In this document: one piece after another, positions 1-64,000 of the stretch
Numbering within the stretch: position 1 is the stretch's first letter
Layout of the letters: each line of letters starts with the position of its first letter
Assembly: GCF_001989615.1 (NCBI RefSeq)
Contig: NZ_CP019067.1
Span: forward strand, 2,418,001-2,482,000
Direction of reading: 5' to 3'
Origin: Halorientalis sp. IM1011
Lineage (GTDB): Archaea > Halobacteriota > Halobacteria > Halobacteriales > Haloarculaceae
DNA: 64,000 bases
Program-made: the position numbers and the translations under genes
The notes under the pieces: generated by a model
What the model was told of the DNA's origin: nothing
The model's database searches: none
Seen by the model: the letters and a program-made list of their open reading frames with translations, nothing else

Positions 1-1138
1 GCCCGTCTCTGTCGCCGTCCCCAGAACTCGGGGAGTTCTGGTGTGCTCGCAGATCCTCCGGGCCGGAGGATCTGCGACCCCCGCGGACCAGTTCTGCACC
101 TCTCTCCACCGCGTCGTCGACCAGTTCCTCCACGTGGTCGGCCTGCTGTTCGGTGATGAGCGGGCCGAACGTCGTCTCCTCGTCGAAGAGATCGCCCGCG
201 ATCCAGGTGTCCATCTCGGCGTCGAGGCGGTCGACCACCTCGTCGTGGACGGACTCGTGCGCGAGCACCCGGGAGACCGCCGAGCAGCGCTGGCCGGCGT
301 ACTTGAAGGAGCCGCGCGCACACTGGCCGACCGCGTCGTCGAGGTCGGCGTCGGGAAAGATCAGAGCCGGCGCGTTCCCGCCCAGTTCCATGTGGAGCGT
401 GACCATGCCGCTCTCGTCGGCGACGTGGTTTCCGGCCGCCGACGAGCCGGTCATGGCGATCGCGTCGATCCGGTCGTCGCCGGCGAGTGCGTCGCCGATC
501 TCGCTGGCCCGGCCGGGGACGTAGTTGAACGCGCCCCGTGGCAGGTCGACGGCGTCGACCGCCTCGGCCAGCAGCGCCGCGCTCACCGGCGTCTGGGTGG
601 CGGGTTTGAGGATGACTGGGTTGCCCGCGGCCAGCGCCGGCGCGACCTGCAGTGCCGTCGTCGACAGGGGGTAGTTGTACGGCGTGAGACAGAGGACGGT
701 CCCGACGGGTTGGGGCTTGACGATGGCCTCCCAGCCCTCGTGGCCCGTGGTCGTCCCTTCGAGGTACTCGCCCTGCAGGTCGTGGACCTCCTCGACCGCG
801 CGCCGGAACCGCTCGATTGCCGCCTCGACCTCGCCCCGCGCGCTCGTGATCGGCTTGCCCGCCTCGCGGACGATCACGGTCGCGAGTTCCTCCCGGCGGG
901 CCGCCAGTTCGTCCGCGATCCGGTCGAGCCACTCGGCGCGCTCGACCAGCGTCGTCTCCCGCATGGGCCGCTCGGCGCTCCCCGCTATCGCGGCCGCTTC
1001 CCTCGCTTCGCCCGGCCCCGCCGCCCGGACGTGGGCGAACACCCCGCCCTCGGCGAGGTCGCGGACGTCGAGCGTTTCGCCGTCGCTCTCCCCCTCCCGG
1101 AGCACGTGATCCGTCGGCGCGTATCGTGTCGTGGCCAT
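1..1138 (-). CDS. Aldehyde dehydrogenase family protein, GapN/lactaldehyde dehydrogenase-like (C-terminus off the window)
   Basis: NAD(P)-dependent aldehyde dehydrogenase, probably oxidising a small aldehyde such as glyceraldehyde-3-phosphate or lactaldehyde. The frame opens with MATTRYAPTDHV at 1138 and runs off the left edge, so about 379 residues of an expected ~475 are seen. Visible family motifs are the YNYPL segment of the cofactor site, MTGSS, the general-base MELGGN motif and the nucleophile in GQRCS (Cys285). From about residue 353 the chain has a low-complexity stretch (GRRSSGPEDLRAHQNSPSS) encoded by two tandem perfect palindromes (21-41 and 48-76); family members usually continue directly towards the C-terminal domain here. 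KDG kinase lies upstream on the same strand, so a role in lower sugar catabolism is plausible. The exact substrate cannot be read from sequence. Confidence 0.88.
   Translation of the reverse strand, partial: MATTRYAPTDHVLREGESDGETLDVRDLAEGGVFAHVRAAGPGEAREAAAIAGSAERPMRETTLVERAEWLDRIADELAARREELATVIVREAGKPITSARGEVEAAIERFRRAVEEVHDLQGEYLEGTTTGHEGWEAIVKPQPVGTVLCLTPYNYPLSTTALQVAPALAAGNPVILKPATQTPVSAALLAEAVDAVDLPRGAFNYVPGRASEIGDALAGDDRIDAIAMTGSSAAGNHVADESGMVTLHMELGGNAPALIFPDADLDDAVGQCARGSFKYAGQRCSAVSRVLAHESVHDEVVDRLDAEMDTWIAGDLFDEETTFGPLITEQQADHVEELVDDAVERGAELVRGGRRSSGPEDLRAHQNSPSSGDGDRDG
21..76. repeat. Two tandem palindromes inside the aldehyde dehydrogenase gene
   Basis: CCAGAACTC at 21-29 pairs with GAGTTCTGG at 33-41 (loop of 3). 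CGCAGATCCTCCGG at 48-61 pairs with CCGGAGGATCTGCG at 63-76 (loop of 1). Both stems are perfect and lie in frame in the coding sequence, encoding a polar, probably disordered insert. The arrangement of two neighbouring hairpins recurs in nadB (21662-21705) and, with shorter stems, in herA. Confidence 0.85.
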
Positions 1139-1237
1139 GTCGGGGTCCCTAGCCGACCCCCGCGTAAAGGGTTCACTCGCGGCCGGGTGTCGGGGTCCGT
1201 TCCGGTTGGTTGCGCGCGGGCCGGTCGGCGCTCGCTC

Positions 1238-2191
1238 TCAGCGCTCGATCCCCTCGGTCCCGCCCTCGATCGTGTGCTCGACGGCCTCGGGCGTGACCAC
1301 TGCCGCGTCGCCGGGAATCGTCCGCTTCAGCGCCGCCGTCGCCGCGCCGTAGGTCAGCGCCTCTGGGACGGACCCACTCTGGAGTCGGCTCGCCAGAAAC
1401 CCGCCGACGAAGGCGTCGCCGGTGCCGACCGGGTGGGCGTCACCGGCGGAGATTGCCGGTTGTTCGTGGGTCTCGCCGTCGTGAACCGCGACCGCACCCT
1501 CGTCGCCGCGGGTCACTACGACCGTCTCGAAGTCCCGGTCGGCGGCGAGACGTTCGGCCGTCTCCGTCGGCGATCCCGCAAGCCCCAGCACCGTCTCGGC
1601 GTCCCGGTCGGCGACGACGAACACGTCGACCAGGTCGAGCAGATCGGTGATCGTCTCCCGCGCCCGGTCGGGCTCCCAGAGCTTCGAGCGGTAGTTCAGG
1701 TCGAAGACGGTCGTCGTGTCGGCCTCGCGGGCGATTTCCAGCAGGTCGGCGGTGGTCGTCGCGAGCGTCTCCGAGAGCGCGGGCGTGATCCCGGTCGTGT
1801 GGAAAGCATCCGCACGCTCGATCCGGTCGGTCGGGAGTTCCGCGGCCGTCGCGGTCCGGACGGCCGCGCCCTCGCGGTCGTAGATCACCGTCCGGCCGCG
1901 GGGCTGGTCGGCGCTCTCCAGGTAGTAGGTCCCCTGCCGGCCCTCCTCGGACAGGACGACCGCGGGCTCGACGCCGTGCTGGCGGAGCGCGGAGCGGACG
2001 CGGCGGCCGGGAGGTGAGTCCGGGAGTTTCGAGAGCCACGTCGACGCGACGCCGAGCCGCTGGGCCGCGACGGCGACGTTGCTCTCGGCACCGGCGGCGT
2101 GGACCTCGAAGGTCCGGGCCGTCTCGACCGGTTCGTCGCCGGGCGGTGACAGACGCAACATCGTCTCTCCGAACGTGGCGAGTTCCGGCAT
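1238..2191 (-). CDS. kdgK: 2-keto-3-deoxygluconate kinase (PfkB family)
   Basis: Phosphorylates 2-keto-3-deoxygluconate to KDPG in the semi-phosphorylative Entner-Doudoroff pathway used by haloarchaea. The 317-residue protein starts MPELATFGETM, the usual opening of KDG kinases, and carries the PfkB-type signatures: an early glycine-rich GAESNVAVAA segment, DLNYRSKLW in the middle, and the C-terminal catalytic/anion-hole motif GTGDAF near residue 255. The frame stays open upstream to about 2497, but that extension is Arg-rich and shadows the next gene, so the ATG at 2191 is chosen. The aldehyde dehydrogenase follows about 100 bp downstream on the same strand. Substrate specificity against other PfkB sugars is inferred from overall resemblance. 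Confidence 0.85.
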   Translation of the reverse strand: MPELATFGETMLRLSPPGDEPVETARTFEVHAAGAESNVAVAAQRLGVASTWLSKLPDSPPGRRVRSALRQHGVEPAVVLSEEGRQGTYYLESADQPRGRTVIYDREGAAVRTATAAELPTDRIERADAFHTTGITPALSETLATTTADLLEIAREADTTTVFDLNYRSKLWEPDRARETITDLLDLVDVFVVADRDAETVLGLAGSPTETAERLAADRDFETVVVTRGDEGAVAVHDGETHEQPAISAGDAHPVGTGDAFVGGFLASRLQSGSVPEALTYGAATAALKRTIPGDAAVVTPEAVEHTIEGGTEGIER

Positions 2192-2277
2192 GGACACACC
2201 GTCGTCCGCCGCGAGCAAAAAGGTGCGAGACGAGCGCGAGTGACTGGCCGGTCCACCGTCGACTCCCGCGGGGCACC

Positions 2278-2445
2278 TTACCGCCGGTCCGTGACCATGA
2301 CCGCACTGTCGGACTGGACCCAGGCGCTGTGATTCTCCCGGTCGTAGATGATGACGCCCTCGGCGGCGTCCAGTTCTACGAACTGGCCGGCGGCTACTGG
2401 CGCGTCCCGTTCGGCGTCCGCGTCGTCGACTGGTGCTCGTGCCAT
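2278..2445 (-). CDS. Small conserved haloarchaeal protein (DUF7331-like)
   Basis: A 55-residue acidic protein with the core IIYDRENHSAWVQSD, which resembles a family of very small haloarchaeal proteins (DUF7331 from memory). No function is known. The ATG at 2445 is preferred over the in-frame ATG at 2481 because a GAGGTGGT stretch, a plausible ribosome binding site, sits just upstream and family members are about this size. It lies upstream of kdgK on the same strand with an 86-bp gap. Confidence 0.6.
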   Translation of the reverse strand: MARAPVDDADAERDAPVAAGQFVELDAAEGVIIYDRENHSAWVQSDSAVMVTDRR

Positions 2446-2481
2446 CGTGACCACCTCTGTGTGAACGTAGACGGCACTCAC

Positions 2482-2735
2482 TGTTAAATGTTACCACACC
2501 TCACGGTAAACCGGTGGCCCACGGGTAACCGTGAGGTTTCAACTGCCGATACTGTCGGGTGCGATGAGTGGTCGGGAATGGCCAGGGGCCGTCGACAGTT
2601 AGGCGGGGGCTCGTACTCGCTCGCCGGCGATTCCTCGGCTGTGCAACCCGGTGGTACCGCCCCTGTCGGTCGTTTATTTTTCCCGCCCAAATCTTTATCA
2701 TTCAGTAAATTGATCAGTACGGATACCCGGGTACA
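2482..2735. promoter_or_regulatory. Divergent intergenic region with TATA box for the 2736 gene
   Basis: About 250 bp without a credible gene; the two open frames here have unhaloarchaeal composition and no family resemblance. The right part is AT-rich, and the stretch AATCTTTATCATTCAG around 2690-2705 contains a TATA-like box roughly 30-45 nt before the ATG at 2736. Confidence 0.5.
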
Positions 2736-3254
2736 ATGACCACCGATATTACTGCGGAGCGGGTCACCGTCGATCTCCACGTCCGATCACTCACACCCCG
2801 TGCCGGGAACGGCCGGCAGGAGGCGGTGATCGAACGGCTCGAACGACTCGCGGACACCGGGCTGATCGACGAGTTCAACGTTCACGTCTGGGGACGGCAG
2901 GTCAGCCTCTCGACGGCCGCGGCACGCACCGACGCTGGGCAAAACGTGCTGAACCGCGTCGAGATGTTCCGCGAGTGGGCAACGGACACCGATCGCTCGA
3001 TCAGTTCGTTCTTCGAGACTCGCCGGGTCGACTCACGGATGACCGAGGAGAGTTACGCCGCCCTCGTCCTGCCGATGTTCACGCTCGCGGAGTACCACGG
3101 TGGCGAACTCACCTACGTCGCCCCCTGTACTGACGGTGACGACGTCGTCACCGTGACCGACCGTCTCGACACGCTGGAGCAACACGGGACCACGACCGAA
3201 CCGCTCGAATCCGACGGCGACGGGGGACTGGTCGCCGAAGAGGCCGAGGAGTAA
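2736..3254 (+). CDS. Conserved haloarchaeal protein, possible HTH-type regulator
   Basis: A 172-residue acidic protein. The N-terminal 110 residues (VDLHVRSLTPRAG..., then RLERLADTGLIDEFNVHVWG) resemble a haloarchaeal family sometimes annotated as an HTH domain protein (HTH_63 from memory): a beta strand, a helix pair with a small wing-like segment, then a second alpha-helical part. The tail (about residues 145-172) is low-complexity and acidic. There is no membrane segment or signal peptide. It stands alone behind its own AT-rich promoter and faces the HxlR regulator gene convergently, with the stops adjacent. DNA binding is an inference and has not been tested here. Confidence 0.65.
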   Translation: MTTDITAERVTVDLHVRSLTPRAGNGRQEAVIERLERLADTGLIDEFNVHVWGRQVSLSTAAARTDAGQNVLNRVEMFREWATDTDRSISSFFETRRVDSRMTEESYAALVLPMFTLAEYHGGELTYVAPCTDGDDVVTVTDRLDTLEQHGTTTEPLESDGDGGLVAEEAEE

Positions 3255-3623
3255 TCAGGCAGGTGAACCGTCGTCCGGCGCGGGGACGAGGTGGTCACGA
3301 CCCCACTCGCGCATCGCCTCGATGACCGGCGCGAGGTCCGTACCGCGCTCGGTCAGGGCGTACTCGACGCGAAACGGTTTCTCGCTGACCACCGTGCGCG
3401 TGACGATTCCGCGTTCCTCCAGGTCCTCCAGACTGTCCGACAGCACCTTGCTCGACACGCCGTCGACCGCGTCCTTCAGCGCGTTGAACCCCAGCGGCCC
3501 CTCGTTCAACAGTCGGTCCACGATGACTGGATGCCACTTCTTGCCGATCAGCGATGCCGTCGCGGTCACGGCACACCACTCCTCGCCGGCACACCAGATC
3601 TCGATCGGATCGTCGTCGCTCAT
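3255..3623 (-). CDS. HxlR-family winged-helix transcriptional regulator
   Basis: A 122-residue regulator of the HxlR type. It shows the family's N-terminal Cys-containing segment (WCAGEEWC), the helix-turn-helix core LIGKKWHPVIVDRLL, the recognition region FNALKDAVDGVSSKVLSDSL, and the wing GIVTRTVVSEKPFRVEYALT followed by TERG. HxlR proteins often sense redox state or electrophiles through cysteines; two cysteines near the N-terminus (residues about 10 and 16) are candidates. The ATG at 3623 lies about 25-30 nt after an ACTATATATC box on the minus strand, fitting a leaderless transcript, so the longer frame starting at 3698 is not used. Target genes are unknown. Confidence 0.88.
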   Translation of the reverse strand: MSDDDPIEIWCAGEEWCAVTATASLIGKKWHPVIVDRLLNEGPLGFNALKDAVDGVSSKVLSDSLEDLEERGIVTRTVVSEKPFRVEYALTERGTDLAPVIEAMREWGRDHLVPAPDDGSPA

Positions 3624-3796
3624 ACACGGTCGGTGAACCTCCAGCGATATATAGTTACATCTCGATACCTGGTTGTAGTGGGTAACCGGAACCGTCACGG
3701 TGTAGTTCAGAGACTGATACTCGACCGGTCCCGCCAGTTCTCAAAATCTGATACTTTACACCGCGATTTAACAGGCTCCTGTCCGAGGAAGGTGAT

Positions 3797-4198
3797 ATGT
3801 ACGAGATACTGATGCCGATCGACACCGATGCCGACCGTGCGCTCAGACAGGCCCGGGCGGTCGAGGACCTGCCGGGCGGCTCCGAGGACGTTCACGTTAC
3901 CGTTTTGCACTCGTTCACCGACAACCCCTCGGGTGCGTCCATCACACAGCTGCAGTCGGCCCGGCGCGTCGAGTCCCACCTCGAAGACGCCGGCTACGAG
4001 GTGACTCTGGACGAGCGCTCGGGCAGTCCGGCGGACTCCATCCTCGAAGTCGCTGCCGACGAGGACGTGGACCTCATCTGTATCGGGGGCCGCAAGCGCT
4101 CCCCGACCGGGAAGGTCCTGTTCGGGAGCGTCACCCAGAGCGTCCTGCTTGACGCCGACCGGTCCGTGCTCGTCTGCCGGCGGGGCGACGACGCCTGA
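3797..4198 (+). CDS. Universal stress protein (UspA family)
   Basis: A 133-residue single-domain Usp protein. It begins with MYEILMPIDTD, the typical beta1-loop that contacts the nucleotide, and ends with the ATP-binding glycine pattern GGRKRSPTGKVLFGSVTQSV followed by a C-terminal strand SVLVCRR. These residues suggest an ATP-binding Usp. An ATTTAACA box at 3766-3773 lies 24-31 nt before the ATG, matching a leaderless promoter. It is monocistronic; the next gene is convergent. The role in haloarchaea is generally stress or starvation related, but the specific partner is unknown. Confidence 0.88.
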   Translation: MYEILMPIDTDADRALRQARAVEDLPGGSEDVHVTVLHSFTDNPSGASITQLQSARRVESHLEDAGYEVTLDERSGSPADSILEVAADEDVDLICIGGRKRSPTGKVLFGSVTQSVLLDADRSVLVCRRGDDA

Positions 4199-4372
4199 CG
4201 TAAGCGCCGTACATTTAAAAAACCACGAATTTCCGGGTAAAATTTAATCTGTAACTACTGTATATTAACGTGTGCCGGTGGGTGGGTGGTTCATCGCTTC
4301 CGATTCCTACCGGCGGGGGACGCGCCCACGTCTCCCTCAACAGCCGTCCCGCAAGCACCACGTGCCAGCTTT

Positions 4373-4405
4373 GCCGCGATGCCGTTCCTCAGGCGGCATC
4401 ACGGC
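4373..4405 (-). terminator. Candidate 3' hairpin of the response regulator gene
   Basis: GCCGCGATGCCG (4373-4384) pairs with CGGCATCACGGC (4394-4405) over a 9-nt loop with a single mismatch. On the minus strand it begins 12 nt after the stop codon of the response regulator at 4418. There is no strong T run, so it could be an RNA-stabilising 3' hairpin and not a terminator. Confidence 0.4.
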
Positions 4406-4417
4406 GTCTTCTGAATC

Positions 4418-4996
4418 CTATCGACCGGGCTGGCGGCCGATCTCGCGAAACGCCATCTCGAAATCCTCGAAGTCCGATAGCGAGTCGCTCATCTCGGCTT
4501 CGAGCCGTTCGGCCCGTTCACGTAACGCTTCGACGTCCTCGTTCCCCTCGAGTTCACGGGGTGTCTTCTCGGCTTCGAGCAGCGCCAGCTTGGAGGTGAC
4601 CTCGTAGTACTCGGTGAGTCGGTCGTCGTATTCGCCGGCCGCGAGCTGTTGCTCGACGGCCCCAACAAGGTCGCCGCTCTCGACGGGTTTGCAGAGGTAG
4701 TCGTCGAAGGGCATCTCGATGATATCGAAGTCGGGGTCGACGGCGGTGATCATGATGACCCGGCAGTCGAGCCCGCGGTCCCGAAGTTCCGCGAGAACGT
4801 CGTCGCCCGACAGGTCGGGCATCCGGCGGTCGAGCAACACCACGTCCACGTCCTCGTCGACCTTCTCGAGTGCTTCCTGCCCGCCGTAGGCGACCCGGAC
4901 GTCGTACTCGCGCTCCAGTTTGAGCGCGTATACGTCGGCGACTTCCGTCTCGTCGTCGACGACGAGTATCGTCGCCGACGCCGAATCGTTGCCCAT
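4418..4996 (-). CDS. HalX-type response regulator
   Basis: A 192-residue two-component receiver protein. Residues about 9-125 form the receiver: acidic pocket in ILVVDDETEVADVY, phospho-acceptor Asp in DVVLLDRRMPDLSG, Thr in IMITAVD and the conserved Lys in YLCKPVE. Residues about 130-192 form a coiled helical domain (YYEVTSKLALLEAEK) typical of the HalX extension of haloarchaeal regulators; there is no classical DNA-binding domain. No histidine kinase is adjacent, so its partner is encoded elsewhere. The start at 4996 (MGNDSASATILVVDD) is chosen because the upstream extension to 5110 has no homology and overlaps the next promoter region. Confidence 0.9.
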   Translation of the reverse strand: MGNDSASATILVVDDETEVADVYALKLEREYDVRVAYGGQEALEKVDEDVDVVLLDRRMPDLSGDDVLAELRDRGLDCRVIMITAVDPDFDIIEMPFDDYLCKPVESGDLVGAVEQQLAAGEYDDRLTEYYEVTSKLALLEAEKTPRELEGNEDVEALRERAERLEAEMSDSLSDFEDFEMAFREIGRQPGR

Positions 4997-5098
4997 ACCA
5001 CGTCTGTTTGGGAGCGACGGGTTATAATTTTGCACGCACGCTGACACCGGCGGCCCGAGACCGAACCTTTCACGCCAGTAGAGTCCCTCGACCGGGAC

Positions 5099-5323
5099 AT
5101 GAACGGCCACGAGACCGACGGCGGGACAGGGCTGTCCGAGAAGGCCACGTTCGCACTGGTACTGACCGGCGGCGTCGTCATCCCCGGACTGGCCAACTAC
5201 GCGCTCGCGGCGGCCGGCTACGACAGGCTCGGCAGTCTGGCGTGGGCGCTGGGCTACGCCGGGGCCATCCTGCTGATCTGGTACGTCTGGGTCCGCCCAC
5301 TGGACCTGACCGGACCCACGTAA
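5099..5323 (+). CDS. Small two-helix membrane protein
   Basis: A 74-residue protein with a short acidic N-terminus followed by two hydrophobic segments, about residues 17-40 (FALVLTGGVVIPGLANYALA) and 46-65 (AWALGYAGAILLIWYVW). It is conserved-looking in composition but no domain is recognised. It sits 55 bp upstream of another small membrane protein on the same strand, and a shared transcript is possible, although the second gene has its own TTTTTAGG box. Confidence 0.65.
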   Translation: MNGHETDGGTGLSEKATFALVLTGGVVIPGLANYALAAAGYDRLGSLAWALGYAGAILLIWYVWVRPLDLTGPT

Positions 5324-5378
5324 CTGTGGGCTCGTAACGGAAGTTTTTAGGCCGCTACAGGGTCAGTCCTAGCCAAGA

Positions 5379-5639
5379 ATGCTCGCGCTACCGCTGCAGG
5401 TAATCGACAACTTCCTGCTCCAGTACAACGTCGGGCAGGCACTGTTGCTGATCTTTATCCTGTCTGCCCTGGCAGCCCTGCCGCTGAAATCCCAGCGTGT
5501 CTACGCCATGCAGTTCCTGGGCTTCGGGCTCCTGTTCCTGCTGACACCCCAGAGCATGCTCGAAGCCACCTACTGGAAGTTCCTGGGTCTCGCCCTGCTC
5601 GTGCTGGCCCCGATGGTGTACATGACCGCCAAACGCTGA
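5379..5639 (+). CDS. Small conserved membrane protein
   Basis: An 86-residue hydrophobic protein with three predicted membrane helices (about residues 17-34, 43-59 and 65-82), nearly free of charged residues apart from a KSQR loop and the C-terminal TAKR. No function is recognised. A TTTTTAGG element about 30 nt upstream of the ATG indicates its own leaderless promoter. Its TGA stop ends at 5639, directly next to the stop of NAD kinase on the opposite strand at 5640. Confidence 0.7.
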   Translation: MLALPLQVIDNFLLQYNVGQALLLIFILSALAALPLKSQRVYAMQFLGFGLLFLLTPQSMLEATYWKFLGLALLVLAPMVYMTAKR

Positions 5640-6482
5640 TCAGTCGAGTTTTTCCAGGCCCGCGAAGAAATCCAGCGGCGGCCCCGCCACTCTGACCGGT
5701 TTCTCTGCCCGTTCGAGTGACACCGTCGCCGGCGGCGTCACCGTCTCGTTCGTCCGCCCGTCCCCGACCACGATCGCTCGCCCTCCGTTCTCGATTGTCA
5801 CTTCGATCTCGCTGTCGTCGTCGACCACCAGCGGCGGCATCTCCGACTCGCCGGCCATCTCCGTGACGATCAGCCCGGACACGTCCGGGTGGACGAGCGG
5901 CCCGTCCTCGCTGAGATTGTACGCGGTACTTCCCGTCGGCGTCGCGATCAACACGCCGTCGGCGTGGCCCTCGGTGTAGGTCGCCCCGTCGACCGTCACC
6001 TCGAAGTCGATCCCCTGTCCGTGCCCGCGCTGCTCGCCGAGGACGGCGACCTCGTTGATCGCCGGCGGGATCGTCCAGCCGTCGCCGCGGGCCCGCAGTC
6101 GGTGCATCGACCGGGTGTCGGCCGCGCCGTCCTCGCGGATCCGCCGGACCACGTCTCCGACGACCTCGACGGCTTCGTCGGGTGAAACTGCGTTCAGGAA
6201 GCCGACTTCGCCGAGGTTGACGCCCATGATCGGCGTCGTCCCCGCGCCGCGGGCGGCGAAGAGGAAGGTGCCGTCGCCGCCGATGCTGACCACCAGGTCG
6301 CGGCGCTCCATCTCGTCGACTGGAACGCCCTCGACCCCGGTCACTCCCTCGCTGTCGAGCCGTCTCGCTGTCGTCTCGTCGACGACAGTCGGCACGTCCT
6401 CGTCGTCGAGGTGCGTCCGGAGCTCGTTGGCCAGCGCGGCGGCGCGGGGATTGTCTCGCTGGGCGACGATGCCGACGTTCAT
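5640..6482 (-). CDS. nadK: NAD kinase
   Basis: ATP- or polyphosphate-dependent NAD kinase making NADP. The 280-residue protein has the diagnostic GGDGT motif at residues 68-72, the NEVAV motif near residue 149, the substrate loop TPTGSTAYNLS and the C-terminal beta-sandwich ending with the aromatic/LEKLD tail. Length and order match the family. The start at 6482 (MNVGIVAQRDNP) puts the first beta strand at the N-terminus, as expected; the upstream open frame to 6623 is Arg-rich shadow. It is the second NAD(P)-related locus in the window, besides the nadABC operon at 20-23.6 kb. Confidence 0.95.
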   Translation of the reverse strand: MNVGIVAQRDNPRAAALANELRTHLDDEDVPTVVDETTARRLDSEGVTGVEGVPVDEMERRDLVVSIGGDGTFLFAARGAGTTPIMGVNLGEVGFLNAVSPDEAVEVVGDVVRRIREDGAADTRSMHRLRARGDGWTIPPAINEVAVLGEQRGHGQGIDFEVTVDGATYTEGHADGVLIATPTGSTAYNLSEDGPLVHPDVSGLIVTEMAGESEMPPLVVDDDSEIEVTIENGGRAIVVGDGRTNETVTPPATVSLERAEKPVRVAGPPLDFFAGLEKLD

Positions 6483-6628
6483 CCGTCTCGGGGTTGGCAA
6501 CGGGTCACCATAAACCGGGCGGACCCGACCCGTCCGGACGGGCGTTTCGGGACGTGAGCGTCGGGCAACATTAATCACGCAGCGTACCCAGAGTCGGGTA
6601 TGGCCACCCGGCCGTCGGTGCATCGCCC

Positions 6629-7804
6629 ATGAGCGAGGACGACGACTGGTTCGAGAGCGCCGTCGGTGACGGTGACGACGACACCGACAGCGACGACACC
6701 GATTTCACCGACGACGGGAGCGACGATGCTGACGGCGAGGGGTCGCCGTTCGACGCGGACGAATCCGCCAGGAGCGACGACGGCGGTGACGGCTCGCCGT
6801 TCGACGGCGGGAGCGATAGCCCGTTCGAGGGCGGCGACGACAGCGGCGGCTTCGGCGACGGCAGCGCCGACGAGGGAGCGACCCCGTTCGGTGGTGACGA
6901 CGCCGCCTTCGCCGAGACCGACGGCGCGAGCGATGAGACCCCGTTCGGCGGCGGAAGCGACGACGACAGCCCCTTCGGCGGCGGGGGCGAGGCCGGCGGC
7001 GACGGCGAACTGTTCGACGACGACTTCGCCTCCGCGTTCGGGTCCGCCGGCGGCGGTGGCGGCGGTGGCAGCAGCGAGTTCGACGACGAGGACTTCGAGT
7101 CCGACCTCCCCCGACTGGACCTGGGAATCGAGGGACTGGACAACATGATCCAGGGTGGGATTCCCCGCCGACACCTCATCGTCACCATCGGGTCGGCAGG
7201 GACCGGCAAGACGACCTTCGGCCTCCAGTTTCTCCACCACGGCCTGGAAAAGGAGGACACCGAGAAAGCCGTGTTCATCACGCTCGAACAGAGCCACGAC
7301 GCCATCATGGCCACCGCGGACGAACACGACTGGAACTTCGAGCGCCACGAAGAGGAGGACGACCTCGCCATCATCGACCTGGACCCCGTCGAGATGGCCA
7401 ACAGCCTCCAGAACATCCAGGCCGAACTCCCCGAACTCATCGAGGACTTCGGCGCCGACAGGCTGGTGCTCGACTCCGTGTCGCTGCTGGAGATGATGTA
7501 CAACGACCAGGCCAAACGCCGGACCCAGGTGTTCGACTTCACTCGCTCGCTGAAGAAGGCCGGCGTCACCACCATGCTCACCTCCGAGGCCAGCGAGTCC
7601 CACGAGTACGCCTCCCGCCACGGCATCATCGAGTACCTCACCGACGCCGTCGTTCACCTCCGGTACGTCCGCCAGGAGACCCGCGAGACCCGCATGGCCG
7701 TCGAGATCCAGAAGATCCGCAACGCCAACCACTCCCGGGAGACCAAACCCTACGAAATTACCGACGAAGGCATCTCGGTGTACCAGCAGGCCAACATTTT
7801 CTGA
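6629..7804 (+). CDS. KaiC/RecA-superfamily ATPase with a long acidic PF-GG repeat N-terminus
   Basis: A 391-residue protein. Residues 1-160 are a disordered, strongly acidic Gly/Ser region with six short repeats built on S/TPF followed by Gly or acidic residues (for example GSPFDGG, DSPFEGG, TPFGGG). Residues 165-390 form one KaiC-like ATPase domain: Walker A GSAGTGKTTF near 188, an EQSHD segment, Walker B DRLVLDSVSLLEMM and the late VVHLRYVRQETRETRMAVEI strand typical of haloarchaeal HTR-like/KaiC proteins. It probably acts as an ATP-dependent signalling or scaffold protein; the role is not known. It is transcribed divergently from nadK and followed by a CTTTTT run that could end the transcript. 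Confidence 0.85.
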   Translation: MSEDDDWFESAVGDGDDDTDSDDTDFTDDGSDDADGEGSPFDADESARSDDGGDGSPFDGGSDSPFEGGDDSGGFGDGSADEGATPFGGDDAAFAETDGASDETPFGGGSDDDSPFGGGGEAGGDGELFDDDFASAFGSAGGGGGGGSSEFDDEDFESDLPRLDLGIEGLDNMIQGGIPRRHLIVTIGSAGTGKTTFGLQFLHHGLEKEDTEKAVFITLEQSHDAIMATADEHDWNFERHEEEDDLAIIDLDPVEMANSLQNIQAELPELIEDFGADRLVLDSVSLLEMMYNDQAKRRTQVFDFTRSLKKAGVTTMLTSEASESHEYASRHGIIEYLTDAVVHLRYVRQETRETRMAVEIQKIRNANHSRETKPYEITDEGISVYQQANIF

Positions 7805-8029
7805 GACGACCTTTTTGCACGCTCCGTCGCTCTACGAGCGACTCCGCGGCAAAAATCTCGGCCAAAAATCGCGCCGTCCTCCCGCTCACGGGTCGTTCCT
7901 CCCCGTTCGCGCATTTCGAGGCCTCCCTTCGGTCGGCCTCGCGCCGCTCGTCGGGCGCGCCGGTCCGCGCGCTCGCGAGCCTTCGGCACGCGAGCGTGCG
8001 GCTGGTGTGCTCGTTCGCCAGCAGCACCG
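7805..8029. repeat. Hairpin-rich intergenic region
   Basis: No gene is supported here. A T5 run at about 7811-7815 follows the KaiC stop. Then come several stem-loops: GTCGCTC/GAGCGAC (7826-7842), CGAGGCC/GGCCTCG (7917-7941) with a CCCTTCGGT-type loop, a short GCGCC/GGCGC stem near 7940-7960, and CGCGCTCGCG/CGCGAGCGTG (around 7967-8000) with a CTTCGG loop. The UUCGG-type loops would make very stable RNA hairpins. It looks like an accumulation of palindromic repeats. Confidence 0.5.
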
Positions 8030-8446
8030 CTACTCCTGTATTCCCGTATCCACCCGATCTTCGAGAATCCACACGAGGAGCTTCAACCTGTTCCGGAGGG
8101 CGAAGTCGTCGACAGTGAACGGAAGGGTGTCCCGCCTGCCACCGTCGGTCTCGGCGATCAGTTCGTAGCCTTCCCCCGTCTCGTCGAGGCCGGGATCGAG
8201 CGTGGTCGACTCGCCCACGTCCAACTCGGCGGTCTTTTCGAAGACCGTCGTACTCTTGGCGGTGACGGTCACCGTCACCGTGCTGGTCGCGTCGCGCTGG
8301 TTGTGGATCACGAGGGGAATGTCTCCCCGTGGGTCGACCGTCCCGGTCGGATCGGGTTTGCCGTCGGTATCGCTGCCGTCGCCGAGACAGCCACCGACCG
8401 CGACACAACTGGTCCCGACCGCAGCGAGGAGGGCACGGCGTCGCAT
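8030..8446 (-). CDS. Secreted lipoprotein, function unknown
   Basis: A 138-residue exported protein. The N-terminus MRRRALLAAVGTSCVAVGGC has an Arg-rich n-region, a short hydrophobic core and a lipobox ending GGC at Cys19, as in haloarchaeal Tat lipoproteins (TAG-GC-like). The mature part begins with a Gly/Asp/Ser-rich linker and continues as a beta-rich domain (IPLVIHNQRDATSTVTVTV) reminiscent of small Ig-like domains. No enzymatic motif is visible. It is monocistronic and the tail (about residues 115-138) contains a helical segment LRNRLKLLVWILEDRV. Confidence 0.8.
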   Translation of the reverse strand: MRRRALLAAVGTSCVAVGGCLGDGSDTDGKPDPTGTVDPRGDIPLVIHNQRDATSTVTVTVTAKSTTVFEKTAELDVGESTTLDPGLDETGEGYELIAETDGGRRDTLPFTVDDFALRNRLKLLVWILEDRVDTGIQE

Positions 8447-8492
8447 GGGTTCGGATGGCCCAGTCCAGATAAGTGTCTTCTGTCGACCGCGG

Positions 8493-8918
8493 TCACCGCG
8501 CGACCGTCACGGGGATCGTGGCGTTTCGGACGACGTTCTCGGCGACGCTGCCGAGCAGGATGCGGGAGACGCCGGAGCGACCGTGACTGCCCATCACGAT
8601 CCGATCGATGTCGTGCTCCTCGGCGTACTCGACGATGGCGCGGGACGGTTTGCCGACCACGGTATCCGTCCCGACGACGGCACTCGTCCCACTCTGTGCT
8701 TCCAGTTCGGTGAGCAACTCCTCGGCGTCGTCCTTGGCGTGCTGGTACCACTCCTCGGAGGCAGCGGGGAACGACGCCCCGGCGCTGTATCCTGCCTCCG
8801 TCGGATCGATGACGTGCAACAGGACGAACTCCGCCTCGGGGTGTTCCCGCGCGGCGAACTCCCAGGCCTCCCGGGACTGCGTGGACCCGTCGACGGGAAC
8901 CAGTATTCGCTTTCCCAT
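8493..8918 (-). CDS. Universal stress protein (UspA family)
   Basis: A 141-residue Usp domain. It starts MGKRILVPVDGSTQS, with the nucleotide-contacting DGS, and carries the full ATP-binding motif GSHGRSGVSRILLGSVAENV followed by the last strand IPVTVAR. The mid-region includes ELLTELEAQSGTS. The complete G-2x-G-9x-G-S/T motif suggests ATP binding. It lies 52 bp downstream of herA on the same strand and could be co-transcribed, but nothing links it functionally to DNA repair. Confidence 0.92.
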   Translation of the reverse strand: MGKRILVPVDGSTQSREAWEFAAREHPEAEFVLLHVIDPTEAGYSAGASFPAASEEWYQHAKDDAEELLTELEAQSGTSAVVGTDTVVGKPSRAIVEYAEEHDIDRIVMGSHGRSGVSRILLGSVAENVVRNATIPVTVAR

Positions 8919-8970
8919 GCAGGGGGATAACATGCCACGCGACAAAGGTGTAGCGGCCGGGTCGCTTCGC

Positions 8971-10890
8971 TCAGTCCCGTCCGTGTTTGGTCACGCACAC
9001 GGGGAGGCCGATCAACTCGACTGGTTCGGAGTTGTCCGGCGAGTAGACGACCATCTGGCCTTTCTCCATGTAGGGCACCTTGGCCTCCAGATTCGCGGGG
9101 ATGTTCACCGCCGAGATGGCGTCCTCGTCGCCGAGGTTGAGGACGACGGTCGTGTTGATCTGCTTGAACACGGGTTCGGCGATGTCCTGTGGGTCCTGCG
9201 TGATGAGAAAGAGTCCGAGCCGCTCCTTCCGGCCCTGTTTGGCGGCCTCGGTGAACTTCGAGATGACCTTGCCGGCCTGCACGCTGTCGGCGTCGGTCAG
9301 GAAGTTGTGGGCCTCGTCCATCCCGACGACCAGAGGTGTCTCCTTGATGCGGTCGTACTCCGGGTCGTTCGAGAGCTTCTGGTCGACCAGCAGACTCGAT
9401 ACCGCCAGCACGATCGTCTCCGCGGTGCGGGTGTCGTTGATGTGGTACGTCGGAACGACGGTGAGGCCGCCAGGGCGGACGAGTTCGTGAATCTGCTCGG
9501 TAATCGGGCGGGCGTCCCGGTCGAACACGTCGCCGAACCCGCGGACGCGGCGGCGGATGGCGTCGAAGGTCGCCTCGTGGACGCGCCCGCTCTCGTCGAG
9601 TTCCTCCTTCAGCGCCGGGTCGTCGAGGAAGGAGACGAACTGCTGGTAGGTTCCCTCGGACCCGTAGTTGTCGAAAAAGCGGTTCAGCAGGTGGGTCAGG
9701 CCGCCGTACTGGTTGTCGTTGAGACCGCTCCCCGCGACCAGCCAGGGGTTGTCCCGCACCATCGAGAAGGGGATGGTGAACTCCACCTGCTCGGCGCGGT
9801 GGTGGTCGGCGGCGTAACTCGCCCCGCCGACCTTGGGGACCAGCGCGATCGTGTCGTCGTGACCGCCGTAGGCGACGCCCTCCCGCTCCAGTCGGCGGCG
9901 GTCGTCGTCGTCCAGGTCGGGGTTGTCGTCGTGCATCTGGGCGTACTCGTCCTGCGGGTCGAACTGGACGACGGCGGTCTGGACCTCGCGGTCCTCGCCG
10001 TCGCCGACGGGGTAGGTCCGCTCCTCGGCGAGGTACTGCCGGAGGATGTTCTTCGAGCCGTGGGTCTTCCCCGACCCCGTCCCGCCGGCGACGAGGGTGT
10101 GGCGGAACACGAGGGGGTCGCCGGCCTCGTAGTCGTCTTTCAGCCGGTAGTCGATCGTCGGCGGTTCGGCGGCGGTCTTGACCCGCTCGCCGCCCACGGC
10201 GAGGTGGCCGAGGAAGACGCCGTCCTCGGGCATCTTCAGCCCGGTCTTGATCTCGGACTTGTCCGTGGCGGGCCGCACGACCGTCTCGGGTTTGGGTACG
10301 CGGTCGGTCATCCGCCGTTTGAGCTCGCCGTCGTCTCGCGACTCGTCGCCGCTCGACTGACTCTGGGCGCTTCGCGCCCCTCCCTCCTCGAAGAGAACGG
10401 CCACGGGCTCTAGCGACGCCATGAACTTGAAGTCCTGTTCGTCGATCTCCCGGGAGCGCATCGCGCGGCGGGCGTGGATCTCGGTGGCGTCGTCGGTGCG
10501 GAACTCCTGGGCGTACTCCAGCGCGGTGATCCGGCAGAACAGGCGCTCGCCGTCGGGGTAGGGGACGAGCAGGTACTTCCCGATCCGGACGGTCGAGCGG
10601 TTCTCGACGGTGACGTAGGCCCGGAGCATGGTATCGTCGGCGTCCTCGCTGATCGTCAGCCCCTCCGAGGCCGAGAGGACGCCGATCCCGCGGTCTTGCC
10701 CTGCGGGCGAGACGTCCACCGTCTCGAACTCGGGTGTCTCGTCGTCGCTCGATCCCGAATCGTCGGCCGCCGGTTCCGTCGTCCCCGACTCGTCGCTGGT
10801 CGCCGCCTCGGCGACCGACCCGTCGTCGCCGTCCGCGGACCCCTCGCCCCCGTCGCCGTCGAAGTCGGTAAAGTCGCCCAGATCTGACAT
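8971..10890 (-). CDS. herA: HerA-like DNA translocase/helicase ATPase
   Basis: A 639-residue DUF87/HerA-family ATPase that acts in hexameric rings with the nuclease NurA in double-strand break end resection. After an acidic, disordered N-terminus (about residues 1-55) comes a HAS-barrel-like beta domain (about 60-160), a linker and the RecA-like motor: Walker A GGTGSGKTHGSKN near 265, DPQDEY, Walker B VGMDEAHNF near 522 and the sensor region FLITQDPQDI. The late RKERLGLF contains a likely arginine finger. A low-complexity loop GGARSAQSQSSGDESRDDGE around residue 170-185 is encoded by two short palindromes. nurA lies 2.5 kb away on the same strand, separated by a small conserved gene and an apparent insertion island. 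Confidence 0.93.
   Translation of the reverse strand: MSDLGDFTDFDGDGGEGSADGDDGSVAEAATSDESGTTEPAADDSGSSDDETPEFETVDVSPAGQDRGIGVLSASEGLTISEDADDTMLRAYVTVENRSTVRIGKYLLVPYPDGERLFCRITALEYAQEFRTDDATEIHARRAMRSREIDEQDFKFMASLEPVAVLFEEGGARSAQSQSSGDESRDDGELKRRMTDRVPKPETVVRPATDKSEIKTGLKMPEDGVFLGHLAVGGERVKTAAEPPTIDYRLKDDYEAGDPLVFRHTLVAGGTGSGKTHGSKNILRQYLAEERTYPVGDGEDREVQTAVVQFDPQDEYAQMHDDNPDLDDDDRRRLEREGVAYGGHDDTIALVPKVGGASYAADHHRAEQVEFTIPFSMVRDNPWLVAGSGLNDNQYGGLTHLLNRFFDNYGSEGTYQQFVSFLDDPALKEELDESGRVHEATFDAIRRRVRGFGDVFDRDARPITEQIHELVRPGGLTVVPTYHINDTRTAETIVLAVSSLLVDQKLSNDPEYDRIKETPLVVGMDEAHNFLTDADSVQAGKVISKFTEAAKQGRKERLGLFLITQDPQDIAEPVFKQINTTVVLNLGDEDAISAVNIPANLEAKVPYMEKGQMVVYSPDNSEPVELIGLPVCVTKHGRD
10338..10379. 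repeat. Pair of short palindromes inside herA
   Basis: GCGAC/GTCGC at 10338-10349 (loop of 2) and GGGCGC/GCGCCC at 10365-10379 (loop of 3). They encode the polar SARSAQSQSSGDESR-type linker of HerA. The stems are much shorter than those in the aldehyde dehydrogenase and nadB, so this may be an eroded copy or chance. Confidence 0.4.
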
Positions 10891-11004
10891 ACCCGGTCAA
10901 TCGGACCGGTGGGTCAAACGCGTTTCCCCCGCGACTCGGGACCGTGGCTCGCGTCGATAACCGCCGACGCGGGCTTTTTCCCCGCTGGTCGCGTACTTGC
11001 GAGT

Positions 11005-11346
11005 ATGTTACTCGTTCGAGGTTCTGCCGGGGAAACCGACCTGACCGGCACGCTGTACGAGCGCGGCGAGTCCCCGCCGTCGTTCAAGGGCGCGCCCGAC
11101 GAGGACGCTCCCTACGTCTGGGTCTGTGACTCCTTCTACGAGGTCGAGAGCGGCGGCCAGGAAACCACCATCGCGGGCCGGACGGTCAACGTCGCCTTCG
11201 AGTCGCCGATGCCCCACGGCTTCGAGACCCGCGAGCGCGCCATCGAGGCCGCCGAGGAACACGTCCGCACCCAGTTCGCGCGCGTCGGCGTCGACCCCGA
11301 GGACGTCGACATCGAGGTCACGAAGACCGGGGCCGAGGCCCACTGA
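11005..11346 (+). CDS. Small conserved haloarchaeal protein (DUF7113-like)
   Basis: A 113-residue acidic protein starting MLLVRGSAGETDLTGTLYER; the segments PSFKGAPDEDAPYVWVCDSF and GFETRERAIEAAEEHVRTQF match a small haloarchaeal family of unknown function (DUF7113 from memory). It has no membrane segment. The ATG at 11005 gives the usual family start; the open frame to 10909 upstream is not used. It lies divergently from herA. Its last codons (GAG GCC CAC T) form the left copy of an 11-bp direct repeat flanking the island, and the gene probably once overlapped the nurA stop directly. Confidence 0.8.
   Translation: MLLVRGSAGETDLTGTLYERGESPPSFKGAPDEDAPYVWVCDSFYEVESGGQETTIAGRTVNVAFESPMPHGFETRERAIEAAEEHVRTQFARVGVDPEDVDIEVTKTGAEAH
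11334..11344. repeat. Left copy of 11-bp direct repeat flanking the island
   Basis: CGAGGCCCACT occurs here, at the end of the DUF7113-like gene, and again at 13428-13438, at the stop of nurA. Everything between is absent from the reconstructed ancestral junction. It reads as a target-site duplication or attachment core. Confidence 0.6.
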
Positions 11347-11420
11347 TCCCTGCAGCGTTGATCCCGACGAACCAGCGACACGTCCGCTGTGGCCCCCACT
11401 CCGGAATAGCATCTCGAAAA

Positions 11421-11429
11421 TAATATAAC
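11421..11429 (+). promoter_or_regulatory. TATA box of the 11455 gene
   Basis: TAATATAAC lies 26-34 nt before the ATG at 11455 in an AT-rich stretch, fitting a leaderless archaeal promoter. A second TATAAAG at 11441 is too close to the start to serve. Confidence 0.55.
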
Positions 11430-11454
11430 TCGATAATGCATATAAAGTAACAAG

Positions 11455-11679
11455 ATGGCGGCTCACCGACGACTGACCCACTGGCGAACCTGGAGCGATA
11501 TCGGTTCGGTGGCGTTCTCCTGTTTTCTCATGTCGGTATTACTCGGGGAGCACTTTACCGACGCACTGGCTGTCGTGGGTATTCCGGTGTCCGTGTACAG
11601 GACCGTGGTCGTCGGGGTGACGGCTCTTTCTGTCCTGCTCATGTTGGTTTTTCTGTCGGACGTGGACGAACCCGACTGA
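11455..11679 (+). CDS. Small membrane protein in the island
   Basis: A 74-residue protein: a basic N-terminus (MAAHRRLTHWR), then two hydrophobic segments at about residues 20-38 (VAFSCFLMSVLLGEHF) and 46-67 (VYRTVVVGVTALSVLLMLVF), and an acidic tail SDVDEPD. No family is recognised. It has its own promoter and points towards the Cys-rich peptide genes. Small two-helix membrane proteins next to secreted peptide toxins can be immunity proteins, but here that is only a guess from position. Confidence 0.6.
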   Translation: MAAHRRLTHWRTWSDIGSVAFSCFLMSVLLGEHFTDALAVVGIPVSVYRTVVVGVTALSVLLMLVFLSDVDEPD

Positions 11680-11751
11680 CCCGGTGAAGGAACCGTCGTG
11701 GACGACATCGGCCCGGCTTGGTCGATGATCGCCCCCGCGAGGCGGCCGGAG

Positions 11752-12531
11752 TCAGGAATTCGACGGCACCTCGGAGAGCCGCCTGTCACATCCCTCACAC
11801 GACAGTGTGTACACTTCCTGTGTGCTGCAACAACTCTCGACTTCGTCGGTATCGTGCGCGAGTTCCTCGCCACAGGACGGGCACGTCTCGAGGAACACTC
11901 GAAGCGTCCGGAGGAGTTCGTCTTTCTCGTCGATCGATAGTGTCTCCCAGTCCGGACACCGATCCCGAAGAAGTGGGATCGCAGCCGCGTCGACCCGAAG
12001 CGCCACTGTCGTCCGTCGTTTCACGGCGACTATCTCGTCTGCGACAACGTGGACTCCCTCACCGCGTTTCTGGATTTCGATGTCTTCGGCCTCGAGAAGC
12101 TTGCCGAACCGCTCGTGGATCAACTCGACCGTGATCGCGTCCATTCGCTCGTGCCACTCCGTTCGTACGCCCTCGACCAATCGAACGTCGTCCGTCGTTG
12201 GACAGTAGCGAACCAGTCCGCCGTCCCGGAGAAACTGAGCGCTTTCCGTGATCGCGCTCTCGGAAACCGGGGTCTTTCCGAACCAGTTCAGCACGCTCGC
12301 CGGCAAGAACCGCTTTGTCAGCGCCGGTGTCCCGGGCACGAGGTATCCTCGAAGGTAGATCGAGAGACCCGACACCACGAGCACCAGCAGTGCGACCAGA
12401 GGTGTGACGAAAAGTGACATCAGGAGCGCTATCAGAACCGAAATGCCTGTGTTCACAATGGTACAGGCGGTGCATCTGTTCGTTCCGGTATATTCCGGCC
12501 TGCGAGGTCGGGAAATCGTGGATTCTATCAT
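11752..12531 (-). CDS. Membrane-anchored zinc-ribbon protein
   Basis: A 259-residue protein. The N-terminus has PEYTGTNRCTACTIVN (two cysteines, CTAC), then a long hydrophobic region of two helices (about residues 28-65) ending GLSIYLRGYLVPGTPALTKR, a conserved-looking motif. The middle (70-200) is a soluble alpha/beta region; residues 200-259 hold paired CxxC motifs (CPSCGEE, CEGCDRR) plus a CC, consistent with a zinc ribbon. Similar proteins exist in many haloarchaea without known role. It starts 48 bp after the Cys-rich precursor gene on the same strand, so they probably form one transcript. A role in maturation, thiol chemistry or immunity for that peptide is inference only. Confidence 0.7.
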   Translation of the reverse strand: MIESTISRPRRPEYTGTNRCTACTIVNTGISVLIALLMSLFVTPLVALLVLVVSGLSIYLRGYLVPGTPALTKRFLPASVLNWFGKTPVSESAITESAQFLRDGGLVRYCPTTDDVRLVEGVRTEWHERMDAITVELIHERFGKLLEAEDIEIQKRGEGVHVVADEIVAVKRRTTVALRVDAAAIPLLRDRCPDWETLSIDEKDELLRTLRVFLETCPSCGEELAHDTDEVESCCSTQEVYTLSCEGCDRRLSEVPSNS

Positions 12532-12579
12532 GTTCGTATCTCTGGTGCTGTCGGCATTCGAAAACGTGGTGCGCGGGGA

Positions 12580-13248
12580 CTAGCAGCAGCTATGCTTCAC
12601 CCAGTGACAGTCCGTGAGCCAGCAGTTGGGACAGGGTTTCTTCACCTCGTTCCGTTGGCCGACGACCCCACAGCACCAACAGGTCGCACACGACCGCCAG
12701 AGGGGTTCGTCACACTCGGAGGAATCCGCTCGCGGCGTCCCCGCCGGTTCGAGCGGTTCACCCTGATAGTAGTTGTCCGGGGCGTAGACGATTTCCGGGC
12801 CGTCCGCTCGATGCAGATACGCCGATGGTACGTCGTCGGAGAGCGGCAACATGATCTCCAGGCGATCGTCCCCCACCGGGATGTGGAAGTTGTACTGCTC
12901 CAGCTCGCCGTTGACTCGGAGTTTCTCGATACCACCGGGCTGGGACCGATCGGCCAGCTGATCGAAGGGAATCGCGGACACCGACTCCTCCTCGAGCAGT
13001 CCGTCGTCACTCAACCCCTTCAACATGGATCCCGAGAACGCCGCTTCGAGACTCTCACGGGCCTCTCGGTGGTCGAAATCGAGCGGCTCGACCGTCGTGT
13101 TCTCGACCGATTCCGGTTCCGTCGCCGACGCGGATCCACTCAGGCCCACGACCGATCCGACACTCAGGGCCAACGTCTGCAGGAACCCTCGTCGCTCGTC
13201 CGCACTCTCGATCACGTCCAAACGGGTCGTCTCGTCGTTGTCTGCCAT
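12580..13248 (-). CDS. Tat-exported precursor with Cys-rich C-terminus (halocin-like candidate)
   Basis: A 222-residue preproprotein. Residues 18-43 form a Tat signal (RRGFLQ followed by TLALSVGSVVGLSGSASA). A soluble acidic middle domain (about 45-175) follows, then a short linker and a C-terminal 46 residues with ten cysteines, including CATCWCC, CPNC and a terminal CC. This layout, Tat signal plus pro-region plus ten-Cys C-terminal peptide, parallels the halocin C8 precursor, whose mature peptide also has ten cysteines; the sequence itself is different. The ATG at 13248 is preferred over GTG at 13260 because the GTTAATAA box at 13288-13281 is then at leaderless spacing. The mature peptide may be antimicrobial or metal/redox active. 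Confidence 0.7.
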   Translation of the reverse strand: MADNDETTRLDVIESADERRGFLQTLALSVGSVVGLSGSASATEPESVENTTVEPLDFDHREARESLEAAFSGSMLKGLSDDGLLEEESVSAIPFDQLADRSQPGGIEKLRVNGELEQYNFHIPVGDDRLEIMLPLSDDVPSAYLHRADGPEIVYAPDNYYQGEPLEPAGTPRADSSECDEPLWRSCATCWCCGVVGQRNEVKKPCPNCWLTDCHWVKHSCC

Positions 13249-13280
13249 TGCAACTGCCACGTTATGTCGGTTGGAAATAG

Positions 13281-13288
13281 TTATTAAC
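13281..13288 (-). promoter_or_regulatory. TATA box of the Cys-rich precursor operon
   Basis: On the minus strand GTTAATAA lies about 33 nt before the ATG at 13248, within a long AT-rich tract (13262-13330) unlike the rest of the window. Confidence 0.5.
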
Positions 13289-13427
13289 TAGAATACATTT
13301 AATGAATATAATTTTTGAGATGGATAATAGAACTACAGTAATCGCCGGTGCACCACCCCCTGAACATCTATGCTCGGGGGCCGGTAGCCGTCCGGCTCGT
13401 CGGTGGCGGGCAGGGAGTCTCGTCCGA

Positions 13428-13438
13428 CGAGGCCCACT
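13428..13438. repeat. Right copy of 11-bp direct repeat flanking the island
   Basis: CGAGGCCCACT, identical to 11334-11344. It ends inside the nurA stop codon (TAG at 13439-13437 on the minus strand). Confidence 0.6.
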
Positions 13439-14687
13439 AGAACTCCACGCCCTGCCAGCGCACGTCGTCGTACTCGCGCTGGCGGTCGCTGTCGAACGTC
13501 TCCTCTAACTGGCGCTGGAGCGCGCTCTTTTCCTGCCGGCTGATCCGTGCCAGTTCGTCGGCTTTCTCGACGGCCAGCGGCGGGCCGGTGCGTGCGGCCA
13601 CGTCGGAGACGATCTGCATGGTCAGGTCCTCGCGCAGGTCCGGATCCTTCGTGAACGCGTAGGGGGCCTCGACCCGGTAGATCAGTTCCTCACGGGGGTC
13701 GTAGATCACGAAGAAGGTGACCTCGTAGGCCTCGGGGTCGAGTTCCTTCGTCAGGTCGAGATCGAGGTCGCTCTCGACGGAGAGGGGACGGTCCGCGCCG
13801 GCCCGCGAGCGGAACCAGTTGGTGAAGGTCAGGGCGTCGTCGTCGATCTCGCCGTCGTCGTCGGTCCGGGAGAGGACCTGCTCGAAGAACGCGGCGTCGT
13901 CGACCCACGGGGCGGCCGTCTTTCGGCGCACGGTGCGGGTGATCGCCTTCGAGGCCGTGCTCTTGACGAAGCCCACGAGGGGCACGTCCCGGCCGACGAA
14001 CCGCTCGACGAGGTCGACGTAGTGTTGCACCACGTCGCGCGGGCGCTCGTCCTCGACGAGCAACTCGGCGAGGGTGGGGTCCTGATTCGTCCACTTCAGC
14101 AGGCCGGTGGGGTAGATCGGGCCGTCGAGGATCAGCAGGTCCGAGACCACGTCGGCGTTGAGCGTGGCGTGTTTACTCTCGGCGAGGTAGAGCGCCAGCG
14201 CGTGGACGACGGTCTGCTCGAAGCGGTCGACGCGAGGGGCCTGTAAAATGCGCCCGCGGCCGTAGCAGTCGTCGAACAGCGTCCAGTCGTCCTCGGTCAC
14301 GTCGACGGTGCCGTCGTTGGAGTGGACGGTACTGACGATGGTGCGCCCGCGGTGCAGGTCCAGATCGGAGGGGACGGCGGCCATGGCGGCCTGTGCCACG
14401 TCGATGACGAGGCCGTTCTTGAACGTCGTGGGGTTGATCGTCCCGGAATCGAGGCCGTGCTGGGTGGGGAAGGGTGACTCCATCAGCGCGGCGTCCTCGA
14501 TGTCGACGAGTCGGCAGCGCTGCTCGTCGAGCGGTTCGAGGATGGGCGTCCCCTCCTGATAGAGGGGATCGAGGAAGTCGCTCCAGACCGTGCTGGCGAG
14601 GTCCCGGTGGTCGCTGGCGTCGACGCCGCTCTCGATGCGGCCGGCGAGTTGCGCGATCCCGTCGAAATGCACCGGGTCCAGGGTCAT
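13437..14687 (-). CDS. nurA: NurA-type nuclease
   Basis: A 416-residue NurA-domain protein, the 5'-3' nuclease partner of HerA in DNA end processing. Catalytic acidic motifs are visible in FPTQHGLDSGTINPTTF (Asp near residue 79) and the following strand NGLVIDVAQAAM; the mid-C-terminal VGFVKSTASKAITR is a conserved NurA signature around residue 260, and the late strand TFFVIYDPREELIYRVEAPY continues the RNase H-like fold. The C-terminal ~60 residues are a charged helix. herA lies downstream at 8971-10890 in the same orientation, with the DUF7113-like gene and the island between. The stop codon overlaps the right copy of the island's direct repeat. Confidence 0.88.
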   Translation of the reverse strand: MTLDPVHFDGIAQLAGRIESGVDASDHRDLASTVWSDFLDPLYQEGTPILEPLDEQRCRLVDIEDAALMESPFPTQHGLDSGTINPTTFKNGLVIDVAQAAMAAVPSDLDLHRGRTIVSTVHSNDGTVDVTEDDWTLFDDCYGRGRILQAPRVDRFEQTVVHALALYLAESKHATLNADVVSDLLILDGPIYPTGLLKWTNQDPTLAELLVEDERPRDVVQHYVDLVERFVGRDVPLVGFVKSTASKAITRTVRRKTAAPWVDDAAFFEQVLSRTDDDGEIDDDALTFTNWFRSRAGADRPLSVESDLDLDLTKELDPEAYEVTFFVIYDPREELIYRVEAPYAFTKDPDLREDLTMQIVSDVAARTGPPLAVEKADELARISRQEKSALQRQLEETFDSDRQREYDDVRWQGVEF

Positions 14688-14743
14688 TACCGGGTGGAAC
14701 GACGGGGGGAATCAAAAGTGTCCGGGAGCCGAGACGGGTACCC

Positions 14744-15139
14744 TTACTCCTCGCGGCCGGTCTTCTCGTCCAGCACTTCCTTGATCGCGGTGACGTAGGA
14801 GTTGAAATCGCGGATGGTCGCGCCGTCGGTGGTGAGGAACACGCCGTCGCGGTCGCTGGTGACGCGCAGGAGGAAGCCGTTCTCGAAGACGCGGATGGTG
14901 TAGCGGTACTCGCCGAGTTCCGTCCCGCGATAGGCGTCGGTGGTGTTCTTGAAGCCGCGCCACTCGTGGCCGATGAAGCTGTCGAGGTCGGCGTCGCGTT
15001 CGAGGTCCTCGCGGAGGTACAGTTGCTCGAAGTTCGAGCGCGTGAAGTACGTCAGCGAGCGGAGGCTGTCGCCAGCGGCCGTCCGTGCGGTCGTCACCAA
15101 CTTCTCGGCGAAGGCCTCGTCCACGATGGTCGTCGACAT
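14744..15139 (-). CDS. Conserved haloarchaeal protein (DUF7522-like)
   Basis: A 131-residue soluble protein with segments SLRSLTYFTRSNFEQLYLRE and LGEYRYTIRVFENGFLLRV, recognisable as a small haloarchaeal family of unknown function (DUF7522 from memory). The fold appears to be alpha then beta, somewhat like PAS or Roadblock-type small sensor domains. It sits 56 bp upstream of nurA on the same strand, so a shared transcript with nurA is possible. No catalytic motif is visible. Confidence 0.75.
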   Translation of the reverse strand: MSTTIVDEAFAEKLVTTARTAAGDSLRSLTYFTRSNFEQLYLREDLERDADLDSFIGHEWRGFKNTTDAYRGTELGEYRYTIRVFENGFLLRVTSDRDGVFLTTDGATIRDFNSYVTAIKEVLDEKTGREE

Positions 15140-15285
15140 GCCTTAGCACTGGCTGTCCTGTTACATAACGTCGGTGGTCCCCGAGGCTACTGCCGCCGTC
15201 GGCGACCGGTCGCCGCCACCGGTCCACGTCCCGCGCGTGCCGGCCATTCGACGCCGTTTTACCACGCGACGGCGACGCTCCGCGT

Positions 15286-16812
15286 ATGCAGGTGGGTCTG
15301 GTCATCCTCGACGGCTGGGGTCTCAATCCCGACGAGACGGCCCGTGACGCGGTACGAGCCGCCGACACGCCCAACGTCGACCGCTTTCGCGAGCAGGGCG
15401 CGTCGACCACGCTGGAGACGCACGGCCGCCGGGTCGGACTGCCGGAGGGACAGATGGGCAACAGCGAGGTCGGCCACCTCTCGATCGGGGCCGGCCGCGT
15501 CGTCAAACAGGAGACGACCCGGATCACCGACGACATCCTCGACGGCGACCTCCGGGAGAACGAGGCACTCGTCTCCGCCTTCGAGTACGCAGACGAGCAC
15601 GACGGTCGCGTCCACTTCATGGGACTGGTCAGCGACGGCGGCGTCCACTCGGCCCAGTCACACCTCCACGCGCTGATCGACATCGCCGCCGAGCGCGACG
15701 CCGAGACTGTCACCCACGCCTTCACCGACGGTCGGGACACCGCGCCCACGGGCGGCGAGGCGTTCCTCGACTCCCTCGCCGCCCACGCCGAGGAACGGGG
15801 AACCGGTCACGTCGCGACCGTCACCGGCCGCTACTACGCGATGGATCGCGACGAGAACTGGGATCGCACCCGGAAGGCCTACGACGCCATCGTCGAGCGC
15901 GAGGCCGACTATACGGCCGAGACGGCGGTCGACGCCGTCACCCAGTCCTACGACCGTGACACCACAGACGAGTTCGTCGAACCGACGCTGATCGAGGGCC
16001 GCCCCGCCCTAGAGGACGGGGATTCAATCGTCTTCTTCAACTTCCGCTCGGATCGCGCCCGCCAGCTCACGCGGATGCTCGCCGACATCGACCCCGAGTG
16101 GGAGTTCTCGACCGACCCGCCGGAGACACGGCTCGTCACGATGACCGAGTACGACGAGACCTTCGACCTCCCCGTGGCCTACCCGCCCCGCCAGCCAGAG
16201 GACGTGCTCGGCGAAGTCCTCGCGGACACCGGCCACACCCAGTTGCGGATCGCCGAGACCGAGAAGTACGCGCACGTCACCTACTTCCTCAACGGCGGCC
16301 GCGAGGTGGAGTTCCCCGGTGAGATCCGCGAAATCGTCCCGAGTCCCGACGTGTCCACCTACGACCAGCAGCCGGAGATGAGCGCCCCGGAGGTGACCGA
16401 CACCGCGATCGACCGGATCGAGCGGGAAGACCCCGACGCCATGGTCCTCAACTACGCGAACCCGGACATGGTGGGCCACACCGGTGACTTCGACGCCGCC
16501 GTTGCGGCCGTCGAGGCGGTCGACGAACAGGTCGGTCGGCTCGTCGACGCGATCCACGCCGCGGGCGGGGACGCGCTGGTCACCGCCGATCACGGCAACG
16601 CCGACGACATGGGGACCGAAGCGGACCCACACACCGCTCACACGCTCAATCCCGTTCCCTTCGTCTACCTCGCCTCCGAGGGCGGGGACGGGGGCCGGAC
16701 CGCCAGAGACGGCGGGACGCTCGCGGACGTGGCACCGACGCTGCTGTCGCTCGCTGGTATCGAGCAGCCGGACGCGATGACCGGCGAGTCGCTGTTGCGG
16801 TTCGACGCCTGA
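15286..16812 (+). CDS. gpmI: 2,3-bisphosphoglycerate-independent phosphoglycerate mutase
   Basis: Interconverts 3- and 2-phosphoglycerate in glycolysis and gluconeogenesis through a phosphoserine intermediate. The 508-residue protein matches the bacterial-type iPGM: metal-binding DGWG near residue 8, catalytic Ser in GNSEVGHL near 60, the inserted phosphotransferase domain with HAFTDGRDTAP, the RSDRARQL segment, and C-terminal metal ligands in TADHGNADDM and PHTAHTLNPVP. Length matches the family. A GTTTTACC box about 25-30 nt before the ATG indicates a leaderless promoter. It is divergent from the DUF7522-like gene. Confidence 0.97.
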   Translation: MQVGLVILDGWGLNPDETARDAVRAADTPNVDRFREQGASTTLETHGRRVGLPEGQMGNSEVGHLSIGAGRVVKQETTRITDDILDGDLRENEALVSAFEYADEHDGRVHFMGLVSDGGVHSAQSHLHALIDIAAERDAETVTHAFTDGRDTAPTGGEAFLDSLAAHAEERGTGHVATVTGRYYAMDRDENWDRTRKAYDAIVEREADYTAETAVDAVTQSYDRDTTDEFVEPTLIEGRPALEDGDSIVFFNFRSDRARQLTRMLADIDPEWEFSTDPPETRLVTMTEYDETFDLPVAYPPRQPEDVLGEVLADTGHTQLRIAETEKYAHVTYFLNGGREVEFPGEIREIVPSPDVSTYDQQPEMSAPEVTDTAIDRIEREDPDAMVLNYANPDMVGHTGDFDAAVAAVEAVDEQVGRLVDAIHAAGGDALVTADHGNADDMGTEADPHTAHTLNPVPFVYLASEGGDGGRTARDGGTLADVAPTLLSLAGIEQPDAMTGESLLRFDA

Positions 16813-16930
16813 CCATCGCCGTTTGTCCCGGGGCTTCTCGATGGGTTCCGTCGCTACACTTTCTGGCTCAGAAAATCCGGCTCGGCATTCATGTCGGTAA
16901 CGCGTCACCAGCCGGTGTGAGAGAGACACC

Positions 16931-18568
16931 GTGACTCCACCCTGGCTCCGACACGCTCGCCGGATCGCACGCGTCGAACGGACCCGACGACGCCGCCACC
17001 GTGGACAGTCGTCACGAACCCGCGCTGCCCTCGCAGTCACACTCGTCGGTGCGGTGGTCGGGAGCGCGGCGCTCGCGTTCGACTTCGGCCGGGCGCTGGT
17101 GGCCGGGACTTCCTCACTCCCGATCGACCACCTGCAGGCTGTGGCGAGTGGGGCGTTCCTGCTCCTGTGGTACGTCGTGGGGCGTCGAACTGCCGGCGTC
17201 GCCAAGCGCGAGGAGATCGATCTCCTCCTGTGTACCGTTCCGGTGCGTGCGGTTGTCTTCGGTGTCGTGTTCGCCGCTGGGCATCGGATCGTGATGGCAA
17301 CGGGGACACTCTCACTGGGTGTCGCGGCCGGTCTCGCAGTGGGTACGAAGTCACCGGTGAGTGCCGTCGCGGTCCCGGTTGCGGTCACCGGATACGTCGC
17401 ACTCGCGGTCGCGGCCGGATGCTGGAGCGGTCTGGCCGCCCGGTTCCTTGCCATGCGGTCGCCACGACTCCGACGATTCACGACGTTTCTCCCCGTGGTG
17501 GCGTTCGGCGTCGCCACTCTGGTGTGGGTCGCTGGAATTCGGGGACCGGTGTCGACGGCAGGGGTCGTCGAGTGGCTCCGGCTCTTTCCGGCCGCCTGGT
17601 TCGTCGATCTTGGCACACTCGGTCTGCCCGGTGGGGGTCCGGTATCGCTCCGGAGTGTCGGTGCGCTCGTCTTCGCAGGTGGCGGCGTCCCGATAGCCCT
17701 TCACACGGCTGTTCCGCTGGCCGAGCGGACCTGGACGGGCGACCGGGTGGTCTCCGATCGCTCGCATCGCTCGCACTCGTTTTTCGATGCCGGAATCCCG
17801 GAGCGGCTGACCGCTGGCCGCGTCTCGCGCCCGGTTCTGACGGTTGCCCGGAAACGGTGGGTGCAGGAGCGGCGCGTTCCGCGGGGGGCACTCTCCACGG
17901 GGTACCTGCTCGTTCTCACTCCGGCCGTGTTCCTGCCGATTCTGGCGGCTGGCCACGTCCCGGTGCTGTCACTGACCGCGACTGCGTTCCTCGGCGCTGC
18001 CGCCACTGGACTTGGGTTCGGGTCGGTCGCACTCGCTGCCGAGTACCCATCCCTCCCTGCGACGCTGACGGCAACGTCCGGCCGACAGTTCGTTGCGGGG
18101 ACCGTCCTCGCGGGCGCTGCCGTCGGTGGCCCGCTCACCATCGCGGGAATCGTCTGTCTCGGGCTGGCTGGTCCGGTGGGTGCCGTGGAAACGTCGCTCG
18201 TCGCGCTCACCGGCGTCGTCCTCTGTGTCTGTGGAGTCACAGTCGGGACCGCCGTCTCGCTCCGCGCCTCCTACTACGAGTTTCGGCTGGTCCCCGTTCC
18301 ACTCACGAACACCGCCGTGTACTCCGAAATGGGACGCGCAGCATTCGGCAGGCTCGGCGCAGTGGTTGGACTTCTGGCCCTCCTGTCTGCCCCACCGCTG
18401 GTGGCTGCCCTCGTGACGCTCACGGGGCCGGGACCGAGTCTGTTCGGCGTCCCGGCCGTATCCGTCCGCATCGCCTCACTCCTCGTGACGCTGACTCTCG
18501 CCGCAACAGTCTCCTTGCTGGCGTTTCGGCGAGCCACGCGATCGTTCGATCGGTACGAACTCCCGTGA
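16931..18568 (+). CDS. Multi-pass membrane protein, ABC-2 permease-like, orphan
   Basis: A 545-residue very hydrophobic protein with a basic N-terminus (RRIARVERTRRRRHRG) and about 12 predicted membrane helices in two halves separated by a cytosolic stretch (about residues 270-305, RTWTGDRVVSDRSHRSHSFF). The arrangement recalls haloarchaeal ABC-2 type exporter permeases, but no ATPase gene is adjacent. The start is GTG at 16931; an in-frame stop at 16898-16900 rules out much longer versions and there is no early ATG. A 490-residue frame overlapping it at 17167-18639 is a shadow. Substrate unknown. Confidence 0.75.
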   Translation: MTPPWLRHARRIARVERTRRRRHRGQSSRTRAALAVTLVGAVVGSAALAFDFGRALVAGTSSLPIDHLQAVASGAFLLLWYVVGRRTAGVAKREEIDLLLCTVPVRAVVFGVVFAAGHRIVMATGTLSLGVAAGLAVGTKSPVSAVAVPVAVTGYVALAVAAGCWSGLAARFLAMRSPRLRRFTTFLPVVAFGVATLVWVAGIRGPVSTAGVVEWLRLFPAAWFVDLGTLGLPGGGPVSLRSVGALVFAGGGVPIALHTAVPLAERTWTGDRVVSDRSHRSHSFFDAGIPERLTAGRVSRPVLTVARKRWVQERRVPRGALSTGYLLVLTPAVFLPILAAGHVPVLSLTATAFLGAAATGLGFGSVALAAEYPSLPATLTATSGRQFVAGTVLAGAAVGGPLTIAGIVCLGLAGPVGAVETSLVALTGVVLCVCGVTVGTAVSLRASYYEFRLVPVPLTNTAVYSEMGRAAFGRLGAVVGLLALLSAPPLVAALVTLTGPGPSLFGVPAVSVRIASLLVTLTLAATVSLLAFRRATRSFDRYELP

Positions 18569-18590
18569 GCCACAGGCTCCGGTTCGTCTT

Positions 18591-18992
18591 TCAGTCGGCA
18601 CTCTCACCGTCGGGCACGGCCGCGGCGAAGAGCCGGTAGCCCGCCACCGCAGTCAGAAGCGCCAGCGATGCGGCCAGCGCGACCGAGCCGGAGACGAACA
18701 TCCCCACGAAGACGATCGGGGCGCTCCCGGCGAGGGCCGCGCCGGCCGGAATCGGATCGACTCCGCCGACCCGCCGGTCGCTCGCGTCGCGCGGGACGGC
18801 GTCCGGGGCGAGCAAGAGCGGTGCCAGCAGGAAAAATCCCACGGCGGTCGCCAGTCCCGCGAGCAGGCCCGGGAGCGGCCCGGGAAAGACGAGATAGCCG
18901 ACGACGCCGAGGCTCCCGCCGGCCGTGACGGCCAGGGCGAACCGGACCACTGCGACGCCGAAACTCCCGCCACTCGTCTCGTCGGCGGTCAT
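18591..18992 (-). CDS. Small four-helix membrane protein
   Basis: A 133-residue protein with four hydrophobic segments (about residues 12-32, 38-63, 84-103 and 106-124) separated by short charged loops, for example DAVPRDASDRRVGGVDP. No family function is recognised. It is convergent with the ABC-2-like gene, 22 bp away, and lies downstream of another tiny membrane protein on the same strand. Confidence 0.65.
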   Translation of the reverse strand: MTADETSGGSFGVAVVRFALAVTAGGSLGVVGYLVFPGPLPGLLAGLATAVGFFLLAPLLLAPDAVPRDASDRRVGGVDPIPAGAALAGSAPIVFVGMFVSGSVALAASLALLTAVAGYRLFAAAVPDGESAD

Positions 18993-19040
18993 ACGCCTCC
19001 CGAGACGGCGGGGCCACTTAACCGGCCGGAAGCCGGTCGG

Positions 19041-19223
19041 TCAGGCCGCCCGGTGCTTGACCGTTCCGGAGGTCCCGACGAGTAGCGTGCCGACCGCCAG
19101 CGCGAGGACGCCGACCGGGAGCGTCAGCTCCGGAACGGTCTCGATCAGATCGAGCAGCGCGATCCCGACGACGAGCACGCCCAGTCCGAGTGTCACCGCA
19201 CCCGCGAGCAATCTGGTGTCCAT
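19041..19223 (-). CDS. Small two-helix membrane protein
   Basis: A 60-residue protein consisting almost entirely of two membrane helices (LLAGAVTLGLGVLVVGIALL and LPVGVLALAVGTLLVG) with a basic C-terminus TVKHRAA. It is compatible with a small haloarchaeal membrane protein; no function can be assigned. It is in tandem with the gene at 18591 (48-bp gap). Confidence 0.5.
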   Translation of the reverse strand: MDTRLLAGAVTLGLGVLVVGIALLDLIETVPELTLPVGVLALAVGTLLVGTSGTVKHRAA

Positions 19224-19360
19224 CCGTTCACCTCGGTCGTACTACGCGGCCGAGGCCTGAGAGGTTGTTTGCGGGATAGCCACAGATCGTTCCCGGCTAG
19301 TTGCCGATCCTGTCAGACGGCAGCAAACTGTTTAGGCACGGAGTGCGAACGTGGCGGGCA

Positions 19361-20098
19361 ATGAGTCCGTTCGGCTCCTTCGATCTCGACGACGACGACC
19401 GGATGGCGATCTACCGCTACGTCGAACGGCACGGGGTCGTCGACACGAGCGAGGTCGCCGAACACGTCGGTATCGACCCCGAGACGTTCCGCCATCACGT
19501 CTCCATCCTGAAACGGGACGGGTACGTCCGCGAGACCACCGAGGGAAAACTCCGGATCCGCCTCGACTGCGGCGAGAGTGAGGAACACGAGACTGCTGGG
19601 CTGAACTACGCGATCAGGCCGGCCTGTCAGGCCGACGCGACGGGGCTGCTCGGGGTCGTCCGTGAGGTCGCCGACAAGCAGGTGCATCTGGTCGCCGAGA
19701 GCGTCGCCGAACTGATCGAGTACGACGACGCACTGCTCAGACACAACGCCGGCGAGACGCGTGTCTTCTTCGTCGCTACCGTCGAGGACGAGGTCGTCGG
19801 CTGGTGTCAGGTCGAGATCCCCCGCATGGCGAAGCTCTCCCACACCGCCGAGGTCACCGTCGGCGTCCTCGTCGAGTACCGGCGGTACAGCATCGGGAGC
19901 CACCTCCTCCAGCGCGGGATGGAGTGGGCCCGCGCCAACGGCTGTCGGCGCGTGTACAACTCTCTCCCCGAGACCAACGAACTCGCGGTCTCCTTCCTGC
20001 AGGAGAACGGCTGGCGCATCGAGGCCGTCCGGAACGATCACTTCGAGATCGACGGCGACCCAGTCGACGAGATCATGCTCGCCGCCGACCTCGATTAG
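19361..20098 (+). CDS. GNAT acetyltransferase with N-terminal winged-helix domain
   Basis: A 245-residue two-domain protein. Residues 1-80 are a winged helix-turn-helix (YRYVERHGVVDTSEVAEHVG, then FRHHVSILKRDGYVRETTEG). Residues 85-245 are a GNAT acyltransferase: YAIRPACQADATGLLGV at the start, strand GWCQVEI, acetyl-CoA motif A V.VEYRRYSIGSHLLQRGM, and the C-terminal NSLPETNELAVSFLQENGW. The fusion suggests a sensor-regulator or an enzyme that binds DNA. The ATG at 19361 is chosen because a TGTTTAGG box lies about 30 nt upstream and the HTH begins near the N-terminus. Its TAG stop overlaps the nadC stop on the other strand. Confidence 0.8.
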   Translation: MSPFGSFDLDDDDRMAIYRYVERHGVVDTSEVAEHVGIDPETFRHHVSILKRDGYVRETTEGKLRIRLDCGESEEHETAGLNYAIRPACQADATGLLGVVREVADKQVHLVAESVAELIEYDDALLRHNAGETRVFFVATVEDEVVGWCQVEIPRMAKLSHTAEVTVGVLVEYRRYSIGSHLLQRGMEWARANGCRRVYNSLPETNELAVSFLQENGWRIEAVRNDHFEIDGDPVDEIMLAADLD

Positions 20099-20910
20099 CC
20101 CGTCCGGAACGAGTAATCCAGCGTGTCCGCCGAGTGCGTGAGGCTTCCCATCGAGATCACGTCGACGCCCGTCCCCGCGTAGTCCGGTACGTCCGCGACC
20201 GTGATCCCCCCGGAGGCTTCCGTCAGCGTGTCGTCGGCACGCTCGGCGAGCAGGTCGACCGCCTCCGCGGTCTGGTCGGGGCTCATGTTGTCCAGCAGCA
20301 CGATGTCCGCGCCGGCATCGGCCGCCCGCGGCGCGTCTTCCGGATTTTCGACCTCGACTTCGATCTTCGTCGCGAAGGAGGCCCGCTCGCGGAAGTGCGA
20401 GACTGCGCCTTCGAGTCCCATCTCGGCGACGTGGTTGTCCTTGACCATCACCATGTGCGAGAGGTCGAGCCGGTGGGTGTCGCCGCCGCCCGCGACGACC
20501 GCGCGCTTCTCGATCCCGCGGAGGCCGGGCGTCGTCTTGCGGGTGGCCGCGATCCGCACGTCGTCGCTGACCTCCTGGGCCGCCGCCACCGCCCGTCGGG
20601 TCTTCGTCGCGATGCCCGAGGCGTGGCCCGCGATGTTCACCGCGACGCGCTCACCCCGCAGGACCTCGCGTGCGGAACCCGACACGCGCAGTACCGCTTC
20701 GCCGCGCTCGACGCGGTCGCCGGCCTCCGCGGCACGCTCGGCGGTCACGTCGAGGTAGTCGAAGACGGCGCAGGCGGCGTCGAGCCCGGCGACGACACCC
20801 GAATCCTTCGCGACGAGTCGCCCCGTTGTCTCCCCTGGGACCTCGTTGGTCACGTCGTGGTGGCCCAGATCCTCCCGGAGCCAGCCCTCGATTGTCGAAT
20901 CTGGAATCAT
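20095..20910 (-). CDS. nadC: Nicotinate-nucleotide pyrophosphorylase (carboxylating)
   Basis: Converts quinolinate and PRPP to nicotinate mononucleotide, the last de novo step before adenylylation. The 271-residue protein has the family landmarks: N-terminal LREDLGHHDVTNE, the ERVAVNIAGHASGIAT helix-loop (ERxxLN-like), RKTTPGLRGIEKRAV, GGGDTHRLDLSHMVMVKDNH, and the TIM-barrel strands VEVENPEDA, IVLLDNMSP and SGGI. Start ATG at 20910 overlaps the nadB stop as TGATG, so translation is likely coupled. Upstream extension of the same frame to 21501 is a shadow over nadB. Confidence 0.95.
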   Translation of the reverse strand: MIPDSTIEGWLREDLGHHDVTNEVPGETTGRLVAKDSGVVAGLDAACAVFDYLDVTAERAAEAGDRVERGEAVLRVSGSAREVLRGERVAVNIAGHASGIATKTRRAVAAAQEVSDDVRIAATRKTTPGLRGIEKRAVVAGGGDTHRLDLSHMVMVKDNHVAEMGLEGAVSHFRERASFATKIEVEVENPEDAPRAADAGADIVLLDNMSPDQTAEAVDLLAERADDTLTEASGGITVADVPDYAGTGVDVISMGSLTHSADTLDYSFRTG

Positions 20911-22502
20911 CAGTCGTCGGCCCGCGGTTCCGCCGGTTCGTCGCCGTCCGCGGCCGCTGTGTCGACGAGGTGGTGACAGCCGACCGACTCGCCGTTCTCG
21001 GCGGCCTGCCGGGCGATCAGCAGGGCCGTGACGCTGGCCGACCGGAGTTCGTACAGCGACCGCGAGGTCCGGGTCCGGGTGTAGGCGTCGACCTCGCCTT
21101 TCAGTCGCCGCAGGACCGACATCGCCCTGCCGAGGTCGTCGGAATCGCGCTCCAGCCCGACGTACTCGTCCATCACGCGCCGGAGGCGGTGGAACTTCTC
21201 CTCGGCGAACCGCTCGGGCAACTCGGGATCGCGTTCCAGCAGTTCGGGCGCTTCGATCACGTCGATCTCGTTGCCGGCCGCGTCCTCGCCTGCGCGCAGG
21301 CCCCAGACCAGCCCCTCCAGGAGCGAGGTGGAGGCCAGCCGGTTCGCGCCGTGGACGCCCGTGCGGGCACACTCCCCGACCGCGTAGAGTCGGTCGAGGC
21401 TGGATCGCCCGAGGTCGTCGACGTCGATCCCGCCACAGAGGAAGTGCTCGGCAGGCGCGACCGGGATGCCGTCTTCCCAGTCGACGCCGTGGTCCTCGCA
21501 CTTCTCGACGAGGTCGGGGAACTCCCCGGCGAAATCGAGCGGACTCACGTCGAGCGTGACCTCGCCCGTCTCGTCGCGTTCGGTCTTGACCGCACGGGCC
21601 ACCACGTCACGGGGCGCGAGTTCGGCGTCCGAGTGATAGTCGGGCATGAACCGCTCGCCACCGGGAGACTCCGTCTCCCGAGCCCCCGAGTCTGCCGACT
21701 CGGGGACGTCGCCGTTCCGGAGGACCGCACCTTCGCCGCGGACGGCTTCGCTGATCAGGAAGGGTTCGTCACCGCCGACGCACACTGTCGGATGGAACTG
21801 GACGTACTCCATGTCCGTGACCTCGGCTCCGGCAAGCGCGGCCATGGCGATGCCGTCGCCGGTCGAGCCGGCGGGGTTGGTCGTGCGCGGGTAGAGGTCG
21901 CCGATGCCGCCGGTGGCGAGGACGACCGCGCCCGCGTACGTGGGCTCGAAGTCCCCGTCGGACTCCAGCACCGCGCCGTGGACCCGGCCCTCGTGGCGGA
22001 TCAGTTCGAGCGCGGCGGTGTCGTCCCGGATCGTCACGTCGTCGTGGGCGTCCAGATAGTTCAGGAAGGGGACGTGGACGTGTTTGCCCGTCGAGGCGTC
22101 GACGTGCAGGATGCGGTTCTTGGAGTGGGCGGCCTCGCGGCCGAAATCGAAGTCGTCCTCGCCGTCGCCGTCCGCGTCCATCCCCGTCGTGTCGAACTCG
22201 ACATCGAGCGTCTCCAGCAGCACGTCCCCGACGGCGGCGTTGGCGTTCTCGACCAGCACGTCCACGGCCTCGGGATCGGCCGTGCCGCTGGATGCGTCGA
22301 GGATGTCCCGCTTGAACTGCTCGGGGTCGTCCCGCGCGATTGCGATGCCGCCCTGTGCCCACCACGAGGAGGCACCCTCGGGGCGGGTAGCCTTCGTCGC
22401 GACGGTCACGTCCGCGCCTTCGCGGGCGGCGGCGAGCGCGCTCGCGAGACCTGCAATCCCGGAGCCCACGACGAGCACGTCTGTTTCGTTGTGGTCTGTC
22501 AT
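20910..22502 (-). CDS. nadB: L-aspartate oxidase
   Basis: FAD-dependent oxidation of L-aspartate to iminoaspartate. The 530-residue protein begins with the dinucleotide-binding TDVLVVGSGIAGLASALAAA, continues with SSWWAQGGIAIA, the active-site region EFVQFHPTVC-like MEYVQFHPTV, SEAVRGEGAVL, and the HFLCGGIDVDDLGRSSLDRLYA FAD segment, and has a helical C-terminal domain. Between VRGEGAVLRN and GERFM, where most NadB proteins have only a few residues, there is an insert VPESADSGARETESPG encoded by two tandem palindromes (21662-21705). It is 9 bp from nadA and overlaps nadC by one base. Confidence 0.95.
   Translation of the reverse strand: MTDHNETDVLVVGSGIAGLASALAAAREGADVTVATKATRPEGASSWWAQGGIAIARDDPEQFKRDILDASSGTADPEAVDVLVENANAAVGDVLLETLDVEFDTTGMDADGDGEDDFDFGREAAHSKNRILHVDASTGKHVHVPFLNYLDAHDDVTIRDDTAALELIRHEGRVHGAVLESDGDFEPTYAGAVVLATGGIGDLYPRTTNPAGSTGDGIAMAALAGAEVTDMEYVQFHPTVCVGGDEPFLISEAVRGEGAVLRNGDVPESADSGARETESPGGERFMPDYHSDAELAPRDVVARAVKTERDETGEVTLDVSPLDFAGEFPDLVEKCEDHGVDWEDGIPVAPAEHFLCGGIDVDDLGRSSLDRLYAVGECARTGVHGANRLASTSLLEGLVWGLRAGEDAAGNEIDVIEAPELLERDPELPERFAEEKFHRLRRVMDEYVGLERDSDDLGRAMSVLRRLKGEVDAYTRTRTSRSLYELRSASVTALLIARQAAENGESVGCHHLVDTAAADGDEPAEPRADD
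21662..21705. repeat. Two tandem palindromes inside nadB
   Basis: CGGGAGAC at 21662-21669 pairs with GTCTCCCG at 21673-21680 (loop of 3); CCCCGAGTC at 21684-21692 pairs with GACTCGGGG at 21697-21705 (loop of 4). The stems are perfect and separated by 3 nt. They encode a surface insert of NadB and keep the frame open. Confidence 0.8.
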
Positions 22503-22511
22503 CGGTGGAGT

Positions 22512-23633
22512 TCAGATCTCCAGCATCCGGTCGAGGGCGACCTGTGCGAGCTCCTTCTCCTCGGGCGCGACCTCGATGACGTTGCGCTCGCGACCCTCGA
22601 GTAGTTCCTCCAGCACCCACGTCAGGTAGTTCGGGTCGATCTGGCGCATGGCGTTGCAGTCCATGCAGGCGTCGCCACAGAGGGGCAGGACCTCCACTTC
22701 GGGGTGCCAGCGGTCGAGGTGGTTGGCGAGGTGGATCTCCGTGCCGATGGCCCAGGTGTCGCCGGCTTCTGCGTTCGCGACGGTCTCACAGATCGTGGAG
22801 GTGGAGCCGACCACGTCGGCGGCCTCGACGACCTCCCGGCGACACTCGGGGTGAACGACCACGTTGGCGTCCGGGCGCTCCTCGCGCAACTCCTCGATGT
22901 GGCTCGCGCGGAACCGCTCGTGGACCTGGCAGTAGCCGTCCCAGAGGATGATATCGTTCTCGGCAGCCGCCTCGGCGTCTTTGCCCTCGGGGTCCCACGG
23001 GTCCCACTCGACGATCTCGTCTGCCATGTCGAGCCGGTGGGCCGTGTTCTCCCCGAGGTGCTTGTCGGGCAGGAACAGGACCTTCTCGCCCTTCTCGAAG
23101 GCGTACTCGAATGCCTTGTGGGCGTTCGAGGAGGTACAGACCAGTCCGCCCTGCTCGGCGCAGAAGGCCTTCAGGTCCGCGTAGCTGTTCATGTACGTGA
23201 TCGGAACGATCTCGTCGTCGGTCGCGGCGGTGATCTCCGCCCACGCGGCGTCGACCTGCAGGGCCTCGGCCATGCCGGCCATCGGACAGGACGCCTCCAT
23301 GCTCGGGAGGATCACGGACTGATCGTCGTCGGTGATGATGTCCGCGCTCTCGGCCATGAACGTCACGCCGCCGAAGATCACGTAGTCGGCGTCGGCCTCG
23401 GCAGCCTCCTTCGAGAGCTGGTAGGAGTCGCCCACGAAGTCGGCGTGCTCGACGATCTCCCGGCGCTGGTAGTTGTGCCCCAGGATGACCACGTCGTCGC
23501 CCAGCTCCGCCAGCGCGGCCTCGATGCGGTCCGTGCGCTCGCCCTCGTCGAGGTCCCGGTAGGCCGGCGGGAGCTGTTCTAAGTTGTCGTACTTGAAGAG
23601 ACTCAGGTCCGTCTCGAACTCCGCTGTTTCCAT
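22512..23633 (-). CDS. nadA: Quinolinate synthase
   Basis: [4Fe-4S] enzyme condensing iminoaspartate with dihydroxyacetone phosphate to quinolinate. The 373-residue protein contains the three-fold repeated fold with VVILGHNYQRREIVE, FVGDSYQLSKEAAE, YVIFGGVTFMAESADI, the Ser-Ser segment VCTSSNAHKAFEYA, LPDKHLGENTAH, VVHPECRREVVE, GSTSTICETV and the C-terminal CGDACMDCNAMRQ. Several of these cysteines are cluster ligands in the family. ATG at 23633 (METAEFETDL) is chosen; the GTG further upstream adds six residues without support. First gene of the nadA-nadB-nadC operon. Confidence 0.96.
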   Translation of the reverse strand: METAEFETDLSLFKYDNLEQLPPAYRDLDEGERTDRIEAALAELGDDVVILGHNYQRREIVEHADFVGDSYQLSKEAAEADADYVIFGGVTFMAESADIITDDDQSVILPSMEASCPMAGMAEALQVDAAWAEITAATDDEIVPITYMNSYADLKAFCAEQGGLVCTSSNAHKAFEYAFEKGEKVLFLPDKHLGENTAHRLDMADEIVEWDPWDPEGKDAEAAAENDIILWDGYCQVHERFRASHIEELREERPDANVVVHPECRREVVEAADVVGSTSTICETVANAEAGDTWAIGTEIHLANHLDRWHPEVEVLPLCGDACMDCNAMRQIDPNYLTWVLEELLEGRERNVIEVAPEEKELAQVALDRMLEI

Positions 23634-23683
23634 TTTCGGCACGTGAACCACCGATTGGTGTTGACCAGTCTACGGTGCCCTGT

Positions 23684-23706
23684 ATTGAAAAGATTATGCC
23701 TTCAAT
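23684..23706 (-). promoter_or_regulatory. nad operon promoter with inverted repeat overlapping the TATA box
   Basis: On the minus strand ATTGAA-N11-TTCAAT spans the sequence, and its spacer contains the TATA-like GGCATAATCTT, about 57-66 nt before the nadA start. A 6-bp symmetric element centred on the TATA box is the usual geometry of an archaeal repressor operator. Which regulator binds is unknown. Confidence 0.5.
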
Positions 23707-23893
23707 GTGCGAAACCGGTGGCATTCCGCGCAGATATTGCCGGTGGTTCGGATGTGACTGATCGAACGCGCCGATTCGGCGTCTCCGAGTCTCCGCTTTC
23801 CGCTGGGCTGACCGTTCCGGGCTGCGGACGAAAAGGAGGAGTAGAACCTGTGGTTACGAACGAACGAGCGACGACGCGGATACCAGACTCAGT

Positions 23894-24553
23894 TCAGGCG
23901 CTACAGATCCGGTGGAGGTCGTCCAGCGAGTCGATGTCCCAGGTGGGCCAGACGTTGAGTTCCCAGTCCGTCCTGTGGGGCCGGCGGATGAACGCCGAGT
24001 CGATGCCGGCGTTCTCGGCGGCCCGGATGTCGGACTCGTTGTCGCCGACGTACAGCGCCGAGTCGGCGTCGAGGTCGGCGAGGGCCCGCTCCAGATAGTG
24101 GGCGTTCGGTTTGCGGAGGTCGAGGCTCTCGATGGTCGCCTCGCGGCCGTACGCGGCGTCGAACAGCCCGTCCATGTCGAAGTGATCGAGCAGGAAATCG
24201 ACCGTGGCCTGCTGGTTCGAGCTGACGATCCCCCGGTTGATGTCGAGGTCGGAGATCGTCGACACGTCACCGTAGGGCGTCTTCCGACCCGCCCGGGCCT
24301 CCTCCTGCTGGGCCTCGGACATCGTCCGGTCGCGGGTGCGCCAGAACGTGTCGGGGTCGAGATTATACGTGTCACAGACGGACGCGACCTGTGACGGGGT
24401 CGCGCCGATGGTCATGTCCTCGACGTGGTCGGGGTCCGGATCGGTCACGTCGAACTTCGCGAACGTCTCGGCAGTGGCCTCCCGGAGAACCTCGAAATGG
24501 GTCCGACCGACGAGGACACCGTCGTTGTCGAAAACGACGGTATCGTAAGTCAT
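23894..24553 (-). CDS. HAD-superfamily hydrolase
   Basis: A 219-residue phosphatase-like HAD protein of the phosphoglycolate phosphatase group. Motif I is DNDGVLVG (nucleophile Asp near residue 9; the +2 residue is Asp), motif II is SSNQ, motif III Lys is in LRKPNAHYLERAL and motif IV is YVGDNESDIRAAENAG. A helical cap lies between motifs I and II. The genuine family often reads DxDG; here DNDG keeps both aspartates. The substrate cannot be read. It is downstream of nothing obvious and is transcribed in the same direction as nadA with about 190 bp between them. Confidence 0.9.
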   Translation of the reverse strand: MTYDTVVFDNDGVLVGRTHFEVLREATAETFAKFDVTDPDPDHVEDMTIGATPSQVASVCDTYNLDPDTFWRTRDRTMSEAQQEEARAGRKTPYGDVSTISDLDINRGIVSSNQQATVDFLLDHFDMDGLFDAAYGREATIESLDLRKPNAHYLERALADLDADSALYVGDNESDIRAAENAGIDSAFIRRPHRTDWELNVWPTWDIDSLDDLHRICSA

Positions 24554-24756
24554 ACTATCTGTCGGGGCGGCGGCGAGTTAAGCGTTTCCGATCACACATC
24601 TATCGGGCCCCGGACCGCCGCTACCTCGATCCTCCGGTCGGCCCGCTCGTCGGGTGACGGGCCCAGAGCCGATCCGTTCGCCCCGTGTGCCGTCGAGACG
24701 GCTCCGCTGGTCCCGCCTTCGGAAACGCTTAGGACGTACCCCCCACACCGTCGGGT

Positions 24757-25968
24757 ATGACCGATCCGTCCGACCTCGCCCGTCGCCTCCGCGAGGGCGA
24801 ACTGCGACTTCACGAACTTGACGACCACGCCGACCCCGAGACGGCCGCCGCGGCCCGCCGGGAATTCGTCGCGGGAGAGACCGACACCGACCTCGACACC
24901 GTCGGTGAGTACGCCTTCGACGCCGAGACCGCCGAACCGAACATCGAGAACATGATCGGTGGGACGCAGGTCCCCGTCGGCGTCGTCGGCCCCGTCGAGA
25001 TCGACGGGGGCGCGGTCGAGGGCGAGCGCTACCTCCCGCTGGCCACCACCGAGGGCGCGCTGATCGCCAGCGTCAACCGCGGCTGTTCGGCCATCCGGGC
25101 GGCCGGTGGCGCGACCGCACGCGTCCTCAAGAACGGGATGACCCGCGCACCCGTGTTCACCGTCGAGGACGTGGGCGAGGCCGCGACCGTCGCCGCGTGG
25201 GTCCGGGAGAACACCGACCGACTGGCCGAAGCCGCCGAGTCCACTACCAGCCACGGCGAGTTGACCGACGTGACACCCTACGTCGTCGGGGATAGCGTCT
25301 TCCTGCGATTCACCTACGACACCAAAGACGCCATGGGGATGAACATGGCCACTATCGCCACCGAGGAGGCCTGCGGCGTGGTCGAGGCGGAGACGCCCGC
25401 GTCGCTCGTCGCGCTGTCGGGCAACCTCTGTACCGACAAGAAACCCGCGGCGATCAACGCCGTGGAGGGCCGCGGTCGCACCGTCGCCGCCGACGTGTTC
25501 ATCCCCCACGACCTCGTCGAGGAGCGGTTCAAGACGACCGCCGACGCCATCGCCGAGGCCAACACCCGCAAGAACCTCGTCGGCAGCGCCAAGGCAGGGA
25601 GCCTGGGATTCAACGCCCACGCCGCAAACACCGTCGCCGCGGCCTTCCTCGCGCTGGGCCAGGACATCGCCCAGGTGGTCGAGGGATCGAACGCCATCAC
25701 GACCGTCGAGGAGCGCGACGAGGGACTGTACGCCAGCCTGACTATCGCCTCGCTGGAGGTCGGCACCGTCGGCGGCGGGACCGGCCTCGCCACGCAGGCC
25801 GAAGCCCTCGACGTGGTCGGCGTCACAGGCGGCGGAGATCCGGCGGGGAGCAACGCCGACGCGCTCGCGGAGGTGATCGCGACCGCCGCACTGGCCGGCG
25901 AACTCTCACTGCTCGCCGCGCTCGCCTCTCGCCACCTCTCCTCGGCTCACGAGGAACTGGGTCGGTAG
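24757..25968 (+). CDS. hmgA: Hydroxymethylglutaryl-CoA reductase (NADPH)
   Basis: Makes mevalonate for archaeal isoprenoid lipids; the target of statin-type inhibitors used as haloarchaeal selection drugs. The 403-residue class I enzyme shows ENMIGGTQVPVGVVGPVEI, LATTEGALIASVNRGC (catalytic Glu), NLCTDKKPAAIN (catalytic Lys), GSAKAGSLGFNAHAANTVAA, GQDIAQVVEGSNA (catalytic Asp), TVGGGTG and the catalytic His in SRHLSSAHEELGR. Length is typical. A CGCTTAGG box 24-31 nt before the ATG gives a leaderless promoter; regulation by sterol-like signals is not visible. Confidence 0.97.
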   Translation: MTDPSDLARRLREGELRLHELDDHADPETAAAARREFVAGETDTDLDTVGEYAFDAETAEPNIENMIGGTQVPVGVVGPVEIDGGAVEGERYLPLATTEGALIASVNRGCSAIRAAGGATARVLKNGMTRAPVFTVEDVGEAATVAAWVRENTDRLAEAAESTTSHGELTDVTPYVVGDSVFLRFTYDTKDAMGMNMATIATEEACGVVEAETPASLVALSGNLCTDKKPAAINAVEGRGRTVAADVFIPHDLVEERFKTTADAIAEANTRKNLVGSAKAGSLGFNAHAANTVAAAFLALGQDIAQVVEGSNAITTVEERDEGLYASLTIASLEVGTVGGGTGLATQAEALDVVGVTGGGDPAGSNADALAEVIATAALAGELSLLAALASRHLSSAHEELGR

Positions 25969-26019
25969 GTCACTTTCGGCACTCCGCCACACGCTACCGG
26001 CGGGGAACTCGGCCGCCAG

Positions 26020-26430
26020 TTATCGCCCGGTGACGCGTTCGGTCGGGACGATCTCCCTGAGGCGCTGGGCGTCCCCGAAGATGCCGAGGACGACCAGCGC
26101 GGCGCCCAGCGCGAGCACCGCGACGAGCAGCGGGATGTACGCGCCGGAAAGCAACGGCTCCAGCAGCCAGTCGACGAACAGCAGTCCCCAGGCCACCGCC
26201 AGACAGCCGAAGCCGGCGGCCTGCAGACCGTGCCCGAGGACGTAGTGGTACCCCCCGCCGAGCGCGAACCCAGCGACGAACAGCGCCTGTCCGATCCGGT
26301 GGAGACCGATCGGACCGACCGAGGGGTGGCCGGCGCTCCCCGCGAGCACGACGACGATCGCCCCGACGGCGATCGCGGCCCCCGCCGCGAGAAGAAGAAC
26401 CTCGGCTGACTCGGGACGCTCCTCGACCAT
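26020..26430 (-). CDS. Four-helix membrane protein
   Basis: A 136-residue protein with four hydrophobic segments (about residues 10-29, 45-66, 71-92 and 98-118) and a basic C-terminus (RLREIVPTERVTGR). The motif GLHRIGQALFVAGFALGGGY is likely conserved. No function is recognised. It is convergent with hmgA (51-bp gap). Confidence 0.65.
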   Translation of the reverse strand: MVEERPESAEVLLLAAGAAIAVGAIVVVLAGSAGHPSVGPIGLHRIGQALFVAGFALGGGYHYVLGHGLQAAGFGCLAVAWGLLFVDWLLEPLLSGAYIPLLVAVLALGAALVVLGIFGDAQRLREIVPTERVTGR

Positions 26431-26514
26431 AGCGGTGTGCCAACGTCTCGCATATTAAAATCCACAGTCGGCGGACGGACAGCTCTCTTCGCTGTCAGTC
26501 GCGCTCGGCGCGGC

Positions 26515-27039
26515 TCACAGGAGCCGGTAGGTGCCGCCGCTCTCGGTCACCTCGCCCCGGCGGACGAGTTTTTCGAGGGCGTCCCGGACGTACGCCGCCG
26601 GCACGCCGCGCTCGGTTGCGTAGTCGACCACGCTCGCCGCTGTCGGTTCGTCCTGCTCCCGCAGTGCGGCCAGTACCGTCTCCTTGCGACTCCGCCCGCC
26701 TCCGGCACCCTGCTCGGCTCGGGCGGCCGCGGCCCCGACCTCGTCGGTGTCGACGCCCGATCCTTCGAGGTACTCCTCGTCGTCGACCCCGGCCTCGTCC
26801 AGATACCGCTCCATCTCGGCGAAGGAATCGAGGTCGGCGAAGGCGTCCTCGCGGCCCTGGCGTTTGGCCAGCATCGCCGCCCGGACCTCGCGGGCGTGGT
26901 CCGGGTCCTCGGTCGTGACGAACTGCTTGAGCTTCTCGAACTTCCGGCTCGTCCCACACCGCGGACACTCCGACCGCTCTGGACGGCCCTCGACGACCCG
27001 GAGCGCGTCGCACTCGCTACACCCGACCACCGCGTACAT
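26515..27039 (-). CDS. DUF5817-type protein: zinc ribbon plus winged helix
   Basis: A 174-residue protein. The N-terminus MYAVVGCSECDALRVVEGRP...CPRCGTSRKFEKLKQF holds two CxxC pairs forming a zinc ribbon; the middle is helical and acidic; residues about 118-174 form a winged helix (KETVLAALREQDEPTAASVV, then LVRRGEVTESGGTYRLL). The composition matches the haloarchaeal DUF5817 family, suspected to bind nucleic acid. ATG at 27039 is chosen because the zinc ribbon starts immediately. Function unknown. Confidence 0.85.
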   Translation of the reverse strand: MYAVVGCSECDALRVVEGRPERSECPRCGTSRKFEKLKQFVTTEDPDHAREVRAAMLAKRQGREDAFADLDSFAEMERYLDEAGVDDEEYLEGSGVDTDEVGAAAARAEQGAGGGRSRKETVLAALREQDEPTAASVVDYATERGVPAAYVRDALEKLVRRGEVTESGGTYRLL

Positions 27040-27088
27040 GGTCGTCACTGGGTCCCGTTCCGGGAAGAATCCACCGCCCCGGGCGCAG

Positions 27089-28195
27089 TCAGTCGGCCCG
27101 CTCGGTCTCTCCACCTTCGCCCACGCTCTCGAACGGATCGGGCCCGGCCCTGAAGAAGGCCTCCATCGGTGCGTCCAGCCCCGGCGGATCCTCGAGCCTG
27201 ATAGTCGCCTGCGAGACCTCGTCACCGATGGACAGTCGCGTGTCGGGATCCGGCGGCGACCGGGTCAGCGTCGCCGTGGGTTCGTACTCGCCGGGCTTCA
27301 ACGAGAGGTAGACGGTGTCGCCCGGTTCGATCGGCCGGTCGGTCCGAACCGTGTGTTCCCGCAGTTCGATCGAGAACTCGACGGTCGTGTTCGCGGGGAG
27401 CGTCGGCCCGCCGGTAACCTGAAGTTCGACAGCGGTGTCGTTGGCCGCCATCGCGGTCCGACCCCGGAGTACATTCTCGGCCCACGACGGCCGCGGCACC
27501 CGCTCGACGTCGGTCGTCGACGTGATATCGAACGACGTGGGTGGTTCGTCGCCAGCGGTCACCGTCCCGGTCGCCCGGCGGATCAGCCCGCGCTCGTCGA
27601 CCAGCAGGGTCACGTCGTAGCGATCGTAGGCACCGGCCATCCCCGACGATTTCGCGTCGTCGGCTTCCAGCCGAACCACTCGATCGCCGCGGTACGTGGT
27701 CGTCCCGTCGCGTTCGAACTGCCCGGACCCGATGTAGACGGCCACGCCGAAATCGATACTGCCGGCCGAGGACACGACTCCCGTCCGGTCGTAGCTGAAG
27801 GTGTAGCGCTCCTCACCCCAGCGCTCGTGTTCGACCGACCACGTCCGGTCGGTCGACTGGTAGGTGGTCGACGGGAAGGAGCCGCGACTCCGGTCCAGCA
27901 GGTGCGACTCGTTGCGGACGGTCGTGGTGTTCGAGTCGACCGTCCCGTTCGAGCGCGTCAGGTAGTGCTGTCGACTCGCGTTCCCGTCGAGCGTCTCGAA
28001 GTGTGCGTTCAGCAGGGCCGATTCGTTGACGCTCCCGTCGGCTGCCACGCCCGGAACGGTCGGACCGTCGACCGCGTCGCCGCCGTCGTTCGACTCGTCG
28101 TCACCCGTGGGGTCGGGCGTCGCCGTCGGATCGCCCGCCAGGCCGGAACACCCGGCGAGGACGAGGACCAGCGCCAGCACGCAGTGTCGATACAT
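27089..28195 (-). CDS. Secreted lipoprotein with outer beta-rich domain
   Basis: A 368-residue lipoprotein. The signal MYRHCVLALVLVLAGC ends in a lipobox with the modified Cys at residue 16, followed by an Asp/Asn/Gly-rich linker. The mature part (about residues 60-255) has repeated short strands with Thr/Asn/Tyr (for example FETLDGNASRQHYLTRSN), resembling LolA/outer-lipoprotein-type domains seen in haloarchaeal DUF families; a C-terminal region (about 260-340) reads as an Ig-like domain (TTVEFSIELREHTVRTDRPI). No enzyme motif is visible. Start at 28195 is set by the signal peptide. Confidence 0.8.
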   Translation of the reverse strand: MYRHCVLALVLVLAGCSGLAGDPTATPDPTGDDESNDGGDAVDGPTVPGVAADGSVNESALLNAHFETLDGNASRQHYLTRSNGTVDSNTTTVRNESHLLDRSRGSFPSTTYQSTDRTWSVEHERWGEERYTFSYDRTGVVSSAGSIDFGVAVYIGSGQFERDGTTTYRGDRVVRLEADDAKSSGMAGAYDRYDVTLLVDERGLIRRATGTVTAGDEPPTSFDITSTTDVERVPRPSWAENVLRGRTAMAANDTAVELQVTGGPTLPANTTVEFSIELREHTVRTDRPIEPGDTVYLSLKPGEYEPTATLTRSPPDPDTRLSIGDEVSQATIRLEDPPGLDAPMEAFFRAGPDPFESVGEGGETERAD

Positions 28196-28284
28196 TACCC
28201 CACCTGTCGGCGGATCGACCAAAACCGTTCCGGGTGGCGACACGGAGCACAAAATATTCCCCGGCCTCGTCGGAACCGGTGGAT

Positions 28285-29064
28285 ATGCGTCAGCCCTCCC
28301 TGTTCGCCCTCGGGGCCAGTGGCTTCGTCGCCGGCACGGTCGGGACGGCTCTCGTACTGGTCGCCCTCACACCAGCCCCGGTCGTCGCCGGCGGCATCGC
28401 GGCCGCGCTCTTTCTGGCTGTCACAGCTATTACCACGCCCCTGTCGACCCCTGCCCGCGTCGAGCGGTTCCAGTCCCTGCGCGCCCAGATCCCGGTGGTC
28501 GTCGTCCCGGTCGTCCTGACGGCCGCCGTCGTGACCGTCCACTACGGCCTCCTCGGTCCCGGCCGGGACGTGTTCGGACCCGGGATGGTCGGTGTCGGTG
28601 TCACCTTCCTCGGCGCGGTGACGATGCTCCACGCCGCGGAACGTCGGTACGCCGCCCGCGTCGAGGCCGAGAGCGACGTGCGCGTGGTCCTGCCCGATCC
28701 GACCGCCGACGACTCGATGTCCCTGATCGGGCTGGTGGCCGGCGGGGTCGCGCTGCTGTGGTTCTTCTGGTCGGTGGTCTCCGGCGGTGACATCGAGGCG
28801 ACCATGCTGGTCGTCGCCGCCGGTGGACTGGCACCGGCGCTGTCCGTGTGGCACCGCTCGGAACTGGTCGTCCTCGACGCGGGACTGAAACAGGGTATGT
28901 CGATCCGGCCCTGGAGCGACTTCGAGAGCTACGAGCTGACCGACGACGAACTGATCGTCCGCGACGCGAGCTGGTTCCCACAGGCGTACGCCATCCCGCG
29001 CGAGAAGATCGACGACGAGGACGCGGCCGTGGCTGCGCTGTCGCGGTACCTGCCCGAAAAATAG
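28285..29064 (+). CDS. Membrane protein with C-terminal PH-like domain
   Basis: A 259-residue protein. About five membrane helices occupy residues 1-200 (including VVVVPVVLTAAVVTVHYGL, LIGLVAGGVALLWFFWSVV and TMLVVAAGGLAPALSV). The C-terminal region (about 205-259) has the pattern SELVVLDAGLKQGMSIRPW followed by DFESYELTDDELIVRDAS, which recalls the PH-like module found in small haloarchaeal DUF5673/DUF304-type membrane proteins. It is divergent from the lipoprotein gene, with a short AAAATATTCC box upstream. Function unknown. Confidence 0.7.
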   Translation: MRQPSLFALGASGFVAGTVGTALVLVALTPAPVVAGGIAAALFLAVTAITTPLSTPARVERFQSLRAQIPVVVVPVVLTAAVVTVHYGLLGPGRDVFGPGMVGVGVTFLGAVTMLHAAERRYAARVEAESDVRVVLPDPTADDSMSLIGLVAGGVALLWFFWSVVSGGDIEATMLVVAAGGLAPALSVWHRSELVVLDAGLKQGMSIRPWSDFESYELTDDELIVRDASWFPQAYAIPREKIDDEDAAVAALSRYLPEK

Positions 29065-29078
29065 GGTCGTCGGGCCGT

Positions 29079-30341
<1,263 letters not shown>

Positions 30342-30363
30342 ATCTCGGAACATCACACGTCGG

Positions 30364-30371
30364 GCTAAAAG
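30364..30371 (-). promoter_or_regulatory. TATA box of icd
   Basis: Minus-strand CTTTTAGC lies 23-30 nt before the ATG at 30341, the normal leaderless spacing. A second AT-rich box (TGATAAATACC, near 30410) further upstream could be an alternative promoter. Confidence 0.45.
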
Positions 30372-30439
30372 GCCTACCGCTTCCTGAGAAACTATAGACA
30401 ACGACCGTGGTATTTATCAACTGATAGGCCTGGAACTGT

Positions 30440-30459
30440 CCGCCCGTCGAAAAGGGCGG
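30440..30459 (-). terminator. Candidate terminator hairpin after the mucin-like gene
   Basis: CCGCCC (30440-30445) pairs with GGGCGG (30454-30459) around an 8-nt loop GTCGAAAA. On the minus strand it lies about 30 nt beyond the TAG at 30490 and the loop reads TTTTCGAC, giving a short T run inside the loop. Confidence 0.4.
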
Positions 30460-30489
30460 TCCCGGGCTGGACCGTCGCTGCCAGCGTCC

Positions 30490-32250
30490 CTAGAGCGGCC
30501 CGCCGGGCGTCGTGGTTTCGTCGCCGGGAGTTCCAGGCGCGGTCGGCGTCTCGCCCGCTCCGGGCGTCTCGGCTTCGGTCGGCGTCTCGTCACCGCCGGG
30601 GGTCTCGGTCCCGGGTTCCAGCGGCGTCTCGGTGGTCGGTTCCTCGCCAGGGGTGCCCGGGGTCGCCTCGGTGGCCGTCGCTTCGGTGTCGTTCGTGACC
30701 GTCAGCGTGCTCTCCATGGTCGATCGCTGGGTCTCGATGGTCACGACCTGTGACCCCTCCGTGAGGTCCTCGGCGGTGGCGTTGATCGTGACCTCCTCGC
30801 GTTCGCCCGGATCGAGGACGACCAGTTCCCGCGTGGGCACGGCCATCCCGAGCCGGTAGCCGACGTACTCCGACCCGCGCTCGTCGTCCGCGTTCACGAC
30901 GGTCACGGTGACGGTGTACTCCTCACCGGCTTCGACCTCCTCGGGGGTGTCGACGGCCGCGACGTAGAACTGTCCGTACTCGCCGGTCATCCGGGCCGAG
31001 ACGCGCTCCGCACTGGCCGAGTCCACGTCGAGTTGCGAGACCGTGGTGTCGGCACCCATCTCGCCCGTGTCCGGCGTCTGCTCGGTCGGCGTCGTGCCGG
31101 GCTCACCGGCCGGCGTCGCGCCCGCCTCGGTGGGGGTCTCCTGTGCTGCTCCCTCCTGGGCCGGCCCGCTCATGTTCGACAGCGCGGTCGTGACGACCAT
31201 CTCTTCGACCGTGAGCGTGCTCACGTTCATGGTCCCGACCACGACCGACTCGCCGTCACCGGCTCCTGCCTCGCCGCCAGGCGTCTCCTGGGGCGTGTCC
31301 GGGGTGTCCTGGGTGGTGTCCGGAGTCTCCTGTGGACCGTTCGGAGTTTCCTGGGGACTGTCCGGCTGATTTCCGAGGTCGAACACCGGTGACTCGGTTT
31401 CCGTCGGGGAACCGGCCTGATCCGGCGACTCCGTGGGGCTTCCGGCTTCGCCCGGCGTCTCGGTGGCGGGTGCGAGTGGCGTCTCGGTCTCGGTACCGGC
31501 CTCGCCCGGCGTCTCGGCTTCGGTCGTCGTTTCGGCGGGCGTTGCTTCGCCCGCGGGCGTGGTCATACCAGTGTCCGCGGCCGCGTCACCTTCCTCGAAG
31601 GAGAGCGACTCGACCTCGACCGCCTCGACGGAGAGCGTCGCGATGCGGACGCTACCGATCTGGCTGCTCTCGCCGTCCTGACCGGCCGGTTCACCCGTCT
31701 CCGTCCCCGTTTCGGTCTCGGTTCCCGCGCCGGGCATCTCCGTGCCCGTCGCCGTGTCGGTTTCCGCGTCGGGCGTCTCCGTCTCCGGCGTCGGCTGTGC
31801 CTGGGCTAACTCGCCAGGTGTCTCCGCCTCGGGCGTGGTGGCGCCGGGGGATTCGGTGTCAGTCTGCGTTCCGGTGTCCATCCCGGTCTCGTTTTCCCCT
31901 CCAGGGGTCGCGGGGGCCGGCTCGCCGGAGAGTTCCTCGGCCGTGACGCCCGGCAGCTGGAGCGACGTGAGCTCCGCGTCGACGAACGTGCCGTTCGATA
32001 TCGTCCGGTTCGAACTCGACAACTGGTCGACCGTCAACCGATCGACGGTCGCGTTCTCGACGGTGGTGTTCTGCAACTGGAGTCGTTCGACGGTGACGTC
32101 GTGGAACGTCACGCCCGCGCTCGCGTCCGCGGTCGCGCTCGCGGTCTCGGACTGGGGGTTCGCCCGCTCGCCGCCCGCCGTCAGGGCGAACCCGGCCGCA
32201 ACCACGATCAGTAGTGTCGCTGTCACTGCCACGAGATGCTTGTCTCTCAT
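30490..32250 (-). CDS. Thr/Pro/Glu-rich (mucin-like) secreted surface protein
   Basis: A 586-residue exported protein. Residues 1-30 form a signal/anchor (MRDKHLVAVTATLLIVVAAGFAL). Three regions of low-complexity repeats of the type ETPGE, TETETP and TPEAETP (roughly residues 105-180, 215-330 and 365-410, plus the C-terminal 75 residues) alternate with short non-repetitive blocks containing the pattern VERLQLQNTTVENATVDRL and VSTLTVEEMVV. A beta-rich domain at about 420-510 (FYVAAVDTPEEVEAGEEYTV, GYRLGMAVPTRELVVLDPGE) looks like an Ig-like/CARDB domain. Thr-dense stretches are candidate O-glycosylation sites. CTTATTTT about 26-33 nt upstream gives a leaderless start. It is divergent from map. 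Confidence 0.75.
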   Translation of the reverse strand: MRDKHLVAVTATLLIVVAAGFALTAGGERANPQSETASATADASAGVTFHDVTVERLQLQNTTVENATVDRLTVDQLSSSNRTISNGTFVDAELTSLQLPGVTAEELSGEPAPATPGGENETGMDTGTQTDTESPGATTPEAETPGELAQAQPTPETETPDAETDTATGTEMPGAGTETETGTETGEPAGQDGESSQIGSVRIATLSVEAVEVESLSFEEGDAAADTGMTTPAGEATPAETTTEAETPGEAGTETETPLAPATETPGEAGSPTESPDQAGSPTETESPVFDLGNQPDSPQETPNGPQETPDTTQDTPDTPQETPGGEAGAGDGESVVVGTMNVSTLTVEEMVVTTALSNMSGPAQEGAAQETPTEAGATPAGEPGTTPTEQTPDTGEMGADTTVSQLDVDSASAERVSARMTGEYGQFYVAAVDTPEEVEAGEEYTVTVTVVNADDERGSEYVGYRLGMAVPTRELVVLDPGEREEVTINATAEDLTEGSQVVTIETQRSTMESTLTVTNDTEATATEATPGTPGEEPTTETPLEPGTETPGGDETPTEAETPGAGETPTAPGTPGDETTTPGGPL

Positions 32251-32544
32251 CCACCGTTCGGTTTCCCGACTCTGAAAATAAGCCACCTAGACCGTTTCGA
32301 GACGTAGCGGCCGGCTGTGTCGGATAAGCGGTTGCTGATTGCCGATCGGTTGCGGACCGGCCACCGTTCGATCCACTCCACCTCGACGATGGCTTGCGCC
32401 TAGCCGGCGTCTCGGGAACGGGTAAGCAGCGGCTTGCCGGACGGTCGCCCGGGACGACGGGGACGGCACCGTCGCGACCGGTCCAGCCGCGGGTGGATCG
32501 GCCGGAGCGCAACTCCTTTGCCACCCTTCGCCGAACGGTCGGGT
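32251..32544. promoter_or_regulatory. Divergent intergenic region between the mucin-like gene and map
   Basis: 294 bp without a supported gene. It contains the minus-strand TATA-like CTTATTTT (32276-32283) for the surface protein. Upstream of map only a weak ACTCCTTTGCC element is seen about 25-35 nt before its ATG. Confidence 0.45.
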
Positions 32545-33438
32545 ATGACCGACGTGGACCTGGACGCAGAGAAGTACGAGAAACACCGGGAGGCGGGCGA
32601 GATCCTCGCGAACGTACGGAACGAGGCCGCCGACCGGGTCGAAGTCGGCGCGAGCCACCTCGAAGTCGCCGAGTGGGCCGAGGACCGCATCCGCGAACTC
32701 GGCGGCGAACCCGCTTTTCCCGTGAACATCAGCGTCGACGAGGAAGCCGCCCACGCCACGCCGAGCGTCGACGATTCGAGCACGTTCGGCGAGGACATGA
32801 TCAACCTCGACATCGGGGTTCACGTCGACGGCTGGCTGGCCGACACCGCCGTCACGGTCGACCTCTCGGGCAATCCGGAACTGGCCGAAGCCTCCGAAGC
32901 CGCGCTGGACGCCGCCCTCGATACCGTCGAAGCCGGCGTCGAGACCGGCGAGATCGGCGCGGTCATCGAGGAGACCATCGACGGCTACGGCTACAACCCC
33001 GTCGTGAACCTCACCGGCCACGGACTTGGTCACTGGGAACAGCACACGCCTCCGAACATCCCCAACCGCGAGGTCGACCAGGGGATCGAACTGGAAGCCG
33101 GCGACGTGGTCGCCATCGAACCGTTCGCCACCGACGGCGGCGGCAAGGTCCGGGAGGGCACCGAGGAGGAGATCTTCGCGCTCGAATCCGAGGGGTCGGT
33201 CCGAAATCGTGCGGCCCGAGAGGCCCTGAACCAGATCACCGAGGAGTTCAAGACGCTCCCGTTCGCCACCCGCTGGCTCGACGGACGCCGGGCCGAGATG
33301 GCGCTTCGTCGGCTGAAACAGCAGGATATCCTCCACGGCTACCCCGTCCTGAAGGAGGAGGACGGTCGGCTGGTCAGCCAGAAAGAACACACCCTCATCG
33401 TCACCGAGGACGGCTGCGAGGTCACGACGCGACTCTAA
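32545..33438 (+). CDS. map: Methionine aminopeptidase, type II
   Basis: Removes the initiator methionine. The 297-residue protein shows the pita-bread fold metal ligands: DIGVHVDGWLADTAVT (first Asp pair), the His of NLTGHGLGHWEQHTPPNIPN, EAGDVVAIEPFAT (Glu) and the final EHTLIVTEDGCEV (Glu region). The sequence GHGLGHW and the insert after it identify the type II (archaeal/eukaryotic) enzyme. ATG at 32545 yields the common MTDVDLDAEKYEKHREAG start. Monocistronic. Confidence 0.96.
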   Translation: MTDVDLDAEKYEKHREAGEILANVRNEAADRVEVGASHLEVAEWAEDRIRELGGEPAFPVNISVDEEAAHATPSVDDSSTFGEDMINLDIGVHVDGWLADTAVTVDLSGNPELAEASEAALDAALDTVEAGVETGEIGAVIEETIDGYGYNPVVNLTGHGLGHWEQHTPPNIPNREVDQGIELEAGDVVAIEPFATDGGGKVREGTEEEIFALESEGSVRNRAAREALNQITEEFKTLPFATRWLDGRRAEMALRRLKQQDILHGYPVLKEEDGRLVSQKEHTLIVTEDGCEVTTRL

Positions 33439-33456
33439 GCGGGGTTCGGGACGGAA

Positions 33457-33657
33457 CTAGGCGTTGTTCATCCGCAACACCGTGCGTGCGCCACAGACGC
33501 GACACTCGCTGACGCGATAGGGCTCGCGCGAGTACTCGGCGTTCTCCGGGGTGGCGCTCTCCGTGAGGATCTCCACCGACACCTCGTGGGGTGTCTCGCG
33601 ACTGCACTCCTCACACTGCTCTCTCATCCCGTCTCCGCCGTCGTCTGTCGCTGACAT
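33457..33657 (-). CDS. Small zinc beta-ribbon protein (DUF7835-like)
   Basis: A 66-residue protein with CEECSRETPHEVSVE and CRVCGARTVLRMN, two CxxC knuckles about 30 residues apart, matching a small haloarchaeal zinc-ribbon family (DUF7835 from memory). It may bind RNA or protein; no direct evidence. ATG at 33657 lies about 27-38 nt after a TTTTTATGC box on the minus strand, so the transcript is probably leaderless. Convergent with map. Confidence 0.8.
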   Translation of the reverse strand: MSATDDGGDGMREQCEECSRETPHEVSVEILTESATPENAEYSREPYRVSECRVCGARTVLRMNNA

Positions 33658-33786
33658 CGTATCACAGTCTTTCGCCGAAGAAAGCATAAAAACCCCAATC
33701 CGTTCGGCTTCGTTCACGTGATTTTCGATTGCCCTCTTGCGATTTTCCACGAGACGGACTGAGAACCGACAAAATCGTTCACGGAC

Positions 33787-33848
33787 ACGTCTCAGACGTC
33801 CGTCCGTGTATTAATCCGGAAAACGGCCGAATGATTTATATATGATGG
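33787..33848 (+). promoter_or_regulatory. Palindrome and strong TATA-like box upstream of the HIT gene
   Basis: The palindrome ACGTCTCAGACGT (33787-33799) and the AT-rich TTTATATATGA (33836-33846) precede the HIT gene, but the HIT start has a nearer GTTAAGCC box (33900-33907) at leaderless spacing. The distal TATA box could drive an alternative leader or a small RNA. Confidence 0.35.
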
Positions 33849-33928
33849 TACGGGGCGGCTGAGGTTCGGTTCCGAAGCGGTGCGGTGGTCTCCGTGGCGG
33901 TTAAGCCGCGGGCGGCCGCAGGGCCGGC

Positions 33929-34468
33929 ATGGAGCAGGTGTTCGCCCCCTGGCGGATCGACTGGATCGAACGGTCCGACAAGAACGAGGAGATCGACGGC
34001 TGTGTGTTCTGTGCGTTCGCCGAGGACGATGCAGACCGGGCGAACAGAGTCGTGGCCCGGAGCGACCACGCCTTCGTCCTGCTGAACAACTACCCGTACA
34101 ACCCAGGACACGCGATGGTGATCCCCCACAGCCACACCGGAGACTATCGCGCCCTCGACGACCCGGAACTCACCGACCACGCCCGGCTCAAACAGCGGAC
34201 CATCGACGCCATGGAGATGGCCATGCACCCGGAGGGCTACAACGCCGGCCTCAACCTCGGGGGCGGCGCGGCCGGGGGTTCGATCGACGACCACCTGCAC
34301 ACCCACGTCGTCCCGCGCTGGGAGGGTGACACCAACTTCATGCCGGTCGTCTCGGACACGAAGGTCATCGTACAGGCGGTCGAGGACACCTACGACCGAC
34401 TCCACGAGGCCTTCGCCGAGCAAGAGGGCGCGACGGTGACGGGCGAGGACCGGGCGGTCCAGTTCTAG
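33929..34468 (+). CDS. HIT-family nucleotide hydrolase/transferase
   Basis: A 179-residue HIT domain protein. It has the N-terminal zinc-binding CVFC near residue 26, the strand FVLLNNYPYNPGHAMVIPHSH and the catalytic histidine triad HLHTHVVPRW. Relatives hydrolyse AP4A, adenylyl sulfate or similar nucleotide conjugates, or use nucleotide phosphorylase activity. The MEQVFAPWRIDWIE opening is typical of archaeal HIT proteins. The GTTAAGCC box about 22-29 nt upstream suggests a leaderless mRNA. Followed closely by a CDF transporter on the same strand. Confidence 0.9.
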   Translation: MEQVFAPWRIDWIERSDKNEEIDGCVFCAFAEDDADRANRVVARSDHAFVLLNNYPYNPGHAMVIPHSHTGDYRALDDPELTDHARLKQRTIDAMEMAMHPEGYNAGLNLGGGAAGGSIDDHLHTHVVPRWEGDTNFMPVVSDTKVIVQAVEDTYDRLHEAFAEQEGATVTGEDRAVQF

Positions 34469-34512
34469 AGTCGACAGGGCGACTTTTCTACCCGGGTGTC
34501 CAAACCCGGACG

Positions 34513-35445
34513 ATGGCACGCTCGACGGCGCTACGGCGGGTCGGCCTCGTGGTGCTGGGGGTCAACCTCCTGCTCGCGCTGGCCAAGGGCGGGGTCTGGT
34601 ATCTCACCGGCAGCCTCGCCGTTGGGTCCGAGGCGGTCAACAGCCTCGCCGACACGGCCTACAGCGTCGTGATCGTCGCCGGACTCTACCTCACCACTCA
34701 GCCGCCGGACTTCGAACACCCACACGGCCACGAACGCATCGAGCCGTTCGTGGGGCTGTTCGTCGCGCTCGGGATCTTCGCGGCCGGCGGCGCCGTCATC
34801 TGGCAGGCGATCACCGCCGTCCTCGCGGGGCCGGGCCCGGCCACGGCGAGTCCGGCCGCCGTCGCCGTCCTGGCCGTGGCAGCCGTCGCGAAGTACCTCC
34901 TCTATCGCTACTGCCTGACCGCTGGCGAGGACCACCGCTCGCCCGCCCTCGTCGCGACCGCGCTCGACAATCGCAACGACATCCTCACCGCGCTGGCGGC
35001 GCTGGGCGGCGTCGTCGGCGCGGCCCTGGGCTTCCCACTGCTGGACCCCATCGCGGCCGCACTGGTCGGGGTCGGCATCCTCTACACCGGGATCGAGGTC
35101 GTCCGGGACAACCTCGACTACCTCGTCGGTGCGGCCCCGCCCGAGGACCTGCGGGCCGAGATCGTCCGACGGGCGCTCTCCCACCCCGAGGTCCAGGGCG
35201 CACACGACGTAATCGCCCACTACGTCGGCCCGGAGATCGACGTGAGCCTCCACATCGAAGTCGAGGGCGACCGGACGCTGCTGGAAGCTCACGACATCGA
35301 GACCGCGGTGATCGAGTCGATCCAGCGCCTCCCCGAGGTCGACGACGTGTTCGTCCACGTCGACCCGAAGGAGGCCGGCGAGTGGAAACCCGACGAGGAA
35401 GTCGACCGGCTGGTCAGTGATCCCGGCAGTCTCGACCGTGAGTGA
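34513..35445 (+). CDS. Cation diffusion facilitator (CDF) transporter
   Basis: A 310-residue metal/proton antiporter family protein. Six membrane helices occupy residues about 10-200; the metal-binding motif is in the second helix (SLADTAYSVVIVAG) and helix 5 (ATALDNRNDILTALAAL), and a His-rich loop PDFEHPHGHERIEPFVGL follows helix 2. The C-terminal domain (about 210-300) has the ferredoxin-like CDF tail (HYVGPEIDVSLHIEVEGD, DDVFVHVDP). Probable substrates are Zn, Fe or Mn, not resolvable here. Its TGA stop is directly followed by the MITE-like element. Confidence 0.9.
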   Translation: MARSTALRRVGLVVLGVNLLLALAKGGVWYLTGSLAVGSEAVNSLADTAYSVVIVAGLYLTTQPPDFEHPHGHERIEPFVGLFVALGIFAAGGAVIWQAITAVLAGPGPATASPAAVAVLAVAAVAKYLLYRYCLTAGEDHRSPALVATALDNRNDILTALAALGGVVGAALGFPLLDPIAAALVGVGILYTGIEVVRDNLDYLVGAAPPEDLRAEIVRRALSHPEVQGAHDVIAHYVGPEIDVSLHIEVEGDRTLLEAHDIETAVIESIQRLPEVDDVFVHVDPKEAGEWKPDEEVDRLVSDPGSLDRE

Positions 35446-35553
35446 TACTGTCGGACAGAACATTTCACATCCGACGCGTGTCGAGGACGACGCTAGCCAC
35501 AGCGTTGCTGCCGGAACTGACGACCGGCAGGTATCAACATCTGTCCGACAGTA
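35446..35553. mobile_element. 108-bp MITE-like element with 14-bp perfect terminal inverted repeats
   Basis: TACTGTCGGACAGA (35446-35459) and its exact reverse complement TCTGTCCGACAGTA (35540-35553) bound an 80-bp non-coding spacer. GTGA occurs immediately outside each end (35442-35445 and 35554-35557), consistent with a 4-bp target-site duplication. The element sits between the convergent stops of the CDF and MtaB genes; deleting it with one GTGA leaves the two stops only a few bases apart. No transposase is encoded, so any movement would need one in trans. Confidence 0.7.
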
Positions 35554-35558
35554 GTGAA

Positions 35559-36818
35559 CTAGACCGGTTCGCCGAACGCGTACACCGTGTTGTGGCTCGT
35601 AATCTCCACGTCGACGGTGTCGCCGACGTCCAGCCCGCGCTCCTCTGCGTCGGCGATCACGACCTGCCGGTGGGCCTCGTCGTAACCCACCAGCGATTCG
35701 TCGGTCCCGTCCTCGGTGAGCAAGACCGAGCGTTCGGTGCCGACCATCTCCTCGTGGGCCTCTCCGACCAGCTCCATCTTCAGGTCCGTCAGCTCCTTCG
35801 AGCGGTCCTTCTTGGTCTGGCCGCCCAGTCCCTTCATGTCGGCGGCGTCGGTCCCCGGCCGCTTCGAGAACCGGGTGACGTTGATCTTCTCGGGCCGTGT
35901 CTCGCGCATGAGCGCCAGACTCTGCTCGTGGTCTTCGGGTTCCTCGGTGGGGAAGCCCGCGATGAAGTCCGTCGAGAGCGTCCAGTAGTCCAGATGCTCG
36001 TCGAAGGTCTCGACGACCTCGACGTACTCGCCGACGGCGTGCTGACGGCGCATGTCCGCGAGCACGTCGTCGCTGCCGGACTGGACGGGCGCGTGCAGGA
36101 AGTTGTAGAGCTCGTCGTTCTCGGCGAACACCCGGGCCAACTCCTCTCGGACGCCGTGGACGCCCTTCGGGTTGGCCATCCCGACGCGGACGCGGAATTC
36201 GCCGTCGATGTCACAGATCCGATCCAGCAGTTCGGGGAGCAGGCTCTCGCCCTGATTGATGTCCCAGCCGTAGACGCCGGTGTCCTGGCCGGTGATCCGG
36301 AGTTCCTTCGCGCCCGCGTGGACGAGCGCGCGTGCCTTCTCGACGTTCTCCTCGACCGACGGGCTGTCGATCCGACCGGTCGCCTGCTTGGTGATGCAAT
36401 AGGAGCAGTCGCTCATACAGCCCCGGGCGATGGGGAGGATGCCGACGACGCCGTTCAGGACCGGGTCAGTCCCGTCGGTGACGGTCGGACACTCGCCGTT
36501 CAGGACGTGATCGGGCACCTCGTCCCAGTGGAGGATCTCTGCGTCGACGTCTTCCTCGCGGAACATATCGCCCTGTGCCAGTGCCATACAGCCTGTCACG
36601 ACGAGGTCGCCGGGCGTCTCGGCGTCGAGTTCTTTGGCCCGCCGGAGCATGTTCTGCTCCGTCTTCTCTAAGACTGTGCAGGTGTTGAGGATCGCCACGT
36701 CCGCGGCTTCGGGGCCGTCGACGGGGTGGTGGCCCCCCTCGCGGAGCGCCTGCTCGATCTGCTGGGTCTCACCTCTGTTGGAGGTGCACCCGTACGTCTC
36801 GATGTGATAGCGGGCCAT
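35559..36818 (-). CDS. tRNA threonylcarbamoyladenosine methylthiotransferase (e-MtaB/CDKAL1 type)
   Basis: Radical-SAM enzyme converting t6A37 to ms2t6A in tRNAs reading ANN codons. The 419-residue protein shows the N-terminal UPF0004 domain (IETYGCTSNRGETQQIE, LNTCTVLEKTEQNMLRRAKE, VTGCMALAQGDMF), the radical-SAM cluster motif CMSDCSYCITKQATGR, and the C-terminal TRAM domain (about 355-419, VLLTEDGTDESLVGYDEAH). The three N-terminal cysteines and the CxxxCxxC set are all present. The archaeal/eukaryotic subtype is inferred from overall likeness. Convergent with the CDF gene across the MITE-like element. Confidence 0.9.
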   Translation of the reverse strand: MARYHIETYGCTSNRGETQQIEQALREGGHHPVDGPEAADVAILNTCTVLEKTEQNMLRRAKELDAETPGDLVVTGCMALAQGDMFREEDVDAEILHWDEVPDHVLNGECPTVTDGTDPVLNGVVGILPIARGCMSDCSYCITKQATGRIDSPSVEENVEKARALVHAGAKELRITGQDTGVYGWDINQGESLLPELLDRICDIDGEFRVRVGMANPKGVHGVREELARVFAENDELYNFLHAPVQSGSDDVLADMRRQHAVGEYVEVVETFDEHLDYWTLSTDFIAGFPTEEPEDHEQSLALMRETRPEKINVTRFSKRPGTDAADMKGLGGQTKKDRSKELTDLKMELVGEAHEEMVGTERSVLLTEDGTDESLVGYDEAHRQVVIADAEERGLDVGDTVDVEITSHNTVYAFGEPV

Positions 36819-36864
36819 TCGCTACTCCACGCTCGGGGCTCGCCGAGCAAAAGCGCGACGGATC

Positions 36865-37500
36865 CTACTCGGTGGCCGCTCGCCACTCCTCGACGATGGC
36901 TACGCCGCTGCTGGCCCCGATCCGTTCGGCTCCGGCTTCGAACATCGCCTCGGCACGCTCCCAGGACCCGATCCCGCCGCTGGCCTTCACAGGTAAAAAC
37001 TCGGCCAACAGTTCCACGTCCGCGACCGTCGCGCCGCCGTCGGCGAATCCGGTCGCGGTCTTGAGCATGTCCGCGTCGGCCTCGGCTGCGAGTTCGGCCG
37101 CTCGCCGTTTCTCCTGGTCGGTCAGAATAGGGGCTTCGACGATGACCTTCACGGGCAGGGGCGTGGCCGCGACGACCTCGGCGATCTCTTCTCGGTACTC
37201 CTCGTCCTCGTCGCCTCGCAGTCGGCCGGCGTTGGCCACGAGGTCGAGTTCGTCCGCGCCGTCCTCCCAGACGCGTTCGGCCTCCTCGACTTTGCTCGCC
37301 GGCGCGTGCTGGCCGTGGGGGAACCCGACGACGGTCGCGATCGTCGTCTCGGGTGCGTAACTCGCCGCCATGTCGACGTAACACGGCGGGATGCAGGCGT
37401 TCGTCCCGTACTCGATGGCCTCGTCGAGGACGGTCAGCACGTCGTCGCCCGTCGTCGCCGGTCCCAACACCGTGTGGTCGATCCGCCCGGGAACGTCCAT
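36865..37500 (-). CDS. deoC: Deoxyribose-phosphate aldolase
   Basis: Cleaves 2-deoxyribose-5-phosphate to acetaldehyde and glyceraldehyde-3-phosphate. The 211-residue TIM-barrel protein has the class I aldolase lysine region [16 protein letters not shown], the [20 protein letters not shown] strand-helix and the phosphate-binding [20 protein letters not shown]. Length fits. It is 46 bp upstream of the methylthiotransferase on the same strand. A nucleoside phosphorylase at 39433-40158 is the other nucleoside-catabolism gene nearby, though not in the same operon. Confidence 0.93.
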
Positions 37501-37580
37501 ACGATTCCGTCTCGGCCCGACGGTAAAAACCGACGTGGCCGACCGGAAGGCTTTCGGCCGCCGCGCGACCCCCCACCGAC

Positions 37581-38423
37581 ATGTTACTCCAGGTACTCCC
37601 CGAGGGACTTGTCGTCCCCGCCCTCCCGTATCTGTTCGGCCTGGCGGTCGCCGGTATCGCCGTGGGCGCGGTGCTTTCCATCCGGCGCCCGCCCGTCACG
37701 CAACGACTGGTCGTCGCCTTCACGCCGTGGATGACCGCCGGCGCGGCCGTTCACGTCCTCTACCAGCTACAACTGATACCGGGCGCACAGCCGTTGCCGC
37801 CCGTCATCGCGCCGCTTTTCGGTGCCCCGACGGTCTACGTGACGACTTTCCTCGTCGCCGGTGCGATATGGGCTGGACTCGCCGTCGCCGAGCGGGCGGT
37901 CCCCCCGACGCTCGCGGCGACCGGCGGTTTCGCGACGCTCGCCGGGGCCGCGCTGGTCTGGCGAACGGCCACGGTCCAGGGAACCTTCGAACCGGTGGTT
38001 CCGCTCGCGGCGCTTCTCGCGTCTGTCGTCGTCGCGGTCGCCACCTACGCGCTCCTCGACCGAACCCGGCCCACCGTCACCGCCCGGACCGGCACGCTGG
38101 GGGCGGTCACCGTGTTCGGGCACGCGCTGGACGGCGTCTCGACGGCCGTCGGCGTCGACCTGCTCGGGAGCGGCGAACGGAGTCCGATCCCCGCGGCGAT
38201 CATGGAGTTCGCCGGCTCGCTGCCGACGGCGTCGGTGATCGGTAAAGGGTGGCTGTTCGTGCTCGTGAAACTCCTGATCGCGGCCGCCATCCTGGTGTTG
38301 TTCGCCGACTTCGTCGAGGAAGACCCCGCACAGGGCAACGCGGCGCTCGGCGTGGTCGCGGCCGTCGGTCTCGGGCCGGGCACGCACAACCTCCTGCTGT
38401 TCGCGGCCGCTGGAATGGTGTGA
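37581..38423 (+). CDS. DUF63 membrane protein
   Basis: A 280-residue membrane protein with about seven helices spread through its length; segments such as [36 protein letters not shown] and [19 protein letters not shown] match the archaeal DUF63 family, whose function is not known. The conserved HALDG and GPGTHN may be an intramembrane active site. Divergent from deoC. Confidence 0.9.
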
Positions 38424-38582
38424 GCGGTGCTATGCGGTGAGGTTTCCGAAAGGGAACGAGAGTGAGGGTTGGTACCGGTCAGCCCCGTGGTGTTGGGTGA
38501 GGTCCGTCCGGTGAGGGTTCGGACGCGTGGTGTCTGCCTGGAGCGGCGTACTTCCACTTCCCCGCGCCCTCATCACATCCAT

Positions 38583-38631
38583 GTTCACCCGAGAGTATAA
38601 AGGTTACTGCTCGTGAACCTTACTTCGTAAG
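38583..38631 (+). promoter_or_regulatory. TATA box inside inverted repeats, upstream of the HTH membrane protein
   Basis: TATAAAGG (38596-38603) is framed by GTTCAC (38583-38588) and GTGAAC (38613-38618); AAGGTT/AACCTT (38600-38605, 38616-38621) and CTTAC/GTAAG (38619-38631) add further symmetry. It lies about 110 nt before the ATG at 38713, so the mRNA would have a leader of about 90 nt. The geometry suggests an operator. Confidence 0.4.
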
Positions 38632-38712
38632 CACGAAATTCGGGTTAACCGGGTATGAAGCCGTCCTCTAGACTCCCCAAGATTAATGCGTATGGGGGAA
38701 ATATGGACGCCC

Positions 38713-39387
38713 ATGCCCTCAGACTCCGGTTCCGAGGAGTATCCGCGGGCACCCGCCCAGAAGGCCCGGGACGAGAACATTCTGGGCGTCTTCGAGGCGA
38801 CCGACGATCCGGTCCTGACGACCTCGGAGGTCGCGGAGGAACTTCCGATCGGGAAGCGGGCCACGCTGAACCGGCTGGAGGACCTCGTGGACCGGGACGA
38901 ACTCGCCTCGAAGGACGTCGGCGTCGGCCGCGTCTGGTGGCGCGTGACACCCGAACCGGCCGACGTCGAAACGGAAGACGGCGTTCCCGACCCCGAACTG
39001 GACGTGGAACCCGAACCGTCACCTGCTGCACCCGCGCAACCGTCGGGCGCGCCCGCAGGGACCGCGGCCAGTTCGGACGCGGACGCCGAACCGCTGGAGA
39101 CCGAGAGCCCGCGCTGGGCCTTCATCGGCAGTCTCGGCCGGCACTCCATTCTGGCCGGCATCTTCCTGTTCGGGCTCGTCGTCATCGAGGGAATCGTTCA
39201 GCCCCAGTCGTTGCTTCCGGTGTCGATGATCTCCCTGTCGCTGACGGCCCTCGTCTTCTTCCTGATCGGGTTCCCCGCCCGCGGGGCCTACCGGGCGAAG
39301 AAGTTCTTCGAGTCGACGGACATGTCGCTCGCGCAGTTCGTCGGGCCGGTAGGACGGTTACTGGGCCGGGACGACTCGAAGTCCTGA
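38713..39387 (+). CDS. Winged-helix protein with C-terminal membrane anchor
   Basis: A 224-residue protein. Residues about 10-75 are a winged helix (ILGVFEATDDPVLTTSEVAE, then KRATLNRLEDLVDRDELASK, wing DVGVGRVWWRV); residues 75-125 are an acidic Pro/Ala/Glu linker; residues 130-190 hold two membrane helices (HSILAGIFLFGLVVIEGI and MISLSLTALVFFLIGF), and a short basic tail follows. Such membrane-bound HTH proteins are common in haloarchaea and of unknown role. MPSDSG at 38713 is taken as start because relatives begin there; in-frame ATGs also exist at 38686 and 38692. Confidence 0.75.
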   Translation: MPSDSGSEEYPRAPAQKARDENILGVFEATDDPVLTTSEVAEELPIGKRATLNRLEDLVDRDELASKDVGVGRVWWRVTPEPADVETEDGVPDPELDVEPEPSPAAPAQPSGAPAGTAASSDADAEPLETESPRWAFIGSLGRHSILAGIFLFGLVVIEGIVQPQSLLPVSMISLSLTALVFFLIGFPARGAYRAKKFFESTDMSLAQFVGPVGRLLGRDDSKS

Positions 39388-39432
39388 CGCCGATTCCCCT
39401 GCCGTTTTGTGGGCGCTGCTCGAACGGCGCGT

Positions 39433-40158
39433 ATGGCCAAACAACCACACCTGCTGGTCGAAGACGGCGCGCTGGCGGACGTGGCCCTCCTCCCGGGTGA
39501 CCCCGGCCGCGTCGATCGCATCGCCGACGCCTGCGACGAGGCCACGACCGTCGCACAGAACCGCGAGTACAAGGTCGTCAACGCCACCTACGAGGGGCGG
39601 GACCTCACGATCTGTTCGACCGGGATCGGCTGTCCGTCGGCGGCCATCGCCGTCGAGGAACTCCACGCCGTCGGCGTCGAGACCGTGATCCGCGTCGGAA
39701 CCACCGGCGCGCTCCAGTCCGACATCGAGATCGGCGACATGGTCGTCGCGACGGGCGCGGCCAAAGACGAGGGGACCACCGAGCGTTACGAGGAGGACAC
39801 CATCCCTGCCGTGCCGGACTACGACGTCCTCTCGGCGCTCGTCGATGGGGCCGAAGCCAATGGTGAAGACGTACACGTGGGGCCGGTGGCCACGGACGAC
39901 GCCTTCTACGCGGAGACGGACGAGTACGTCCGAGCCTGGGAGGCCGCCGGGTTGCTCGCCGTCGAGATGGAGGCGGCGGCGATCTTCTCGCTGGCCCGCC
40001 GGAAAGGGATGGCCGCCGGCGCGATCTGTACCGTCGACGGCAACCTGGTCGAGGGGACACAGAAAGGGGAGACCGACGCCGACGAACTCCCCGAGAAGGC
40101 CAAAAACAACGTCGAGCGTGCCATCCGAATCGCGCTCGACGCCGCGACGACACTGTAG
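39433..40158 (+). CDS. udp: Nucleoside phosphorylase (uridine phosphorylase type)
   Basis: A 241-residue phosphorylase of the PNP/UDP family. It shows LLPGDPGRVDRIADACDEAT (phosphate binding), CSTGIGCPSAAIAVEELHAV, IRVGTTGALQ and the base/ribose-binding EMEAAAIFSLARRKGMAAGAI. Uridine rather than purine specificity is inferred from close resemblance to haloarchaeal Udp; a purine enzyme is possible. Ribose-1-phosphate produced can enter the pentose pathway where DeoC also works. The next gene starts 49 bp downstream on the same strand. Confidence 0.88.
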   Translation: MAKQPHLLVEDGALADVALLPGDPGRVDRIADACDEATTVAQNREYKVVNATYEGRDLTICSTGIGCPSAAIAVEELHAVGVETVIRVGTTGALQSDIEIGDMVVATGAAKDEGTTERYEEDTIPAVPDYDVLSALVDGAEANGEDVHVGPVATDDAFYAETDEYVRAWEAAGLLAVEMEAAAIFSLARRKGMAAGAICTVDGNLVEGTQKGETDADELPEKAKNNVERAIRIALDAATTL

Positions 40159-40207
40159 CCGCGGGCGTCGGCGCGCGGTTTTTGTACCCTGATTTTGAAG
40201 ATACGGT

Positions 40208-41770
40208 ATGCGCGACCGGTTGCGTGAGCGGGTCGGGGCGGCGCGGGCGCGACTGGCCCGGTTCGAGCGCCGCGAACTGTGGACGATCCGGCGCTGGCTC
40301 GAGAACACCCGAAACCTGGTTCATCTGTCGGTGCTCGTGTTCGTTCCGCTACTTATCGCCGCCGTCACCTGGATCTCGAACGCCGTCTCGGTGCTTCCCT
40401 TCCTGCTCTTTCCGCCGCTGGCCTCGGGGACGTACATGCTCTTCGCCAGACCGGAGAGCGAGTACGCGTCGCCGACGCGGTTCGTCGGCGGGCTCACCGT
40501 CGGCGCGTTCTGTGGCTGGCTCGCGTACGTGCTCTCGACAGTTCTCTGGGCGCCTCCAGGCCGGTCGACCGTCGACCCTGGTGCCGCGGCGTTTTCGATT
40601 TTCCTGACGGGACTGGTGACCTGGTTGCTCTCCGTCGAAGAAGCCTCCGCCTACTCCAGTGCCCTGCTGATTCACGTCATCGACGTCAGTAGCGCCAACT
40701 CGATCACGCTCGACGTACTGGCAGGACTCTCGGTGACGCTCACGCCGCGGCTGGCCTACGTCGGGAGCGTGCTAGCCTCCTCGACGCTGGTCGCCGGCGT
40801 CTTCCTGCTATGGCGGGAGACGTTCTACGAGGAGCGGGCCCGCTACCTCTACCAGTCGACGAAAGGCGACGATCACGTGCTGGTGCCGATGCGGACCGAC
40901 GACGCCGACGCGACCGCGATGCTGGCGGCGAACCTCGCCGCCGCTCACGAGGCGGGGAAGGTCGTCCTGCTGGACGTGGTCGACGACGAGGCGGTAGCCG
41001 CCGCGGAACGGGAACTGCTGGAGGGAACCTCGCAGGTCAGAACGGACGGCGGTCCCGCGAGCGACGCGAGCGACGGCGGCCTGCCCGACGACGGGGGTGA
41101 CCTCGACGCGGAGACGCTCGACGAGATGGCCGAGAACCGCGTCGCCTCGAACGCCGCCGACCGCCTGGAACGGCAGGCCGCACGAATCGAGACGAAGGTG
41201 GGCGTTCCCTGTGAGGTGGTCGTCGCCTCGGCCGGCGGGTCGCCCGCGGCGACGGTGCTCTCGACCGCACACGCGACTAACTGCGACCTGATCGCGACGC
41301 CGTACGAACAGCGCCACGGCGGTCTCTCGCCGTTCGTCCGGTTGCTCTTTCGGGGGGACGTGGACGTACTCGTCCATCGCTCCTGTGACGGCCGGACCCG
41401 CTGGAACCGCGTGCTCGTCCCGGTCCGTCGTGCCGGGGACGTGGCCCACGCCATGATCGACTTCGCGCTCCGGCTGACGGGCCGGAGCGGCCACGTCGGC
41501 GTCGCCCACTGTCTGCACGGTGACGGCGACCGCCGACGGGCCGAGAACATGCTGGCGGATCTGGTTGCGCCGTTCGACGGTTCCTTCGAGACCCGGATCT
41601 CACGCATGTCCATCGAGGACTTCCTCGACGAAACCGCTCCGAACTACGAACTGGTGTTCATGGGGGCGAGCATGGATCGGAGCCGCGCCTCGCGGCTGGT
41701 CTCTCCGCCCACGTTCGAGCGGATTCGCGATCTGGACTGTGACGTGGCCATCGTCGACCGCAACCGGTGA
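40208..41770 (+). CDS. HPP membrane domain fused to tandem Usp-like domains
   Basis: A 520-residue fusion. Residues about 40-205 form an HPP-type membrane domain of four to five helices: VLPFLLFPPLASGTYMLFA, then PTRFVGGLTVGAFCGWLAYV and SVTLTPRLAYVGSVLASSTL. The rest contains two Usp-like modules: residues 218-400 (DDHVLVPMRTDDADATAMLA) and 405-520 (RWNRVLVPVRRAGDVAHAMI), each ending in a short strand; neither keeps a clean G-x2-G-x9-G motif. A Gly/Ser/Asp linker (about 278-300) separates halves of the first. HPP proteins have been linked to nitrite or anion transport; here the position beside K+ channel genes suggests ionic homeostasis. Confidence 0.82.
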   Translation: MRDRLRERVGAARARLARFERRELWTIRRWLENTRNLVHLSVLVFVPLLIAAVTWISNAVSVLPFLLFPPLASGTYMLFARPESEYASPTRFVGGLTVGAFCGWLAYVLSTVLWAPPGRSTVDPGAAAFSIFLTGLVTWLLSVEEASAYSSALLIHVIDVSSANSITLDVLAGLSVTLTPRLAYVGSVLASSTLVAGVFLLWRETFYEERARYLYQSTKGDDHVLVPMRTDDADATAMLAANLAAAHEAGKVVLLDVVDDEAVAAAERELLEGTSQVRTDGGPASDASDGGLPDDGGDLDAETLDEMAENRVASNAADRLERQAARIETKVGVPCEVVVASAGGSPAATVLSTAHATNCDLIATPYEQRHGGLSPFVRLLFRGDVDVLVHRSCDGRTRWNRVLVPVRRAGDVAHAMIDFALRLTGRSGHVGVAHCLHGDGDRRRAENMLADLVAPFDGSFETRISRMSIEDFLDETAPNYELVFMGASMDRSRASRLVSPPTFERIRDLDCDVAIVDRNR

Positions 41771-41772
41771 GG

Positions 41773-42936
41773 TCAGTCGTCAGCGTCCACGTCGCCGCTC
41801 AACTGGCCGGCCAGCGACTCCACGTCGTCGTCGCCGAGCGCCGACTCGACGAGCAGGTGGCCGCCGATGACCATGGGGCTGATGACCGTGTCCGCGCCCG
41901 CACGCCTGAGCTTCTCGATGTTCTCGCGGTCGGTCGCTCCCGCGACCACCCGCACGTCGGCGTTGAGCGACTTCGCGGTGAGAATCGATAGCGCGTCGTT
42001 GGCGTCGTTGTTCGTCGCGGCGACGACCGCCCGGGCGTCCTCGATGCTCGCGCGGTGGAGCGGTTCCTCGTCGCTGGGATCGGCCGACAGCACTGCGATG
42101 TCGCGGGCGTTGAGCTGTGCGGCCGCGTCCTGATCCGGCGTGATGACGACGAACGGCGTCGAGCCGGAGAGTTCTTCGATGATCGGTTCCGTCAGGTCGC
42201 CGTAGCCGAGGACGATCACGTGGTCCTCGAGCAGTTCGAGCTGTCGTTCCGTCATGGTACCGAGTGCGTGGGCGAACCGCGCTTCGATGGCCGGGCCGAG
42301 CAGCGACCCCAGCGCGAGCGTGAAACTCGCCACGCCGAGGATCAACACGGAGATGGAGAAGAGGCGGGCCTTCTGTGTCTCGGGGATCGCATCGCCGTAG
42401 CCGACCGTGCTGGCGGTGACGATGGTGTAGTAGACCGCGTCGAGGATGGTGTCGACGTTCGCGAAGTCCCCGCGGAGTCGGTAGGTGCCTGCAGTTCCGT
42501 AAACCATCGTGCCAACGAGTGCGGCCGTCGCCGCGAGTTGCGTCGTCGAGAGGTCGATCGTCCGGTCGAACCGGTGGTAGTTGAGCAAGACGAACGGTAG
42601 CGAGAGCACGGAGAGAACGATCAACGGATAGGAGTACGGGCTCGACTGTGCCAGTCCCTGAATCGCAGTCACCGGGAGCAGGAAGACGGTGGTGTACCAG
42701 GCGACTCGGAGTCCACGCCGGAGCCCGAAGACGTTGGCCAGCATCAGAAAGCCGGTGAGTGCGCCGGTAAAGCCCACGGCCTGATCGACGCCCGGTGGAA
42801 CGTACGCGTCGAGCGGCCCCGAGACGGGATCTGACACGCCGATGTACAGGATACCCGTCGCTACGGACAGGAGCGCGACGACCGTCACCAGCAACACCGT
42901 CACACGCGTCCCGAGCAACACGCGCCTCGACGCCAT
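41773..42936 (-). CDS. Potassium channel with RCK/TrkA-N domain
   Basis: A 387-residue ion-channel protein. About five to six N-terminal membrane helices precede the selectivity filter STVGYGDAIPETQ near residue 175 and the last pore helix (FSISVLILGVASFTLALGSL). Residues about 240-360 are the NAD-binding TrkA-N/RCK domain: HVIVLGYGDLTEPIIEELSG, FVVITPDQDAAAQL, ADPSDEEPLHRASIEDARAV. The filter TVGYGD is the K+ signature. It faces the HPP-Usp gene convergently with a 2-bp gap and is divergent from the TrkA-C genes. Confidence 0.93.
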   Translation of the reverse strand: MASRRVLLGTRVTVLLVTVVALLSVATGILYIGVSDPVSGPLDAYVPPGVDQAVGFTGALTGFLMLANVFGLRRGLRVAWYTTVFLLPVTAIQGLAQSSPYSYPLIVLSVLSLPFVLLNYHRFDRTIDLSTTQLAATAALVGTMVYGTAGTYRLRGDFANVDTILDAVYYTIVTASTVGYGDAIPETQKARLFSISVLILGVASFTLALGSLLGPAIEARFAHALGTMTERQLELLEDHVIVLGYGDLTEPIIEELSGSTPFVVITPDQDAAAQLNARDIAVLSADPSDEEPLHRASIEDARAVVAATNNDANDALSILTAKSLNADVRVVAGATDRENIEKLRRAGADTVISPMVIGGHLLVESALGDDDVESLAGQLSGDVDADD

Positions 42937-43029
42937 GCTCCCCCGTCGGGCGGGAGACCGGATAAAACCGCCGAACCGGGCAGTCGTCCCCGGCGGTACT
43001 GGTTAGTACGAGGCGGTCCCAGCGACCCC

Positions 43030-44274
43030 ATGGCTTCGCTTCCGGTCGAGGTGCTGCTCGGTATCTATCTCGGCTTTCTCACCGGTATCATCCCCGCGCT
43101 GGTCGCGTGGACACTCGGCTTCGGCTTCAAGTACTTCACCGGCGTCTCGATCCCCGGGTTCGGTGTCGTCGTGCTGGCGGTCGCGCTGGCCGGCGTCAGC
43201 GGCGGACTGCTCGCGCTGGCCGATCCGACGGTCACCGAGGCGACCAACGCCCCGACGCTCGTGACCGCGATCCTCGTCGTGACCGCCCTCTCGTTGTACG
43301 CCCACGCGAAAGGCGACCAGCTCGGTGCGGACGCACCCCGGCGGCTCTCCCTGTCGAAACTCCGCGAGCGCACGCTCTCGCGGGACCTCGCCGACCGCGT
43401 CGGCGGCGGCCAGGTCCGGATCCGGGTCGTCGGCGACGTCTCGGACATGGAGGGGTACCCGCCGCTGTCCGACGACCTCCGGGCCGAGATCCGCGAGGCG
43501 GAGTACACCTTTCCCGCTGATCTGCGCGTCTCCGAACTCGAAGAACGCGTCGCCGAACGCCTCCGGACGGAGTTCGATCTGGGGGACGTGGCGGTGACCA
43601 TCGACGAACGCGGCCGCGCGTCGGTCGCCGCCGCACCGCCGTTCTCGGGCCTCTCGAAGCGCGTCCCCGCGGGCAAACGCGCCGTCTCCGTGGACGCGCT
43701 GATTCCGACCGGGCTTGCCCGGGGTGACGAAGTGACCCTCATCACGACCGACGCGCAGGTTCGCGGGACGGTCGTGAGTGCGAAGACGGCGGATCCAGCG
43801 TCCGACAGGCGACTGACCGTGCCGACGACGCCCGACCCGGATCCCGACGGTGACGCCGAGGCCGACGAGGGGTCGACACCGCGGGCCGTCCGGGCACCGA
43901 CGACGACGGGTGGCGAAGGGCGGCTCACGGCCGCGGTTACCCGAACGGACGCGGAGCCGCTGCTCCGGGCCGACCGGGCGCGGGTCGTCGTCGAAGCCCG
44001 GGGGACCCGACTCGAGTACGAACTCATCTCACTGCTCCGGCGCAGCGGCAAGCGGTTCCGCCGGTTCACCGTCGCCGCCGACAGCGACCTCGACGGCGTG
44101 GACCTCGGAACTGTCAACGCCCGGGAGACCTACGGCGTGGCGATCCTCGGGGTCAGGAAACCGACGGGCTGGCAACTGGCTCCACAGGGGACCACCGCGC
44201 TCGCGGGCGGCGACGAGGTGTTCGCGGTCGGGTCGCCCGACGAACTCGACGCGTTCGCGGGGGTGGTCGCTTGA
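43030..44274 (+). CDS. Membrane protein with C-terminal TrkA-C domain (1)
   Basis: A 414-residue protein. Three membrane helices lie in the N-terminal 95 residues (about 8-28, 40-60 and 73-90). A central region (about 110-330) contains two small alpha/beta modules with VRIRVVGDVSDMEGYPPLSD, an acidic linker (DPDPDGDAEADEGSTP), then residues 345-414 form a TrkA-C/RCK-C domain (FRRFTVAADSDLDGVDLGTV, QLAPQGTTALAGGDEVFAVG). Such proteins are annotated as K+ transporter regulators. It lacks pore and TrkA-N domains, so it likely acts with a separate channel, perhaps the divergent one at 41773-42936. Its TGA overlaps the next start. Confidence 0.83.
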   Translation: MASLPVEVLLGIYLGFLTGIIPALVAWTLGFGFKYFTGVSIPGFGVVVLAVALAGVSGGLLALADPTVTEATNAPTLVTAILVVTALSLYAHAKGDQLGADAPRRLSLSKLRERTLSRDLADRVGGGQVRIRVVGDVSDMEGYPPLSDDLRAEIREAEYTFPADLRVSELEERVAERLRTEFDLGDVAVTIDERGRASVAAAPPFSGLSKRVPAGKRAVSVDALIPTGLARGDEVTLITTDAQVRGTVVSAKTADPASDRRLTVPTTPDPDPDGDAEADEGSTPRAVRAPTTTGGEGRLTAAVTRTDAEPLLRADRARVVVEARGTRLEYELISLLRRSGKRFRRFTVAADSDLDGVDLGTVNARETYGVAILGVRKPTGWQLAPQGTTALAGGDEVFAVGSPDELDAFAGVVA

Positions 44275-45455
44275 TGGCCCAGGCCGTCGCGCTGTTCGAC
44301 GGACCGGTCGTCGCGATCGCCAGCCTCGTCGGACTGGCAGTGCTGGCCGGCGCGCTCTCTGGCACCGTCGCCCTGCTGTACCGGTGGTACGCCAACGAGC
44401 GCATCCAGCGCGGCCTCCCGGTGCTGGTCGGCCTCAGCGGCGTCTCGGTCTCCCTGAACGCGACGACGGCGCTCGGACAGGTCATCGCGGGAACGAACGA
44501 CGCGCTCTCGCCCGAAACCGCCCTGTTCAACGTCGCCGCCTTTCTCGTCGCGGGACTCACCGCGGCCGGGGCCGTCGACGTGGGCGACCGCTTCGGCAAC
44601 GACCTCTTCGCCGCCACCGGGGCCAGGAGCGTCGAGGGCGAGGTCAGCCGCGTCGTCGAGGCCGTCGGCCGCGTGATCGCGGTCGACCTCCCCGAGGAGA
44701 TCGACGACATCGTCGGCTACGATCCCGTCGCCGACGAGACCAAAGACCAACTGGCCGGCCGGACCTTCCTCTTTCCCAAACGGCTGACCGTCGCGGAACT
44801 GGAAGACCGCCTGCGCACGCGGATCAAGGGTGATTTCGGCGTCGGGCACGTCGACGTCGACCTCGCCGCCGACGGGACCGTCGAGTACCTCGCCGTGGGT
44901 GCGCGGGTCGCGGGCATCGGCCCGACGCTCCCCCCCGAGACGGCCGCCGTCGCCGTCCGGGCGGATCCCGCCCTCGCAGCCAGTTCCGGCGACGTGGTGC
45001 AGGTGTGGCGACCCGACCCCTTCGAGCGGGTGACGACCGCCGAGATCCGGGGCGTAGCCGACGATATCGTGACGCTGGCCGTCGACGCAGCCGACACGCC
45101 ACGGCTCGACACCGACACCGAGTACCGGCTGCTCACCCTCCCCGTCGAGTCTCGGACCGACAGGGAGTTCGCCTCGCTCCTCCGGGCCGCCGACGAGACC
45201 ATGAGCGTCGTCGGAATCGAGGCCGACAGCCCGCTGGCGGGCCAGCCCGTCGGCTCCCTCGACGTGACCGTGATCGCCGTCCGCCTCGACTCCGGCGGTG
45301 TCGAGGCGCTCCCCGACCGCAGCCACGTTCTCGGGGCCGACGATGCGGTCTACGCCGTCGCCAAACCCGAACGCCTCCGCAGACTCGAAGCCGCCGCGTC
45401 GGGCGTCGACGCGACCACCTCGACGGCTGGCGCGGTCGACGCCGCCGACGACTGA
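44274..45455 (+). CDS. Membrane protein with C-terminal TrkA-C domain (2)
   Basis: A 393-residue paralogue of the preceding gene in architecture: three membrane helices in the first ~100 residues (AQAVALFDGPVVAIASLVGL, ALSGTVALLYRWYA, AALFNVAAFLVAGLTAAGA), a middle soluble portion with DLPEEIDDIVGYDPVADETK, and two TrkA-C-like modules (FPKRLTVAELEDRLRTRIK and RAADETMSVVGIEADSPLAG). ATG at 44274 overlaps the previous TGA (TGATG), so translational coupling and a heteromeric complex are likely. An in-frame TTG at 44271 is not needed. No catalytic motif is seen. Confidence 0.82.
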   Translation: MAQAVALFDGPVVAIASLVGLAVLAGALSGTVALLYRWYANERIQRGLPVLVGLSGVSVSLNATTALGQVIAGTNDALSPETALFNVAAFLVAGLTAAGAVDVGDRFGNDLFAATGARSVEGEVSRVVEAVGRVIAVDLPEEIDDIVGYDPVADETKDQLAGRTFLFPKRLTVAELEDRLRTRIKGDFGVGHVDVDLAADGTVEYLAVGARVAGIGPTLPPETAAVAVRADPALAASSGDVVQVWRPDPFERVTTAEIRGVADDIVTLAVDAADTPRLDTDTEYRLLTLPVESRTDREFASLLRAADETMSVVGIEADSPLAGQPVGSLDVTVIAVRLDSGGVEALPDRSHVLGADDAVYAVAKPERLRRLEAAASGVDATTSTAGAVDAADD

Positions 45456-45529
45456 CAGGGGACACGAACGGGTGTGTGGAAGACGACTGAAGCAGAACGG
45501 CTTTTGCCGCCGCGTCCGGTCCTCCGGGT

Positions 45530-45808
45530 ATGGAGTGGAAGTTGTTCGCCAATCTCAAAGAGGTCGTCGGCCAGTCGGAAGTCGAGGTCGACGTCCAGCC
45601 GGGCGCGACCTTCGGCGAGGCACTGGACGCACTGTTAGAGGCCCATCCCGAACTCGCCGAAGAAGTGCTGAACGACGACGGCGAGTTGCGCGACCACATC
45701 CGCGTCCTCCACAACGGGGACAACCCCTTCGTCTCCGCCGAGGGCCGGGACACCGAATTAGAGGCGGGCGACGAACTCGCGCTGTTCCCGCCGGTCAGCG
45801 GCGGGTGA
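45530..45808 (+). CDS. samp1: Ubiquitin-like small archaeal modifier protein SAMP1 / MoaD-like
   Basis: A 92-residue beta-grasp protein starting MEWKLFANLKEVVGQSEVEV and ending FPPVSGG. The C-terminal GG is the adenylation/conjugation site used for protein modification (sampylation) or for sulfur transfer in molybdopterin synthesis. The opening and the tail closely match Haloferax SAMP1 from memory. Its last codons, including those for the GG, are overlapped by the 3' end of the convergent gene (45795-45808). Confidence 0.92.
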   Translation: MEWKLFANLKEVVGQSEVEVDVQPGATFGEALDALLEAHPELAEEVLNDDGELRDHIRVLHNGDNPFVSAEGRDTELEAGDELALFPPVSGG

Positions 45809-47258
45809 GGCGGACCGCGAAGGCGACAGCGACGACGGCCAGAACGGCCAGTCCCGTGCCGAAGCCCGGACCGGTTCCCGTAGTGGTGGCCCGGGCTGTC
45901 CGGTCCGTTCGGGACTGCGGTGGCTCGGACGTCGAACGCTCTGTTGAACTCGACTCGGTCGTGGTCGTCGGAGTCGGCGTCACGCGGCGCTGGCCGACGT
46001 GCGGGTTCTCGACCCGCGCCACCCGCCTCACAGGCACGCCGTCGACGCGGAAGGGCCGGTCCGTCTCCGGGTCGTAGGTCTCGTTCCCGTAATCACGGAC
46101 GGGCACGACGACGAGCCGCCGGGTCCTGAAATCCAGCTCGGACACGGGTATCGACGCGTGGTCGTCGTCCGAATCGACCCGCGTGTGTCCCAGCACCCGC
46201 CCGCCCAGCGGGTCGGACGCGTTGTACTCACGGACCACGAGATGCCCGCTCCGCGAGAGGTCCAGCGCCTTGACGACCACCGCCGAATCGTCGAGGTGTC
46301 CCCAGACTTCCCCGACGAACGCCGGTGACGGTTCGACGACGCCGACCGCCTCCGAGTACTCGTACCCGGGCAGGTCGGCGACGACCCGCGTGTTCGCCGG
46401 AACCGACGAGAGGTCGAAGGTCGCCGCGAACCGCCAGTCGGGGCCGACAGTGACAGTCCGCCGTCTGGGCGTCGGCTCACCGCTCACGTTCAGTTCGACG
46501 GTGACGTTCGTTCCGGGGAAGCCACTCGTCCGACCCGAGACGGTGGCGTTGTCCGTTCCGTTCAGGTGGAACGGCTCCTCGCCGTCGATACTGGCCATCT
46601 CGTCACCGATCGTGTAGTAGGTCGAGTCTTCGATCCTGTCCTCACCGTCGCCGACCCGGAGTTCGACGACACCCCCTCTGTACCTGAAGCCGGCGTACTC
46701 GAAGACCGCCCGCTTTGCGTCGAGGACGACGTAGATCGAGCGGTTTCGGGCGTCGACCACGTACTCGACCGCACCCGCGTCGTACGATGCGGACAGATCG
46801 ACCTCGGGACTGCAGGTCCCGGTTCTGACGTCGAAGCTGACGTTCTCCGCCGAGGTGAGCCGGCGGTCGACGTGCCGGTCGATCGCCCGCTCGCTGGGTC
46901 CCTCGATGCCGTGGAGGACCCGGGTCGCCTCGCCAGCGAACCGCAACCGAAAGATGCGGACGCGGTCGTTCGCGACCATCGGATGGTCCCCACCGTCGCT
47001 TCGGGGTCTGACGACCCGATCGTCGTCCATCGCCGCCCGGATCCCGCCGAGGGTGGCCAACTCGCCGAACGTGTCGCTCTCTGCCGCGAACATGTCCACG
47101 GCGACCGACCCGTTCCCGGTGGCGTCGTCGTGCGGCGGGCCAGCGGGACAGGTCGTGCCGGCCGTCGCGCCCGCAGCGCCACCGACCGCGACGAGCGACA
47201 GCACCGCCAGCAGGACGATCCCGCCGAGCGCCACACCCAGAGGAGACGTGTCGTTCAT
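45795..47258 (-). CDS. Secreted surface protein with PGF-CTERM tail
   Basis: A 487-residue exported protein. The N-terminus (MNDTSPLGVALGGIVLLAVL) is a Sec signal. The body is beta-rich; a block around residues 225-300 (DNATVSGRTSGFPGTNVTVE, DWRFAATFDLSSVPANTRVV) resembles the haloarchaeal BGTF surface domain. A Thr/Ser/Pro linker (about 430-460) precedes the C-terminal sorting signal GPGFGTGLAVLAVV plus helix and terminal RLTRR, the PGF-CTERM type processed by archaeosortase A. It overlaps samp1 by 14 bp at the 3' end. Confidence 0.82.
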   Translation of the reverse strand: MNDTSPLGVALGGIVLLAVLSLVAVGGAAGATAGTTCPAGPPHDDATGNGSVAVDMFAAESDTFGELATLGGIRAAMDDDRVVRPRSDGGDHPMVANDRVRIFRLRFAGEATRVLHGIEGPSERAIDRHVDRRLTSAENVSFDVRTGTCSPEVDLSASYDAGAVEYVVDARNRSIYVVLDAKRAVFEYAGFRYRGGVVELRVGDGEDRIEDSTYYTIGDEMASIDGEEPFHLNGTDNATVSGRTSGFPGTNVTVELNVSGEPTPRRRTVTVGPDWRFAATFDLSSVPANTRVVADLPGYEYSEAVGVVEPSPAFVGEVWGHLDDSAVVVKALDLSRSGHLVVREYNASDPLGGRVLGHTRVDSDDDHASIPVSELDFRTRRLVVVPVRDYGNETYDPETDRPFRVDGVPVRRVARVENPHVGQRRVTPTPTTTTESSSTERSTSEPPQSRTDRTARATTTGTGPGFGTGLAVLAVVAVAFAVRLTRR

Positions 47259-47306
47259 ACTACCGGATCCGCCAGCGCACTTGAATAGTTTGTGTCACGC
47301 TGACAG

Positions 47307-48224
47307 CTATCGGTCCGTCAGATCGGCTTCCAGTACGAAATCGGGTTCCTCGCCGAGTTCGACCCCGGCGTAGGCGGCGTCGCTGACCGCCCGCGGCGTT
47401 TCGGGGAGCAGCACCCGAGTCCTGTCCGCGCCGACCGCGGCGGCGTCCCGGGCGATCGCTGCGAACAGCACGCGAGCGGCCGGCACGTCAGTCCACGCGG
47501 CGACGCCGTACTCCGCGACCCGCTCGTCGCCGTCTCCGGGTTCGTAGTCGCGGGCGCGGTAGGCCGTTCCTACTGTCCCGTCGCTCCCGCTCTGCACCGC
47601 GAATACCGCTCCTTCGTCCGCGAACCGCCGGAGGTCCGCACGCGTCAGTTCCCGGACGGCCCACGATTCGTCGGGTGCCAGTGCCAGCCCGCGGAGCGTC
47701 CGGCATGCGTCGCTGCGCTGCCAGTAACTCCAGGCCGCGTCCGCGTGGCCGGTGACGGTATGGGTCGTATCACTCGCAACTTCGGCGTCGGCATCGGGTT
47801 CGGGGTGGACCCACCGGAACTCGGTGACGGGCTCGAAGCCGATACCGCGGGAGGTCCCGAGTCCCTGGACGTTCCACGAAAAGACGAGGTTGCGACAGAC
47901 GGTCGCACCGCGCTCGGCCGCCCAGTCGAAGACGGCCTCGGTCAGTCGGTGCGCGAGCCCCAGCCCGCGTGCGTCGGGTGCGACACGCATCCCCTGCGCC
48001 CAGGCCTCGTGGTCCGAGAGGCAGACGCCCTGGCAGACACCCATGGGATCGCCGTCGACCGTCGCCACGAACGTCCGTTGCTCGGGGCCGTCGCTCGCGA
48101 CCCACTCGGGGAACACGCGCGGAATGTAGTCGCTCACCTCGCGGTCCGGCCAGGGGTCGTCGGTAAAGTCGACGACCGCGTCGTGATCGTCGGCGCGGGC
48201 CTGCCGGACGCGGAGGTCGGGCAT
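47307..48224 (-). CDS. GNAT-family N-acetyltransferase (probably tandem)
   Basis: A 305-residue protein. Residues 1-150 are a GNAT domain: LRVRQARADDHDAVVDFT at the N-terminus, strand TFVATVDGDPMGVCQGV, acetyl-CoA motif A in GMRVAPDARGLGLAHRLTEA and the C-terminal NVQGLGTSRGIGFEPV. Residues 160-305 look like a second, degenerate GNAT half (ADLRRFADEGAVFAVQSG, FVLEADLTDR). Such tandem forms often bind an inactive half. It starts 1 nt after the gatD stop (48226), so it is probably co-transcribed with gatD. Confidence 0.8.
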   Translation of the reverse strand: MPDLRVRQARADDHDAVVDFTDDPWPDREVSDYIPRVFPEWVASDGPEQRTFVATVDGDPMGVCQGVCLSDHEAWAQGMRVAPDARGLGLAHRLTEAVFDWAAERGATVCRNLVFSWNVQGLGTSRGIGFEPVTEFRWVHPEPDADAEVASDTTHTVTGHADAAWSYWQRSDACRTLRGLALAPDESWAVRELTRADLRRFADEGAVFAVQSGSDGTVGTAYRARDYEPGDGDERVAEYGVAAWTDVPAARVLFAAIARDAAAVGADRTRVLLPETPRAVSDAAYAGVELGEEPDFVLEADLTDR

Positions 48225-48225
48225 C

Positions 48226-49473
48226 TCAGGTCCAGGGCCGTGACTGGCTCTGGATCTCGCCGGCCAGCGGCTCGCGCATGGCCCGCGTCGGGTCGTCGGC
48301 GTTCGCCAGCACCCACATCAGTTTCACCTTCGCGGTGCCGGGCAGGAGGTCCTCGCCCTCGATCACGCCGGCGTCCAGCAGGTCCCGGCCGGTGTCGTAC
48401 ACCCGGTCACAGACCCGCCCTTCCAGACACTGGCTGGTCATCACGACCGTCGTGCCAGCGTCGGTCAGATCCTCGACGGTCTCGATCCAGTCGGTGTTGA
48501 CGTGGCCCAGTCCCGTGCCCTCGATGACGACGCCCTCCGAACGGTCGGCCGCGGCGTCGAGCATCGCGGGATCGGTGCCGGGCGTGAACTTCACGAGGCT
48601 CACGTCGGTTTCGAGGTCCTCGCGGAGTGCGAGGTCGGTCTCGCCGCGCTCGGCGTACTCCCGGCGGAACTGGACTTCTTCGCTGTCATAATCGACCTCG
48701 CCCAGCGGCTTCGCGCCGACGGTCTCGAAGGCGTCCCGGCGGGAGGTGTGGTTCTTCCGGACGCGGGTGCCCCGATGGAGCGCGCACCGCTCGTCGGCCT
48801 CGTCGGCGTGCATACAGACGAGCACCTCCGAACAGTCGGATTTGGCCGCCTCGACTGCACAGACGGCGTTCATCACGTTGTCCGAGGAGGGCCGATCCGC
48901 CGAACGCTGGCTACCCGTAAAGACGATGGGGACGGGCGTGTCGAGCATGAACGCGAGCGCGGCGGCGGTGAACTGCATCGTGTCGGTGCCGTGCATGACG
49001 ACGACGCCGTCCGCGCCGGCCTCGATCTCCTCTCTCACGGCGTGGGCCAGATCCTGCCACACGTCGGGCGTCATGTTCTCGCTGAGGATGTTCGCGACGA
49101 CCCGGCCCCGGTAGTTGGCGCGGCCGGCCAGGTCCGGCACGGCCCGCAACACGTCCTCGGCGTCGAACTGGGCGGTCACCGCGCCCGTCCGGTAGTCGAC
49201 CGTCGAGGCGATGGTGCCGCCGGTCGAAATCAACGAGATGGTCGGCAGGTCGTCGTCGAACTCGATGGCCGACTCCCCCGCGGCGTCCTGTGCGCTCTCG
49301 ACGTCGTAGGTGTCGGCTTCGAGCACGTCGACCGACGCGTCGCCGCGGTCGATGCCCACGTTGTACCCGCTCTCGAGTTTGACGACGAGGTTCTCCTCCG
49401 TCGTCGAGGGCAACAATACGCCCTCGTACGTCTGGTCCGCGCGCTCGACGCGGACCCTGTCCCCTGGGTTCAT
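48226..49473 (-). CDS. gatD: Glutamyl-tRNA(Gln) amidotransferase subunit D
   Basis: The asparaginase-like subunit of the archaeal GatDE amidotransferase, releasing ammonia from glutamine to convert Glu-tRNA(Gln). The 415-residue protein has an N-terminal beta domain (about 1-75, RVRVERADQTYEGVLLPSTT), then the asparaginase core: STGGTIASTVDYRTGAVTAQ (catalytic Thr), VMHGTDTMQFTAAALAFML (second catalytic Thr-Asp) and the VVIEGTGLGHVN region of the C-terminal half. gatE is not in the window. It is followed 1 nt later by a GNAT gene. Confidence 0.93.
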   Translation of the reverse strand: MNPGDRVRVERADQTYEGVLLPSTTEENLVVKLESGYNVGIDRGDASVDVLEADTYDVESAQDAAGESAIEFDDDLPTISLISTGGTIASTVDYRTGAVTAQFDAEDVLRAVPDLAGRANYRGRVVANILSENMTPDVWQDLAHAVREEIEAGADGVVVMHGTDTMQFTAAALAFMLDTPVPIVFTGSQRSADRPSSDNVMNAVCAVEAAKSDCSEVLVCMHADEADERCALHRGTRVRKNHTSRRDAFETVGAKPLGEVDYDSEEVQFRREYAERGETDLALREDLETDVSLVKFTPGTDPAMLDAAADRSEGVVIEGTGLGHVNTDWIETVEDLTDAGTTVVMTSQCLEGRVCDRVYDTGRDLLDAGVIEGEDLLPGTAKVKLMWVLANADDPTRAMREPLAGEIQSQSRPWT

Positions 49474-49564
49474 ACTCGGGCGTACCGCGTGCCCGGACTT
49501 GAAACCATCCTTCCGACCGTCCGCGCGGGAAAAGACTCACGTCGCCACGCCCGGATCGTTTCGT

Positions 49565-50122
49565 ATGGCCGAACGTTCCGATCAGCGGACCCGCACGGCC
49601 GACGACGTCGAGGAGTCGCTGGCAGACGAGACGCTCCTCGACGACTCAGCGGTCGAGACGGGTTCCGAGTCGTCCGCGCCGTCCGAGACAGGCGGACGGG
49701 GAATCACGGACCGGCTCCGCGCCGCCGTTCGTGCGCCGTTCGGTGCCGCCGCGACGCGCCTGACCGCGCCCGTCGAGGGACTGTTCTCGATCCGGGCGTT
49801 TCTGCTTCTGGTCGTCACCAGTGTCGCCGGCATGCTGGGGGCGGGTCTGGTCCTCCCCTTCGGTTCGATCGCCGGGTTGCTCGGCATCGCGGCGGTGGCG
49901 TTCGGTGCCGGTCTCCTCGACGACCGGCGACGGTACGTCGAGACCGGGGCGGCCGGCGCGCTCGCGTCCGGGATCAGCTGGCTGCTCGGAAATCTGGTCC
50001 TGACGGCGGTCGGACCCGGCGTCCCGCTCGTCGCCGTCGGAGTCGGGTTCGGTGTGATCGCGGCGCTTCTGGGGCATTACTTCGGCCGGGATCTCCGCGC
50101 CGGCTTGACCCGCGAAATCTAA
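49565..50122 (+). CDS. Membrane protein with acidic N-terminus, function unknown
   Basis: A 185-residue protein. Residues 1-70 are hydrophilic and acidic (DVEESLADETLLDDSAVETG); residues 78-175 hold four hydrophobic segments (FLLLVVTSVAGMLGAGLVL, IAGLLGIAAVAFGAGLL, GALASGISWLLGNLVLTAV and VGVGFGVIAALLGHYF). No family function is recognised, although the pattern resembles small DUF456-like proteins. Its stop overlaps that of the ArsR-type gene by four bases (CTAA). Confidence 0.7.
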   Translation: MAERSDQRTRTADDVEESLADETLLDDSAVETGSESSAPSETGGRGITDRLRAAVRAPFGAAATRLTAPVEGLFSIRAFLLLVVTSVAGMLGAGLVLPFGSIAGLLGIAAVAFGAGLLDDRRRYVETGAAGALASGISWLLGNLVLTAVGPGVPLVAVGVGFGVIAALLGHYFGRDLRAGLTREI

Positions 50123-50772
50123 TCGGTGAGCTGCCACTCCTCGCCGTCGCGAGCCAGGATACCGCTCGCTTCGAGTTCGTTCAGCGCCTCCCGGACGACC
50201 GGCTGGGGCGCGTCGACGGCCGCGGCGATCTCGTCGGTGGTGGCCGCCCCCTCCGCCAGCGCACTCAATACGTCGGCGTAGAGTCGCGTGTCCTCCACGT
50301 CCAGTCGCTCGCCCAGTTGCTCCATGACGGCCGCGAGCCGACCCTGGACCCACCGCTGGGCCATCGACAGCTCGTTTTCGAGTTGATCGAGCCGCGTGAG
50401 CTCCGACGCGATGTCGCTCAGGTCGGCGGGGTCGCGCGTGCTCACGTCGATCTTCAGGTGGCGACAGCTGGCGGTCACGTCCAGGCTCTGGCTCGCCGGA
50501 TAGGCGCTTTTCGCGCCGAAGCCGTACGGCGAGACGCTGACCTCCAGCCGGAGGTTCTGGGAGATGAAGTAGTACTTCCGGCGCTGGTCGTCGGTACGGC
50601 TCTCGACGAGGTTCGCCTCCTCGAGCTTTCGGAGGTGGTCGATGACGGCTTTCGGACTCACGCCGAGGTACTCGCTGATCTCGGTCACGTAACAGGGCTT
50701 TCGGGCGAGCAGTCGCAGGATCCGTCTGCGGTTCTCGTTTCCCAGGAGATCGAGTAGCTCGGCCGAATCCAT
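50119..50772 (-). CDS. ArsR-type winged-helix transcriptional regulator
   Basis: A 217-residue regulator. The N-terminal 85 residues form an ArsR-like winged helix (MDSAELLDLLGNENRRRILR, YVTEISEYLGVSPKAVIDHL, wing KYYFISQNLRLEVSVSP). A second alpha-helical region (about 105-160) is followed by another winged helix at the C-terminus (YADVLSALAEGAATTDEIAA, then REALNELEASGILARDGEEW). The two-HTH form is known in haloarchaea; the signal is unknown. No metal-binding cysteine cluster is visible, so metal sensing is unlikely. Confidence 0.88.
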   Translation of the reverse strand: MDSAELLDLLGNENRRRILRLLARKPCYVTEISEYLGVSPKAVIDHLRKLEEANLVESRTDDQRRKYYFISQNLRLEVSVSPYGFGAKSAYPASQSLDVTASCRHLKIDVSTRDPADLSDIASELTRLDQLENELSMAQRWVQGRLAAVMEQLGERLDVEDTRLYADVLSALAEGAATTDEIAAAVDAPQPVVREALNELEASGILARDGEEWQLTD

Positions 50773-50823
50773 TTACCGGACGTAAGCGATGACCAGTGAT
50801 AAGGCTAACTGGCCACGGTCGGT

Positions 50824-51771
50824 TCAGCGGCCGGGCGGTCCGTCACCCGATCCGCCACCGCTGGAGCCTGATGGTCCGCCGCTCAGGCCGTCGTCCGAGT
50901 CGTCCGCGTCAGTGCTGTTATCGGTGTCCGCTGGATCGCTGGGGTCGGACGGGTTGTTGGGGGCGGCTGGACCGCGGGGACCGGGCGGGTCGTCCGCGTC
51001 GGGTAGCGGGCCCTGCCGCTGGTCGTTCGTCACGTTCTCCGACGGACCTGTCTCACCCTGACCGGGTCCCCCCGGCCTCCTGTCGCCCGGCGGGCCCCGT
51101 CGGTCGTCATTCGTTACGTTCGTCGACGGACCTACGTCACCCGGGGGGCCGGCGTTACCTGGTCCCCGTTCCCCGGGTGGGCCGGCGTGGTCCGGCGGTC
51201 CGACCCCGAGTTCCCGCGCGACCGCGGCGACTTCCTGTCCGCTCATGTTCTGCGTCCGGTCCCGGAGTGAGTCGAGTCGGGAGGTGTTCACGCCCACGGC
51301 GCGGGCACGGTCGCTGGTCTCGTTGATCGCCTCGTCGAGCCCGTTCAGTTCCGCGGTAAGTCGACTCGCCTGTGCTCTGTAGGCCACCGCCGGGATCGTA
51401 TCGTTCTCGTACTTCGACTGGAGGCGACTCATCCGCTCGCGCAACCGTTCGCTCCGGCGCTCCAGCCGGTCGATCCGGGACTCGACGACGGCCGGTCGCT
51501 CGTCGCCGGCCGACCGGTTGTACTCGGCGGCCCACATCCCCGCCTCGACGGAGCTCTCGGTTTCCGCGCTATTCGACTGCATGAACGAGGAGATTTGCGC
51601 TCCGAGGCTCACCTCACTGGTCGCCGTCTCGTTGCTGTCGTTCGCCTGAACCGCCGACATTCCGTCGCTCGCCGGGGTGGTGCCGTCGACGGCTCCCAGC
51701 ACTGGCACCGCGACGAGTCCGACGGCGGCCGCGACGAGGACCACGGCCAGCAGCGTCCCACGAGTTTTCAT
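50824..51771 (-). CDS. Secreted protein with collagen-like GPP repeats
   Basis: A 315-residue exported protein. A signal peptide (MKTRGTLLAVVLVAAAVGLV) leads to a helical domain (about residues 60-190) with long amphipathic segments such as RIDRLERRSERLRERMSRLQ that probably form a coiled coil. The C-terminal 120 residues are rich in GPP and PPG triplets (GPPGERGPGNAGPPGDVGP and similar), with an internal repeat of GPSTNVTNDDR/GPSENVTNDQR. Collagen-like stretches are unusual in archaea. Start at 51771 is fixed by the signal peptide. Confidence 0.78.
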   Translation of the reverse strand: MKTRGTLLAVVLVAAAVGLVAVPVLGAVDGTTPASDGMSAVQANDSNETATSEVSLGAQISSFMQSNSAETESSVEAGMWAAEYNRSAGDERPAVVESRIDRLERRSERLRERMSRLQSKYENDTIPAVAYRAQASRLTAELNGLDEAINETSDRARAVGVNTSRLDSLRDRTQNMSGQEVAAVARELGVGPPDHAGPPGERGPGNAGPPGDVGPSTNVTNDDRRGPPGDRRPGGPGQGETGPSENVTNDQRQGPLPDADDPPGPRGPAAPNNPSDPSDPADTDNSTDADDSDDGLSGGPSGSSGGGSGDGPPGR

Positions 51772-52061
51772 TCTGTGTGAACGTACGCCGCTATCGCACA
51801 AAAAAGCGCAGATCCGTTCTCACTGTTCACCCGCCACCGCTCACCGATCCAGATAGTCCAATAGCGTTCACGCGCCACGCTCCGTCGACGATTCGGAATC
51901 ACAGTCATCCGCTATCGATCGGGGCTGACGGCGCCGTCGGACCCGCCCCGACCGTCGCCACAGGTACTTCCCGCGACGACCGGAACTCGATGAAAGCGCG
52001 ACGATATAAGGGTGCCGGGCAAGGTTTTTCTACGCTGGTGTGATATGTGGCACCGTATAGC
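51772..52061. promoter_or_regulatory. Divergent intergenic region upstream of the DUF5802 gene
   Basis: 290 bp without a supported gene. CGATATAAGGG (52002-52012) is a clear TATA box about 50 nt before the ATG at 52062; the intervening leader is AT-poor. The region near the collagen-like gene shows only short A/T runs (ACAAAAAAGCGC). Confidence 0.45.
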
Positions 52062-52448
52062 ATGTTCGAACGGTTTTCGAGCGGGTACTACCTCGGCCGG
52101 CTCTACGTGACGCCGGGCGAGGGTGAGACCGCAGCCATCAGTCGTGAACAACACGAGCAGGTCAACGAGCAGCTCTACGCCGACGGCGAGGGCGTCGAGC
52201 GGCTCGACCGACCGCTGGTGATGAAAGTGGACGAGCGACACTTCCCCGTGACGGGCGCGGAGGGCGTCCCACAGGATACACTCGCCGTGCCTCAGTCGGT
52301 GCTCGACGACACGCGCGTCAGCAATCCTCCGACGCTGCGGGAGGTCCTGCTGGCCAAGGCCGACCGGGCCGAGCAACTCCTGGCGATGGCTGCCGGGACA
52401 GTCGCCGTCGACGACCGCGACGACGTCCCGGGCGGCCCCGCAATTTAA
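52062..52448 (+). CDS. DUF5802 protein
   Basis: A 128-residue haloarchaeal protein: MFERFSSGYYLGRLYVTPGE followed by ISREQHEQVNEQLYADGEGV and PLVMKVDERHFPVTG. These segments match the DUF5802 family from memory; function unknown. An in-frame GTG at 52047 exists but the ATG at 52062 is the family start. It lies 25 bp before the peptidyl-tRNA hydrolase gene, which has its own ATTTAAGC box. Confidence 0.85.
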   Translation: MFERFSSGYYLGRLYVTPGEGETAAISREQHEQVNEQLYADGEGVERLDRPLVMKVDERHFPVTGAEGVPQDTLAVPQSVLDDTRVSNPPTLREVLLAKADRAEQLLAMAAGTVAVDDRDDVPGGPAI

Positions 52449-52473
52449 GCCCCCTCCACTGCCCTGTCCGGTG

Positions 52474-53361
52474 ATGCTCGACGAGCTGCTGGGGCGGGCC
52501 GACCTCAAAGACCGAATCGAGGAACTCGAAGAGGAGAAGCGCCACCTCGAACGACAGCTCGAAGCCGAACAGGAACGCCGCGCGGACGCCGCCAGCGACC
52601 GGCAGGAGGCCGAAGAGCGGGCCAACCGCCTCGAAGACCGGATCGCCGATCTCGAGGGGACAGTCGAGCGCCTCGAAGGCGAGGAGGGGTCGCTGGACTA
52701 CCGCCGCCGCGAACGGCTCCGGGGCGAGCGACTGGACGCCGTCCTGGACCGTCTCGAATCCGTCGAGACCGGTCCCGAGGGCGCGCTCACGTCCTACGTC
52801 GACGACGAGACGCCCGGCGCGGTGCGGGACGCCTTCGGCGAGCGGGCCACGCTGGTCGCCGAGGCCGCACCCTGCCTCGCTGTGACCGACGACGCGGGAC
52901 TCGTGAGTGCTGCCCTCTCCGTGCCCGCACCCCCGGACCCGTTCGCCGAGTGGGGCGAGGGCTTCCGGATCGACCGGTCGTGGTTCGAGCCCACCGGGGG
53001 GTTCACCCTCGCGCTGGTCCGGTCGGATCTGTTCGCCATGGGCGAGTACGACGGCCGCGAGCGGACCGCCTTCCACGGGTTCGACTCCGAACTGAAGAGC
53101 CAACACTCCAAGGGCGGATTCTCGCAAGCCCGGTTCGAGCGCCTGCGCGACGAACAGATCGACTCTCACGTCGACCGCTGTCTGGAGGCGCTCGACGAGC
53201 GGACGACCGACCCGCTGTACGTCGTCGGCGAACGCACAGTTTTGTCGGGGTTCTCCGAGGTTGCGGACGTGACCGCGACCGTCGACGCCACCGGTAACCC
53301 CGAACCGGCACTCGAGGACGCCTTCCGGGACTTCTGGACGGTCCGACTGCGGACTATCTGA
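52474..53361 (+). CDS. Vms1/Ankzf1-type peptidyl-tRNA hydrolase (VLRF1 domain)
   Basis: Releases nascent chains from tRNA on stalled ribosomes, related to eukaryotic Vms1 in ribosome quality control. The 295-residue protein has an N-terminal charged coiled coil (about residues 4-80, DRIEELEEEKRHLERQLEAE) and a release-factor-like VLRF1 domain (about 95-295) with the diagnostic QHSKGGFSQARFERLRDEQ (catalytic Gln within GGFSQ). No ankyrin repeats. ATG at 52474 is placed about 25-30 nt after an AATTTAAGC box (leaderless); the GTG at 52471 is ignored. The stop overlaps the convergent gene by 8 bp. Confidence 0.87.
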   Translation: MLDELLGRADLKDRIEELEEEKRHLERQLEAEQERRADAASDRQEAEERANRLEDRIADLEGTVERLEGEEGSLDYRRRERLRGERLDAVLDRLESVETGPEGALTSYVDDETPGAVRDAFGERATLVAEAAPCLAVTDDAGLVSAALSVPAPPDPFAEWGEGFRIDRSWFEPTGGFTLALVRSDLFAMGEYDGRERTAFHGFDSELKSQHSKGGFSQARFERLRDEQIDSHVDRCLEALDERTTDPLYVVGERTVLSGFSEVADVTATVDATGNPEPALEDAFRDFWTVRLRTI

Positions 53362-54394
53362 GCCGCGCCCCGACCAGTGTGGCGCTCGCGAGGACGATGG
53401 CGACGAGCGCGACGACCGGCGTGAACCCGGGACCGAGCGCGTTGCTCTCCGTGGTCGCCGCAGTCGTCGGTCCGGTCGTCGTCGACTCCGCCGTCGTTCC
53501 GGCCGCTCGCGTCGATTCATCGGGCGTATCGTCGCCCCTCTCGTCCGTCGATCCGTCGTTCGTCCCGTTCGGGGCGGCGGTGGCGTTCTCAGCGGCCGAC
53601 AGCGCTGTCTGCTCGACCGATTCGGGGAGGTCGGTGACCGTCAGCGCGACGGGGAGCGCACCCGTCCGGAGGACCCTGGACAGGCGTTCGGCGACGCTCA
53701 TGTTCTCGGCCGTCATGACGAACGAGGGATCGGCGGCGAACTCCCCTTCGTTCATCGTCTGGGCGAGGTCCGATCCCATCGACGCCGCGTACCGGACCTC
53801 CCCGTCGTCGACGGTGAACAGGCAGTACCCGCTCGCATTGTGGGGATCCCGGTCGGCGTCGGGCGGACAGCTTCCGATCCCGTCCTCGGTGAACCCGGTC
53901 TCCTGGAGTCGCTGGGAGTAGTTCCGGGCCGCGCCTTCCTCGATCGTAGCGGGAACCTGGGGCTGTCGGACACCCCCGCTCCCCGCGCGCGCCGGCCCGA
54001 CGTTCGTGAAGTCGTCGTTCGTCAGGAGCGTCTCCTCGCGGTAGACTGTCGATCCGTTCCCCTGAACGGGGTAGCGGGCGACGATCTCGATCCGGCCGCG
54101 GTCACGGAGAAGCGGAACGACCGTGTCTCGGTCCGCATCCGTGACGACGGCGACGTACCACGTCTCGTTCGCCGTCACCGTCTCGACGTGACCGTCGATC
54201 GCTGCCTCGTCCAGTCGCGCTTCGAGGACGGCGACCACGGTTTCGGCCGTCCCGTCGGAAACGTTGGTACCGATTTCGGCACCGACGACCGTCTCGTTGC
54301 CGTTCGCTTCCGTCTGTGCTCCGGCCGCTGGGGCGGCGAGGAGTGCGAGCGTGAACGCACTCGCCACCAGGAGGGCTGCTGTCGGGCGGCGCAT
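53354..54394 (-). CDS. SecD-periplasmic-domain-like protein with PGF-CTERM (paralogue 1)
   Basis: A 346-residue exported protein. Signal peptide MRRPTAALLVASAFTLALLA with alanine-rich cleavage (AAPAAGAQ). The mature region (about 30-260) carries repeated alpha/beta modules like the extracytosolic part of archaeal SecD: DRGRIEIVARYPVQGNGSTV, NDDFTNVGPARAG and the signature LRTGALPVALTVTDLPE. It lacks the six-helix SecD membrane domain. A Thr/Ser linker precedes GPGFTPVVALVAIV and a terminal RLR, a PGF-CTERM anchor. Adjacent paralogue at 54464-55783 has the same order. Overlaps the VLRF1 gene by 8 bp. Confidence 0.75.
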   Translation of the reverse strand: MRRPTAALLVASAFTLALLAAPAAGAQTEANGNETVVGAEIGTNVSDGTAETVVAVLEARLDEAAIDGHVETVTANETWYVAVVTDADRDTVVPLLRDRGRIEIVARYPVQGNGSTVYREETLLTNDDFTNVGPARAGSGGVRQPQVPATIEEGAARNYSQRLQETGFTEDGIGSCPPDADRDPHNASGYCLFTVDDGEVRYAASMGSDLAQTMNEGEFAADPSFVMTAENMSVAERLSRVLRTGALPVALTVTDLPESVEQTALSAAENATAAPNGTNDGSTDERGDDTPDESTRAAGTTAESTTTGPTTAATTESNALGPGFTPVVALVAIVLASATLVGARLR

Positions 54395-54463
54395 ACTCGA
54401 ACCTGATCCTGTACTAACACAAAAAACTACGGTGTCGCCGGGTACCGTTCGACCGGTCCGGCG

Positions 54464-55783
54464 TTAACTGCGCCGGGCGGCCAGCAGTACGGTGGTACCG
54501 AGGACGAGCGCGAGCAGGGCCGAAATCGGGGAAAAGCCCGGTCCAGTCGCGTCGGTGACCGCCACGACACCGTCGGAATCGGTGGTCGTAGCAGCGGTCG
54601 TGTTGTCGGCCGGTTCGTCGGTCGGCGTGTCGGCCGTCGCCTCCGTCGTGCTGTCGGTCGGTTCGTCGGTCGTCGGCGTCGTCGATTCGGGTGTGTCGTC
54701 CGGCGTCGAGTCGTCGGGCGTGGCGACCGGAATCTGGTTCGGATTCTCGGGGAGTTCGTCGCCCGACGAATTGGCGGCGCGCTCTAGCGCGGTCGTCCGG
54801 ACAGATTCGGGGAGGTCGGTCATCGACAGCGGCACGGGGTACGCGCCGGTCCGGAGCGTCATCGATAGCTGCTCGGCTTCGCTCACGGTCTCGGTGATGA
54901 GGAAGACGGAGGGGTCCTCCTCGTACTCCTGGAAGTTGATCGCCCAGGCCAGGCCCCCGCCCAGCGATCGCGAGGAGACGATGTCGCCGTTGAAGTAGGT
55001 GAAAATACAGTGCCCTTCGGCCGCGTCGGGATTCTGGGCTGCGTCGTCCGGACAGCCCGTGACGCCTTCGTCTGTGAAGCCGGCTTCCTTCACGATACCG
55101 GCGGCCTCACGGGCCGACTCGACCTCGAGGAACACCTCGACGGTCGGCCGGTCCGTGAAGGGGCGACTTGCTGCCGCTTCCCCGACCCGGATGAAGTCCT
55201 CGTTTTCGAGGATCTTCGTCTGGCGGTAGGTGGTTTCACTTCCCTCCGTGACCGGGTAGTGGGCGAACACTTCGACGCGCCCGCGGTTCCGGATCTGCTG
55301 GGTCACTGCCGCGCGGTCCGCGCCCACGACGGTGACGTACTGCGTGCCATCGGCGTTGATCGTCTCGACCTCGCCGCCGACTCCCGTCGCGGCGAGTCTG
55401 GCCCGCAGAACGTCGACGACGGCGTTGCGGGTCCGGTCGGTCACACCTTTCCGCACCACGTTCGGCGAGAACCCGGCGGCGGCGAGACCGTCCGCGACGC
55501 CGGCCGCCGAGAGGTCGTCACCGTACACCTCGATCGTGCTGTTCTCGGGTAACAACCGGACCTGGTCCGGTTCGAGACTGAGGTTCGCAGCCACCTCCTG
55601 TCGGATCGTCTCGTTGGCCCGATCCCCCTCGAAGTCGATTCCCGTCGCACTCCAGCCGTCGATTTCGGCCCCGACGACGGTCTGGTTCGTGTTCGTTTCT
55701 GTCTGTGCTCCCGCCGCTGGCGTCGCCAACACGGCCAGCGCGAGCGTTCCCCCCACCAAGAGAGCGATTGCGACTCGGCGCAT
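54464..55783 (-). CDS. SecD-periplasmic-domain-like protein with PGF-CTERM (paralogue 2)
   Basis: A 439-residue exported protein. Signal MRRVAIALLVGGTLALAVLA is followed by a first beta-alpha module absent from paralogue 1 (about 50-115, QVRLLPENSTIEVYGDDLSA). The SecD-like part includes IRNRGRVEVFAHYPVTEGSE, ILENEDFIRVGEAAA and the hallmark LRTGAYPVPLSMTDLPESV. A long Thr/Asp/Pro linker (about 345-405) leads to GPGFSPISALLALVLG and a basic end, a PGF-CTERM anchor. Without the transmembrane RND domain it cannot be a Sec subunit; probably a cell-surface protein of unknown role. Tandem with paralogue 1 (69-bp gap). Confidence 0.75.
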   Translation of the reverse strand: MRRVAIALLVGGTLALAVLATPAAGAQTETNTNQTVVGAEIDGWSATGIDFEGDRANETIRQEVAANLSLEPDQVRLLPENSTIEVYGDDLSAAGVADGLAAAGFSPNVVRKGVTDRTRNAVVDVLRARLAATGVGGEVETINADGTQYVTVVGADRAAVTQQIRNRGRVEVFAHYPVTEGSETTYRQTKILENEDFIRVGEAAASRPFTDRPTVEVFLEVESAREAAGIVKEAGFTDEGVTGCPDDAAQNPDAAEGHCIFTYFNGDIVSSRSLGGGLAWAINFQEYEEDPSVFLITETVSEAEQLSMTLRTGAYPVPLSMTDLPESVRTTALERAANSSGDELPENPNQIPVATPDDSTPDDTPESTTPTTDEPTDSTTEATADTPTDEPADNTTAATTTDSDGVVAVTDATGPGFSPISALLALVLGTTVLLAARRS

Positions 55784-55854
55784 ACCAACTGTGATGACAT
55801 ATCGATACAAAAAGATACAGGGTCGTTATCCCCTCGCCGGTCCACGGACCCGAT

Positions 55855-56868
55855 ATGAACGTCGCCGTTCTCGCTCACGAGCGGTTCCCCGACCGCGCCA
55901 AGACCGCCGTCGGCGTCCTCCGGTACGCCGACTACGACGTCACAGCCGTCCTCGACCGCGACCGCGCGGGCGAGCGCGTCGCCGATCACCTCCCGGCCGT
56001 ACAGGACGCCCCGATCGTCGCAGGGATCGACGACGTTCCCGACCCCGTCGACGCGCTGGTGATCGGGATCGCCCCCATCGGCGGTGGCTTCGACGAGTCC
56101 TGGCGGCCGGACGTGCGCGGCGCCATCGAACGCGGCTGTGACGTGCTCTCTGGCCTGCACTACTACCTCGCCGCCGACGAGGAGTTCGCTGCCCTCGCGG
56201 ACGACCACGGCGTCGACCTCCGTGACCTGCGCCGGCCACCCGAAGACCTCACGGTCGCCGAGGGACGGGCCCGCGAAGTCGACGCCGACGTGGTCGCGAC
56301 CGTTGGCACGGACTGCTCGACGGGGAAGATGACGACGAGCGTCGAACTCGTCGAAGCCGCTCGCCAGCGCGGGATCGACGCCGCCCTGATCCCGACGGGT
56401 CAGACCGGCGTCCTGATCGAGGACTGGGGGATCGTCGTCGACCGCGTCGCGAGCGACTTCGTCGCCGGGGCGATCGAGCGGATGGTCAGCGAGCGCGGCG
56501 ACGATCACGACCTGCTGGTCGTCGAAGGGCAGGGCTCGATCACCCACCCGGCCTACTCCGCCGTGACCTGCGGGATCCTCCACGGCGCGATGCCCGACGG
56601 ACTCGTCCTCTGTCACGAGGCCGGCCGCGAACGGATCCACGGCTACGAGTCCTTCGAGATACCGCCGGTCCCCGAAGTCGCCGGCCTCTACGAGGACCTC
56701 GCTGCGCCCGTCGCCGAGACCACCGTGGCCGCGGGATCGCTGAACACCCGCGGGCTGGACGACGCCGAGGCCAACCAGGCGGTCATCGAGTACGCGACGG
56801 CCATCGACGCGCCAGCGACCGACCCCGTCCGATTCGGTGCGGACGAACTGCTGGACGCCCTGCTCTGA
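55855..56868 (+). CDS. DUF1611 / DgcN-like protein
   Basis: A 337-residue protein of the DUF1611 family. The N-terminal half (1-125) is Rossmann-like (VVLTDRDRAG, GIAPIGGGFDESWRPDVRGA); the C-terminal half (125-337) contains a P-loop VATVGTDCSTGKMTTSVELV and VVEGQGSITHPAYSAVTCG. In bacteria the related DgcN works with the epimerase DgcA in D-glutamate catabolism through N-acetyl-glutamate. The adjacent gene here is an enolase-superfamily epimerase, 8 bp downstream, as expected for that pair. Whether the substrate is D-glutamate or a dipeptide is not shown by sequence. Confidence 0.85.
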   Translation: MNVAVLAHERFPDRAKTAVGVLRYADYDVTAVLDRDRAGERVADHLPAVQDAPIVAGIDDVPDPVDALVIGIAPIGGGFDESWRPDVRGAIERGCDVLSGLHYYLAADEEFAALADDHGVDLRDLRRPPEDLTVAEGRAREVDADVVATVGTDCSTGKMTTSVELVEAARQRGIDAALIPTGQTGVLIEDWGIVVDRVASDFVAGAIERMVSERGDDHDLLVVEGQGSITHPAYSAVTCGILHGAMPDGLVLCHEAGRERIHGYESFEIPPVPEVAGLYEDLAAPVAETTVAAGSLNTRGLDDAEANQAVIEYATAIDAPATDPVRFGADELLDALL

Positions 56869-56876
56869 CCACTACC

Positions 56877-57932
56877 ATGACCCTCACCACCGACTTCGAG
56901 TGGCACGACATCGAACTCGACACACCATTCGGCATCTCGCGGGGTACCACGACGGTCTCGGCGAACCTCGTCGTCCGGATCGAGGACGACGCGGGGAATC
57001 AGGGGGTCGGCGGCGCAGCCCCCGCGGACTACTTCAGCCCGTCCCGCGAGGAGATCACCGAGGCGCTGCCCGACCTGCTCTCGGCGGTCGCGGACTGCGA
57101 CCCGTCGAATCGCCAGCGCATCGCGACCCGACTTGCCCAGGTCGCAGCCGACATCGCCGGCGGCCCCGCCTCGCTCCCCGGAGCCCGCGCGGCGGTCGAC
57201 GTCGCGCTCGCGGACCTGGCAGCCAAGCGGGTCGATCTGCCACTCTACCGCCTCTTCGGACTCGACCCCGGTCGGTCGGTCACCTCCTCGTTCACGGTTG
57301 GGATCGACGACACCGACCGGATGGCCCAGCGTGCGGCCAGCGCGGCCGAGACCTACGAGATCCTGAAACTCAAACTCGGGACCGACCGGGACCGGGAGAT
57401 CGTCCGGGCCGTGCGCGACCGTGTCCCCGACGCGACGATCCGGGTGGACGCCAACGGCGCGTGGGACGCCGAGGAAGCCGTCGAGACGAGCCGATTTCTC
57501 GCCGACCACGACGTCGAGTTCGTCGAGCAACCCGTTCCCGCCGACGACCTCGACGGACTGGCCCGCGTCAGCGCGGAGGGGCCGCTCCCGGTCGCCGCCG
57601 ACGAGAGCTGTGTGGTCCCCGAAGACGTGCCCCGCGTCGCAGCGGCCGCCGACATCGCGGTCCTGAAACTCACGAAAAGCGGCGGGCTCTGGCCCGTGGT
57701 CGAGATGTGTCACGCCGCCCGCGCGTGCGGACTGGACGTGATGCTCGGCTGTATGACCGAGACGAACGCCTCCATCGCGGCCGCGGCCCACCTCACGCCA
57801 CTGGTCGACTACGCCGACCTCGATGGCTCGCTGTTGCTCGCGGATGATACCTTCGAAGGAATCGAAATGCCCGGCGGCCGAATCGACCTCTCGGGCGTGG
57901 AGCGAGCGGGGACGGGCGCGCGGGAGAAGTAA
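56877..57932 (+). CDS. Dipeptide/N-acyl amino acid epimerase (enolase superfamily, DgcA-like)
   Basis: A 351-residue member of the mandelate racemase/muconate cycloisomerase group. N-terminal capping domain (1-110) and TIM barrel with the catalytic set: the Lys pair in EILKLKLGTDRDREIV, metal ligands in VDANGAWDAEEAV, EQPVPADDLDGL and ADESCVVPEDV, and the C-terminal Lys in AVLKLTKSGGLWPVV. The KxK arrangement fits L-Ala-D/L-Glu-type epimerases and DgcA. It follows the DUF1611 gene with 8 bp between, so they form an operon. Confidence 0.88.
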   Translation: MTLTTDFEWHDIELDTPFGISRGTTTVSANLVVRIEDDAGNQGVGGAAPADYFSPSREEITEALPDLLSAVADCDPSNRQRIATRLAQVAADIAGGPASLPGARAAVDVALADLAAKRVDLPLYRLFGLDPGRSVTSSFTVGIDDTDRMAQRAASAAETYEILKLKLGTDRDREIVRAVRDRVPDATIRVDANGAWDAEEAVETSRFLADHDVEFVEQPVPADDLDGLARVSAEGPLPVAADESCVVPEDVPRVAAAADIAVLKLTKSGGLWPVVEMCHAARACGLDVMLGCMTETNASIAAAAHLTPLVDYADLDGSLLLADDTFEGIEMPGGRIDLSGVERAGTGAREK

Positions 57933-57944
57933 TCAGACTGCCGC

Positions 57945-59462
57945 TCAGAGCCAGTCGGCGAACGTCTCGTGTTTCCTGGACAGGCGGGCGTACTCCGACT
58001 GCACGGTCGCGAGCGCGTCTTCGAGGCTCGCGCCCGCGTCCAGTTCCGCGCGGGCGCGGTCGATCTTCCACTGGCTGGGCGTCGTTCGCGTCTCCCAGCG
58101 GGCTTCGAGCGGGTCGAGGTAGCGGTCGGCGGTGGCGTCGTCGACGCCCTGTTCTTCGAGGCCGCGGCGTGCGTACTCGAAGACCTCCGAAAAGATCGTC
58201 TCGCTATCGTTCGTGCGCTCGCCGTCTTCGGTGATCCAGGCCAGATCGGCGTCCAGCCCGTTCTCGACGGCCTCGTAGAAGCTCCGTTCGGCCGTATCGT
58301 GGTCGAGGTCACCGAGGGGGTGGTCCGCGGTGACCAGTCCCCGCAGGAGGCCGCCCACGAGACACTGGAAGCCGACGATGTCGCGGATCGATGGCTGGGT
58401 CGGGATCGGGCGGTACTCGATGCGGATGGAGCGTCGGCCACCGATCCCGTCGACGTGATCGCCGCCGATGACGCCCCGAAGCCACCGCCAGAAGGTCCCG
58501 CGCTTGTGGTCGAACTCCCAGATCTCGCCGGTGAACCCCTCCTCGGCTCCCTCGACCCACTCCGCGAGGAAGGGCGCGAGCAGCGGGTCCTCGACGACGT
58601 GATCGACGGCGTCCGCTGGACTTTCGAGGTCGTCGGGCACGCGACACTTCGGCGGGTCGGTGTGGTTGACCGACTGCTCGAAGGCCGCGATCCGCAGTTC
58701 GTGGTGGGTCTCGTCCAGCAGACGCTCGGGGTCGACGTCCTCGTCGTACAGATCGCCCGGGAGGAACGGGGAGTTGGTCGAAAGTGCCAGAACTGGACCG
58801 AGCGTCCGGATCCCGAGGTCGTGGTACCGCGGGAACTGCGAGGCGTCGGGGATCTGGACGTGAGGCTGGATCGACGTGGCCAGCGACTCGAACAGGATCG
58901 TCGGGAACTCGACGGTCGCGCCGGGGACGTCGAACTCGATGGCTCCGCCGGCCAGATCCAGGCAGTGGCGGTCGATCGCCCAGTAGCGCGGCACGGGCCG
59001 CATGTTCGACGGCAGTTCGGTCCCGTCGTGGTCGTCGGTGTCACCGAGGTAGTCGACGCTGCCCTCCGCCGGCGGCGTCGTCCACATCGCGTCGAGCACG
59101 AGGTCACAGCCGTGCTCGTCGGCGGCGGCCCGTGCCCGTTCCCACTGGGTTTCGAGCGCGCGGGCCTGGGCCTCGATCCCGTCGGTCGTGAACGGGTCCG
59201 GATCGGTGTTCAACTCCGCGTTGTGGAGGCCCAGCTCCTTGTTGCACTGCTCGAAGACACCCTCGGGAATGGTCGTGAGCCGGCCGTCGTCGTCGGCGGC
59301 GTACACCTCCAGTTCCAGCCCAAGTGCGAACCCGTCGGTGTCGAGCTCGCCCCCTGTCAGTGCGTCCCTGAGAAACGCCGCCTGCTCGTCGACGCGGTCC
59401 TCGAAGGCCTCCCGCGTCGCCGGAGCGAGTGACTCCCCCACCAGCGCGACCGGATCGGTCAT
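57945..59462 (-). CDS. GCS2-family carboxylate-amine ligase
   Basis: A 505-residue GCS2-type enzyme, ATP-grasp-like glutamate-cysteine ligase fold. Visible are FALGLELEVYAADDDGRLTT with the nucleotide/glutamate acidic residues, a THHELRIAAFEQSVN helix, GGRRSIRIEYRPIPTQPSIR (substrate Arg/Glu) and the closing IGFQCLVGGLLRGLV-type helix. Several haloarchaea carry it as a putative gamma-glutamylcysteine synthetase; other GCS2 proteins ligate different amino compounds. Position beside the glutamate-epimerase pair (convergent) supports a glutamyl-metabolite role. The C-terminal residues are charged coiled coil. Confidence 0.8.
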   Translation of the reverse strand: MTDPVALVGESLAPATREAFEDRVDEQAAFLRDALTGGELDTDGFALGLELEVYAADDDGRLTTIPEGVFEQCNKELGLHNAELNTDPDPFTTDGIEAQARALETQWERARAAADEHGCDLVLDAMWTTPPAEGSVDYLGDTDDHDGTELPSNMRPVPRYWAIDRHCLDLAGGAIEFDVPGATVEFPTILFESLATSIQPHVQIPDASQFPRYHDLGIRTLGPVLALSTNSPFLPGDLYDEDVDPERLLDETHHELRIAAFEQSVNHTDPPKCRVPDDLESPADAVDHVVEDPLLAPFLAEWVEGAEEGFTGEIWEFDHKRGTFWRWLRGVIGGDHVDGIGGRRSIRIEYRPIPTQPSIRDIVGFQCLVGGLLRGLVTADHPLGDLDHDTAERSFYEAVENGLDADLAWITEDGERTNDSETIFSEVFEYARRGLEEQGVDDATADRYLDPLEARWETRTTPSQWKIDRARAELDAGASLEDALATVQSEYARLSRKHETFADWL

Positions 59463-59529
59463 TGCCAGAGGTTCCCGAGGGCGACGGATTGAGTGTTGCG
59501 GATCGCTCCGCTCGGCACCCCGCTGGACT

Positions 59530-59572
59530 CGACCGGGCGTAGCGAACGCGTTCCGCCCGGTTTATTTAAAAC
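59530..59572. promoter_or_regulatory. Hairpin and AT-rich box between the GCS2 gene and minD
   Basis: CGGGCG and CGCCCG (about 59534-59559) enclose the perfect palindrome GAACGCGTTC; then GGTTTATTTAAAACAC follows. The AT box can serve as a TATA element on either strand; the closer TATA of minD is at 59591. Confidence 0.35.
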
Positions 59573-59590
59573 ACCCTCCAAAACCCGCGA

Positions 59591-59598
59591 TATTTATA
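59591..59598 (+). promoter_or_regulatory. TATA box of minD
   Basis: TATTTATA lies 29-36 nt before the ATG at 59627, giving a leaderless or nearly leaderless transcript. Confidence 0.6.
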
Positions 59599-59626
59599 TG
59601 GGTTCGTGGGGGCTCGTGAGTGACAC

Positions 59627-60349
59627 ATGGCTGGGGACGTGTACACGGTCGCGGGCGGCAAGGGTGGTGTGGGCAAGACGACCACGGCTGTAAACACGGC
59701 GATCGCACTGCAGGACGCGGGGCGTCGGACGGTCGTCGTGGACGCCGATCTGGGAATGACGAATCTGAGCGAACTGCTGGGTATCGACCACGAACCACGG
59801 CTGCACGACGTGCTCGCCGGCGAGGCGGAGATCGGGGACGCCATCGCCGAGGGCCCCGAGGGTGTGTCGGTGCTGGCCGGGCGGGGGACGCTGGAGTCGT
59901 TCGCGGAGGCCGATCCGTCGAACCTCCAGCCAGTCCTGCGCGCCCTCAAGCGCTCGTTCGAGGCGGTCATCGTCGATACCGGCGCGGGGCTCTCCCACGA
60001 GACGCTGGTGCCGGCTGGGATGTCCGACGGGATCGTCCTCGTAACGACGCCCGACGAGGTGTCGCTGACCGACGCCCGGAAGGTCGGCGAACTGGCCGAA
60101 CGCGTCGAGGGCCGGATCGTCGGTGCCGTCCTGACGAAGGTGCGCGACGACGTCGACGTGTCCGAGGTCGGCGAGGAACTGGGCCACGAGATCCTGGGCG
60201 TGGTGCCACAGGACGACGTGGCGACCGCAGACGAACCGCTCGTGATTACGTCGCCGGACAGCTACGCCGCACAGGCCTATCGCCGCCTCGGGACGAAACT
60301 CGCCGACCGGATCGACGACCCGACGATCGAACGGCCCGTCGAGTCCTGA
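59627..60349 (+). CDS. minD: MinD/ParA-family P-loop ATPase
   Basis: A 240-residue MinD-like ATPase. The deviant Walker A is [20 protein letters not shown] (signature Lys plus catalytic Lys), Switch [16 protein letters not shown] and Switch [17 protein letters not shown]; the C-terminal end is ERPVES, without a clear amphipathic membrane-targeting helix. In haloarchaea several MinD paralogues position motility and chemosensory machinery or other polar structures. A plain ParA-like regulator is also possible. It is followed by thrS 80 bp downstream on the same strand. Confidence 0.88.
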
Positions 60350-60429
60350 TCGGCTGGGGCGGGTCCGCGAACCGAACTGGTCGCCCGGTTCTCAATACAC
60401 TTATCCCGCGGTGCCGACTTGGCACGGGT

Positions 60430-62348
<1,919 letters not shown>

Positions 62349-62352
<4 letters not shown>

Positions 62353-63401
62353 TTCTCCGAGTCTTCCGCACCCCGGAGGACGAACGGCCCGATGGCCAGC
62401 GTCCGTTTCGCCACCGTGGCGATGCGGAGGATATACACGAGCAGGAAGACGAACGGGACGAGCGCGACGGTCACCGCCCCGCTCATGACCCAGACCATCG
62501 TGTCGATGCCCAGGAACGACCCCCAGACGGCACCCGTGTCCACGTAGGTGATCATCGAGATCGACACCACGAGCGCCGGGAGCGCCGAGTACAGCAGGAC
62601 GCGCGAGAGATTGATCAGTTCCCACTGGAAGTACAGCGTCTTCACGTGTTCGCGGGCGGGTCCGAACAGTTCGAGCGCGTCCAGCAGGTCCTCGAAGGCG
62701 TCCTCGGTCTCCTCGGAGATGACGTCCCGACACTGGGCGCGGAGCCGCCGGGCCTCGTAGATCTTCCCCGAGTAGTTGAAGTTCAGCGAGGCCGAGAGCA
62801 CGTCGAACGTCCCGAACTCGGCCTCCTCGAGGGAGTCGTGGACCTCGTTTGCGTTGTCGGTCACGCTGTCGGCGAACGTCTCGATCTGGTCCATGACGGA
62901 CTCGTCGGGGCTCTCGGCGACCGAGAGGAGGGTCTCGCTCCGATCCCTGACCGTACCGACGATGGCTCCCAGGAACGCGCTGGGGTTGGCCGGCGCGACG
63001 TCGATGTCGAGTTCGGACTCGATGTGCCGGCGCACGTCGAGGGCGCCCTCCATCCGTTCGTGCTGGTCGCCCAGCGGCCCGAGTTCCTGGGAGAGCACGA
63101 GCTGGTTGATCGTGACGACCAGCGTGACGCCGGTGATGATAGCGGTGATGAACGCCTGGAACGTCGTCTCGATGGGGTCCTTGCTTCCCATCGTCTCACG
63201 GAGCGGTGACGGGTCGAGCGCGCCGATCCCGACCAGCGAGACGAACACGAAGCCGAGCAACGTGGCCGCGACGTGCCAGCGTCGCGCCTCCATCAACACC
63301 CACAGCTTCACCCGGTTACCCGGGACCCGGCCCCGCATGGTGTCGCTGGTCTGTTCGTCCTCGGTCGCCTCCCGGGACTCCGTCCCGCCGTCTCCGTCCA
63401 T
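62349..63401 (-). CDS. Conserved four-helix membrane protein
   Basis: A 350-residue protein. N-terminal 38 residues are hydrophilic ([19 protein letters not shown]-type); membrane helices at about 42-66 ([19 protein letters not shown]), 80-105 ([20 protein letters not shown]), 260-285 ([20 protein letters not shown]) and 295-325 ([20 protein letters not shown]). The cytoplasmic middle (110-255) is helical and acidic ([20 protein letters not shown]). It resembles a conserved haloarchaeal protein without known function. Its TAG stop overlaps that of thrS by three to four bases. Confidence 0.75.
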
Positions 63402-63492
63402 ATTGGGGGGTCACTCGCCGCTCGGAAAGTAGTACGGAACTGCCGGGAAACCGTCATCAAGCGGTCGATCGATCGGGGTGGGGCACCGGCGT

Positions 63493-64000
63493 TCAGTTCT
63501 TCTCTTCCTCCCGCAGTTCTTCGAGTTCGGCGTCGAGTTCCTCGTCGCTGACCTCGGTCTCCTCCGTGTCCGGCGTCTCCACGTCGGCCGGGTCCACGTC
63601 GGCCGGCTCGGTGTCCACGTCGGTCTCGCTCGCCTCCGACTCGCCCTCCTCGTCTTTCCCCATCTCGGCTTTGAGCGTGTCGAGTTCGGCGTCGACCTCG
63701 CCTGTGGTACGAATCTCTTCGAGCTCCCGGTCGAGTTGGTCCTCGTCGCTCAGGGCGTCGTCGAAGGCCCCCGTCTCCTGCAGTTCGTCCATCGCGGCCG
63801 CGCGGGCCTCCATCTCCTCGGTACGCTCCTCGGCTCGCTCGATGGACCGGCCCACGTCCTCCATCTCGTCGCCAGCTCCGGTCATCGCCTCGGAGACGCT
63901 CTTGGAGGCCTCGGCGGCCTTATAGCGGGCCTTCATCGTCTCCTTTTTCGTGCGGAACTGCTCGATTCGGTTCTGGAGTTCGTCCTTCTTGTCGATCAGC
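63493..64000 (-). CDS. PspA/IM30-like coiled-coil protein (N-terminus off the window)
   Basis: The C-terminal ~168 residues of an acidic coiled-coil protein: DELQNRIEQFRTKKETMKAR, YKAAEASKSVSEAMTGAGDE and SIERAEERTEEMEARAAAMD match the second coiled-coil helices of the PspA/IM30 family, which maintain membrane integrity. The region after about residue 120 is a disordered acidic tail (PADVDPADVETPDTEETEVS) unlike bacterial PspA. The gene continues off the right edge. Membrane stress protection is the usual role. Confidence 0.85.
   Translation of the reverse strand, partial: LIDKKDELQNRIEQFRTKKETMKARYKAAEASKSVSEAMTGAGDEMEDVGRSIERAEERTEEMEARAAAMDELQETGAFDDALSDEDQLDRELEEIRTTGEVDAELDTLKAEMGKDEEGESEASETDVDTEPADVDPADVETPDTEETEVSDEELDAELEELREEEKN

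Follow-up and report, generated by a model that had tools for sequence, protein, structure and literature searches.

The locus described here raises the question whether a cysteine-rich protein with a Tat signal, encoded beside genes for two membrane proteins, is the precursor of a secreted antimicrobial peptide and, if so, whether it belongs to the halocin C8 family. The gene lies at 12580..13248 (minus strand) of the window, by which we mean the whole 64,000-nucleotide stretch of Halorientalis sp. IM1011 DNA that was analysed. Its call is based on sequence and homologues and gives a protein of 222 amino acids from an ATG, with a GTG at 13260 as a possible alternative start upstream. The protein opens with a Tat signal (residues 1-43, 13120..13248, minus strand), in which RRGFLQ at residues 19-24 is followed by a hydrophobic stretch and an ASA cleavage-like site; the arginine pair is invariant in the alignment (29/29 members). 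The pro-domain comprises residues 44-176 (12721..13119, minus strand) and is delimited by a profile–profile match and a structure model; the pro-region is acidic (pI 4.1) and contains no cysteine. The cysteine pattern and its conservation define a C-terminal tail of 44 residues with ten cysteines, the presumed mature peptide (residues 179-222, 12583..12714, minus strand). A preliminary description of this DNA had named, without giving the strand, the RRGFLQ signal, a pro-region of about 130 residues and a ten-cysteine C-terminus of 46 residues, next to a two-helix and a zinc-ribbon membrane protein. Both neighbours are present, the pro-region measures about 133 residues, and all ten cysteines fall within the last 44 residues; the overall interpretation offered there was largely right and is supported by the analysis below. 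No family in Pfam, NCBIfam, PHROG or PADLOC was matched by the precursor; the sole near-match was the NCBIfam Tat model, with a score just under its cut-off, and a sequence search of PDB chains returned signal-peptide-type matches only.

The cysteines of the tail are spaced CX7CX2CX1CCX12CX2CX4CX6CC. At the cysteine frequency of neighbouring genes (0.24%), the probability of at least ten cysteines in 45 residues is ~1.6e-17, so the tail is not a product of chance. Each of the 29 aligned members has an even number of cysteines after the signal (range 4 to 14), and they lie within the last 28-67 residues, with none in the pro-region. The even parity fits disulfides; its nominal P of 2e-9 overstates independence, as some members are closely related to each other. 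Four close homologues that are intact show identities of 48-80% in the tail, 38-58% in the pro-region and 33-48% in the signal, and a tail better conserved than the pro-region is what one would expect of the active product. The preliminary description had suggested searching for a cysteine pattern that stays conserved while the pro-region varies. This is what the close homologues show, but the wider family shows the opposite, a common pro-domain with varying tails. An AF2 model of the pro-domain (residues 50-160) shows a helix-loop-helix and five strands with pLDDT mostly 75-95, and a fold search of the PDB with this model gave no significant match; the tail was modelled with low confidence. 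The latter counts against the toxin reading, as does the lack of notable hydrophobicity in the tail, in which it differs from halocin C8.

Relatives of the precursor were found by whole-genome search of ~390 haloarchaeal genomes alone; scans of phage, plasmid, IMG/VR and GTDB-220 contigs revealed none. The close full-length homologues, from G105, G338, G124 and G102 (G numbers denote genomes of the survey), share 41-56% identity with it. The same search also gave more distant homologues, and a profile built from eight members reached many more; beyond the four close ones, over 25 were gathered in total, all of them haloarchaeal, and matches confined to the Tat segment were excluded from family membership. 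In the alignment, the pro-region shows a motif of approximately LLxxLxxxGxLxxxSxxxxP, followed by beta strands and the cysteine-rich end. The remaining precursors had been collected with a profile of the whole protein, signal included; for the profile–profile comparison, the signal and tail were cut off beforehand, and the pro-regions of the core family and of the remaining precursors still matched with 98% probability (E 8e-14, 109 columns). One pro-domain is therefore common to many precursors with different tails. Only deep divergence was observed; no tail swap between near-identical pro-domains was seen. In one genome (L197, G206:C1:3411500-3419500, 2670-6013), three different cysteine-rich Tat precursors with the common pro-domain stand in tandem, followed by a gene of the zinc-ribbon partner family. 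As far as sequence can tell, this is a large family without a name, like halocin C8 in design and unlike it in sequence, and some members of the superfamily may already be among the candidates of a 2019 survey of archaeal toxins (Makarova 2019).

The gene at 11455..11679 (plus strand) encodes the 74-aa two-helix membrane protein, the candidate immunity protein. Its relatives directly adjoin the precursor in G338, G102 and G124, so that, with the window, a linked small membrane gene co-occurs with the precursor in four genomes. Leave-one-out profiles recover each of these relatives (E 5e-10 to 7e-20). The gene is rare (15/384 genomes) and occurs with the precursor at three genomic locations unrelated to one another, namely in the window, in G338 and in G102/G124. 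In the last two it stands with the precursor at a junction between KH and thermosome genes, and at the same junction in G066 and G058 it is present and the precursor absent. In G338, the tail of the precursor contains two in-frame stops and the two-helix gene is intact; further relatives occur elsewhere with no precursor detected. Such a linked and rare gene, which persists as an orphan, shows the pattern expected of immunity genes, and the toxin/immunity layout proposed in the preliminary description is upheld in this respect. Taken alone, the KH/thermosome junction would look similar if the two-helix gene were resident and precursors came and went. No two-helix gene was found beside the precursor of G105 or those of more distant members, which is counted against the toxin reading and means that the gene is not universal. 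The 74-aa protein is the best candidate for immunity and probably protects the producer.

All three genes lie on a 2,083-bp island (11345..13427), whose plausible genes they are, and the island is missing from three congeners (G212, G131 and G339). It is bounded by exact copies of the 11-bp direct repeat CGAGGCCCACT, the left one (11334..11344) at the 3' end of a DUF7113 gene and the right one (13428..13438) at the 3' end of nurA. Where the congeners have the empty site, the DUF7113 gene directly abuts nurA; G212 has a single copy of the repeat there, and the copies of G131 and G339 differ from it slightly. The GC content of the island is ~60% as against 65-69% in the flanks. No recombinase was matched among the three plausible genes of the island and no tRNA was found within the window; the putative mobile island of the preliminary description is confirmed as a precise insertion with a flanking repeat and empty sites, with neither its own recombinase nor a tRNA target. 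The distribution of the precursor is sporadic, and the mobile insertion is counted in favour of the toxin/immunity reading. Another genome (L173, G390) has, where the DUF7113 gene meets nurA, a different insertion of ~0.84 kb that contains one membrane-protein-like ORF of ~271 codons. This suggests that the junction is a variable site. In G105 (L064, G105:C27, 6158-9122 and 11794-13863), a serine-recombinase-like ORF lies near the precursor/partner pair, and the pair is flanked on either side by a large ORF; these two ORFs are related to each other and possibly belong to a transposon.

The third gene (11752..12531, minus strand) encodes a 259-aa membrane zinc-ribbon partner, described from its adjacency to precursors in several genomes and from a structure model with two TM helices, a soluble domain and a CPxC...CxxC zinc ribbon. 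A fold search found no known fold for it, and a sequence search of PDB chains gave nothing significant. It adjoins the precursor in G105, G034 and G359 and closes the three-precursor tandem array of G206; by our estimate, chance adjacency within 1.5 kb is ~0.3% per locus. Paralogues of the partner also stand beside halocin-C8-type precursors (G378, G239 and, as a fragment, G105) and beside other cysteine-rich Tat precursors (G093, G105 and G378). Two side observations belong here. A contig of G105 (L133, G105:C68, 3846-5810 and 12919-14247) has two cysteine-rich Tat precursors, one of halocin C8 type, each divergent from a partner gene, the second of which is the fragment. In the host genome of the window (L132, G000:C1:263000-275000, 6749-7690), a weak halocin-C8-domain gene with no obvious Tat signal lies beside a partner paralogue. 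The family has no Pfam or NCBIfam model and occurs in 349/384 haloarchaeal genomes, typically in one to five copies each. Most copies have no such precursor alongside, which is a point against the toxin reading, and no common context was found among the neighbours of the widespread paralogues. A family that is near-universal and mostly apart from precursors probably serves a general step in the handling of secreted peptides. An ABC-2 ATPase and permease pair lies close to precursors of three genomes (G034, G359 and G371) and occurs likewise in the locus of G007, whose peptide we take to be halocin C8. Since the pair of G034 lies between the precursor and a halocin-C8-type gene, the clean cases are G359 and G371 only. 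No exporter gene occurs near the precursor of the window, and this too speaks against a toxin.

Taken together, we consider the cassette to be a putative archaeocin-type toxin/immunity unit of haloarchaea, with a probability of roughly 0.6. This reading is based on the Tat signal and ten-cysteine tail, the even cysteine parity, the conservation of the tail, the common pro-domain, the linkage and orphan copies of the two-helix gene, the occurrence of partner and ABC-2 genes also near halocin-C8-type genes, and the mobile insertion. The anatomy of the precursor, the common pro-domain, the diversity of the tails, the gene linkage, the orphan two-helix genes and the insertion are observed; export, cleavage, toxicity and immunity are the steps that we infer, by which the cassette would work like halocin C8 without being a member of its family. 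The precursor, judging by its signal, would be exported folded via the Tat pathway, with the acidic helix-loop-helix/beta pro-domain either holding the tail inactive or aiding folding and export. An extracellular protease would then free a tail of ~5 kDa, presumably locked by five disulfides, as the parity and location of the cysteines suggest, and the tail might target competing haloarchaea, probably at the membrane. The 74-aa two-helix protein would provide the producer with specific self-protection. Since the zinc-ribbon protein is found with precursors of unrelated pro-domains and tails, it may act as a common accessory in processing or export, or in general immunity.

A competing view is that the precursor belongs to the halocin C8 family as a divergent member and derives from ProC8, whose pro-region is the immunity protein HalI. 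Both have a Tat signal, a pro-region and a ten-cysteine end in the same order, the modelled pro-domain opens with a helix-loop-helix, and the same partner family and type of exporter are found nearby. Against this, the halocin C8 domain model of NCBIfam (TIGR04449, halocin_C8_dom) gave no match to the precursor up to E 1, and comparison of the pro-region with 17 halocin-C8-type precursors revealed no detectable HalI homology (hhalign probability 0.5%, E 0.13); the ten-cysteine peptide itself differs in spacing and in length (44 versus ~76 residues). Membership is thus rejected at the level of sequence, where the family is new and the precursor should not be filed under halocin C8, and the preliminary description, which had called it halocin-like yet different, was correct in this; that it is a divergent member derived from ProC8 appears very improbable. 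It is also unlikely that the tail is a secreted peptide of another kind, such as a protease inhibitor, metal binder, signal peptide or cell-surface protein. Its CxxC and CPNC pairs could bind zinc, and inhibitors or signals are frequent among cysteine-rich secreted peptides, but the even cysteine number of every member fits disulfides, the linked small membrane gene persists where the precursor is absent, the neighbours are common with halocin-C8-type genes, and the distribution is sporadic, with insertion in the window.

A further debatable issue is whether the two-helix gene belongs to the unit at all. It could be an unrelated resident, in which case the producer would be protected by the zinc-ribbon protein or, as HalI protects in the case of halocin C8, by the pro-domain. 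The copies at the thermosome junction of G066 and G058, the other relatives that lack a detected precursor, and the precursor/partner pair of G105 with no two-helix gene found would agree with this. However, the copy of the window sits inside the same exact 2.08-kb insertion as the precursor, and the gene joins the precursor at all three unrelated sites; this explanation seems rather doubtful.

Haloarchaea may possess, beside halocin C8, a second and far more diverse arm of peptide weapons, a proposal that we make tentatively, as somewhat short of an even chance. It would combine one folded Tat-exported pro-domain with many different disulfide-rich tails and with cognate two-helix proteins for immunity; the membrane zinc-ribbon accessory would serve both arms. 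Almost all haloarchaea are described as halocin producers, yet the majority of halocins lack a full sequence (PMC11509114). A recognisable pro-domain, the cysteine parity rule and a linked immunity candidate provide means to mine many new candidates, which makes the question of the missing halocins directly testable. The zinc-ribbon partner, present in nearly all haloarchaea and without a Pfam or NCBIfam family, points to a new step in the export or maturation of peptides, or in immunity.

How does the cassette compare with known systems? ProC8 is exported by Tat and consists of HalI and a 76-aa peptide (PMC11509114), and the window precursor has the same order of signal, pro-region and C-terminal ten-cysteine peptide; members of both also have the zinc-ribbon partner family and ABC-2 exporter genes nearby. 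The tail is shorter than that of halocin C8, as given above, with other cysteine spacing, and the window cassette encodes its small membrane protein in a gene of its own; for halocin C8, a single gene was reported to yield both the peptide and immunity (Sun 2005, cited in PMC11509114). Immunity requires an N-terminal helix-loop-helix of HalI, according to work cited in PMC11509114; the helix-loop-helix of the present pro-domain is for this reason worth testing, even though no homology was found. Bacterial bacteriocin/immunity cassettes similarly link a small two-helix membrane protein to a peptide gene, and such a protein also occurs as an orphan; the window cassette, in contrast, is archaeal and putatively Tat-exported, with a large folded pro-domain in place of a short leader. 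Polymorphic toxins are likewise known to join a conserved N-terminal part to variable C-terminal parts, but the variable part here is a short peptide of the disulfide type and not an enzymatic domain.

Follow-up and report, generated by a model that had tools for sequence, protein, structure and literature searches.

Results

A tandem gene pair encodes putatively exported proteins with a SecD P1 region

The analyzed window, a stretch of 64,000 nt from Halorientalis sp. IM1011, contains two tandem open reading frames on the minus strand, P0002 and P0001, which are 69 nt apart. Both were confirmed at the predicted positions (Table 1), and the presence of a signal peptide (by eye) and a Thr-rich linker was verified for both proteins. 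Residues 1–42 of the two proteins are 67% identical. The original prediction had quoted one pair of SecD-like motifs for both proteins; this pair is indeed found in P0002, but P0001 has RGRIEIVARYPV and LRTGALPVALTVTDLPESV instead. A scan with a bacterial promoter consensus found nothing, as expected for an archaeal host, and an Rfam search of window positions 50000–60000 also found nothing.

Table 1. Features of the tandem gene pair and its neighbours (positions within the window)
Feature	Position	Strand	Length or basis
P0002, PGF-tailed stand-alone SecD P1 gene, upstream in the tandem	54464..55783	-	439 aa
P0002 signal peptide, residues 1-26, end ...ATPAAGA	55706..55783	-	by eye
P0002 SecD P1 region (base and head), residues 33-323	54815..55687	-	profile, own-SecD alignment, model, fold
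P0002 first ferredoxin-like (HMA-like fold) subdomain, residues 42-113	55445..55660	-	alignment, model, fold
P0002 P1 head, about residues 182-312, invariant Cys244/Cys259	54848..55240	-	
P0002 Thr/Ser/Asp/Glu-rich linker, residues 341-413, low pLDDT	54545..54763	-	
P0002 PGF-type C-terminal tail, residues 414-439 (GPGF, hydrophobic stretch, RRS)	54467..54544	-	sequence
P0001, shorter stand-alone SecD P1 gene, second in the tandem	53354..54394	-	346 aa
P0001 signal peptide, residues 1-26	54317..54394	-	by eye
P0001 SecD P1 region without first subdomain, residues 33-256	53627..54298	-	
P0001 head segment, residues 159-232, candidate gene-conversion tract	53699..53920	-	
P0001 Thr/Ser/Asp-rich linker, residues 267-320	53435..53596	-	
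P0001 PGF-type tail, residues 321-346	53357..53434	-	TIGR04126, below cut-off
VLRF1-type release factor gene, convergent neighbour, one slot flank	52471..53361	+	
DUF1611 gene, divergent neighbour, other slot flank	55855..56868	+	
Enolase-superfamily gene, next after the DUF1611 gene	56877-57932		

The presence of SecD-like modules in both proteins was borne out by several approaches. The NCBIfam profile of haloarchaeal SecD (NF006215) matched P0001 with an E-value of 2.8e-43 (profile positions 134–350 of 522) and P0002 with 4.5e-47 (positions 59–349 of 522); the scores of 148 and 161 bits are below the curated score of 666 bits, and the SecD of the same cell scored 676 bits. The identity to this SecD is 51% over 237 columns for P0001 and 37% over 311 columns for P0002. 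Models of both proteins were generated with AlphaFold2, with pLDDT values above 90 across most of the P1 region, and the P1 base and head fold of SecD is present in both predicted structures. With Foldseek (E ≤ 0.001), 8 of 8 and 10 of 10 matches of the two proteins were SecDF or the holo-translocon. With VIA-align, the best match was the SecDF P1 chain 3aqo_C (Z 13.7 and 15.6), and the next unrelated chain reached 7.9 and 8.4. A sequence search of solved structures yielded only weak SecDF matches (3aqo, E 0.014). A different fold with merely accidental likeness to SecD, the condition that would have overturned the original prediction, is refuted by both structural searches and contradicted by the profile matches and the alignments with the cell's own SecD, and its probability is negligible. 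The likeness is far beyond chance, and P0001 and P0002 are homologous to SecD.

The first ferredoxin-like subdomain of haloarchaeal SecD, which corresponds to residues 42–113 of P0002, is missing from P0001 and also from the G144 and G145 proteins. VIA-align matches with Z below 8.5 (Atx1-like metal-binding domains, CCA-adding enzyme, Mesd) were discarded as common ferredoxin-like likeness; the Atx1-like matches concern this subdomain of P0002, which contains no cysteine.

In Pfam, neither window protein had a match above cut-off. The SecDF_P1_head model (PF22599, gathering score 27 bits) matched neither of them; the cell's own SecD fails with 13.8 bits and a homologue from another Halorientalis genome (G080) passes with 27.3 bits, and therefore the model is weak for haloarchaea. 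Stand-alone proteins with a PF22599 domain are annotated elsewhere.

The membrane motor is missing and the tails are PGF-like

In agreement with the predicted lack of an RND transmembrane domain, neither P0001 nor P0002 matched SecD_SecF_C (PF02355), whereas the cell's own SecD carries this RND membrane part. In the alignment with SecD, TM1, the GLELSGGT stretch, the PSLAQEFK strand, and TM2–6 had no counterpart in the window pair. TM1 and the conserved GLxLxGG stretch preceding P1 are replaced by the signal peptide, and TM2–6 with the proton-relay aspartate are absent.

Both proteins had also been predicted to end in a PGF-CTERM tail. By eye, the two tails are indeed PGF-like and tripartite, with GPGF, a hydrophobic stretch, and a basic end, but they remain under the curated TIGR04126 cut-off of 24.5 bits (14.6 bits for P0001, no match for P0002). 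The tails of two relatives pass, with 30.2 and 28.5 bits. The genome encodes archaeosortase A (TIGR04125, 329 bits), and surface anchoring via an archaeosortase-attached lipid is the most likely prediction from the sequences. No lipobox cysteine follows the signal peptide in the window pair, in which Cys176/Cys191 of P0001 and Cys244/Cys259 of P0002 are the sole cysteines; lipoboxes were recognized by eye in the relatives from H. marina and Halovenus.

Detached P1 proteins recur in haloarchaea with a patchy distribution

A profile search for further anchored SecD-like proteins, as proposed originally, found many. The re-use of the Sec accessory domain at the cell surface, which had been described as unusual, holds, but it is not a one-off and recurs in haloarchaea. 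The detached P1 and head-only proteins have PGF tails, Sec lipoboxes, or Tat lipoboxes, the head-only Tat lipoproteins being a wide, divergent set, mostly without the cysteine pair. The tether may be N- or C-terminal, and therefore its reach appears to be more important than a defined geometry. A search of the open-licence PMC literature yielded no description of detached SecD P1 proteins.

In five genera, the gene occupies a conserved slot between the VLRF1 gene and the DUF1611 gene, and 12 genomes contain both flanks and an intact frame that includes the signal peptide, linker, and tail. Of 29 further genomes examined, 13 have the two flanks adjoining each other without the gene. The other 16 comprise one with the gene (G144), three in which the DUF1611 gene is present with a larger gap or one intervening gene (G090, G093, G057), and 12 in which the neighbours differ or the locus is too short for a decision. 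The slot neighbours are uninformative on function: a reading from the VLRF1 release factor or the DUF1611/enolase-type pair was rejected because the flanks so often adjoin without the gene. The slot lacks the gene in 2 of 8 Halorientalis genomes, and a detached copy is absent from many genomes of the family and from many genera; because so many family genomes have none, it is dispensable. In Halorientalis marina the slot is empty, and the gene is found at a site where its neighbours, on the same strand, are a histidine-kinase gene and secF-secD. This copy lies just upstream of secF-secD and encodes a lipoprotein with a lipobox.

All 16 stand-alone rows and all 30 SecD rows contain the cysteine pair. 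Over all columns, the mean identities to the SecD majority residue were 0.34, 0.33, 0.44, and 0.37; from this comparison, the conclusions draw on the cysteine pair alone. Comparison of P0002 with its H. persicus orthologue yielded a dN/dS of about 0.27–0.40. For the more distant orthologue pair of P0002 and the G081 protein, the dN/dS of the base was 0.61, and values below 0.5 were obtained for the other two orthologue pairs and all three heads. The value of 0.61 and the patchy presence could be taken as signs that the genes are functionless, decaying secD duplicates. The low values of the other pairs and of all heads, and the retention of intact frames at one slot in five genera, argue against decay, which is highly improbable.

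Trees point to several origins and a mosaic P0001

Three changes of label between SecD and detached proteins were forced in the whole-P1 tree and seven in the head tree of 57 rows, and a single origin of all detached copies was rejected by both. From the whole-P1 tree, detached P1 or head-only proteins appear to have arisen at least three times. In the base-only tree, which does not include the head-only Salinibaculum protein, the 30 SecD rows are set apart from all stand-alone rows (support 98/98). This tree groups the Halovenus protein with the stand-alone proteins, whereas the whole-P1 tree places it inside SecD. The program warned of long branches, and the base-only grouping may partly reflect attraction of fast-changing bases. 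For the heads alone, a tree that unites the 14 slot-family rows in a single clade was rejected (log-likelihood 58.3 lower, AU p 0.004); for the shortest head segment, a tree that joins P0001 to the P0002 clade passed the AU test (p 0.20).

In residues 159–232, the identity of P0001 is 70% to the SecD of the same cell and 35% to P0002. In the C-terminal part of the head, the identity to the own SecD is 69% for P0001 and 74% for the G080 protein, compared with 55–64% among the SecDs of other Halorientalis species. The bases of these two proteins are not closer to their own SecD in that way. P0002 has only 39% identity to its own SecD in the same part of the head, and its clade is on a long branch. 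P0001 is a mosaic with an own-SecD-like head, which suggests gene conversion. Separate origins placed in one slot would be an alternative, but fit poorly to the synteny. Where residues are identical, their codons agree more often in heads than in bases; the same holds between orthologous SecDs, and this difference therefore does not discriminate between the two.

Discussion

Because the P1 head retains the SecD fold and two invariant cysteines, the most likely activity is a chaperone-like binding of unfolded exported polypeptides, a function deduced from SecD P1 alone. Two reports propose that SecDF P1 binds the emerging chain (PMC6028853, PMC9508474). We give an even chance to the more specific reading that the proteins are tethered, passive holdases for exported polypeptides, made from the SecD P1 domain without the motor. 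The exported P1 domain would be freed from the proton-driven membrane motor of SecD, and a flexible linker and a lipid attached by archaeosortase A would hold it at the outer membrane face. The head could then bind unfolded stretches leaving the Sec channel, as proposed for the SecD head, and this passive binding might limit back-sliding or misfolding without the proton gradient. The holdase reading is favoured by the absent motor, the purifying selection, the recurrent detachment and re-anchoring, the own-SecD-like heads of P0001 and the G080 protein, and the H. marina copy beside secF-secD. Against it, the P0002 head does not follow that of SecD and its long branch suits a changed function, both window tails fail the PGF-CTERM cut-off, and many family genomes lack a detached copy.

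Two further explanations are both rather unlikely. The detached P1 could regulate SecDF or act as a decoy, competing for substrates or docking on SecF P4 or SecD and thereby setting the export load. In favour of this, two heads, those of P0001 and the G080 protein, follow the SecD of their own cell, and one copy is located immediately upstream of secF-secD; but the P0002 head does not track SecD, the base, which contacts P4 in SecDF, is the fast-changing part, and the head-only versions could not make this contact at all. The P1 fold might instead have been recruited for a new job outside of export, as a protein that binds ligands at the surface or is associated with the S-layer. The long branch of the P0002 clade, the missing subdomain of P0001 and the G144/G145 proteins, and the divergent head-only Tat lipoproteins would suit such a change, whereas the conserved cysteines, the heads that were repeatedly exchanged with the own SecD or derived from it anew, and the copy adjoining secFD speak against it.

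Tentatively, and with somewhat less confidence than in the holdase reading itself, we propose that haloarchaea repeatedly detach the SecD head and re-anchor it by any lipid anchor, that gene conversion keeps it similar to the cell's own SecD in some lineages, and that these proteins might form a class of motor-less, surface-tethered export chaperones beside SecDF. If this is true, the SecD head is useful without proton-driven pulling. The detached proteins also widen the view of archaeal protein care outside the membrane, where no ATP is available. A natural, selected, motor-less P1 separates binding from pulling, and the detached proteins, including the head-only ones and the one beside secF-secD, are soluble folded test objects. 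The role of the large outer domain of SecDF and its need for proton-driven motion are still debated (PMC8669966, PMC9508474).

Compared with the SecD of their own genome and haloarchaeal SecD in general (NF006215), the window proteins share the P1 base and head and the cysteine pair, and P0002 also the first ferredoxin-like subdomain; in contrast to the own SecD, they lack TM1, the GLELSGGT stretch, TM2–6, and the proton-relay residues, and have gained a signal peptide, linker, and tail. The best fold matches are the SecDF P1 domains of Thermus and Deinococcus (3aqo, 5xam, 5xan, 5xap, 5yhf), which are only about 13–22% identical and are part of a membrane motor. Like the PGF-CTERM substrates of archaeosortase A, which PMC7157517 characterizes by a PGF motif, a hydrophobic stretch, and a basic end, the window pair has these three elements and a genome with ArtA, but the tails are below the cut-off and processing is only predicted. 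A second SecD-type copy beside the main one also occurs in Streptomyces, but the copies described in PMC4139356 are whole secDF and secD/secF forms, whereas those in haloarchaea are detached domains.

Two tandem stand-alone proteins with the predicted fold of the SecD P1 domain

Two tandem SecD-like open reading frames had been predicted from the sequence, and both were confirmed (Table). The genes are separated by 69 nt, and the encoded proteins, P0001 and P0002 (from the upstream gene), share 40% identity over 328 columns. The predicted signal peptides and Thr-rich linkers were also found: both N-termini are, by eye, signal peptides with an AxA end, and the linkers, rich in Thr, Ser, Asp, and Glu, comprise 54 residues in P0001 and about 74 in P0002 (T+S 0.33 and 0.32, respectively).

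The nearest curated family of P0001 and P0002 was haloarchaeal SecD (NF006215; E 2.8e-43 and 4.5e-47). The secF and secD genes of the same genome form an adjoining pair at another place; its SecD is 51% identical to P0001 (237 columns) and 37% identical to P0002 (311 columns). As had been claimed, the RND membrane part is absent from both proteins, as judged by family profile search and SecD alignment. The head cysteine pair was present in 16/16 stand-alone and 30/30 SecD rows, and by eye in 4 further stand-alone proteins. A third protein of this genome (G000:C1:1279343-1279849, locus L003; open frame of 930 aa) gave a weak SecD_SecF_C match (25 bits) and is probably an RND/MMPL-type transporter.

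AlphaFold2 models, calculated from 26 aligned rows (the window and 23 named loci), had a pLDDT of at least 90 at 254 of 439 residues of P0002 and 229 of 346 residues of P0001. Foldseek matches in the PDB at E<=0.001 were SecDF in all eight cases for P0002, and SecDF or holo-translocon in all ten cases for P0001. In VIA-align, chain 3aqo_C gave Z 13.7 (rmsd 3.1, 184 residues) for P0002 and Z 15.6 (rmsd 2.9, 183 residues) for P0001, versus 7.9 and 8.4 for the top non-SecDF chain, so that the proposed likeness to P1 was upheld by structure prediction. The P0002 model consists of a first ferredoxin-like subdomain (42-113), a base, and a head; P0001 is devoid of the first subdomain and retained the P1 match, with a slightly higher Z. 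In VIA-align, the first SecD subdomain had an HMA-like fold. In profile searches of genomes, first subdomain plus base weakly matched long proteins (open frames about 860-900 aa), which may be metal ATPases with HMA domains in tandem.

Probable membrane anchoring

Both C-termini consist of GPGF, a hydrophobic stretch, and basic residues. The presumed PGF-CTERM anchors were partly substantiated: the tail layout is as expected and the genome encodes archaeosortase A (TIGR04125, 329 bits), but both tails score under the PGF-CTERM cut-off. Nevertheless, archaeosortase-type anchoring is likely from sequence, because the enzyme is present and tails of relatives from Haloglomus and Salinibaculum exceed the cut-off.

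Distribution

A search of 146 genomes of the same family with P0002 matched SecD almost everywhere and detached proteins (without the SecD motor) in some. In 12 genomes from five genera (the window genome, L041-L049, L164, and L166), a detached gene occupies one slot, flanked by a VLRF1-type release-factor gene on one side and a DUF1611 gene on the other, with one extra gene before DUF1611 in L164. In genome G145 the detached gene adjoins the VLRF1 gene alone, and the slot was empty in 13 of 29 other genomes examined. Two detached copies occur only in the window genome among eight Halorientalis genomes. The slot is empty in H. marina, where a lipobox-bearing homologue follows a histidine-kinase gene and precedes secF-secD, in the same orientation, by about 100 nt; this copy appears to be an orthologue that moved and changed its anchor.

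With a tail-less profile (A4), detached proteins above 125 bits were found in 15 of 80 genomes of the family, a hand-chosen, non-random set including all carriers known by then, and in 3 of 80 from other families of the order (also non-random). The latter three carry PGF-type tails, one (G195) on a full-length and two (G358, G170) on head-only proteins; relatives with predicted anchors exist within and beyond the family. Fourteen weak head-only or partial matches that were retrieved were all Tat-type lipoproteins by eye, mostly without the cysteine pair; six of them were scanned, and some of these also hit SecD families, with E from 1.4e-13 (best) to 0.019 (weakest). The fourteen may belong to a widespread family of head domains at the cell surface.

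Two Haloglomus genomes have two full SecD genes each (G047:C1:1230846-1231892, locus L052; G049:C1:1262469-1263518). SecD looks split over two frames in G024, G058, G107, and G125, probably through frameshifts or assembly errors.

Coordinates of detached SecD-type genes
Feature	Location	Strand	Remark
P0001	window 53354-54394	minus	ORF, 346 aa
P0002	window 54464-55783	minus	ORF, 439 aa
H. marina detached P1 with lipobox	L040:5809-6936 = L055:2743-3870	(-) = (+)	directly upstream of secF-secD
Salinibaculum litoreum head-only Tat-type lipoprotein	L165:4242-4862	(-)	besides slot copy; nests with Salinibaculum SecD heads
Halovenus MAG full P1, Tat-type lipoprotein	L050:3136-4179 (same gene in L070)	(+)	separate origin, out of Halovenus SecD, in whole-P1 tree
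Head-only, signal peptide and PGF-type tail	L195:2849-3592	(-)	other family
Head-only, signal peptide and PGF-type tail	L196:3034-3690	(-)	other family
Divergent Tat-type lipoproteins, mostly 180-270 aa	L197-L208, L210, L211		many haloarchaeal genera; weak SecD-head match

Repeated origins, mosaic heads, and selection

In the whole-P1 tree (46 rows), the starred branches require the label to switch three times between SecD and detached forms: for the slot family, for the Halovenus Tat lipoprotein, and for the head-only Salinibaculum Tat lipoprotein, which nests beside Salinibaculum SecDs (99/90). The Halovenus gene adjoins methionine-pathway-like genes. The head tree (57 rows) forces seven changes, a mix of new origins and probable conversions.

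P0001 resembles P0002 in residues 1-42 (67%) and 233-256 (65%, versus 35% for SecD), whereas residues 159-232 are SecD-like (70% to the SecD of the same genome versus 35% to P0002). The G080 protein is 74% identical to the SecD of its own genome (G080) in the C-terminal head part and 31-34% in base and first subdomain; between Halorientalis species, identity of the SecDs in that head part is 55-64%. The P0002 clade has no SecD-like head tract. A single clade of slot-family heads was rejected by the head tree (AU p 0.004) and not by the base tree (p 0.45), with long-branch caveats. Judged from these sequences, gene conversion from secD would fit the mosaic heads of P0001 and the G080 protein best.

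Rough Nei-Gojobori dN/dS ratios were all below 1. For base with first subdomain and for head, respectively, dN/dS was 0.163/0.406 and 0.238/0.885 (P0002 versus its H. persicus orthologue), 0.144/0.397 and 0.166/0.513 (H. regularis versus G081), and 0.391/0.638 and 0.176/0.47 (P0002 versus G081).

Possible function

The tether at either end, the three kinds of anchor, the head-only forms, and the copy beside secFD suggest that the head is the useful part and that reach matters more than geometry. A P1 without motor could retain its binding capacity, and therefore, by analogy, we favor a tethered holdase that would act passively on exported chains, at roughly an even chance. A regulator or decoy of SecDF, or a surface role unrelated to export, would be other explanations of a tethered P1; both rank below the holdase and appear rather unlikely.

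The sequence families and the fold of detached P1 proteins are already known. For the detached architecture, its recurrence, the move to the secFD locus, and the mosaic heads, no account was found in the open-licence PMC papers searched. According to two reviews, SecD P1 binds the emerging chain and carries it off under the proton gradient (PMC6028853, PMC9508474); a further review stresses uncertainty about the precise role of P1 (PMC8669966). Compared with the SecD of the same genome, P0001 and P0002 dispense in the alignment with TM1, the GLELSGGT stretch, the final PSLAQEFK strand, and TM2-6.
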